This document shows positions 1-64,000 of a stretch of DNA of 64,000 nucleotides, one piece after another. Each line of letters opens with the position of its first letter. Within the stretch, counting starts at the first letter, position 1. Both the position numbers and the translations under genes were made by a program. The notes beneath the pieces are model-generated. The model worked only from the letters and a program-made list of their open reading frames with translations, made no database searches and had not been told where the DNA came from. Origin of the DNA: Brachyhypopomus gauderio (taxonomy: Eukaryota > Chordata > Actinopteri > Gymnotiformes > Hypopomidae); the NCBI RefSeq assembly GCF_052324685.1, contig NC_135214.1, forward strand, positions 28,275,489 to 28,339,488. Direction: 5' to 3'.

Positions 1-3000
1 GCAGAGGCAGCACAGTGCTACATTATGACTGCTGAGCCAGGCAGGGGAGGGGGGGGCACTCGAGCAACCTAGCGAAGATCTTATCCTGCAATATGGGTCG
101 TTTAATAGGGCCTGGGGTCTCGTCGTGTGAGGGGTGGTTTATGATGAATCATTAGATCTAAATTTCCCAAAGCTAAGGACCGCTGGCAGGTTGTCGGGTT
201 GCTGGAAGGCAGGAGAAACGTGGTGGCGGAGAAACGTGATGGCGGAGAAACGTGGTGGCCCTAACCGCCAACGACCTTTAGCCCGGATTCTCATCCGAGT
301 GACGCATCTCAGTGCACACAAAACGGGTTCTGAGCAGGGAGCATATCCGCTAACGTTCAGGTGGGGTTCGTTGTGTAAGAAGCTTTATAGCTGGCACGGG
401 GCCCACATTAATGACTTCAGAACTGAGACATAGGTTATAGATCACAGCAGCAAAACTTCGTCAACGAGTTTTACAGACAGCGAGGTGGCTTGAGAAATAA
501 AAGGAGCAGAAAGCTCTGACAGCAGTATCCATGTTATTTGAAGCCAAGTTGTGCAAAAATCAATTTCTTGAGGACAAAAGGAGAAGTGGGGAAGAGTGGG
601 AGGACCGACTGGCACCGTATATACACACTCATCAGGACAGGGAGATTAAAGACCGCATTGGACCACTGAAGAATTTGCGTTCGTCTTAGTCAAACTGTTA
701 TTAATTCCCATGCCAGCTTTATCTGTCCATCTATGGGTGTGAACAGCTTGGCAACAAGAGAGGAACGCTTCTCGACTGGATAACAAGACAAAACAAACTC
801 CACCAGCGCGGGTCTGGGGTGACACTGACAAACAGATTTCAGATAGTAAAATATGTTGGCAGGGTTTGAACATGGAAGTGTTTCTGCCAGTGTTCCGTCG
901 GGCCACGCTGCACCTCCCTGGCCGAGGCTGAGAGGGGTGAGCTCGTCCAGCGTGCTCCACGCTCCGGCGCCGAGAGGCTCGTCCGTGCCCAGCTGCGTCT
1001 CTCAACGCAGCGGGTCCTTTCTGTTGATACAGCCTGGAGAGCAGGGAGGCCTGAACGCGGAGGACAGGTAACAAAGGCTGTAATTAAGGACGAGGGTCTC
1101 GGATTCAGAAAGGGCCAAACTGCAGGCTGGAGAGAGAAAGGGCATCTGGTCACCCGGGCCGCGCGGCGTTTTCAAAACAGCTTTCGAGTGCGCTGATGCA
1201 AACAAAAGCTCGTGACGGCCTGGCGCCCTGGCGGGTGAGCGCCCGCGCGGCTCCCAGAAGCGGCGAGAGCGGCGGGGGTCGGAGCGATGCGTGGCGGAGG
1301 TTTTAGTGAGGCCCTGTGCATGGGTGTTCTTCACAGGCCATCACATCAGAGGGCAAGGGAGGATGGTAATGCACGGAAAAGACCCGATGCCTCCGAGCTC
1401 CGGCATCAACCGGATTTCTGCAGAGCTGCTGTAGCCCCTAGCCTGTCCTCGTGTATACCTACACATAGGGGTTTTTAAGCCAATTATATGACCTGATTAG
1501 GACATGAAACCGGGAATACCACATGTAAAACAATACATAATAAATTCTCCCTTCTCTATAAAATAATATAAATATTTTTTTGATTTGCAAATGTAGACAC
1601 TAGGTATAAGATTGAAGGGAGATAAAAACATGTGCTCAAATCCACACCCCCACACACACACATATCCCAGTCAAGTTGCCAAAATGAATAATTTATTCAT
1701 CTTAAAGCTTCTCCACTCCTGAGAACCATTCACAGAAGTGCTGAATAAAATGGCATTAAAATGCCCAGGAACTGCTGACACAACCCTGCTCGCACTGTCC
1801 CCCACATTACTCCCGATAAGTAAGAAAGGATGCGCGGCAAAGAGGCTCGTAAATACAGCACTTAAAGGCTAGCACAGTGCCGCCGCATGAGAGAGATATT
1901 AGCGGCAATGGATATGCAGATGAGAGTGGGGCGAATGAAAGGGCTCCATGTAAAGCCGGGGGCGGCGTGACCCTCCGGGTGCGGCGTGACCCTCCGGGCG
2001 CAGCGATGGCCAAATGGCTGCTGGGTGTGACTTCATTCTCTGGCACCGCCGCCGTCTGACCTGCTCACTAAAAGGAGACCTACAGCTGACAGCAGAAATG
2101 ACAGAAAAGAATAACAGTGTAGAAGAGAGAGACAGGGCCAAGAAGGAGCGTGAGTGGGACGGAAATGGCCGAAACGTTATCTGACGAGCAGAATGAAAGA
2201 GGAGATGTAGCCGTCTATTACTGGGCCTTTAAAACACAGGACAAAGCTGCTTTAGCACACATGTGGCAAGCATGTCTAGCCCGTTCAACAATTACCCAGC
2301 ATTAGCAACTGGATCTACACGTGGTGCCATATCATCTCTGGTTCTCCAATAATTTAGTGCCACGGTACAAATGGCTTTAGCAAAAATGAAATGATTGAGG
2401 TTAAACATGGAGTAGTGTGCAGCGTGAGTATCCGATGACGGACGGTTAATGAGAAAGATGACCTCTGTCACGCTGAGAGAGGGGAGAACTTCAATTTAAC
2501 CAACTCAAACACAAATGGTCTCCAACATCAATGTATGCATGATTACATTTCATTTAAACAAAATGACATTATCAGTTAGACTAATGCCAGCGTGCCTCGG
2601 TAAACTGCGTGAATAAAGTAAGAAATCACAGAACACACACACAGTTTTAATGAGTGATAATTGAATAAAAAGGCAACAAAAAAGCAAATGTTAGACATGA
2701 TTTTGCCCAACAAGGCAGTTTACTGAAACGACAAGCACACATGCGAGAGCACAAGGCCACGCGTAGGTGGGCCTGGATTAAACCTCACTGCCAACAGCAG
2801 TGTACCTTCTCCAACAAACCCGTCATGGAGACTAAAGGTTTTGGGCGGTTTAATGATTGGGCAATATTTTAATGCTGAGCCAGATATCCCCAAAACCGTA
2901 CAGCCCCCCCGCCCCCTAAAAAATTTCATTTTCTTCACTATTTGAAAAGCACACAGCAAGCTTTTACTGAATGTAGCCAAATGCAAAAACCCTCCTTTCA

Positions 3001-3609
3001 AGCCAAATGTAATCTATTCATCCCAGATATATCCAGGCCAACGATTTGGTGTGCCAGGGCCTAGGTGGCAAAAGATAGGACAAACCAACCCATCAGAAAT
3101 TCATAAGATTGACAGGGGAAATCGGGCATTTTCAGGCCCAGTCAGGTAAGACCAAGGCTGGGATTTGGGTGAAGTGAATGCCGGTGGGTGCAGAATATCA
3201 TTATATGATGAGTAAGGCTTCTCTAAATGTACAAGAATGGCTCCTTCTGTAGGGCAAATCATTTTCACATCAAAGACAGGAAAAAACATTCATGAGGAGT
3301 TAATGACTTCACAGCAATCGAGATTTTGTAGAGGACAGGTCTAAACCTGCCATTCTTTCCTGTGCTGAGATACTCTAAATAGTTACAGCTAAGGGCCTGA
3401 TGCAAACAGCAGCACCTGATCCTATTGTCTGTAGACTGTACAAAATGGCCATGAACTTTGCTGTTTTGACATTTGACTAGTATTTTTTAGACTTATATTT
3501 CCTTAATTTACTATAAAATAACGTGTAGAAATATTCAAAACTGTGAAGTTCACAAAGTTTCCAGGGACATAGCTGATGAAGGACCTCTTTCCAAAATGTT
3601 CTGTGTGAG

Positions 3610-3653
<44 letters not shown>

Positions 3654-6600
3654 CTATATATATGGAGAGTATATAGAGATGGAGAGTAATAGAGAGATTG
3701 ATCATAAATAGAGAGTGAGATTTACAATAGTAGTGAAGTACACAGGGTTCCCAGAGAAACAGTACGTTTCGGACAGAGGTCCGGAGGTTCTTCATCAGTT
3801 GTGCAAGCAAAGTGCATCTGAAGCACATTTATGAATTCTGAAATGTCTGAAACTCTTCTGAAGCACTTTGCTTGCACCGCTAATGAAGGAGCTCCGTCCA
3901 AAACATCCTGTTCTCTGGAAACATTGTGAACTTCACAATTTTGAATATTTCTACATGTCTCTTATTGTAGTACATTGCAGATACTCATTTGAAATATTCT
4001 AATGAAATACATGTAATATATATACGGTAAATGTGCCTCCAGATATGGCAGAGGAAGGGTCGGTTGGCCCTGAAGTTCAGTGCAGCAAGCAGCCGTGTTG
4101 TTCTCAGAGCAAATTACATTATCGCAAATATGTTTTTGGATTAAAGAAACGCCTATCAAAGCCGAACTGCCAACGCCACAAACAGTACAATTATAAACAG
4201 TAACATGGCTATGAATATTACAGATTCAAGTGTGTAAAATCTTAAGCGCTGATGAAACATTTGTGTTCTTAAAGATATTTACAGCTGAACTGAAACGAAT
4301 TACAAAAAAAAAACTTCCCAAAGCATACTGTCAGACTGTCGAGCTCTTTCACAGAACTCTATTTGTATCATACACACATATTTGTAGCACTAAAGCCTTG
4401 AATTTGTTTACAATTTGCTATTAATCTGTGAGCCAAATGCATTCAGTTGTTAGTGCTCTGCTGTTAGCAAGCCTACCCGTCCAAATGCTTTAAACCATTA
4501 AACACATCATAACAAATATCATAATACTATTCAGATACTGCTTATACATGTACAAGCTAATTATTTATTTTACATATCTAAAGACAAAGATTCAATACAA
4601 GAATATTTCTCATAAGCATATAAATGATAAAGCATTTTTACTTGACTACCATAAAAAGTACATAAATAAACCTCATCTGTAAACTCCAAAAACTTCAGTT
4701 GTTGTTTCAGACTGAAAAGACAAAAGCTTAGCACATAACACAGAAGATTCCACTCGGTAAAAACGATTATAATACCAACATGACTGCAGATGCAGTACTT
4801 CCAACACCACCTTTTACTTCACGACATACTGCATTTCACTTCGAAACTGACCTACTCTTAAGTAAAAAGAACCGATTCTATGGTTTGAAACGGTTTTCTC
4901 TTGATTTGCAAGAGTAGAAGTCTCTCTGCCAGGTCACTTTTGACAGCCCTGTAATAAACCGACAGGCACAGCAATGATGTGCGTAGCCAAACAGAAGCGT
5001 CCTCATTTACTGGGTCATTAGCACCTATCCTAATCTGAACAAGTTTCTGAAAACAGCACAAGGTTCTGTCCACTTTGGACTGTTGCAATTCCCACGAGAC
5101 ATTGTTCTTACTGTTCTGGATAAAGCAGGGCAGAAGTCACAGCCCGAGTCATACAACATTCATAAAAAACATACAAAACAAAAACAATAATGCATTTAAC
5201 AATGGCACAACCCAAAGCGATGGAAGTAAATGATGCAACAAGAACAGGCATGGCGGCCTTCTTGAAGTGAAGGCAGGTCCCGGCTCATGTCCGTCCCCTC
5301 TGAGAGCCCTGGGGGAAGGTGAGGCCTAACAAATGGATCAGTTTCCTCAGCGCACTAATTAGCCAGGAGCTACACTTCACCTGTCTTGCATGTCAGCTGC
5401 CTCAGAGTTTACCGCACTCCCCTTCATCACCTCCCGACTCTGAGATGATTAAAACTACTGAACTCGCCGCCATCACGTGTCAAGAGGACAGACGCTGATT
5501 CACTGGCTTAAAACCAAACCAAAACAAAGTGTAAAATGTGTACGGACGAGCCGCTGTGGTCACGCTATTCAGGTTTGCTCTGAATGGCCCATCTAAGACA
5601 TATAAACTACACATCACGCTAAGAAGCATTTAAGAAAGGGAAAAAAGCCATATTCTCACTTCTAATCACCTTCAAACCAGCCACATTGATTTTTCTTATT
5701 TTTGACAAGTTTTAATGGAAAGTTCTATTTAGTGTACCTGCAAATTAAGAACTCTCTGAAGCTTAGGTAAAACAGCAGGATAAGTAACGCGGACTTGGGC
5801 AGAGAGGGTGCTGACTAAAAGACTATTGAATTTCAATTTAAGACCCTTCATTTACATATGGCCCACATTCTGATGCATGGTAAGCAATTTAACGTACTCA
5901 TTCAAGCAGCCACTTAAGGTTTATTTACATAACCTAACTGACCATGTTCAAATTTCTATTGAACTTTCTCCATGGTTTTTAATTTAGGAAATATGGAAAT
6001 GAATGGCAAGGCCAAAACAACACGCTGCACCAAACTGATATGTTTGCTTTACCAATTAGCATGTCTACATGGACCCGAATTTTAAACTCGCTGTCAGTTA
6101 ACATGATGTGCAACATTTATTTTTTGGTCGAGGCTAAATAAAATGCTGATTAAAAGGCCAAATATGAATAAAATTGTTTTTGGGGTTTTTTTTTGCAGAA
6201 TGAAATTATTGTAGCAGAAGAACAATTTTTCCTCCCCCAAGACCTCATGGTAAATTCTGCCCCTCAATATCAAAATGTCTCCTGAATATTTGGCCACAAA
6301 TGGCCCAGTGTCCTCTACTTTGCCGTGTACACAGCAAAACAAGCTCCAGCCAGAGGTTTTTTGGGACTGCTTGTTTTTATTTGTCATCCGTTATTCCTCC
6401 GTGAGGAAACCTGAGTGAATTAAAGTCAGTATTTCTACATCAGCTTTCCCAAATTCATGTAATCAAACAGGCAACGCAATTTTAATAAACAGTCAATCAA
6501 ATCTTTACAGCTGATCTGTGTGCATTATATATTCATTTAATCTATATCTATTTTACTTTTATTTATTTATTTAACATATTTAACATTATTTTACATTAAC

Positions 6601-8369
6601 TAACATGATCCGATCCTTCAAAATGGAGGACAGGACCATGAACCAAACCAGTTCTTATGAGAGAAGGAAGCTCTGAATTAGGCACTTTTTCCTTTTGTAG
6701 CAGACAGGCAAACCCACAGCTAGCTACAGAACGTTAAAGCTAGCTACCTAGCTCAAATCAAGATATAAGCGTGTGCTCTATTAATTTCCATTCTGTAAAA
6801 AACCTCGGAAATATCAGCAGGGATAGACTAGGTGTGACAAATGCATTTTTATACACTCATGCACAACCGTTCCTTCTAATTACAGACAGCACAGTGAAAA
6901 ACAAGTTAGACAGCATCTTACTTTTTCCAGCCTGTTATATTAATGGGATAAGTGACATTACGTACTTCCTGACATGAAGTGGCTTCAAAATCATCTATAA
7001 AATATAGTTTTGCCACAGGACATCTGTAATGTTTACATCCAGTTTGCATGACGTAAAAGATTTCCATATAAATGACATCTCATTCATGATATATCAACTG
7101 AATGTCTTACCAAAAAAATTTCTACGTGCATACACAGCATACGTTGCTGCTCACATCAAGAAAACTGATGAGGGAAAAAAAAGAAAAAAAAAAAAAACTA
7201 AATTATTAAAAAATTGTTCTTTGTTAATGTTGCTTTAGCCATATTTCTAAATGCATCTGAATAAATACCGTCATTACCATTGCTGCAGGAAGTAGGCCAA
7301 GCTAATAAACATTCTCTGTCTGGTGCTATCATGAACTAGGAGAGAGTGACTTTCATTTCTGGCTAAATGCCACATTCAGAAGTCATACTGCAGCCTAATC
7401 TTCTAAACATACCTTACGCCTTCAATTCAAACCGACTGCCCCGACATCCTAACCCCTCATAAAAAGGCTCATGTCCACATGGACAAGATCCCTCGAGAAT
7501 CTCAAATGGAGGAAAAACAAAAACAGAAAAAAACATTTCCCATATTTAAGCAGATGTAAGGAATATTTACAAACACATAAATTCATATGGATTTCCTGTT
7601 TCCTGGGGATATTTGCATTGGTAAAACACCCCGTCGTTTTAACTATGGGAAAACGGCAGTCAGTTAAATTATGCAGACATGAAGAATTCTGATGTCACCA
7701 AAATCTCTGAAATATTCTGAGATATAACTGCATTAAGCTCCCCTGGAAGGTAGCTGTGCTACTACAAGTTTTCACTGGGCGGCAGATATGCAACGGAAAA
7801 TTTGTGTACCTCAAACTTTTCCCAATATCTGAGAATTTTGTGGAAAATCGGAATAGTAATATGAGAGAATTATGTGAAAAATGGGAAAAGATATTAGGGT
7901 GAATTGTGTGGAAATATTGCACATGTATGAAGAGAGTCTACCCAAGAGGAGCTTAAAGCCAGTGTACATGAAGGCCTGTGGACTAAAAGGTCACAGCGTT
8001 TATCTTCGTTTTCTTCATTTGTAAACACTGATTACCTAATATGTCATTAACTACTAGGTATTAATAACTTATTATAAAGAATACTTTTTTATATTTTCTA
8101 TTGAGATCAAGATCATTTAGACAACAATTATCCAGTTAAAGTGAGCTTACAAAAATAAATCCAATAATTCAAATATATAATATATATATAATTCAAATAC
8201 ATGGGTAATTAATTTGATTGGTGTATGTAACCTCTTTCATAACATTTTAGCAGTGATCTTTGAGGCTTGCCCCATCCTGCCAGGGCAGTGTTAGAGGTCA
8301 AATGGAGGGGAAGTGCCTATGTGAAATGATTCAGAAAGGACAGACTCATCCAGCACCTTCGCACTGCCA
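1..8369. other. Probable FBXL17 intronic or distal sequence, left end
   Basis: No exon seen on either strand. Contents: a 16-bp unit (ggagaaacgtggtggc) three times at 212-259, a short CpG-rich patch at 1140-1290, an 18-bp duplication near 1962-2000, the foldback element at 3519-3960 with an internal (TG)n, and otherwise AT-rich unique sequence. Whether it lies inside FBXL17 depends on exons off the left edge. Confidence 0.5.
3519..3960. mobile_element. Foldback (MITE-like) element
   Basis: The left end gtagaaatattcaaaactgt and gaagttcacaaagtttccag recurs in reverse complement at the right end (about 3905-3957), with a few mismatches. A second, longer pair of inverted arms (about 3735-3830 and 3850-3950) shares the gtgcaagcaaagtgc block. 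A (TG)n run (3612-3652) sits in the left part. No coding content and no clear target duplication. Confidence 0.6.
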
Positions 8370-9040
8370 AGTTTTGTTCTCGTACAGCCATCAGTGCTAA
8401 ACGCTGTTCTCGTACAGCCATCAGTGCTAAACGCCGTTCCCGTACAGCCAGCAGTGCTAAACGCCGTTCTCGTACAGCCAGCAGTGCTTAACGCTGTTCT
8501 CGTACAGCCAGCAGTGCTAAACGCTGTTCCCGTACAGCCAGCAGTGCTAAACGCCGTTCCCGTACAGCCATCAGTGCTTAACGCTGTTCCCGTACAGCCA
8601 GCAGTGCTTAACGCCGTTCTCGTACAGCCATCAGTGCTAAACGCTGTTCTCGTACAGCCAGCAGTGCTAAACGCTGTTCCCGTACAGCCATCAGTGCTAA
8701 ACGCTGTTCTCGTACAGCCAGCAGTGCTAAACGCCGTTCTCGTACAGCCATCAGTGCTAAACGCCGTACCCGTACAGCCAGCAGTGCTAAACGCTGTTCC
8801 CGTACAGCCAGCAGTGCTAAACGCTGTTCCCGTACAGCCAGCAGTGCTAAACGCCGTTCCCGTACAGCCATCAGTGCTTAACGCTGTTCCCGTACAGCCA
8901 GCAGTGCTTAACGCCGTTCTCGTACAGCCATCAGTGCTAAACGCTGTTCCCATACAGCCATCAGTGCTAAACGCTGTTCTCGTACAGCCAGCAGTGCTAA
9001 ACGCCGTTCCCGTACAGCCAGCAGTGCTAAACGCTGTTCC
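8370..9040. repeat. 30-bp minisatellite, about 22 copies
   Basis: Unit acgctgttctcgtacagcca followed by gcagtgctaa, 30 bp, with variants at five or six positions. The period is divisible by three, so both strands carry long repetitive open frames (10-residue period MLNAVPVQPA on plus). They lack splice context, a start context or composition of a real gene. The array ends in unrelated text at about 9041. Confidence 0.97.
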
Positions 9041-11847
9041 TCCCACAGGGCAGATGTTGTTCCTTACATTTATTATTACATGTAATCTCTTGAAGCAAAG
9101 CAACCTGCCGAGGATTAAAGTCTTTGCAACAGTGTGCCCTTTAACATATGTCCAAATGCTTAGCTACTGGTTAGTTATGCATGGTAAACTGAGTGTTTAA
9201 TCGGGGGCATAGTAGCAGTAATCATCTTGTATCATTTGCAGGATCCTCATGGACCTGCCGTGTAGGCTACGCTGCACTGCTTCTGTTCTGCAGATGCCGT
9301 GTCGTGCCAGTGTTCATAAAAATCCAGAGGCCCACACGAACACAACAGATGTGGAGACATTCTGTGTCACGAATCCAATGAGTCGCTCGCACGCACGCTA
9401 CTGTGAGCCCTGCTGCACACACCGTGGCACAAGAGCGGGTCGCTCCGTAAACTGGGAGCTCTGCTGGAGTTCCCATAGTTCTCCTGTGCGCTGGCAGCAC
9501 GCTGCACTCTGGCGTGCTGTGGAGAGGGAGCAGAGTGGAGCCGCCACTTATTACCCTACAACAGCTTAAACAGTCACGTCTGCATTATTCTTTCCAGTAA
9601 TTGGTTAAGTAACACTTAAATTTTTTTTCAAATGCACATTAGTCCATCATGTCAGGGACTAATGTCATTTAATAATCTATAATCTATAATAATCTATTTT
9701 ACAGACTTTGAATAGTCAATAATAATCTATTGACATCTAACCTCTATGCCAACTTCAGTGACGAGCTCTTGCATACAAAACTATTCTGTAGTCCATCACG
9801 AATATTAATCGGGAAGTTTTTCTTTATTCCATTTTACCCCGTTAAAACTGAGTGATGGTCCTAAATCCATTCAGAAGCTCCGCTCCTCCTTCGTTTGGTG
9901 CAGCGCATCGGATCTGCAAAGGCCCGTCCGGCTGCGAGACGGCTCACGGCCAAGCAGAACCCTGACGGCCCGCCTGGGCACTGAGACTGGCCGATTACAG
10001 AGGACACGGAGAGACCATAAATGCAACGATATACCACGTTTACACACAAGCATTTTAGAATTTTTTTAGGAATTATTGTAGGAATCTAACATTCAACATT
10101 TGAAGGAGTCACGTTTGTCCTCTGGCAAAACAGTGACGCTCTGAATGAAGAAGTGGATCTGCAAGAATATTGATATATATGATATATGATTAGATGTATG
10201 GGGCACCGTACCATTAGGAACACAAAGACCGCAGGAAAAAACATCTGCATCTAGGAAGACCAAGTTCTCTCTCAGTTATCATCAATAAATAATACCTGTA
10301 AGGAGGGATATTTTGGGTCCTGGCATCTTTGGGTAAAAATGATGAAAGCATGAAAGCACTGTGAACATTTTTAGCTGCAAAGGAGACCACCAATACGAAC
10401 AGCCAAATCGAGAAGTCATGGAAGAGAAGGATCGTCTTCTCTTGTGAAACAAGAACGGTGTCACCTGAGGACAAAGCCTCAAGTCAAAGCTATACAAATA
10501 AACTTTGATTGATTGATTGAAAGCAACAGCCTCTGACCTAAATACATCTTTCATTTGTTATTTCCCCCGCTTTCAATATTCAAATGCATTGATAATACTG
10601 TAATACATATTTTTTTACATTGTACAGTATGCAAATATACTTTTTGTGAAAAAATAAAAAGGTACTTCGGGTGACTTGACTAAATCGTTCTTTGTGTGTC
10701 TGCTGAGGCAGCTAGCTCCGGGAGCAGAACTCCTGCCTGACTTCACTGGAATATTAAGACAGATCCCCATTCCAAACGCCTACACGCTGCACCAAGTGTC
10801 TGCCATAACTCTGGCCCACGCATGAGACTTCCCACAGAAGCTCGGATCTCAGCCATCTATGAGAGTGGTCAGGTGTAACCACGAACCCCAAAAGCCTTCA
10901 GCTTGACATGGGGGAGATTTCACTGCGGGCCAAAGTTTGCCCTGCGTCAGACGGCCTCTTCCCCCTTCTTTTCCCCCCCTTTCCCCATTAAGGCTTTAAG
11001 TGAACTGTGCCCGAGTCATTTCAACAACGCCACAGGTTGCTCTGCTCTGTGTTTAATTAGCTTGTTAAATGTGACTTCCAATCACAGGAATCCGTGGCTA
11101 GTGCGCCGGGCTCCACCGGACGGAGCCGGGCCGAGAGACAGAGGGGAGGCGCGGGAGCTCTGCTCCTTCTTCAGAGGAGCGCGCTGGCAGGAGCCAGGTG
11201 CCACTCACACGTCCCATCCTGGAGGGAGAGAGGAAACCAAACCCATCCCATACGTCCATGCTGATATTTCACTAGGTGAAGGTGACGCCACCCCTTTTTG
11301 GACGGAGCGCCTCGTTTTCTCAGTCTCCGTCACAATCCTTACAGTGACTGAGTGGAGGCAATAGGAAAAGTAGACTTGGCATGGGGGAGTTAAAAAAAAA
11401 AAAAAAAAAAACACACACAAAAAAAAAAAACAGCAGACAGTTCCTATTTTTGAAGGTAACCATAAAAATCTCTTACCTTACTTTTGGAAAAATCTCACCC
11501 GGTGCAGCTGGGATAACTGTGGAAGACGTCTATATGGCACACAGCTGTAGGAAAGGATCTGGAATTTTCAAGAACTGCCTTGTGTCCGAATTAAAACAGT
11601 GCATTCCCCTCTGACAGAGAAAGGCTTGCGAAACGTACGTGTCGACCCCTGCGACTTCTCAACTCCCCTCCTTTTGTTAATGTACCAAGAGGCTGGGCGC
11701 CTTTCCCAGGAAAAAGCCAGAACGTTTGACTAGAACATCACTCCACTGTTATTTACACATCTAAAGGCTTTCGCTAAAAGCCCCTGCACTTTTTTCAGCC
11801 CCTGCCATATTTCCACAAAGACTGCATTTATTTAGGCCTGCTGTACT

Positions 11848-11849
<2 letters not shown>
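9041..11849. other. Intergenic or intronic sequence
   Basis: No supported exon. Contains a LINE-like tail at 10480-10525 and an A-rich tract with short interruptions at 11392-11430. Confidence 0.5.
10470..10525 (+). mobile_element. LINE 3' tail remnant
   Basis: The text caaagctatacaaataaact followed by ttgattgattgattga is the usual 3' end of fish L2/CR1-type LINEs. Only the tail is recognisable. Confidence 0.4.

Positions 11850-11898
<49 letters not shown>
11850..11898. repeat. (GT)n microsatellite
   Basis: Uninterrupted GT dinucleotides, about 24 copies. Confidence 0.98.
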
Positions 11899-11899
<1 letters not shown>

Positions 11900-11959
11900 T
11901 TTGATTCAGCATGGCTAATGGAACAGCGTAGAACGACAAAGCACTGGACTTGGAGCAAG

Positions 11960-12768
11960 AGCCTATGCAGATGGCATGTGGGCAGCTGGACGGGGTTCGG
12001 TGCTGCTGCACGGTATTATGGGAGATGCCGCGAGAGCGGGCGCAGCAGGGGGGCGCCGGGCGCTCACCCCGTCATGGCCGCCCCGGGCCCTTCCAGACCG
12101 CAGCCTTCTCCCCGAATCAAAGCATGTCAGTGCCATCTGTCACACTCCCCTCTGTCTCTGTGCTATGTCATCGGACAGGTGTAAAGGAGGGAGGGGCGGA
12201 GAGAGAAAGAGGAGAGGAAGCAGGGCTTCAGACAGGGAGCAAAGCCTTCGCCCTCTCTGCCCGTCACACACACCCCTCCTTCCAAACCCACCCTCTGTCC
12301 GGTCGACGGACAGGTGCGGCGGGAAGACGGGCGGGTGAAACGATAAGCCGGAACGAGGCACGGTGGCGGAGCGAGACCAAAGGGGGCGGCGGGGCCCTTT
12401 CTTCGCCCGCCAAGATCTTGCTGCGGTTCGATCGCCGGGGCGGGTTTGATCCTGCGCAGAACCCCCGGACTGGCTTCGCTGTGCCCCCCCCACGTGCCCC
12501 CCAGTCAGAGTTGTCCGCTCTCTCCACTCCGACACCGCGGCCCTGTCAGGCAGAATAAAGGCCGTCAGAGCCCGCAGAAGCCACGCGGACAGCGGAGCGT
12601 GACGTAGCCTGCCAGAAGCTCCGGCCATTGCCCATGCAGACGGCTTTTGTTCGGGGCCGCCGGGCCGGGACTGGAGTCGGCGGCCGGGAGGGGATTAGCG
12701 CCGGGTCGCGTCTTCCAGGGTCCTGAGCCGACCTCGCGACCCCCCGACATCTCATCTGCGCCAGACTT

Positions 12769-12808
<40 letters not shown>

Positions 12809-13210
12809 GCGAGCGGGTACGCGGAGCGGCTTTAGCCCGGACCGGCTCGACTCCTTTCATCCCGACCAGACAAAGAACGAGACGAACATTCAGCGACGTC
12901 TCTCCCGAACCGGCCTGCCAAAAAGAACGGCGGCCCGCACGGGCGCGTCTGGGGTCCCGCGCGGCGTCCTGCCAAACGGCAATCAAAGGAAGGCGCCCGC
13001 TGCGCCCGAACTGTTGCCATGCGAGACCGACACGGGCTGCTCCCGCCCCTCGACCGGCGAGGCGGGGCGGCTGGAGTGTGTGCGGTCTGGGCGCAGGTGC
13101 GCGCGGAGGCGTGTGAGCAGAAAGGGCAGGCGGGGACACAGGCAGGGGGTGCCAGACTGGCAGGGGCATGAGAGCCGCGCACTATTTTTGTTCTCATGTG
13201 CTCGGGCTGG
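11960..13210. promoter_or_regulatory. GC- and CpG-rich island with a 35-G run
   Basis: Markedly richer in G+C and CpG than the flanks, with a G homopolymer at 12771-12805. Open frames exist on both strands, but they overlap, are Pro/Arg/Gly-rich as expected from composition, and resemble no known protein. It could be an internal promoter, a non-coding first exon, or simply a GC-rich patch of the intron. Confidence 0.45.
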
Positions 13211-16096
13211 AAGCACAGAAGAGAAGGTCTTTGTGTCTGGAGCAACACAAAAGCCCAGGGAGTCACTGAGAACTTCTACATTAACCAGTGGGGGCAGAGA
13301 AAAACCAAACCGAGGCACAATAGCTGTAGAAACAATCTTGGTCATTAAACGTTACGTACGTGACTGTTACCATGCACATGGTTAATTATACAGTAGCTGT
13401 ATATGATCAGAAATGCTTTACGTTTCACTCTGGCACTGCAGATTATGCCTGCATTAGCTGTAATGTGTCAGGAGCAAACTGCTCATTTTCCGCTCAGCGC
13501 ATTTACATATCATCCGAGTCAAGCGCCTATCGGCGGCTCTTTCTAGCCGGTCATTTGCAAACCCTTCACAGGAGTCTCGCGGCCTCTCCCATCCCTCCGC
13601 TAGTGCGATGTGCCGTCCCCAGTGTGGACTCGTAACCTTAACGTTAGCACCAACGCAACGTGTCATGTTCTATCCAGTCGTAAAACTGAAAAACAGACTA
13701 GTCAATCCAACATCATGCAGGTTAGCATCACAGCATGTTCCCCGTCCGGGTCTGTAATGGCTGCTTAAACACATTTCTTTTTTATGTTCATACAACCCGA
13801 CATCTAATGAACAGCTGCAACCTTGTTGCAATCATAAAAGACGACCATTATTCTCCACTGTGTAGCTTTCATCTTCTAATAGCAGACTATTAGAATGACA
13901 ACCCATAAATCTTAAAACAACCCATGACAAGAGGCTGGCTAACACATCATGTGCCTATAATTTAGACAATATGGTTTCAGACAAATAAAAATGCATATTA
14001 AGTTGAGCAAGATGCTTGTAGTGAAGGGGAATTGTTGTTAGATCAACCCAAGGCACACCAAATGATCAAGAGAGAACACAAATCATATTTGCCCAGGCTC
14101 AACTAAAACTTTTTTTGAAAAGCAGCTTCTGTACAACTCAATCTGATACAGATTAAGTGAGCCCATGACAGCTGAGCTACTTGAAAATTGCAGAGTTCCA
14201 ATTTCGAGGAGAGAGAGAGACGGAGAGACCGAACGCCCAAGTGCTCATCGGAGACCTTCGTATGAGACAGTCTAATTTCGAACCCGCCCTGATCTCCCTT
14301 AAAGACGCTGGGAGAATGAGGGGGGAGCGGATAAACAACGGCCCTTATGGCTGGAGGAGCGGCACCGCCCCGGCCTGCCTGCGGGTGGACCACGCCCGCC
14401 TCCTCTACCGATCCTCTGCCTGTTCCATTCAAATAAAGTGGCCCAGCTTTTTAATAAATGAGCTCCGTGATGCTTTCTGTCAGCAAACGTCGGTAATTCC
14501 CGCCGTGCTGATATAGGCGGCCCGCGCACACACACGGCTTTGGCGGCGTGGGGCCGGCAGCACGCAGAGCTACCCCACCACGAGACGAGCTGTTCCCCCC
14601 CCCCCCCCCCCCCTCTTTTCCCAACCTGCTACTACCCCCCAACCCCCCCACCCCCTCATGCCTGCCTGTGTCTTAATATAATGAAGGAAGTGTTCAATCA
14701 GCGTAGGCTCCCATCCGTGCAAGTATTAGGTTTCGGAAGGCACCGAGCAGAGCTCCTGCGATGCCCTCCGGAGAAAACCCCCGTCACTTTGCAATACCTG
14801 TGTGGAACTGACACGATAACAAGACCAGCTGGGAGGAACAACCTAGGGTAAATCAGGGGAGTTTAAGCCTCCATAAGCCAGACGAGGACGCTCCGCTCAG
14901 AGAGAGCCTGCTGCAACGGCATTAGGAAAAAACGACCGGCTGAATACTACCGCAAACTTTCGAGAGCTTCTCTACGAAGGACACTTCGGTGGAGTCTGGT
15001 TAAATCCGGTCACATTTACACTGGAGAGAGTGCGGTGTCACTTCCAAGTGACCCAGGGGCTGGCCTAGCCCTCACAGTTATGGTCTTTGAAGACCGAAGT
15101 GTGCCAGAAACGAAAGAGTCCGCTAGGTGGGAACATGCCAAGAAAACTCTGGCCTGAATACAGTGCGTCTAGCAGCGCTCAAGTGTGAAAACACATTAAA
15201 TACACCTGGCAACTGCACGTGTGTCAGAGGTCGCTGCTCATCAAGTGACTCACACTAAATAATGGAGTGCACCTTGTGCGTGCCTTATGGAGAAAGAACA
15301 GTCTTGTACTTTTTGATTACATTATCCCCATTTTTTACAGGAGCAACACAGAAGTGTCCAGTTTTCAGGCCCACGCTGTGTCCTGCAGCCGCACCGTGAT
15401 CCGTGTTTCTATACCCGGAGAGCAAAGCGCTTCCAGGGTTATTACGCTTGATCACAGCACTGGCAAAGACCACTGGGAGTGATCGAATGCCACCTCTTAA
15501 GTCGAGCTCCGGCTAATGGCGTGATCGGAGCCAGCAAGACGACGTGCCGGCACATTTCTGGGTGGGTGGGGGTTTGTCGGAATGCCACGGATGCCGAGGA
15601 GATGCACGGCTCGTGTGCAGATGCCTACAGAGGCTGTGAGCAACAGTCCTCCTCGCTGCTATGGAGCAGACGTTCTCTTCATGCATCTTCTTCTGACCCT
15701 TCTCGCCGCCTTCCAGAGTTTACACACGAGTGCGGCCGACACGGCACATCTGCCGGGATTATGACCCCTACTTCTAGCGTTGTGTAATGCAGCTCGCTCA
15801 AGAATTACATTAAGAGGTCCCTCCAGTCCAACACAGAGACTTAAACTAATGACTCCAGTTCAGACGTTTAATGGAACCATTTGGTCACTGAGGAAATGAC
15901 TTGAGTGTCTCCTGAAAAGGAAAAGGCCCTGCAGTGGCGGCCCGCTCCTGCTCGAGGTCTCCCGCGGCTGCTGACGCGGTGTGTCTGTCCCACCCTGGTT
16001 CCGATCCAGCTTCGCCGCCACCTGCTCCGATAATGGCGGGAAGGGGGAAAGGAGAGGGGTCGGGACACTAAAAAAGGTTCACTTATGCAGGGTGGA
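13211..16096. other. Intergenic or intronic sequence
   Basis: No supported exon. Includes a 19-C run at 14595-14613. Confidence 0.5.
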
Positions 16097-16201
16097 GAGC
16101 CCGAGACGGTGCAGACGTGAAGGGTGGAGCCCGAGACGGCGCAGACGTCCAGGACGGAGCCCCAGATGACGCAGACGTCCAGGACGGAGCCCCAGACGGC
16201 G
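16097..16201. repeat. 30-bp tandem repeat, about 3.5 copies
   Basis: Units starting GAGCCC at 16097, 16127, 16157 and 16187 share gcagacgtccaggacg text, with the first unit most diverged. Confidence 0.85.
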
Positions 16202-16968
16202 ATGGGCTTCAGACCAGCAGTCGCTCTGTAAAGCCAGAAGCGCATCTCCAAACTAGAGCTGTGTGAACCGTCTCCTTTCAGCGTGGTAAAAACTGGCGGT
16301 TTTATAAAAGGCCCCTCGCATTCTGTTTTTCCCCTTTTCTTTCGTCTGCGGTGCTTTGGGCTGTTTTGCTCCAACACACATTATGACCCTCCGGTGCAGA
16401 CCAACCTCCTCCAGTGGTGACCTTTACCTGTCAGACCCTAATATTTATGGCCTTTTCATCCCATACACCATCAAAGAATAGATGTCAGTCAACAGCCGCT
16501 AGCCGGCTCCAAGATCAATCAATCATGGGCCCGGCCGCCAGAGTTGCAAACACAAACAGAGAGCCGGCAGGCTGGCCCTGTGTAATACGACTGCAGGAGG
16601 AAGAAACGGGGTGTGCCTCAGCGCGTGAGGATCACCACGGAGTCACAACCCACTGGATACAATACAGCAGGAAAGGTCAGTGTGTATTTCACGCATTACT
16701 CAATGAGCTTATGGTGCCACCATTTTTATAAATTGGCCATCTGCATAATGGTGGAATCAATCATAAATTCAGGGCCACCGAAAATTGCATGGAAGATCTT
16801 TGCTTTAGGGGCTTTATGAATAATGTCCTTTATGGCACAAAATCCGTTTTAGAATCTGAATGTTTCTATGAGATGATTGCCAATAATCATACTGACACCC
16901 TATTATTTGCCTATTCATCTCTCTCATCTGTCTGTCTCTCCATTTGTGTCTGCCCCTCTGTCTCTCTC

Positions 16969-17023
<55 letters not shown>

Positions 17024-20000
17024 CATAATGCAAAGTTGTCAAATGAGCACTATGGGATTCATTAAATCAATCAGCAGTAAGCTGCATACTTTAACAACCT
17101 GTAATTTTACTTCTAAAAGCGCTGACACACTATGGCCGATGGTGTATTACATGTTATAACAACTACAAACTGAGATAAGCAGATGGAACTGTGTACTAAT
17201 GGCCCACTGCAGCCCTTCATTAGCTTCACATGTGTTTATTTCCATAGATACATGGAGGCCAGACCATCACCGTTTTCCTCTGTTTGGCTCTAATGACTTA
17301 ATAATAATGTGTAACAAATAGCCCAAAGGGCCAGAAGGAATCACCCAGAGAGCTCGATTTATAGTAGCTCCTCTCCCACAGACAGAGCCATGGAAAAGCT
17401 GGGATTCACTCTGTTAGGCATGCGGAGCTTGGGAGGTAAACCTGTAAACAGGACAATTAAGCACAGGGTTATTTATATTAGATCTGGAACCATGAACTAA
17501 TATGGCATTGCTAAACCATTTTCTGCAAAGCAGCAGTTAGCAATTTTACAACTGAACCACTCGCTTGGAGCCTTTGAAGCAATTTTGGAACCAAACAGGA
17601 GACGATCCCCTACTATGCCGTGTCCAGTAATCATCGGCAAGACAAAACTCCCTGGAGAAAAACGGCCTGCCCGAGTTGACAGTGGCCCAAAGGGCAGGCA
17701 CCGAGGAGCCCCAGGGCACGCCGTACCGATCCCCCTCCCACACCGTGCTCACGGCCTGCAAAAGAACCCGAACGGCTGTCGAAGAGGTTCGACTCAACGA
17801 GGAAGAGCGAGGAGCACAAAGAGCCCTGAAGCTCGTATGGAGCACGAGGAGTGGAGCTGATCCGGGAGAGGACCCAGAACGGCAAGAACCTCCCGGGCGG
17901 CTGCCGAGCGGGAGTGCAAATTATCTCTCCGCGCTCGCCCACAGGTCTGGTTTCCCGCCGGGCCACCATACTCAGCTACAGCCCTGATGTGCGCCTGATG
18001 AGGCCTGCTTCAGGCAGGACTAATGGAGGCCATTTCTCAGGCTAACCCATTACCTTCCCAAAAGCCCAGGACCGGCGCTCAGCTCGCAGCAGAATGGCAA
18101 AATGGACCATAAATGGCGCAGACGCCAGTCCGAAGTGATGAAAGAAAAGAACAGGGTTTATGGCTGGCCTTTAATACTCATACACCTCTACAGTCATCGC
18201 CATGGTAATATCATCTTTGATATTTGCAGCCTCTACAATATCGTTTACATTACAGACCCAATCCATTTCTCTTTGCCGAGGATGCTACGACCAGCAATGA
18301 GATGCAAACCGTCCCAGTGCTGGTAAGGGTCACTGGGCTTTCCTGCCCGCCATATTCTACATTTTTTTCTTGATTCTGTACAACAAGCGACTACTGTATC
18401 GCACAGCCTGCCCACATGGCGTCTCTGACACATCACACTTATTATGAGGAAATATGACAAAAGATCTTCTTATCTGATGAAAGCTTTTCCAAAAGCCAAA
18501 TGAAACACGCTGTATCACTTTTGGGCCTTGTCTGGCATCACCCAATACACTATCAGAACAAATGAACACCGAGTTGGTGGGTTTTCATAAGATTGTTTTA
18601 TTGCAGTTCTGATAACGACTTGCAGCTTCAGACAGCCACAGCGGGAAATTAACAGCGCACACGGCGACACGATCTATCCAAATGAGCTGCTTCATCTAAA
18701 TCGGGCGGCCCGGGCGACAAACAACACACAAAAGCAACATTAACCATGACAAGTTAATACTGTACCAAAACACAAAAGCAATCCTTCTAGATGAGATCGC
18801 TCGCATGGAGATAACGTGGGGCTCTCTGCTCAGTCCATAAACAACAACAAAGCTAAGAGGGAGATACAGAGAGGGTCCCCCGATGCTCGGGGTCTCTCAT
18901 TGAAGAGAGCAGCGGCTTCATGATACCATCTGCATCAGCCATCTCGGCTGGCTCTTCTCAGACGGAGAACTCCACAGCATGGTCCGTGTTATCGCCCTTC
19001 AGAATACACAGACTTCCAAGAGGCTGGATCCTCCTCGCACTTCGAAGAGGCCCAGCAGAATTCCTCAGTGTATTTACACCTGGCATACATTTGAGCAGCA
19101 GGGGCCGAACAATATATTGTTTGTCAATATCACAATATTGGCCTTTGCGATTCCAGTTGCAATTTATAATATCAGGTTACAATTTGTTCACTGTCCTGAA
19201 CAATCTTCAATCAGTGTTCTGTGAATGCTCTAATAAATCATACAATTCATGTGAACAAACATAAATCACTTTAGAATAAATAATCAAGAATATGACTGGC
19301 CAAAAAAATAATGCAGTCCAAGCTTCAAGCACATCACACTAAGTGCTCACAGATACGTTTTTTATTACACAGTCACGACTGCAATAGGTAATGACAATAA
19401 CAGTGCCGTGTCCTGCTTGGTCCATATGGCGCAGGCTCTCCCGGAGCCTTTAAGAAACTGCCACTCCCTCTGCACGTCTCTCACTCCAACTTGCTGGCTT
19501 TGAAAAATTGGCCTTAATGAGATAATATAATAATGACATTATAAGCTTGTTTCAAAGAGCACAAACAGTTTCCATTCGTTTTGCTGTCAGCCAGAGCACA
19601 ACGCCTAGCTGCCCCGCGTTGCCCCATGTGGCAGCCGGCTCATCGTGGCTTCTTGTTAAAAATTTTGCGCCCAGGCCCAGCAGCCATGTAAACTTGTGAA
19701 AGAAGAGGCGGGCGCGAGGACCCAGGAGAGCAGAGGACGGTTGGGTGGGCCGCGGTGGCTACGGGGCAATAAAGGCCAGCGGCCCATCCGATGAGTGTTG
19801 AGTGGAGGAGGGTTGGGTGGTTATTTTTATTATTTTTATTTATTTATTTGTTACGGGTGGAGAGGGAGGAATGAGGCCGTGGTGGTGGTGGAGATGGCAG
19901 AGGGACGGTGCAGCGCCATTGAGTTTGTGGGGCCGAGATAGCCCGTCCAGCCTGGTCACCACGCTCCACTGAGGCTCCCAGGTCTCCACACAACAGCCTG

Positions 20001-23000
20001 TAATGGGTTTCGCCATTATCGGGGAAAGGCAAACACTCTGCAGGGCCGACATGGGGGGGGGGGGGGGCAAAAACGACACGTTTGAGCACAAGAATGTTTG
20101 GCCAGCACCATGGACCTATGGAGATAATGAGTATCTCCATTCACAAAGATTCACAGTCAAAAAAGGAAAACAGACACAAACACCACAAGGAAAGGAGAGA
20201 GACAAATGAACAGGAGGCAGAGGAAGGATTTCTGCAAACTCACAGTAAGCCCTCCGTTCATTTGAAGCATGCCGATTTCCACCATTTTAAAGAAAGACCT
20301 ATAGACCAACACCAGCCGTTTAACCGGGAACAACAGACCAAAGAACAGTGTGATCTCCATCTAAACAAACAAAACCAAACTTTGACAATCACAATAATGA
20401 TGGAATATCAAAATAAGGCGGCCAGGTGTTGAAGTAAGCCAATTCAGAAACGTTCAGCCTTCAAAAACATACTTAACTACACTGATTCTTTTGGGAAACG
20501 GGGCCCAGTTCAGTTAGATCTTAGAAGATCATCTTAAATGTTTGGTGTCATCCTTGCTCCACCATTTGGAGTTGATCTTTGTGTTGCGTTTGGGAAGCCC
20601 GAGTCGTGGCAGGAACATCCAAGGTCATGAAAAGGACAAAATAACAACAGCTTAAGACCTCTGAAGCCTCCGTTCCACCTGCACAGCTGTTAATTACTGA
20701 GGCTAAGTGCTCCATTAATCGATCGGACATCCTTATGCAATATCTCATATCAGCCTTAGCGCTCCTGGAGGCTGCGTGAAGAAACACGAGGCCCTTTTCT
20801 GTTGGATGATGCAGAGCAGTCCTGCAGTGTCTCACGACGACGGCTGGGAGACGCTGGGAGACGCTGGGAGAGCCAAAGACCAGGTTTGTGACTTCCATGT
20901 GGCCATTTGCACCACCAATAATCCAGGTCTCACCCTGACTGCAGTCCACTGTTCAGACATCTCCACGCACACACCTCCTACCAATAAACAGAGGAATCAG
21001 GTGTTTAAATTGGCGTACCTCTGGTGCCACAGGGAAAGGGCCTTGCCGTCTCCGGAGGGCGCGCTGCAAAAGCAGGGCACAAATGTAATGAAACAGAAGA
21101 GTTGCGCCGGCCGCCCGTCTTAACGTCTGTGCCGTGGAGAACACACCTTCCGCTCGGCTGCTCACGCGCATGGTGGCAGTCAGCCAGGGCGCCTCCTCTC
21201 CTCTGATGAGCGAGTCTTCCTCCCCGTTACGGCCAGACAGACTTTCAGCGTGAGGACGCACGAACCCAATCGCCCGTGACCCCTGCTGACCTCACCGTCT
21301 CGTTAAAGCGCCGTTACCGGCCAAGGGGCGTCTGTCGTGCCTTCGTTAGCCGCCGCGGGGCCCGCCGTGCTTATGAAACCAATTCATTATTCCTCCTATC
21401 GAGCGGTGGTAATGAGAGCTCCCCAGGCCTGGGGAAAGGGGGGGGGGGGGATGACAATGAAACGGCGAGGCTAACACAAGCATAGGGACAGGGAGGCAGA
21501 CAGAGGGAGGGATGTTACTGAAATGTAGGACGCTGCCGAAGCTGAAGCCAAGAGATGGTGGGCGGAGAGATGGTGGGCGGAGCCGACGTGCCCCTCTGTG
21601 TCGGGGGCGTGGCAAGAGCGGCGAGGGCAGCTGGGAGCGACGGCGGCGGGTCTCGGTCGTCCGAGGACGTCCCGCGTAACCGAGCGGGGCGAGCGAGATG
21701 CGCCGGCACCACCTCACAGGTGCAGCAGCAGCGGGGCAGCGGGACGCTCGCCCTGCCGTTCTGTGTTTCTCCCCTGATCTCGCCGAGACGAAAGGCAGGG
21801 TGGGAAGCGCATCCATCAGCCGTAATGAAGCTGGATGATTAGGGCAGATCAGGAGCACTCGATCAGAGTGAAACAGGACGGGGGAGCATGTGGGGGGGGG
21901 GGGGGGAAGGAGGGAGACAAAGGGGAGTAACTAAAGGAAAATGAACAAAGGGGGACAGAAAGACAGAGGAAGGCTGGGGGGGGGGGGGTACGGAGAGGGA
22001 AAAATGATTTTTCAAACCCATAAGAGATTAAAAGAAGCAGAAAACTCAAGTCTAAAATTAAAACGCGAGAACAGTGGCTGCTGCAACCTGAGCTAAAGGG
22101 AACAAGGAGAAAGTTGAGAAAGGAGGGCAGCGCTGAAGGAGGAGAAGGGGAAGGAGCAGAGGCCTCGCTAACCTCGCCCAGTCCCACCGATTCCACGGCG
22201 AACCAGCAGCGATTCATCATCTGCCACCCTACATTACACTTAAAGGCTTCCATTTCCCCCTCTGGAAAGAGGCCTCGGCATCTGTGACGTCACGCTTCCT
22301 CCAGGAGCTCAGACAAAAGGAAAAGCCATCAGTGGGGGGTACGTAGAAGTGAGCGAGAGGTGAGGGGGGGTCGAGCCGTGAATCATCTACGGCCGACCCC
22401 AGGGGGTGCCGATAACCAAGTGCGACCCCCCTCCCCCGGGTGCTGAACACAGCAGCTGGATGCTGGGGACTAGCGTCAGGCATTCTGCTCACTGATCTGT
22501 AGACATCTGGGCAACAATAACCCCAGCGCAACAATCACACAGGTCTCAGTCCTGCATGCTGCATCCTTGGAGATACACCCAACCACCCCCACCCCATCCT
22601 GTAGGTCTGGGTCTGCTTTTGCTCGTTTCCCAGCTGCCAGGCACATACACCACTTCTTTCATTTACCCTGTAGAATATAAGCATCGAAACTATTACATTT
22701 CTTTCATCAATTAAATAAATCCAAGTCTACCCGTACGAGGACACAGCCCTTTTCATTTTGCCAGATACACCCTGAGGTGGCAATACAGTTATGGACACGC
22801 GCGATAGCCCGCTTGACAAAAACGCTGGCAACATGGCACTTCCTCCGAAAGCAATGGTACATCACCAGGGCAAAAACGCGGCTAACGCAACAGTGGCTGT
22901 TCATCACTCGAAAGCTTAAAATTCAATTTAAAGCACTTGCGTCTGAACTGTAAATCTTTACTCCAACCCTACACATGCTCATCCACTACATAAAGAAAGG

Positions 23001-26000
23001 TAGGAGTTCTGGAGTCAGAGACTAGTCTTGGAGCGCCCCCTACAGGATAAGACGCATTCCACCACAAAATCCCTGAGTTAATACAAACAACAGCTGTCAC
23101 CACTCCTTTAGTTATCATCCAGAACCAAAGTTAAAATTACTTGTTCGTTTAGATGATCTCATTTTAACGAGCGCAATTTGAGCAAAAGTCAGAACCACGT
23201 CCACCTGCATGTAAAAATTACTATTTATTTATTTGCACAAAGTCCAAAGCGATCTGCATGCCGTTGTCATTTATGCTGCTCAAACGACTCTGAGTGGCTC
23301 TCGGAGGGACACATGACACACTCTGGCTGGACAAAGTACAGCACCCTAGAGAGCCGTGATCACTTATTTCAATTACCATCCCTGGTTAGGATTTCAGGGA
23401 AAACATCAGCCGCACTGACGTGAGTAGAAGCAGATTGAGCGCCTAATCTTCCTCGAGATACAGTCCATCACAGCCGAGGGGGCGATGGCGCGTCCACGTC
23501 CCAAAGGCCATCGCTGCAGCTGGGCCCGGTTCGCCTGCAACCTCGGGACAATCCCCGGCGCTGGGCTGCGGCAGGAGGACCTTTTCAAAGCTCCCTCCCT
23601 TAGCCCCAGGGGGATTTTCAAGGTGTAATCCCCCCCGAGATGCACGAAGCACGCTTGGCCGACTCTCGCGTCTTACAGGCAGACGTGACATTTAGAGGGC
23701 ACTGTGCTACTTTCTGCCCACTTTTTTGTTCTTGACCAGACAGTAGCAAAACATATCGATACCAATTTGTCTCACTTCGTCGGGCCATCAAAGGGGGCGC
23801 GAGCTTCATCAATGGATGTGATTACTCCGCCCTGACGGAAATGATGAAACCTCCACACGGGGTTTTAATTAAATGGAGAAGTTAAGGCTTCCTCCCCCCA
23901 CCAGACTCGAGGAGACACCTACAAAGCTTAAGGAGGTGTGATGAACAGGGGGAAACAAGTGTTATGTGGGCAAAGGAAGCAAGGCAGGAAATTGGCATGA
24001 TCAAAAAGCAACAAGAGCAGCACTGCTGTTGATCTGATTCAAAGAGATTTGTTCAGGTCTGATGGAAGAACAAAAAAAAAAACAATCCCAGCTCAATCTG
24101 ATCAGTGCAGATTATGAATAAAGGTTAATCTCGAGATCTCCTCAGAGTTCATCATCCAAAAAGGACGGAGAAAGCAGCGGCAAAGGCTTCCGTGTTCATT
24201 AAGAGGTTTACCCCCTCACCGTCCCTCTCTCCCTTTGAGACATGCACAGATTAGAAGACGCCTCATCCATGTAAAGCGGGGGACGCCCAACATATTCGCC
24301 ATACATCAAAAGCTGCCTCTACTTAAACGTAATTGCAGGACTCTCACAAGTTTCCAGGGAGCTGCGTTGCACTTAAGATCACCTGATAGATGCAGCAGAG
24401 GAAGAGGGTGCGTAACAGACAGCAGTCATTACCTCTTCTTTCTCGCCCCCTCCACTGAGGTAGCCCGGGCCTCTGTCTGATGCACTCTAAATATAGCCCG
24501 CCTCTCAGGTGTTACAGCAACAGTGTGCCGTTATCCCCAAATCCACAGAGCTACCTTCAAACCCGTGTCAAATCCAGGAGGAAAAGATGCTCGGGAGGAC
24601 ATGTGGCTGTTCGAGCCGTGGGTCCCTCCAGCTTCCCTGTCTCTGTCCGGTCCATCACGGACAACGAGAAAGGGGGGAAACGTGCAAAAATATATATAGA
24701 CACACATGTAATTAGAAGCAAATTGAGGCCGCGTGCTAATCTATTTCGGGTCATCAACAATTCCATTTACATTGGACATTTAGGCTAATTAAAAGCGAGG
24801 GTAATCAGATCAGCGCGCGTGTAATCTCAGAGCCGTGCTCGCCTCCCGAATGCGGGCCGAGCCGTTTCCCTGTGATATCGCTGCTGAGGGAAAATTAAAA
24901 TCAGGCGCTCCGAGCAGGCGGAGGGAGAGCAGAGAAAGCCGGAGAGGAAAAGGCACCCGGCGCGGCAAAACCGGCGTCGCCGGCAGAATGCAGATTTAAT
25001 TGCGAGGAACAAATTAATTGACATTATTATCCGTATGCCAAGCCTCTTCATGTGTGCGCATAATGTCATGAAAGTGACTTTTGCACCGTCTGTTCTCCAC
25101 CCCACACCCCCTGGATTTTTTTCCACAATTAGTCTTGCAGAGTTTTGTAGATAACACAATATAATTTGACTTTCAGTATGCAAATGAAAAAAAAAATTAA
25201 ATTATACATTTTTTTAATTAAAAAAAATCTGACTACTGCCTATAAAACAGTGAGCACAAGCTTTATGCTGTTTTTAACACCAACAGCCCCAAACCAGATT
25301 ACGCAGACTAGGTCCACTAGCACAAGGCCGCAAGGACACCTTAAGATGGGACGCGTCTCTGCGTCATATTGGTGGCCTGGGGCATGCTGGGTAGGGCCTG
25401 CACGCCCACCTCCGCCCCCACGCTGGGGCTGGCGTCAGGTTCAGCAGTTCAGGACTGACAGGGAGACGAGTGGGCCAATTTAAGAGCTGGGGCTCTTTAG
25501 CGAAGCTGAACCTGGGCCTGAAACAAAAGATTTGATTTGGAGACCATCGCGAGCTGGGTAATTGGCCAAACATGCTGCTTAATTGCTTTTAGTTCTCAGG
25601 CTCCTCAGCCATAAAGAGCCAGGGCGGTAGCATGGGATACTCGCTAAATCTGAATATGGGGGGAAAATTCAATTTATCCACGCTGGGCCCAGGAGTTCAA
25701 ATACTGTTCTCCTCACAGTGGGGTCATTAAAAGCAGAGGCCATCTGGGCAGGGTGGAAACCCAGCACTAATTACATGGCATCTTCTGATACTTTCCCAAG
25801 CTTCTGGGTTATTACTCAGCGTTATTACTGGACACTCTTCCGAGCTCTCATGAGCGTAGGAGAGTCTCCCAAGATGACCAGTCAAATCCCCCTCAAAGAC
25901 CATGTTAAAAAAGAACCACTCTCCGAGGACCTCTGTAACTTTGTTTTGGGATTTTGCTTTTTGTTGTTGTTGTTTTTTTTAGGACCCCTAAATGTTTCCA

Positions 26001-28275
26001 GATAATATTGATTAAAAAAAAACTCCTGGAAGGCCCAGTGGAAGAAAGCTGAAAGGCACAGACCGCCCAGAAACAACTTCCAGGTTTTTAATTATTCAAT
26101 TATGCCAGCGAGGAGGAGCGCAGAGAGGAGGAGAGGCGGAGTGGGGGAAGCGGAGCGCGGAAGAGTGCGCCCATCTACGGATCATCCCCATTCATCACTG
26201 ATTGGGAGAGGCAGAGGCTGGATCACTTTACTCCATTAGAGGGGCCCTGGGGGCGTGGCCATGGGCCTTCATTGTAAACGAGTTGGGCAATTGTGCGATC
26301 TGTCACCAAAAACATTCGGGCCTGTCGCAGTGGAGAGGGTCCGGTGTCAGGGGCAGACCTGAAGGTGCCTCTTCACTTTCACCTCAACAAGGTAAAGAGG
26401 TAGAGAGAGAGCGAGAGAGAGAGAGAGAGACTAAACATGACATCAGCGTGGGAGGATGATGGGAGAATCCTTTTACATGTCACAAAAGATGCTTATTTTC
26501 AAACCACATATCAAGCTTCCAAACCGCAAGTCACCGTCCACTGCTGTATCCCGGCAACAGGGCGAATGCCTGTGACGCTATTAAACTACAATTATCATCA
26601 AAACCTCCTGCGAAGAAATATGAAGCACTTGTCAAGCCACCAAAACCATTACACCAATCAACAGTTTAATGACAGTGCCCGCTACACATCTACACTGGAC
26701 GAAAATTAAATGAGTTAAATCAATCTGGAAATGAGGTCACCCAAGCAATTTGCATCTTAAATAAAACACCAATTTCAATATTAAAATGCAGTACATGTTT
26801 ACACTAAACTAAATAAGAGAAGGAAAGCTACACTCATTGTCTCAAGGATCTGCAAACTATGTTCCCGCAACGGCGGAGAAAACGAACCACTGGAAGTTCT
26901 GAGGCTGCGTTTCTGATGCTATGCAACATTAACTCGACAGCTTTGCTCTTCACCAACCTAGATCAATGGCAGCAATCAACTTTCATGTGATCTCAAACAT
27001 GACAGGAACCGAGGGAGGAGGAGCTAGCCTTAAGCCGCTCACGAGCAAGAGAAGAGGTTGGTATGGCCTCCTCACCAAAATTCACACATCAGGAAACATC
27101 TGGAAACAGGAAGTGGAGAGTCTGATCTAAAGCATGCTAAAAGCTCCTCTCGTTCTGATGGATCTACAGATCATCTGGAAGACCTAACAGAACGAGAGCC
27201 GTAGGCATCGCACTGTACGAAAGCCTGCGGTGAGGAGCAGGGACTGTGAGGGGCCTCAGCGCAGACCACACCCCTCCTTAGTGTCATTTAATCTGTGATT
27301 CCATACATTTATCATCAAACGGAATCTCAAATGGATTCATGTACACCGAGGATCTGTTGGGCTAAAACACAGTTCACCAAAGGCACACCACTGCAACCTA
27401 GTGGCTACAAAAAGGTACTGACAGAGGCCAAGGCTTTTTGGGGTGATATTTACAAGAGGCTGAATGTAATTAGGAACTTTTGACAGCCCCGGCTAATTGG
27501 TGGCATTGACTCCCCCCGGGAGGCGTCTGTATTCAGGCTATTTTTGGCACTGGCACAAATCATTATTCACAGACCACAGAGTTCAGTAATGAATGGCATC
27601 TGAAACATCTCTTGTGACCACAGAAAAACAATACACCACAGCAAAGACAGGGTCCATGAACACCCCTTTCATTCCATCGCTCATAGCCATGTTTAATAAT
27701 CAGAAAATCCCTCCAACATGCCCACCCAAAAACAAAAGGCTCGAGACAGGGTCCACATGTTTCCAAAGAGAGGAGTGCCCACAGTGGACATATGAGGGAG
27801 GGGGGGGAAGAAAAAAAAACCAGACTTCAAAAGTGGGGGAAACAATGAGAGAGATGATAGGAGGAGATACCGAGCAGGAGGAAAAGGTGGGAGAAGCACA
27901 GACATGGAGAAAGAAACGTAGTGAATAGAAAGCTATTATTACACGGACATCTGCTTTTGTTTTGGTTTGGGAGGACGAGCCGTGTTACGGTGGGGGGCTT
28001 ATCGTTGGCATGCAGCGGGTACAGACCCAGAGGCCCCGGCTACATTAATCTAGATCAAATGTTCCATTGGGCCACAGAGGTCTCAACTTTCTGCCGTGAG
28101 ATGTTCTCCGAGAGCCTGAGCAGGCCCTGCCTCATGCAGGCCACCGCAGGTCCTTCCTGTGAGATTCGGTGGTCTATGGGAGAATAATGAGCGGTAGGCG
28201 GGACGCCGAGAGGAGGGGGTGGTTGGGGTGGAAAGGTCGCGGCGCTCGGCCGCGTGGGGAAGAGACGGCACCTAC
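16202..28275. other. Probable FBXL17 intron 4 (and possibly more)
   Basis: No further FBXL17 exon was recognised. The stretch has many unique, homeodomain-site-like AT-rich blocks (taattaaa, aattaatt, for example 24690-25070), a (CA)n run at 16971-17021, several G runs (20053-20067, 21437-21450, 21891-21906, 21976-21988) and a GA run at 26403-26430. The C-terminal repeat exons of FBXL17 are expected to the left, in or beyond this stretch. Confidence 0.5.
16971..17021. repeat. (CA)n microsatellite
   Basis: Uninterrupted CA dinucleotides, about 25 copies. Confidence 0.98.
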
Positions 28276-30207
28276 CAGCTTGTTCTCCTGCATGTAGATC
28301 CTCTGCAGTCTGGGGCAGCCCTTGGCCAGCACCACCAGGCCCTCATCGCTGATGTTGTAGCACTGCCCAAAGTGGACGTCCTTCAGCTCTGGACAGTGCT
28401 CGCCCAGCTGCAGGAGGAACAGAGACGACAGACACCTCAGGCTCATGGACACAGATGTCCCGCTCAACCCAGTTTTCTTCCGGATGTCTCCTTTCCTCTC
28501 CGGCTCTCGCCGCCACCCCCCAAAAGCCGTACAGGATCCGGACGCCATTCCGGTCCTCCGGTTTGGTTACAGACCTGTTTGAGAGCGTGATCGGTCAGCT
28601 TGTCCTGGTTGCCCACATGGACCTTCTGCAGGAGCGGGCAGTGGGACGCCACCGTGCAGAGGGACAGGTCACTGAGCTGCTTGCAGCGGTACGCCGTGTA
28701 TTTCAGCAGCCCCCGGCAGTGACAGGCCAGCGTGCACACGCCGTGGTCCTGGACGTTGCGGCAATCTGAGATGTTGATCTCCGTCACGTTCTGCCTACGT
28801 GACGCTATCTTCACCAAGAGGTCATCTTTCACCTGCACGGCAGCGGAGGGTCACGTAACCAAGCAAACATGTTTTTCTTTTTTCTATTTAGGAGAACAAT
28901 AAAAGCCGGCTTTCAAATGGCAGATTATTTCGATGAATGTTCTTCGTAACCGTGAATTAAACACTTAAAGTGCAAACAAACCCACAAAAAAGTAGTGTGT
29001 TCAGTGTCAGTGACGTATACTCTGGCACTAACTTGTTGGAGGCCGCTGAGATCGATTTGCTTCCAAAACTGGAAGTCTAAGCAGAGGTCGCGCCAGTACT
29101 TGCAGACCAGGGAAGCACTCAGACAACGCTCCTTCACTGACAAATGAGAGAAAACCTGGAAGGAACAAAAACATCCACCATTTAAAACAACACATCATTA
29201 AAAATTCACACGCTCACCATAACTCTCTGCTTGGTTACTGCCACTGGGTGACCTGACACACTAATTTGTACATGACACAAGCCAAATGTAGAGTAGTTAA
29301 ATGTACAGAAACTTCACCAACTTTCTTGAGAAGTGCTAAATTAGTCAGGAAATTCGGGGCTAAATCAACTTCCAGACACACAAGTCAAATCATTCATTTG
29401 AAGAGACACCTGTCAGGACTTGCCCATGTTTCACAACAAGTGCACACAGACCTTGAGCAGTATTGAAGAAGGCAGATGGTTGATGCAGGACACGTCCGCT
29501 CCCTCCGAGCTCTTGCCCTCCTCCGAGACGTCACTGCAGGACGCCGGGCAGGACGAGGAGGAGCAACAGCAGCAGCTCTCGGGGGTGGCAGTGCTGCTGG
29601 CGGGACTCTGGCCCGAGTCCGTCTGCAGCCCCACGCCCGAGCTGTCCTCCTCCGAGGACGAGGCAGAGGAGGAGGAGGCGGAGGAGGGGAGGGGCCGGCG
29701 CTGAGGCGGGAGGCCGCCGCCGTCCGGGCGTCCGTCTCGGGTGGTGCAGCGCGGCTGTTTGCAGGGGGCGGATCGCTGCAGCTCGCCGCACTTGCGTTTG
29801 CACACCATCTCGCCGTAGTCGGCGGGGACGGCGGGGGGTGGGGCGGCGGTTACGCGGAACAGCGACGGGGCGCCGACGAGCTTGGCCGGCACGGCGGACA
29901 GCAGGCTCCGGCCCTGGCCCTCCCACGCGGCCAGTTCCCCTGGCGACAGGAAGAACTTTGCGTGGTCGTCCGGCGAGCCCAGTGACGAGGCGTAGTGTTC
30001 GGCGAGTTTGGTGGCGGCTGCGGCTCCGGCGGTGCAGTGCCTGCTCTCGAAGCGTTGGTCGCCCTCGAAGCTCTCGCTACCAGAGCGCACGATGAAGCAG
30101 AGCATGCACGGGCCCCGCAGGAAGCAGTCCCGCCGCCTCTTCTTCTTGCGCAGTTTCCGGGTCCTCTTCTTCAGACAGTAACCATTTTTTGAGAGAAGAT
30201 GGCCCAT
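28276..30207 (-). CDS. fbxl17: F-box and leucine-rich repeat protein 17, first four coding exons (partial)
   Basis: Substrate-recognition subunit of an SCF (SKP1-CUL1-F-box) ubiquitin ligase; the family member FBXL17 is known for quality control of BTB-domain dimers. Coding exons on the minus strand are 30207-29452 (252 codons), 29155-29033 (41), 28832-28575 (86) and 28407-28276 (44). All junctions are phase 0 with GT-AG borders. The start is the Met of MGHLLSK, which is conserved in the mammalian protein as I remember it. Exon 1 holds a basic stretch (RKLRKKKRRRDC), the conserved RGPCMLCFIV and EMVCKRKCGE motifs, and a Ser/Glu-rich linker. The F-box spans the exon 1/2 junction (LPSSILLK, then VFSHLSVKERCLSASLVCKYW). 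Leucine-rich repeats begin in exon 3 (NISDCRNV, YRCKQLSD) and exon 4 (HFGQCYNISDEGL). After residue 423 the model runs into a donor at 28275. The C-terminal repeats, roughly 280 residues in human, are not in the part I can read. Confidence 0.95.
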
Positions 30208-31350
30208 ATAGATGACTCGCGTTAGCTCTGGCAAACAGAGTGGGCGTGAAAGCAGAGGTGAGAAGTGACTTTGCAAGCTTTATAAAATGCTACAAGACAA
30301 ATGCGTTGCAAGCCCATTATGCAGACCCACTGCAACAATATAACTGGATACATTTCAAATAGCTGGCAGACACTGAGGTATGATTTTTGAATGAATAAAA
30401 AAGTTCTGAGATTTTGTGATGGTCAAGTGCTCAAGGTTTTTGTTGTAGCCTAAATAAATCTGATTTTATTCAGAGACTGAGCATACTCATCTAAACGGTG
30501 AGAGCCATCAGAGATATCAGGCAAATGTCAACTGTGATGCCAATGGTTCATGAAGAACATAAGAACTGATACAGCTCAACAGTAACCTTGCGTTAAAGAT
30601 TTGTACTGTAACGGCTCTTGCTTAATCTGTAACATACAGCTCGAAGATAAATATTTTTCCCTACACGAGTATAACAATAACAAATACTTGACGACACCCA
30701 AATCATAGTAGTTCTCACCTAAACTATTCTATTTGCAGAAGCTTAAATTAGATTTAGGAAGTACTTTGGAGATTATGTAATTATTCTGATAGGTGATGTT
30801 TATATGCAACTATCTCTGCCTTAGGTTTAACAAGTGTGTAACGTTACACCTGTTAGCCAGCCAGCTAGCTCGAACCTGGGTTCGTGTACTGAGGGGTTCG
30901 TGTACTGAGGGGTTCGTGTACTGAGGGGTTCGCTCCATTAGCTCTGGTCGTTTCTAAACTGGCTTCACTGCCGTTGGTCTTGTTGTATAAACAGCCCCAG
31001 GTAGCTGTGCTAGCACGCTAGCTAACGTTGCTAAACAACACGCACTAAGTGCTCGTTGCTATGATAGCACGCGCGCTACTTCGCTAGTAAATATCGACTA
31101 GAGAATTAAAACTGTTATAGCTAGCTAGCGAGCGAGCAAGTGGCGAGTATTTACTCACCAACAGTTCAGGCGGTGTGGGCCACCTCTGTCTTGCGTTGTC
31201 ATAATCCACCTATACAATAATAACGCAGCTAAAACACTGGCACAAACACAAGCTGCGGTGCCAGTACCATCTGTAGCTGCCTCATCAACTTGCCTCTTCA
31301 GACAGTACTGTTTGAAAACACTTCCGGAATTCCCGGAAGTCCCGCCCATA
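30208..31350 (-). promoter_or_regulatory. fbxl17: FBXL17 5' UTR exon, 5' intron and promoter
   Basis: A strong acceptor (GTTTGCCAG) lies at 30236-30228, so the start-codon exon begins about 20 bases before the ATG. On the same strand a strong donor (TTG/GTGAGTAA) lies at 31159/31158, giving a likely non-coding first exon of up to about 190 bases. Just upstream are two inverted ETS-type sites, ACTTCCGG (31320-31327) and CCGGAAGT (31333-31340), a GC box (CCCGCCC, 31341-31347) and an inverted CCAAT box (ATTGG, 31384-31388). These are typical of a TATA-less housekeeping promoter. The 5' intron contains a 16-bp unit (ggttcgtgtactgagg) repeated three times at 30879-30926, and several GCTAGC palindromes at 30860-31135. 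The start of transcription is inferred only. Confidence 0.6.
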
Positions 31351-31866
31351 TCTATGTAAATTGCGAGGTTGACTACGATTGTGATTGGCGGAGCGGCCTG
31401 TTTATATGCGTGCGTTGGTAGGTTTTCCTTTTTTTAATTTTCTGGTAAAGTGGCCTGTTTGTGTTTTGTGAAACAGGCGTTCCAGTATCGCGGATCGTAA
31501 ATGTAATGTATTAACATCACAGTTACGATCCGCGATGTGCAACACATGCGATTATTAAAAAACCTGAATAGTTTGTTTACTGTAACAGTTTGACACTTTG
31601 GCTATACTTTTGTGTCTGAGATATAAAGAGCACAAGCGCGCTGACACTGGTGGGTTAATACTTTAGAGAACTGTTGCTTTGGCCGCCGTTGAGAATAGAT
31701 CTGTCGGTGTACAAACTTTCTGGAAATGCAGAAGACGAAATGAAAGAACATTTGGGCTGGATTTAGCAATGATGGGCGTGAGTTCATTCATCCGACAAGA
31801 AAATACCAAAAATAGCATGGGCTTGCCGCTCTAGCTCCTGCAAAACTCCACTGCAGACATAGAGCA
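31351..31866. promoter_or_regulatory. Divergent FBXL17 / PRXL2C promoter interval
   Basis: About 500 bases separate the divergent FBXL17 and PRXL2C first exons. The FBXL17 side carries ETS, GC and CCAAT elements. The middle holds a perfect 14-bp inverted repeat (31487-31500 and 31523-31536) containing CGCGGATCG. No TATA box is evident near the PRXL2C start. Shared control is inferred from spacing and orientation only. Confidence 0.5.
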
Positions 31867-33422
31867 ATGGCTGCTGTTTACCCAATAACGCAACAAATCA
31901 CCAGTTTTGGGCCGCGGTCAAGTCTAGCCGCATCTGATATCTGTATCGCCGACGTAGAGGAATGCTTGGTATACAATCGACACGGGATTTGTACAACATT
32001 TAAGAGTTTATTCCAAAACAACAAAGCCATCATTATTTTTGTGAGGGTAAGATAACGTTTCTGGGGGGGGGGGGGGTGTTAGTTTTTTTGTGTTTTTTAC
32101 ATGTTATACGAAAATTGTAACTTTGCTTTTTTAAACTCCGAGGGACCACAATGGTACCTGAAGTCAGTACTTTTGCGTACACGAAGGGAAAAAACCGCAA
32201 TTCCTGAATGTCGCGCTTGATGATGTCATTACGTACACATTCAGAAGTGGCGAATCTGTTGGTGTTTCCACTGCAAAGACTAATATACCTGATTGTTTAC
32301 CTGGTTTGTTTTGACAGAATTTCTTGTGTTACATTTGTAAAGAATATGTTGAAGACCTAAGCAAAATACCACAGGAATTACTACTGGTGAGTGTTAATAC
32401 ATCATAGCGGGTGTGTGTTTTTAGTGCAATCCTCGATTTTCAAACCATGTCTCTTTTGCCAATGTAGGATTCTGGTGTCAGACTGATTGTGATTGGACAG
32501 TCGTCCTATTCGCATATAGAGGTTAGACGCACAACCTATCGGGAAATTCCAGTGACTAAATACTGATTCATATACTGTATTTATATACCCATTATTATAT
32601 ATAAAATGGGTGTATAACATACCTATTATATAACATAATTTATCATTTCTGTTGTAGCCATTCTGCATACTGACAAACTATCAGCATGAAATTTACGTTG
32701 ATCCAGAACGACACATCTATAAGAAACTTGGAATGAAAAGAGGAGAGACATTCACCGAAAAAGGTGAAAAAAAAGTCTTGTTGACCACTTTACATTTCGG
32801 TATAACTTACTTTTTATTCAAAGATGCAAACTTAGTCTACTTAAGACTCCTATTCATTTTGTGGTGTTATGTTGGAGAAATATCAGTTACACTGTGTACT
32901 CAAGAAAATACATTGTTAAATATATATATTTTTTTCTTTTCTTGTGTGAAGCGCATTGAATTGCCAGTGTGTATTAAAGGTGCTATATAAATAACCTTGC
33001 CTTGCTTAAATGAGAAGAATTCACTCAGAATGCAATAAAGAATGATTTTGTGTCATCAGCCTCCAAGAGTCCACATGTAAAATCCAGTGTGCTTGGTGGC
33101 AGTATCAGGAGTATGTGGCGTGCCATGACCGGCCCTGCCTTTGACTTTCAAGGAGACCCTGTCCAGCAAGGGGGCGCTCTTATTGTTGGCCCAGGTAAGG
33201 GTGCAGTGAAAAATATGCTGCTGTATGTGTAACTTGGTGTGTATTTATATGCAAATCTGAGTAGTTCGAATCATTGTTCTTTTCATGTTTGCAGGACCAA
33301 ATGTTCATGTTGCACATTTTGATATGAATCGATATGACCACGCCCCCATCAATTGGCTGCTTCAGCTGGCCGGAATGCAGGTGGTAGACTTCAAAGAGAA
33401 CTCCAAGATTACTGACATCTGA
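31867..33422 (+). CDS. prxl2c: Peroxiredoxin-like 2C (AhpC/TSA antioxidant domain protein, AAED1)
   Basis: Thioredoxin-fold protein of the peroxiredoxin-like 2 family. The exact reaction is not well defined, and a redox role is inferred from the family. Six exons: 31867-32046, 32318-32386, 32468-32521, 32658-32763, 33060-33194 and 33295-33422. They join in frame (phases 0, 0, 0, 1, 1) to give 223 residues; human PRXL2C has 226. The CxxC motif sits in NFLCYICKEYVEDL, directly after the first junction. Other family blocks are LIVIGQSSYSHIEPFC, YVDPERHIYKKLGMKRG, SMWRAMTGPAFDFQGDP and ALIVGPGPNVH. The stop is at 33420-33422, and polyadenylation signals (AATAAA) lie near 33687. The start Met is the first in the exon and matches the MAA start of mammals. 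The gene lies head to head with FBXL17 and about 650 bp upstream of CDC14B on the same strand. Confidence 0.95.
32880..33012 (+). mobile_element. LINE 3' tail remnant in PRXL2C intron 4
   Basis: The text gtgaagcgcattgaattgcc followed by ggtgctatataaataacctt and a short ttgcc repeat resembles the 3' end of fish L2/CR1-type LINEs, which often end in a short tandem repeat. Only the tail is recognisable; the 5' limit is a guess. It ends about 50 bp before exon 5. Confidence 0.4.
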
Positions 33423-34077
33423 GAAAAGCCACATTTAAGTTTTGCATCACACCGTACTTGTAAATATGATTTTAGCAGCATTGTATTGAATTAACTGAGA
33501 ATATTTATAAAGATTGCTTAATAGTGTTATTTTCTTAAACTTTTTCATTTTATAATCAACATCAGCAAATTATTCCATAAATACAATGTTTAAAATGAAA
33601 CCTTGTAAAGCTCAGGCTTGAAAATTGGGATCTGGATTACGTTTTAAATTTGTTATATTATGATATTTATTTGTTTATCCAGTACAAATAAAAAGTATAT
33701 TAATTTTGAGTGCTATGCTATATGCGTTTTATTTAACACGTGCCATTTATTCCTGTTTGATGGACACCGATTGTTGTAAGCAGTTTGTCTATATCATAAG
33801 TTTGGGCAGCGGACTAAATATTTCTAGGGCCTTTAGTCTGTGCAGGGACACGGCTGCGTCGAAGGCGCAGGTGACGTCACACTGAGGGGATTCAGAAACT
33901 TGCCCTACAGACGTCAGTAGGAGAAAGCCTTGCTAAAACATTTGAAGTACGCTTTAGCTTTTGGTGCGACAGTAAAGGAGAGCATGCCGAATACATCGCG
34001 CAAATCGAACGGGCTTATGATCGAGCACTTCAAATTCAACCTGAAATGCCAAATTTTACTGCGTGAATAAAATAAGT

Positions 34078-42762
<8,685 letters not shown>

Positions 42763-44440
42763 CAGCGCCCCTGTATGACAAACTGCTTCAACAAACAAGT
42801 CTTCAAGCTACCCTTTTCTTTACCTGACTTCCTGCATGACTCCAGCAGGTATGGCTATGGCTTGGGCACTTTTTTGCCCGCTTGCCGAGATTTCGCATTC
42901 TGCCAAGGGGGTTCCAGTGTTTTAACCTTGCAGTGAGCAAGTTTATAATTTAGTATGTCTATTTTTAATAGTAAAGATGGTAACCAGGTAACCTCACCTC
43001 CTGCTAAACCATTGAGACCCATTGAAGCTTTTCATGGCTCTATAATGCACTTCCAGTGCTCTGCTCAGCAATTCTGGTGACCAACTTTTGTAGTTTTAAT
43101 CTGCATGTCTGTCTCTCTCTTCTCTCTCTAACAACCCTCCATGTAACAGAGGAGCTGTCTACAGAAGAAGGAAAACTCTACACTCTTTGCAATCCCTGCG
43201 CTTTACAAGACTATGGTACTTCACTCTGTTCTTCCTCTCTCTCTCTCTTCCACTTCCCACTGCTTCTGCTCCTTTCTTTAACCATTATCAGTATGCATAT
43301 TTTAATAAAATTCAGGTTCTTCTATATGTTAAGTCGAATATTTCTCTTTCCACAGTCATTCCATCCCCAAAGCTAGAACGCCACTCCTTCGCTAAAGTGT
43401 TTTTTATTTTTGTTTGTTTTTTCTTTCCCAAGACCTATGTAACTTCAAGTGTACGTTTGTTTTGGTGGTTTTGGCAAGATCAGTTGTCAACAATCTTCTT
43501 TGGATTTCTTTTTAAGTGCTAGTATCATGACTCAAAAAACTTCTAGGAGGTAGCATTCTTGCTAACAATGTTTTACATAACCTACTTTTGTCAATAATAT
43601 TCCACTCTGTGACTAACTAAAATAATGTAATGTGAAAGTTTTTATGTTTAACAATGTGTTTGGCAGCTGATGGCTGTATATAAGCAAATATTTGATAATC
43701 TAAAAGACCTGATGTAAATTTTTACCTGTAAATACTTTATAACTTTTATTTTGCCAAATTGTTCATTCATGTATTATCATGCTTCTCATTTCCTAAGCAC
43801 ATTTATATCTCGTGTACTAAAACCTGGATCACATGCTTTTTAAAAAAGTAAATCCATCATTATCTAATGTAGTTGTAGACTTTATTTATTTATTTTTTAC
43901 TGTTTCTATTATTTTAAAATGGTCTTTTATATCCTCTTTAAAATCGACAATGACACTCGTATACATGACTACTTGATAATGGTGAGCGGGAAGCTCCAGT
44001 CTCCTTGGATGTAGTCAGATTAGACTGTATCTAAACTGTATTACTGCAAACGTTTTAAAATTGTTTAAAAGAAGCTTTGCAAAGCAATCGAAGACCGTCA
44101 TCTGTGTGGACGTTTTCATACTATAAATGCAAGTTACCTAAAAAGTATTTCAAGGTTTTCCTGACAGATTGTCTAACCCATTAATCGAATAGTAATTGGT
44201 ATATAAACACTATAGCCTACTGTTATATTCGATATTCCGGTAAGGTAAATAACATCTGTTAACGCACTGCCGTTTTAGAGCAACGCCTTAACAAATAAAG
44301 TATTGGTTTGGTTGCATAATCTTCGCGCCTTCCACCGTCGCCTCCGTTTCCCTTTAAATGTAGGTTACTACAAAAACGTACGCGTAAACATTCGTTGCAA
44401 TGAGCGCGGGAGACGTTAATCTTCAGCGTAGTCTTGGTCC
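42763..44440 (+). other. CDC14 3' region and CDC14-ZNF367 spacer
   Basis: No independent gene seen. A possible extra terminal exon of the CDC14 gene starts after the acceptor at 43147-43149 and would encode 43 residues to a stop at 43279-43281. The rest is AT-rich with several AATAAA-like signals (for example 43303 and 44294), fitting a 3' UTR. HABP4, which sits between CDC14B and ZNF367 in human, is not found here. Confidence 0.45.
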
Positions 44441-44994
44441 ATGGCCACAGCTATTGGCTGAAACACTTGTCAGTCATACGCGGCGCGCTCTAGAGTGTTT
44501 AAAATGCATTGGTTGAAAAATCGACGGACCAATCGGTGTAAAAACAATTGTACGACGTTTTCCATTGGCTATCGTGTACGCAGACGGTCTTTCTACGCCT
44601 GCTATTGGTTGTTTCTTATACATGTGGTAAGCGGCCTTTAATATCCTCATCGGTGATTTGTCAGATCCGCTCAGGCGCGATTTCTAACGCGGGAAAAGAT
44701 GTAGTTGGGTCGGGTCACGGTAAGAAGTGTGACGGTAAGATCGGCGGAAAGTACCTATATTTACTGACAAACCAATAGATTTGTCTCGTAACGATTGGTG
44801 GTTTTTTTTATGAATACGTTTTTGCAAAATCAAGCCAAAAATTTGGGACATCGGACGAACTGACTCCGGATAAAGAATTCTGTGGATCATCTGTCACTGG
44901 ATACTTTTACACGAACTTGCGTCAGTATCCGTCAGCAATTAATAGAGGATAAAACAAGACTTTTAAAAACCGTATTTCTTATTTTTCTTTTACA
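44441..44994 (+). promoter_or_regulatory. znf367: ZNF367 promoter with five CCAAT boxes and an E2F-type site
   Basis: CCAAT/ATTGG pentamers lie at 44453, 44508, 44529, 44564 and 44604, spaced about 20 to 55 bp apart. They are followed by GCGGGAAAA (44689-44697), a match to the E2F consensus. There is no TATA box. The coding start is about 300 bp further on. NF-Y clusters plus E2F are typical of cell-cycle genes; binding is inferred. Confidence 0.6.
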
Positions 44995-47103
<2,109 letters not shown>

Positions 47104-50100
47104 ACTAGAGACTAGGGTTGCATCGTGCTGGGATTCTGTCCTGCGTAATGCAGAATATTACAAGGGAGATCTCTTAACCTCTTTCTAAATGTAGTGGTTT
47201 AATGGGAATTTCTGTGCTCTTGGTAGATGGTTGTCATCAGACATTTTACCCACATGTGCAACCCTAGGATATTCAGCCCACCGAGGCACGTGTGGGATTG
47301 GCATAAGCTAAAAGCACCTTATTTTTCTTTTATTTTTAACTTTAGGCTGCTACTTTAGTAGATATCTTTATATGAAGAATGTTTGTTTGTTTTTCTTTTG
47401 CTTATCAAAGAGAGACGATCATTTGTTTTTGGGTCTGTTTTTTTTTTGGGGGTCCCCCCCTTTTGTGTGTGAAATTGTGAGCGTGATCATGTTGACTACA
47501 TAGGTGGACTTAGGTGTGTGCGCTTGTAATACAGGGTGCAATCAGATGCGGCACTCATTGTCTGGTGATGGAAAAACCAGTCCAGTCAAGATGAAACCAG
47601 AATAGGCTCTGTGTATTTGGTCATGAAGGGAAGGCAAGAGATTACAGGCAGGGGAAAGGGTACACTTTTGCTTTCGCTCCTGTATGTCACAACTGAAATT
47701 TTACAGTAGTATTACTTGGTACACATAGATCTGCTTCATTACGTGTACTGTCAGTTCATATTTATGTTAACACAGCTGTATAGTTTTGAAACCTTCCACG
47801 TACTTCTATCCTAATGCTTTGAGGTTTGCATCTACATAGTAACTAACTCAAGCTCTGAACCATAGAAAACCCCACATTCAGCAGACATGACAATATATTA
47901 GTTTATAGCAAGCTGTGCTTCACAGTCACTTGCTCTATTATAGCACTTATGGAGTTCATTTACTGTTCTACATTAAGCAGTTTGACAGTGGAATATTTGT
48001 TAATGGTTATATCAACTTCCCAACCATAGCAGAATGAGATTACAAATGTTCTCACTTTAAACTCATAGACAGCACTTGTTTGGGGAATAAATGGCATTTT
48101 AATGTGTCCTCAGCTCTAGTGGAGGTGGCAAATTCACAGCATGAAACACTACGTTAATGGTTTCTTCTCCCAGGTCCTCTGTCAGCTGACGTCCAGCTGT
48201 TCTTCCCAAAAACCTGATACCCTCCCCCATTCATTTAATAGAATTGGACGGTTAGTACAGTGAACGTTGTCTTATTGCATAAACTTGGTTGCTTTTGTGC
48301 TAAGTAACATGAAAAATGGCCTAATCTGGTGAAAATGTAAAACTGGAAAATGTGTATTTACTATTGAACATCCAATGACAAAGATAAAGTACACCTGATT
48401 ATTGTATTTCCTTATAAATAGCTAAATATATTTAAATAATATATTCCACAGTCATTAGGAAAGCTGCACAAGTTTGACCTTTAAGTTAAATTCTCAGATG
48501 CATCCTTTGTTATTGCCTTGTTTTTAAGACAACAGAATGTAAATCAGGTTGTTTAATCTGGAAAGTTTGCTGTGTGGAAAGAACGTAAATGCATAGAGCA
48601 GGCGTTTTCTCAGTTCATCCTTAGTGTTAGTACTGCTGGTTTTTATTAAATACCATAAATGACTGAATGCAGTGTTTTGGTACTCACATTTTATAAATGC
48701 TCAAAAAACTCTCCAGCCTCGTCTTTCTTAAAGTAACTATGCACACCTCAGTGGTCTACAGTGGTCGTCAACCTGGTCATCAAGGCCCACCAGAGTCTAA
48801 CCTAATGTGTTGGGAGCTTGGACTGAGCAAAGCAGTGGGCACTGGGGACTGGATTGAGTAACACTGGTCTACAACCATTAAATGGCAAAGTAAACAAGGC
48901 ATATCTGACTATCATGCATTTTCTAGAAAAGCTCTAATTTTTACAGTAGTGAGTCTTAAGCTATCAAAACCATTTACTTTGTGTTTATTAGAATTCTGTC
49001 CCAAAAACAGAAAACTAAACACCAGGTAACACTGCATCAGGCATGGTTCTGTATCAACTACATGGAAAGAAGGGAACCGGTATAAATAATTAAAATATTT
49101 ATATTTTAAATATATTTTACAGTATGGATAAAAAAGGCATAATAAATGCAAAATACTTCAGTCTGTATGATATTGATGTCACTAGGACCTTAAAACAAAT
49201 TTTCAAAGATGTATTCTGACTTTTCAGCCTAACGCTAGCCTGCTTTACTCTTTACAGTCCTTTTATATTCATGCGGAAACAAATAAATCTCCCACACAAC
49301 AGAACACAGCTGGTCAGGAATTCATTAGCAGCCAACAGCTTTTGGTCCTGTAAAAAGGACTAATCACCACATGTGTGATCTGGCACGGGTGCTGAGAACA
49401 GACTCAAACAAGCTGATGATTTTCACTTTAACATCAGTCATGAGACCTCATCCCAGAATCATGTGCACAAACGTGCACTTAAATGAATTTATCGTAGTGT
49501 TGTTAAGGGGGACTGATCAGTTATTTGCATAATAATAAAGATGTTACCTGCCAGATGAGAATCTTCCTACTTGGGTTGTGAATTTAATGGAGAACAGTTA
49601 ATTGCAGGAATAATGCATCTTATCACGATTGCATCTTTATCATGAAACACGTGGAACCTCTACCCTGCTAATATTATTGTTTCATGTATACTGACTTGGA
49701 ACTTCTAATAAACCGAACATATCTAATAAAACAACTGTATGCATGTCTTCCTGCCACTCCACAACTCCCCAATTTGTTGCCATGCTACTGTCATGCCTTA
49801 GGCAGTCACGTATGATGGAAATAACATCTCATAGAAAATGAATAGGAGATTTGGTGAGCAGAATTATGAAAATGTGCAAGTGTACCTCCAGGCACAAATA
49901 AAAATTTCAAGTGGTTCAGACATGTACAAGCCACACGCAGCAGTTCTTTATAAATAAAATACTATATGAACTAGCGGATCGTATCTAATAAAACAGCTTG
50001 AAAAAATATCCTCTAATATATCCTTAGTGTTATTTGTCCTTCATTTTCACAGTTTTCCTTCAGATCCAATATGGCATGAAATTTGAATATCCAGATTTAG

Positions 50101-50879
50101 AATGAATAAATATTTGCTCAAGGCACTGCATAAATAAAGATGTGAACATATACAGTGTATATAATTTGTGCATGTCATTGAACAGTTTGTGATGTCATTA
50201 ACGGTCTGTCCAGGGCAAGGTCCTTCTTTGCAATGCCTGATGGATGATGTTGAATGTTGCCATCATGACATGCATTCTTCTATCTGTCATGCTCTTCACC
50301 TTCAGTTATATACCACTTGATGATGTTTCATATCAACCTTCTGGTCTACGTGGTTGGTGAAATTATGAGCATTTGTTGATTCTGAAGGATAATCTTTTGA
50401 AATGACTTTAAGACCATCATGGTACAGCCCCTGACCCGTCCCCACCTGCAGACATGTCTACGTGTGTCTATATATGGTCCGTTTGCGTGTGCATCTTGTG
50501 GTGTGTACGTGTGTTCTGTGTTGCTCACGTCATTCATCACACCTGTCACTTGTCTCGTTATTGTTATGTGCTACACTTGTGTCTGGTTTTTGTCAGTGTT
50601 TAACTGTGTGTGTTGTCACCGTTCTTTGTCAGTCTTTATTTGGCTTTGTTTAATGTTGTCAGGATACTTGTTGAAGAAATGCTGTTTGTTTAGTGACTCT
50701 CTCTACTCTGCATCCTGCTTCCTTGCGCACGTCACAAAGACAAATATACAAATACGAATTCTTGCTTCGGGCGTATTTTCTCATTTCAAATACAGCCAAA
50801 ACAGTAACAGTACATAGCCAAAAACCCACGACTATGGTATTAATGACGTTCCGTCTCCAAATGTAGATGTAATAGGTGA
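47104..50879. other. ZNF367 3' UTR and gene-poor spacer
   Basis: AT-rich sequence with no exon I can support on either strand. The first part is probably the ZNF367 3' UTR (AATAAA at about 48087). A run of TG/CA-rich text at 50420-50700 looks repeat-derived but is not assigned. Confidence 0.5.
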
Positions 50880-53538
50880 TTACTGGATCTCAGTGCTAGC
50901 TTTGCCCAGGTCATCTCCTACCACATGGACCTTCATACTCTCCTCCTCTTGGTTCACTGCTCGTGCAGGAGGACTGATAGTGGTGTGGAAAGTCAAGTAC
51001 GAGTACAATACTCCGCCAGATATGCTGAACGGTTGAAAGTGGGAGAACAGAGGCAAAAACAAACAGAAAGGTTTGACTTGCATTACTCTACAATATCTGG
51101 ATTTGATAGGGTTTAAATGAGGGAGTCTTACCATATATTTAGCCCTACAAAGTTTGGCCATGAGAATATATAATCTCCTCCAATGAACATGCCAATGTAT
51201 GCTACAGCAACATTCTACAGAAAGCAAAAATAATTAATAAATTTTTTTAATGACTAAAGAAATGTATATCGGTAATGACAGCAAACTAGCAAGCAAATTT
51301 TATCTTCCAAGAAAGATTGCATGACAGATCTAGGAAAAACGCATGTTTACAGAAGGAGAAAAGCTGAAATTACTCATAAATGTTCAACTACCGACTACAC
51401 ACTGCACAGCTAAAATTCTAACCCTATTCTGTCATACAAGATTTCTAAGAATAATGTTGGTTCCTATATCTTGCATACAGAGAGTGAACAGGTCAGTGAG
51501 TAGGCATTAAATGATTCAGAAAGAATAGGAAATGTGTAAATGCAAATGGAGAATGGAAAATAAAACTAACCTTTATTGCCCCAATAACTGTAGTGGTTAG
51601 GGCACTGTTGTAATAACTGCACAAAATAATGGAGTACATCAGAATAAACCTGTGACAAAAAAATAAAACAGTTCAAAGTGATTACTGGCACCATGATTTC
51701 ATTACTGAGCTACATGATTTCATTTACAAAATGGCAAAATGAGATATTCCTTACCCCATGACACAAGACATCAGAAAATATAAAATGAAACTCAGTGACA
51801 GCCATCCTTCAAAGGCAATGGCCTATAAGGAAAACAAACTAAATGGATTCTTTTCATTTTATGCAACTAAGTCATTGGACTGTTTATTTAACTATTTATA
51901 GAGTGACTCATTCACATGATCATTCACCTTTTCCAAATCTCCAGTGTAGGCACTTGCTAAAATAGTTGGTATAATGATGATGAATGCATTGTAGAACAGA
52001 ACTCCATACTTGCCAAGGCCCTTAACAGAAGCGGAACATCACCAAAAGAATAAAGACCGTCACCTCTTCCCTCTACATCTTCAGCATTACAAAAATAGTT
52101 TCCTTTGCAGTACAGTTATGTTACATGTTGTATATATAATTGTTGCACTTAAATAATTTACATACTTTGGAATTATTTGGAATTATAGCCAAAGATGCTG
52201 TGGACAAACACAATGACTAGATTGGCGAGTCACATTACATGCATACCTCCACTCCCAGTTTCTTCTTTGTGTACACCCCACTAGCAGCTGTGAAGACATC
52301 GTTGAGTAGAACAAAAGTGTAACCCTCTACATCAAAGGCCAGGTCAGAGCTAAACCAGTTAATACAAAACAGAAAGATATTTTGCTTGATATGCTTCTGA
52401 GTCGAGACAGAAATACTGCTGTTTATGAATATTTAATGTCACCATCACGGATTACTGTACCTTGCAGCAATTAGAGCACCAAACACTATGGCCAATACAC
52501 TGTACACCAGCTGAGGTGAAAAAGTCTTTCTGTAAGATCAACCTTTTGTTCAGTTTTGACAGATACAGTCTAAATGCAATTTCATTTTACAGTCTAAAAA
52601 GAAAATGGTTCTTGAAGGTGTGTTGACCAAAGGACTAATATGCAACAAACAAAATATTTTTAGAGTTTTTTGGCAGTCTGAGTAGCCACAACACTCAATG
52701 TCAGCACAAAAATTCCCTAAAACTTGGCAGTGGCAAAATGGCCTCACATTCAATAACATGAAACAATATGTTTGCACTAGTTCATAGCGGTACATACATT
52801 TTACAGACTTCTAATATGCCCATTATAGCAGTTCAAGCAGCAACGGTTCCAACATGTTTCGTTTGGAGAACACTACTGGAGTGACTAGAAAAACTGTTAT
52901 GGAATTGAAATGGCTCTGGTAGACATTCAGTAGTTCTGCCTGGAGAGAGAAGAAGAATGACACATACCTTAATATTTTTGACTCCATAATCATTGTGATT
53001 AGAATGGAGAACTTTCGGAGAACAGTGAACATGGGTAAGCTGCAAAATTCAGAGGAACATGAACATCATTGCTAGTTAAACAAAGACAAAGATGAACTAT
53101 TATCCTCTGCAGCAAAGCTACCACATGGAGAAAAGTACTCATCTGCACCAAACATGTACATGACCATTTTATAATGGTAATTTCTATATAACATCTACAT
53201 TCATGAAAGTAGCTAATCATGGCTCACCTTATATGAAAAATGTTATTCTCTTATCTGAATGAAATAATTATGCCTGTCTTCTGAGGCTGAACATGATACT
53301 TAATAATAGGAATAAGTAATAACTTGGGCTTAAACAAATTCATCCTCCGAATATTTCTCTCACTGTATTCTCACTGCATTCATTAACATTCTTTAGATCA
53401 TGGTCTGGTGGTTAAGGAACCAGTCTTGTGACTGTAGGGTCATAGGTTTGATTCCCAGGCCTGAGGCCATGACTGGAGTGCCATTGAGCAATGCACCTAA
53501 CTCCCACCGCTTTGGACAGCCCCTTAATAATCACTAGT

Positions 53539-53590
<52 letters not shown>

Positions 53591-54844
53591 CACGAGAACA
53601 CTTTAGTGGTGAGCCCTTCCACAGTTGGCCTGTCAGAAATTCTTTTAAAGAAAACACTTGACCACAAAGAGACTTTCCATGAAACACATTCTTTTGACAA
53701 TGGTAAAAATATATAATCAGTTCAAACATGATCGTCTTTGGCCACTTTTTCAATTTATTCTTGTGAATAATAATTGAAATTTAATAGTTTCTTTCTGTTG
53801 TTTTAATCCATGAAGTATACATTTATGATTTATATGGTTCATATGTTTATGGTTGATATTTATATGGTTTATTGCATACAAAATGTATACCTTAATTTCT
53901 TTGTGCCTCCCAATCCTGTTACATGATTGCCAACATAGAATAATGGCAAAGGAAAGATCTGTGGAATGTAACACATTAGAGCAAAATCAGTGATCATAAG
54001 ACCCAAAAGGAAACAGTTGATATGTGAAATATATAAATATACATATTAACCTTTCTGGGTAAACTTCTGTCAAAGTCCTGAAAACTGACAGCTTTGCATA
54101 TTTTGGCTATATAGAGAATGATGATAGTGAATGCCATCTGAGGAAGAAAAGTACTATTTAAAATACTAACACTAGTTTTAACAGTTTAGAGAATTCATAA
54201 CCAAAAGTGCAGTCAAACTGACCTGTCCAATTCCTAGGAACATGTATGAGGGAAATCTACATAAAGACAATAATTTTTAATATTTAACGCCCAACACTCT
54301 CTTTATTACACTTATTTATTAGAAGCACACTTCAAACTCTTCATCAACATTCACTTTCTGACTACTTTCTGAGTGTGGAAATAATTGCTGGTAGCCACTC
54401 TCAACCCAGCCAATAACCCAGGTAACACAGGACAAACAATTTGCTAACAATAAGCTACAATCTGTAACAGTACACCTATGAAATGTTAATTAAATTAACA
54501 CGTAACAAAATGTCGGTGGATGAATATGTATAAAGTAAGCAATGTTACAAGCTTTCACGAAAGTCTAATCGATAATACTTCGATACACTTTTGGCTAGTA
54601 AAGAGGGACGTTTCAACAATACGGAAGTGATAGGCTGTCCATGATTGAAGTGGAAGTGTGTGTCTTACCGGTAGTTCGTTAACACAGTCTTGTTAACAAC
54701 GATGATAAGAAAGGAGCTGAGAGCATAAAATGCAGCAGAAAGGACCTTTGCAAATTGTCCGTTTTTTGAACCGGGAATATGTGAAGAACAAGTCGACGAC
54801 GGCGACGAAGACGACGATGAAGTAAAGCAAGAGGCTCTTGACAT
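50880..54844 (-). CDS. slc35d2: Nucleotide-sugar transporter of the SLC35D group (SLC35D2-like)
   Basis: Multi-pass Golgi/ER membrane antiporter that moves UDP-sugars into the lumen in exchange for UMP. Twelve exons on the minus strand: 54844-54669, 54256-54223, 54137-54051, 53958-53891, 53039-52968, 52529-52461, 52349-52247, 52020-51928, 51822-51755, 51649-51571, 51214-51132 and 51024-50880. Joined in frame they give 358 residues. Family blocks in order: ALSSFLIIVVNKTVLTNYRF, FPLPLFYVGNHVTGLGGTKK, LPMFTVLRKFSILITM, SSDLAFDVEGYTFVLLNDVF, GLGKYGVLFYNAF, CSYYNSALTTTVIGAIKN and IGGDYIFSWPNFVGLN. The N-terminus is Ser-rich and poorly conserved, so the start, the first Met of the exon, is less sure. 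SLC35D1 and SLC35D2 are close paralogues; the ZNF367 and CDC14B neighbours point to D2. The tail lacks the Lys-rich end of SLC35D1. Confidence 0.93.
53397..53600 (+). mobile_element. tRNA-derived SINE in SLC35D2 intron 4
   Basis: The text tggtggttaaggaaccagtc followed about 30 bp later by ggtttgattccc matches a pol III A box and B box of a tRNA-like SINE head. A body (ctgaggccatgactggagtg and on) follows, then a (TG)n run at 53547-53589. No flanking duplication was confirmed. Confidence 0.55.
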
Positions 54845-55635
54845 TTTTGTTTTTGGGTAATGACGTTTCCTCTAACTTGTCGACCTAATTTTGCCGTGCA
54901 GAGTGAAACATTTCGCAGAGATTGCACTCCCAAAAAGTGGGAGTGCATTCAGAACATTCTCTCTTCATCTGTGCTAAAACTATTTCAAAAGATTTTCCGA
55001 CGGTAAACCCCGATACAGGTGAGCTCTGCCGGCCAGGCACTAAACTGGGTTGGCATACTGAAGTTGAAACTAACAGCGTCCATCCACTAGATGGGAGGCT
55101 AGTGCCTTCACAAATGACTAAATCTTTGTGACTAAAATATTTGTATTCACATTGTCCATTTGTAATGTTATTGGCTTACTAAAGAACAGATAGCATTGAC
55201 AGAAGTAATAACATTAATTCACCTGTTATTGCTGTTTTGACAACACGCAATGCATATTACACAATACTATATAGATTATTGGAAACTAGCGAGGAATTGC
55301 GCAGTACTACCTATTCTGATAAAATATTTATATGACCAACTCTTTAGTAGAATATTCATGCAGCAGTCTATGTATGAAGAGACAAAGCTTATGAATATCT
55401 CATTTTATTTACAGATAATTAATTAATATAGTGACCTTTAACAACCATCAGTGAGGCATCAAATGAAAATCAGAGTAATTATTATGAAAAGTCATTAAAG
55501 AAAGGTGTTAATATTTATATATATTCTGTTTAGTACAAAACATGCCCAGATTTAACACCCACACCCCATTTAACATCAACAACTAAACGTGATGCAGATG
55601 TCTGACCATATGTGTATTTCATTAATCACATTATA
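54845..55635. other. Spacer between SLC35D2 and the chemokine gene
   Basis: Contains the SLC35D2 upstream region on one side and the likely 3' UTR of the chemokine gene on the other. A minus-strand AATAAA is read from tttatt near 55404. No other gene seen. Confidence 0.5.
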
Positions 55636-57338
55636 TTATCCATGCTTTCTGCAGTCGATTCTTCTGCATTTTCTCTTCGTCCTTCTGGTCCTTTGGCCCC
55701 TCGCCCTAACTATCTTATCCACATTTTTCTTAAACTTCACATCTATGCAGAATTTCTTGTTTTCCATATACAGTCTGTAAAAGGGAGCAAAAACATTCAT
55801 ATTATTATAAACTGTATCTGGGAATTCAAATCAACCTCAAGAAAGCAACAAGATAAAAGAAGAAAAGAGGAGAGAGAAGAGAAGAGAAGAGGAGAGGAGA
55901 GGAGAGACAAGACACTTTATTTTTCTAACACCTTTCATACACACCAGCGATTCAAAGTGCTTTACACAAGGAAAAAAAAGAAGCTTTATATGACCTGAGA
56001 TATCATCTTAGGAAGTTTATTGCCAAAATGTATAATAAATAAAAAACAAGATTTTAAAGGAATAAAGTAGAAAAAAAATGAATTAAATAAAGAATTTAAA
56101 GAAAAGGGGTTTAAAATTACTCAAAAGTAAATTGAGATAAATTAAAGTAATATTAAGATAAAATACCCATGAATTAAAGAAGATAATAATAATGAAAATA
56201 AGAATAAGTAAAAGATAAAAATAACTTATTCAAAAATCTTATGTAACATCTAATCCAAACCAAAAGCTTGGCCATATAGGAATGTTTTTATCTTTGATTT
56301 ACAAATATGTAGTATTGGAGCTGTTCAATTATTCAATTCAAAAACACATCTTTTAAACTTGCTTGTTCACGTTAATTGATTGATTTATTTTATAGTAATT
56401 TTAAGTACAGATTTTTATTTATATATTGTTTGTGTGTGTTGTACTTTGATTTGTGATGTAAGGTGACCATGAGTGTCTTGAAAGATGTCAATAATTTATT
56501 ATTATTGTTCTAATATCCACTCACTGCTGGTTCCATTTGGAAACAGCATAATAGCTAAATGCTACATTTCCATAATTCGTTTTTACCTTGGGCAGTACTA
56601 ACTGATTAGTTCCTAATGACCTAAGATTCCTGCCTGGCTCATAGCTGTGCAGCAAGTTAGACAGATATAGAGAAGGATTTGAAAGGCACTATGAAAGTGT
56701 TCATATTGGATACATCCTCCACTCACATCAATGCTGGAATATCACAGGCTCCATCTATTCTTTGAATCTCATATCTTGTAATTTTCCGTATTGTTTGGTG
56801 GGAAACTTTCGTTGAAACGTTTACACAGCAGTGTGGAATGTATCCTGTTATGAAACATAATTCACCGTCACAGTAGATTTGACCATTCTAGTCTCCCTTA
56901 TGACAAGTAAACAAATGTTTTATCTGCTACATTTTAGTCCTTGCTACAGAAAACATGAGACAATTACTTCAAGTGAGCACCTCAATTTTTTTTACAATGT
57001 TCATGTATTGTGTAATGCCTTTGGGAAAACGCATATAAACGTCAACCATTAGTTAGCAAAGTTAATAGCAATACAGTAGAAAAATTCTACTGAAACCAGT
57101 TTCACTAGTTCATTAATTTCATTACACTAGTGATCTTAAATAACCTTTCTGATAAATACCCACTGAGCAGCACAAATGCTTCATGAATCCCTCATGACTG
57201 AGATCACATACAAACAATATTGCACACATATAAGCAGTATGTAGTTCTCCCCTCTGTGGCTGGTTCCTTACCATCAGTAGTGATGAAGATGATGGAACAC
57301 AGGAGAAGAAGAGCCAGGCCCGCACCTCGCAGCTCCAT
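55636..57338 (-). CDS. ccl27/ccl28-like: CC chemokine of the CCL27/CCL28 type
   Basis: Small secreted chemoattractant; its mammalian relatives act through CCR10 and CCR3 in skin and mucosa. Three exons on the minus strand: 57338-57272 (22 codons plus one base), 56844-56727 and 55774-55636. Phases are 1 and 2, and the product has 107 residues. Exon 1 is a signal peptide (MELRGAGLALLLLCSIIFIT). Exon 2 carries the adjacent cysteines (IPHCCVNVSTKVS) and the third cysteine in RYEIQRIDGACDIPAL. Exon 3 starts ILYMENKKFCIDV with the fourth cysteine, then a very basic tail with two more cysteines (KRKCRRIDCRKHG). The IQRxDGxCDxxAxIL pattern matches human CCL28 (IQRADGDCDLAAVIL) and CCL27. All borders are GT-AG. 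It sits between SLC35D2 and vasotocin on the same strand. CCL27 versus CCL28 orthology is not resolved. Confidence 0.87.
55855..55975 (-). mobile_element. LINE 3' tail with GAGAA microsatellite, in chemokine intron 2
   Basis: On the minus strand, gtgtaaagcactttgaatcg and then a gtatgaaaggtg stretch precede a GA-rich tandem run (plus-strand gagaagagaa, about 55861-55910). This is the usual layout of a fish L2-like LINE tail. Only the tail is visible. Confidence 0.4.
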
Positions 57339-57635
57339 GATGAGAACAGTGAGAATGAAAGTGTGCAGATGCTGGAAAACCACATTTATTCACATACCTT
57401 CTCACCTGGTAACGCCCACTTGGCACCCTGTGGCACGTCTAAGCTTTTTGGAAGCACAACATGTGTGTGAATCAGTACCCAAGAATGATGGGACCCCCCA
57501 TTCCCACAGCTGTTATAGTGTAAGGCTGTTCGAACTTGCACTTTAAAGTGACAGGTGGTGCAAAAATGTACTGAGGGCATCTATTTCAATGTTAGAGTAT
57601 GTACTAAAACACCTGGCTCTGCAAAAGTTTACTTT

Positions 57636-57705
57636 AATAATAATAATAATAATAATAATAAGGTGCACTTATATAGCACCTTTCAAAGTACCCAAAGACG
57701 CTTTA
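57636..57705 (-). mobile_element. LINE 3' tail with (TTA)n microsatellite
   Basis: On the minus strand, a cgtctttgggtactttgaaa stretch followed by ggtgctatataagtgcacc runs into about eight ATT units (plus-strand taataataa, 57636-57661). This resembles L2-type LINE tails. It lies upstream of the chemokine gene. Confidence 0.45.
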
Positions 57706-59002
57706 ACTTTAACATGAATGTGAATGGATATAGTGTATTTCATGTTAAAACACTGACATATATGGTGTCACTGGCTATATGAAAATGCATATCATAAATG
57801 CTATAGTAATAAAGCAGAGAATTGTATCTAACTAACAAATATTACTACTGTTTACTAATGACTACTTACTACTACTGGATATGTGCTACCTTTTATGAGA
57901 ACATAGGATAATGATCGGCGATCAAGCCTTAAAGTAGTTAATTACCTTAAAATAAACCTTTATTATTATAAACAATCCTGTTGTAGTTCTAGTAGAATGT
58001 TATTTGGGCAATAAAGAGTTCGATAGCTTTAAAATGTTGACTATATTTTAGATATGTCCATAGAATTAGACACTAAAAGATGGGAAAATCAAACATTTCA
58101 CAGTAGAAAGTCTCCATTCTGATATTGTATTCTGACAGTTGTATATTGTAAGAGTATTTTCAAACATCAGTTCTGAGATGTGGATCTGTATGATTGCATG
58201 CTAAAACTACATTTTAACAAAAAAAATGTCATAATATGATTATTCATTGTTTAATACAAGGGTTGTGCTTTTGAAAGATTTTACACCAGTTTCTACAAAA
58301 CGAAAGCAAATACGAATAGAGGTTTGACAGGAGCATCAATGCAGAGATAGTAAAAACAAGAACTGCTGCTAAATCTGCCTCTTGTGTGCTTCCTTTTGTG
58401 AATGAGCTTGTCGTGACAGTGAATCTGTGTCAGTTTTGGTTTTGGTCTGTTGGCATTCGGTGGGAAAAACAAATACAAAAGACACCAGCTAAAACAACAA
58501 TAAGGTGTGCACCAGAGTATTATTGTATAGAGGATATACTTTTATAAAGACATAATTAAGGGTTCAGAAGACGTGTTACAGCAAGACAGTCTTTATTTAC
58601 TACATATTTACACACTGGATCAGCAGCTCGTTATGTTTCGTCACATCATAAATAATGGTAAAATAACACAGACGTGTTCCAAGCGTCAGTTTCAGTAACT
58701 GAGGATCAGTAGCTGGGCATGTCCAACTGGTGTTCTGGGCATGTCAAACTGGGAGGACACCCCAGGGAAGACCCAGTACATGCTGGAGAGATTATATCTC
58801 TCAGCTGTCCAGTGAACACCTTGGTATCCCCCCAGAGGGGCCTCTTTGCTTAGGCTACTGCCCCCGTGACCCGGACCCTGATAAGTGGATGCGGATGGAT
58901 GGATGGATGGATGGATGGATGGATAACATAGATTTGAAAATTTAAAGTGAGAGTCTGTAACTGGGGGCTGAGGCAGGCAAATGTTTAGGAAAATCTGAAA
59001 TC
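57706..59002. other. Spacer between vasotocin and the chemokine gene
   Basis: AT-rich with no supported gene. Its right end is the probable vasotocin 3' UTR, and it holds the LINE tail at about 58690-58925. Confidence 0.5.
58690..58925 (+). mobile_element. Non-LTR retrotransposon 3' end with GGAT tail
   Basis: The text gggaggacaccccagggaag, then gaccc, ctcagctgtcc and ctgataagtggatg, ending in seven or eight ggat units (58893-58924), matches the common 3' end of a fish LINE. The remnant open frame is broken. Confidence 0.55.
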
Positions 59003-61255
59003 TCAAATCTGTGTCTGCCCTCTAGTGGCCAGGTTGAAGAGACGCACCAGTGTTTCTCTGGTTGAGGCACTGCTCAGTTTGGTGTTCACTTCTGCAGGAT
59101 GGTTAAACCTGCTGTCTTCTGAACAGTTTGAATAGAGGACACACCTCTCTGCAAAAGAGAGTAATGCCAAAACCTGAGCAAACATGACAAAGAAATATGG
59201 ACACACCCAGAAATCATCGATAAACCAGTCATGTCAGTACCTGATATCTTGTGTGCAATATGAAGGGTTTAAACTAACTGAATTATTATTTTTACAGGGT
59301 GTCACTGACCTGAGTCACAGCAGATGCCTGGAGCAGCACAACGCCCCCCCTCGGATCCACAGGGTCTCCCTCCACTCTCGCAGGGGCTGGGCAGGTAGTT
59401 CTCCTCCATGCAGCCGGCTGCCTCTGGTGAGCCCACGTAGCAGCCCAGATCTGCTGCACAGCAAATACTGGGGCCAAAGCAGCGGCCCCTCTCCCCAGGA
59501 CCACAGGACATGCACTTCAGAAGGGAGATTATGTTGCACCAAACCATCATACATGCATCAAATTAATATCGCATTCTCACATAATGAAAGTCAATGAAGA
59601 GTTAAGTGTGCCTGTCATATGTTACGTGACGTTAGAATGGAGGCATTCTTACATCCGTTTGTCCAAATAACAGAAGGGAAGTTCGTCACGGCTGCATGAT
59701 GATGTAATATTGCTTAGGCATTACTAATATTTGTTTTATGAGTGTTTTATACACTCATTGGCCACTTTATTAGGTACACCTGTCCAACTACTCATTAACG
59801 CAAATGTCGAATCAGGCAATCACATGGCAGCAATGCACAATACGTCATGCACAATACGTCAAACCTTGAGGTGGATGGGATACAGCAGCAGAAGACCACA
59901 TCAGCTGCCACTCCTGTCAGTTAAGAACAGGAAACTGAGGCTACAATTCACACAAGTTCACCAAAATTGGACAATAGAAGATTGGAAAAATGTTGCCTGG
60001 TCTGATGAGTCTCGATTTCTGCCGCAATATTCGGATGGTAGGGTTTGGCTTCAACAACATGAAAGCATGGATCCATCCTGCCTTGTATCAACAGTTCAGG
60101 CTGGTGGTGCAATGGTGTGGGGGATATTTTCCTGGCATACTTTGAGCCCATTAGTACCAATTGAGCATCGTATCAATGCCACAGCCTTCCTGAGCATTGT
60201 TGCTGACCATTTCCATCCCTTTATGACCACAGTGTTCTCATCTTCTGATGGCTACTTCCAGCAGGATAACATGCCATATCATAAAGCACGAATCCTCTCA
60301 GACTGGTTTCTTAAACCCAACAATGAGTTCACTGTACTCGAATGGCCTCCACAGTCACCAGATCTCAATCCAATAGAGCACCTTTGGGATGTGGTGGAAC
60401 GGGAGATTCACATCATGGATGTGCAGCCGACAAATCTGCAGCAACTGCGTGATGCTATCGTGTCAATATGGACCAGACTCTCTGAGGAATGTTTCTAGTA
60501 CCTTGTTGAATCTATGCCACGAAGGATTAAGGCAGTTCTGAAGGAAAAAGGGGGTCCAACCCAGTACTATCAAGGTGTACCTAATAAAATGGCCGGTGAG
60601 TGTACATTTTCTAAAAGTTTTTTAGTAATTTCAACATTTTCAAAAATACAAAACTTCCAACTTCCATTAAGTAGCACGAGGGCTTAAAACTAGATTACAA
60701 CATTCTATCCAGTTTCAGATGTGATACAAATTCCTACCAAGCTTCAAAAGCATCTACCTTATACAGTGTCCTAAACATCACTTATAGAATTTACCTTCAT
60801 TTACAACTAAATTACTCTTTTGTTACACCCATTAAACCGAGTGCTTCACGATTTTATATGATATATGCTAAACATGTTTATGTAGCAAAAGCAAACAATG
60901 CCTTTCTTATTTTATCAATCAGCTGTAATGATCGAACGCTGCATTAAAGCAGCACAGCAAATAGTACCTTTAAATACCTTTTTAAACAAATCTTTTTATG
61001 CAATGTTGAATATCGCCACTTGTCGGTAACATTTACAAGTGTAAACTTTAGCAAGGGTATAAATGTAAACTACAGGCTATTAGATAGAGAAAGTGTAACT
61101 AATGTAACTATTGGGATACTTGCCTGCCTTATTCCGATACCTGGAGACGAGCGCTTCCCTCCACGCGGGCAGTTCTGAATATAACAGGCGGAAGAGAGCG
61201 AGGACAGCGCTAGGAGACAGATCATGCCCGCTGGAAGCCAAGAGTCGGACATCAC
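59003..61255 (-). CDS. avp: Vasotocin-neurophysin precursor (arginine vasotocin)
   Basis: Prohormone for the neurohypophysial peptide vasotocin, the fish counterpart of vasopressin, with its neurophysin carrier. Three exons on the minus strand: 61255-61124 (44 codons), 59514-59310 and 59148-59003. Phases are 0 and 1, and the product has 160 residues. Exon 1 gives a signal peptide ([12 protein letters not shown]), the nonapeptide CYIQNCPRG (Ile3, Arg8) and the amidation/cleavage site GKR. Exon 2 is most of neurophysin, with [20 protein letters not shown] and EENYLPSPC; with exon 3 it has the expected 14 cysteines. Exon 3 ends in a copeptin-like region with an NCS sequon and a Leu-rich [11 protein letters not shown] segment. 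The start could be Met1, Met2 or Met11. Donor 1 is GC rather than GT. Intron 1 holds a Tc1-like insertion. Confidence 0.97.
59752..60602 (+). mobile_element. Truncated Tc1-like transposon in vasotocin intron 1
   Basis: Terminal repeats CACTCATTGGCCACTTTATTAGG-type (59752-59781) and its imperfect inverse (60573-60602) are flanked by TA on both sides, the Tc1/mariner target. The element is about 850 bp; full-length Tc1 elements usually exceed 1.2 kb. It lies in the opposite orientation to the host gene. Confidence 0.85.
59866..60586 (+). pseudogene. Tc1-like transposase relic
   Basis: The frame encodes the catalytic half of a Tc1 transposase: [10 protein letters not shown] (first Asp), [16 protein letters not shown] (second Asp) and [12 protein letters not shown] (Glu), a DDE arrangement. 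The N-terminal paired-type DNA-binding half is missing apart from a short [11 protein letters not shown] piece. A TAG stop at 60496-60498 interrupts the frame, after which [14 protein letters not shown] continues. It is therefore not functional. A 14-bp direct repeat (tgcacaatacgtca) lies near 59834-59861. Confidence 0.85.
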
Positions 61256-61318
61256 GGTGTTTCAGTCGTGAGGTGTGACCCCCTGTTCCCGTTTCAAAGG
61301 AAGCAGTGTTCAAAATGC

Positions 61319-61367
61319 TTTTTATACTCACCATTCTGTTCTTCAGACTTGTGTTAAGGCGACGTCA
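61319..61367 (-). promoter_or_regulatory. avp: Vasotocin core promoter: TATA box and CRE-like site
   Basis: On the minus strand TATAAAAA lies at 61326-61319, about 65 bp before the first ATG, predicting a start near 61290. TGACGTCG (61367-61360), one base off the cAMP response element TGACGTCA, lies about 35 bp further upstream. Mammalian vasopressin promoters also use CRE-type sites. Function is inferred. Confidence 0.65.
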
Positions 61368-61593
61368 GGACATTTAATGTCGCTACTCCCTCCCACCTCT
61401 AAGGTATCTGCTAAAGTAATACTCGAATAATGCCGGCTGATTAAGCTAAATGCTCTGTTTTTGCTCTGTGTTACTGCTGTTACAGTAGCTACAACTTTTT
61501 AAGTAATCAAGGAGAAGCCAAAATAATAATAAATTACATTACATTGTGTGTTTTTCAATAGATTAATATGAGAGGAAACTACAACTTGGCTAA

Positions 61594-62538
61594 CTAATCA
61601 TCACACAGCCAGCATACACCAGGATAATTCAACTACTAACCACACAGCCAGCATACACCAGGATAACTCAACTACTAACCACACAGCCAGAATACACCAG
61701 GATAACTCAACTACTAACCACACAGCCAGAATACACCAGGATAACTCAACTACTAACCACACAGCCAGCATACACCAGGATAATTCAACTACTAACCACA
61801 CAGCCAGAATACACCAGGATAACTCAACTATTAACCACACAGCCAGAATACACCAGGATAACTCAACTACTAACCACACAGCCAGCATACACCAGGATAA
61901 CTCAACTACTAACCACACAGCCAGCATACACCAGGATAACTCAACTACTAACCACACAGCCAGCATACACCAGGATAACTCAACTACTAACCACACAGCC
62001 AGAATACACCAGGATAACTCAACTACTAACCACACAGCCAGAATACACCAGGATAACTCAACTACTAACCACACAGCCAGCATACACCAGGATAATTCAA
62101 CTACTAACCACACAGCCAGAATACACCAGGATAACTCAACTACTAACCACACAGCCAGAATACACCAGGATAACTCAACTACTAACCACACAGCCAGCAT
62201 ACACCAGGATAACTCAACTACTAACCACACAGCCAGCATACACCAGGATAACTCAACTACTAACCACACAGCCAGCATACACCAGGATAACTCAACTACT
62301 AACCACACAGCCAGAATACACCAGGATAACTCAACTACTAACCACACAGCCAGCATACACCAGGATAACTCAACTACTAACCACACAGCCAGCATACACC
62401 AGGATAACTCAACTACTAACCACACAGCCAGCATACACCAGGATAACTCAACTACTAACCACACAGCCAGCATACACAAGGATAACTCAACTACTAACCA
62501 CACAGCCAGCATACACCAGGATAACTCAACTACTAACC
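61594..62538. repeat. 39-bp minisatellite, 24 copies
   Basis: Unit cacacagccag(c/a)atacacc plus aggataa(c/t)tcaactactaac, 39 bp, repeated 24 times with very few differences. Because 39 is a multiple of three, one minus-strand frame stays open through the whole array (13-residue period MLAVWLVVELSWC). That is a by-product and not a gene. The array starts about 230 bp upstream of the vasotocin CRE-like site. Confidence 0.97.
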
Positions 62539-64000
62539 AAATACTAACTAAGCTAAGCTTTACTCACCATGACACCTTAGGACATAAATACATTTACATT
62601 GTCACAAGGAAACAAATAGATGAAAAATTACAGAAGCAAATGATGGTAGTGGAACAGAAAGGCAAGCAGATATGAAGGGGTTAATGTTGAGGACTGTAAA
62701 AGATGTGAAGGGAGAGAGGTCAGACTATCAGAATCACATACATCTTATTCATCTGCACAACATGCAGCTAGGAAGAAAACAACAGAAATGCCTGTTTTGC
62801 ATTCAAAACGGTGTGAGCACTAATTTGGGATAACATTTTCAAATAATTCAGCGACATGCAGGGTGACACAAAAGCAAAAGATGAGTATAAAGCCTAATGC
62901 TAAAGCATTTCATAATATTCCTTTTTAGTTCTTTCTTGCAATATTTTATTTATGTGTTTGCATACTAAGCTGAATTGGTTTTAAGTACAGTATATGTGAC
63001 ACCAGGCTGTTTTGACACAGATCAACTATGACAACTTTGATACTATGATCAGTTGACAATAATGTATAAATGATGCCTAATTCAACTAAATGGCATACAT
63101 ATAGGTGCTTGATAAGTAAAATATGATTTGAGATACAGAGTGATGACTGTGCCTCATAATTTAATAAGCATAATCCACATAAACGACAGGATACATTTAA
63201 ACAAGTTTAGATAGCTTCATGATTACTGAGAACAAGTCTGAGAACTGCTCAGTAAATCATATGTAGCTACTGTTTGCTAGTGGCCATTTCTAACTATTTT
63301 GATTTAAATCGTTTAAGATTGATGAAAAGTCCTTTCTGCCAGCACATACTGAGATCGGACAATGTTACCTGCTACATTCTGCTGCACTGAAACAAGTTAC
63401 TCCAATTATGGCTGTTGGGGTGTAAGCTTCATTTGGGGAGGGGTTCTAGTTGCTGTTAGGTCTGTTAAGATTATATAGCACTTTTTTCTGTAAAACACAG
63501 TTAAAACTATATGGAGATCCAGAATTTGTTCTGCCTCTAAATCCCATCACAAATTATAAAACATAAAGTGTGATATTTAAAGATTTGTCAGTCATACCAG
63601 AACAGTTTTATTTTGAACATAATGATTTAATTGAAGGGAGCAAAATGAATTTACTTAACAGTATTGAGCTACTTATTAATAGTAGTATTCATCTAAGTAG
63701 AATTCTCTGTGTAGTATTCTATAGTGTTCTCTCCACTACTTCCAGTGGAGACACTATCATGGCTCTCAGTAAATGACAGAACTGCCACAATCCCCATGGA
63801 CTCAACAGATAATTAAAAGGAAACTAAATATACATTTATATGGAAGAAACAGGATGATTTTTGGAAGTCAGAACCCCCCCCCCCCCCCCCTTTTTTTTTT
63901 TGTAACCCATGCAGTCAGCAGGATTGATTAAACTGGTCTGGCCAATCCATGCATAATAGCAACTGCCCAAAAGCACTTAGTCAATTGTTCAGTGTACACA
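62539..64000. other. Right-end region without a visible gene
   Basis: AT-rich sequence. It contains a C17/T11 homopolymer junction at 63874-63901. Short open frames here have no recognisable features. Confidence 0.5.

Follow-up and report, generated by a model that had tools for sequence, protein, structure and literature searches.

The window analysed, a stretch of 64,000 nucleotides of the Brachyhypopomus gauderio genome (contig NC_135214.1), carries on its minus strand, in this order, a vasotocin gene, a chemokine gene of three coding exons, and exons of an SLC35D-family gene (Table 1). Both introns of the chemokine gene have GT-AG boundaries and interrupt the frame in phases 1 and 2; exon 2 is preceded by ..CATAACAG and followed by GTGAGT, and exon 3 is preceded by ..CCCTTTTACAG. 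Joined, the three exons form a frame of 324 nt that is free of internal stops and encodes a precursor of 107 amino acids (MELRGAGLALLLLCSIIFITTDGYIPHCCVNVSTKVSHQTIRKITRYEIQRIDGACDIPALILYMENKKFCIDVKFKKNVDKIVRARGQRTRRTKRKCRRIDCRKHG). The coordinates and phases of the exons in the initial annotation were exact to the base, with GT-AG introns and an open frame, and its remark that the exons are too short to appear as long open frames was borne out, as the minus strand of 55636-57338 contained no ORF of at least 90 amino acids. CC chemokine genes typically consist of three exons separated by introns of phases 1 and 2. However, a script that imposed these phases produced models, several of them implausible, for 25 of the 30 chemokine loci in the same genome, so that the phase pattern is no independent test. 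The sequence TATATAAG at 57675 was considered as a promoter and rejected, as by eye it resembles a piece of a dispersed repeat.

Table 1. Features of the chemokine locus of B. gauderio and of two related loci elsewhere in the genome (positions are those of the window unless a contig label is given).
Feature	Position	Strand	Characteristics
Chemokine gene, coding exon 1	57272..57338	minus	holds the start codon and a stretch resembling a signal peptide; phase 1 at its end; donor GTAAGG
Chemokine gene, coding exon 2	56727..56844	minus	runs from phase 1 to phase 2; holds the CC motif, IQRIDGACDIPAL, and three of the four core cysteines (the first three)
Chemokine gene, coding exon 3	55636..55774	minus	holds the last of the core cysteines, the basic C-terminal tail with two extra cysteines, and the TAA stop
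Candidate AATAAA polyadenylation signal	55404..55409	minus	about 230 bases past the stop; consensus match only
Vasotocin precursor	59305..61186	minus	CYIQNCPRG at 61160-61186, neurophysin at 59305-59517; Pfam Hormone_5 (3.9e-24) and Hormone_4 (0.0013)
SLC35D-family exons	50943..54775	minus	tblastn with human SLC35D2 and SLC35D1 queries
Second CCL27/28-type gene (L039)	C10:24474000-24483500		exons 4697-4751, 5063-5177 and 5438-5537; phases 1 and 2
CCL25-like gene (L034/L038)	C12, near 2843927-2844127		41% identity to human CCL25 across 66 columns of the alignment

The joined product displayed all protein features that the initial annotation had listed, namely a hydrophobic start resembling a signal peptide, a CC pair, an IQRxDGxCDxxAxIL stretch, and a basic tail. 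The putative signal peptide contains the stretch ALLLLCSIIFI (11 residues; mean Kyte-Doolittle value of 3.2). The core cysteines occupy positions 28, 29, 56, and 71 of the precursor, which corresponds to the spacing of chemokines with the first two adjacent, and two extra cysteines are found in the tail at positions 98 and 103. A single N-glycosylation motif was found at residue 31 of the precursor, and the last 30 residues carry a net charge of +12. A motif of the IQRxDGxCDxxAxIL type marks the CCL27/CCL28 family, and the third disulfide of human CCL28 pairs a core cysteine with a tail cysteine. The mature window protein shares with human CCL28 (PDB 6cws) the CC pair, this motif, a total of six mature cysteines, a net charge of +16 (compared with +4 for human CCL27), and a basic tail; in the alignment of the PDB match, IQRIDGACDIPALIL of the window protein is opposite IQRADGDCDLAAVIL of CCL28. 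The two proteins differ in the placement of the extra cysteines, of which human CCL28 has one each in core and tail, whereas in the window protein the core position holds no cysteine and both extra ones are in the tail, which is also shorter and lacks the tryptophan. Because the core cysteine is missing and both extras lie in the tail, an assignment to CCL28 rather than CCL27 is not claimed on sequence. Both the window gene and the second CCL27/28-type gene on C10 lack the tryptophan of the C-terminal helix; this residue occurs in 12 of the 13 B. gauderio rows of the trees described below, the C10 gene being the exception, a count that is biased in that direction, since the procedure choosing exon 3 for these models rewarded tryptophan. 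The differences in cysteines and tryptophan are variations and do not constitute a new kind of chemokine. Possibly, the third disulfide has been relocated, in that the cysteines at positions 98 and 103 of the tail, which lie five positions from each other in an arginine-rich context, may pair to form a small, separate cationic loop; this is a tentative proposal. If true, it would represent a lineage variant of the antibacterial tail that is separable from the chemokine core.

The assignment of the initial annotation to the CCL27/CCL28 type of CC chemokines was upheld by the ranking of PDB matches, by shuffle-controlled alignments, and by phylogenetic trees. Only four of the 177,635 distinct PDB sequences matched the precursor at E ≤ 10, with human CCL28 first (2.5e-7), followed by CCL27 (1.5e-4), and including platelet factor 4 and MIP-3alpha; human CCL28 itself, used as a query, gave no matches at E ≤ 0.001 apart from its own entry and CCL27. 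Among 14 human references, the alignment score was highest for CCL28 (106), followed by CCL27 (87), CCL25 (84; a reference sequence with no PDB chain for comparison), and platelet factor 4 (58), the other ten scoring lower. The shuffle-controlled z values were 16.4 for CCL28, 15.7 for CCL25, and 14.7 for CCL27; those of 11 chemokine models from the same genome did not exceed 8.2. The trees included B. gauderio rows picked by hand (11 of the 25 models for 30 loci), leaving out near-copies of the tandem array on C11 and implausible exon pairs, and a second tree added the C10 and C12 genes. In a protein search and trees with human CCL25, CCL27, and CCL28, a check of the kind that the initial annotation had proposed for vertebrate sequences, the window gene was placed with CCL27 and CCL28. 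Indeed, it grouped with the human CCL27 and CCL28 sequences in the first tree of 26 rows (support of 99/96), and in the second tree the group consisted of the window gene, the C10 gene, CCL27, and CCL28 (96/92, or 99/96 when three long rows were removed), in which the window gene joined the C10 gene (89/70). The rows were short and the terminal branch of the window gene was long, with 3.37 changes per column in the first tree and 2.79 in the second; the highest identity in the trees (29-30%) was to the B. gauderio model own_L014, which was placed outside the CCL27/28 group.

Alternatively, the gene could encode a divergent CCL25-type chemokine. The third place of human CCL25 by score and its second place by z value would agree with this, as would the equal lack of the tryptophan in CCL25, and AU tests rejected none of the placements compared, be it a grouping with CCL25 (p = 0.197), with CCL28 alone (p = 0.328), or of the CCL19 type (p = 0.079). 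Nevertheless, the support for the CCL27/28 group in both trees and the alignment of the IQRxDGxCDxxAxIL stretch with CCL28 argue against it, and a better candidate for CCL25 exists in the genome at C12:2843927. For the third exon of this C12 gene, the candidate ranked second was selected manually, and the same exon was matched by the genome-wide Pfam scan. The presence of this separate CCL25-like gene makes a CCL25 identity of the window gene very unlikely.

A protein search of the 796.5-Mb genome listed seven matches, three of which were the exons of the window gene itself. The others were C12:2843927 (30% identity; 5.1e-4), C10:24479046 (33% identity; 0.0087), and two weak matches on C6 and C25 (E values of 3.4 and 6.8). 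No second close copy was among the matches listed; as this search scores the best candidates only and leaves out some withheld stretches of the genome, 'single copy' means here that no second close copy was among those matches. The C10 gene resembles the window gene in its three exons with introns of phases 1 and 2 and carries an NGACDIDAVVL motif, but it differs in having four cysteines only and a tail of 23 residues with a net charge of +6. A decaying or silent chemokine copy, as might be suspected from the long branch and the missing tryptophan, is highly improbable for the window gene, of which the frame, start, stop, splice sites, and four core cysteines are all intact, and for which no better copy was among the matches of the genome search.

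Profile searches and a null-controlled scan addressed the gene model from another side. The joined protein matched the Pfam IL8 family (PF00048) with an E value of 8e-8 (32.8 bits; curated cut-off of 21.3). Exon 2 alone, as a protein, reached 6.3e-5 (23.5 bits), which improved to 1.6e-8 when 27 residues from the start of exon 3 were added; exons 1 and 3, each on their own, gave no Pfam match. When the minus strand from 54.9 to 64.0 kb was scanned with Pfam in three frames and without joining of exons, the chemokine gene was missed at E ≤ 1; the scan returned both neurohypophysial domains and, weakly, RPS31 (0.65). In an exon-by-exon Pfam scan of the whole genome, exon 2 was among the 86 matches listed (C4:28332214-28332321; 20.3 bits, E value of 0.486, below the cut-off of 21.3). 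Of these 86 matches, 27 fell in a densely packed cluster of CC chemokine exons on C11 (14986224-15430406). In the null-controlled scan, the candidates were AG..GT stretches that were open, had a length of 80 to 148 bases, and showed the phases of exon 2 (1,310 on the minus strand and 1,061 on the plus strand). They were scored against the exon-2 pieces of human CCL28, CCL27, CCL21, and CCL20, and ten null scans (two reversed strands and eight Markov resamples) were treated likewise. Exon 2 ranked first with a score of 78, compared with 39 for the next best candidate on both strands of the window and 38 for the best null. The possibility that short open frames without any relation were joined by chance, to which the silence of exons 1 and 3 in Pfam and the failure of the unjoined scan could point, is therefore contradicted by the null scans and by the Pfam match of the joined protein, and is negligible.

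The neighbours were as the initial annotation had described them, the chemokine gene being flanked by vasotocin and by exons of the SLC35D family. The best bit scores of the SLC35D exons were 75.9 for SLC35D2 and 74.7 for SLC35D1; as score alone does not separate the two, the name SLC35D2 rests on the neighbourhood. A Pfam scan of the minus strand from 45.0 to 54.9 kb, again in three frames and without joining, gave nothing at E ≤ 0.01 and left these exons unmatched. On the plus strand of the same region, C2H2 finger matches below the curated cut-offs were found near 46 kb, and the C2H2 exons at 45940-46343 (+) look, by eye, like those of ZNF367. Similarly, a phosphatase motif was present near 37.7 kb, and the exons at 37049-37761 (+) are presumably those of a CDC14-type phosphatase, again as judged by eye. 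Just upstream of vasotocin, three long open frames of 317 to 367 amino acids, each in a different reading frame, overlap one another at 61572-62675 (+), 61594-62547 (+), and 61601-62563 (-); the minus strand at 61601-62563 gave no Pfam match.

A study of 2015 (PMC4432659) dealt with the neurohypophysial gene loci of the spotted gar and teleosts, using blocks from NCBI and Ensembl, and the legend of its Figure 6 lists avp, oxt, znf367, slc35d2, ccl28, and cdc14b among other genes. The znf367, slc35d2, avp, and cdc14b of these fish vasotocin/isotocin loci fit the neighbours found here, and ccl28 is of the same family as the window gene, in a comparison that is based on the gene list of the legend rather than on gene order per species or on sequences. 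Since the legend pools loci, paralogons, and human reference blocks, the adjacency of ccl28 to avp is inferred. Hence, ccl28 has already been published in association with the vasotocin locus, very probably at this place, and the view of the initial annotation that the gene is hidden and easily missed is doubtful, given the appearance of ccl28 beside znf367, slc35d2, avp, and cdc14b in that legend. The main text of a paper on vasotocin nomenclature (PMC8081664) contains no ccl28, ccl27, slc35d2, znf367, or cdc14b, and another study (PMC3568907) mentions CCL27 once, the ancestral protochromosome of which could not be specified. Among the literature matches listed for the pairing of the chemokine with vasotocin and slc35d2, nothing relevant was found beyond PMC4432659. 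Taken together, it is highly probable, as judged from sequence, that the window contains a fish gene of the CCL27/CCL28 group that is intact and would most probably be the ccl28 listed for the vasotocin neighbourhood.

By analogy, the product of this CCL27/CCL28-type gene is likely a secreted mucosal chemokine with a cationic tail that acts directly, perhaps as an antibacterial. As judged from other fish, it would be secreted from the mucosal epithelium of gill, skin, and gut. Indeed, gill and skin are given as the main sites for trout CK11 and the sole sites for catfish SCYA126 in PMC4690017. It may then signal via a CCR10-type receptor on lymphocytes; CCL27 and CCL28 appear as CCR10 ligands in the receptor table of that source, and CCR10 is described as common to both and CCR3 as specific to CCL28 in PMC12556802. 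Finally, the strongly cationic C-terminal tail may bind glycosaminoglycans and damage bacterial membranes. CCL27/28 proteins with cationic C-terminal regions are described for several fish species in PMC9241943. In that work, peptides derived from the C-termini of croaker CCL28 and trout CK11 were antibacterial, and the croaker peptide was shown to damage membranes. These two proteins belong to the same group as the window protein and share its cationic C-terminal region, a likeness by description rather than by alignment. According to the same source, fish CCL27 tails have little activity, and trout CK11 shows antimicrobial activity rather than attracting unstimulated leukocytes (PMC9241943), so that neither half of the proposed function is assured.

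This analysis adds a clean gene model of the CCL27/28 type beside vasotocin in one more fish. It leaves the picture of the field unchanged, the product being an ordinary fish immune-signalling protein of a known family, and is of use for annotation and for the comparison of fish CCL27/28 tails, which are studied as antibacterial peptides.
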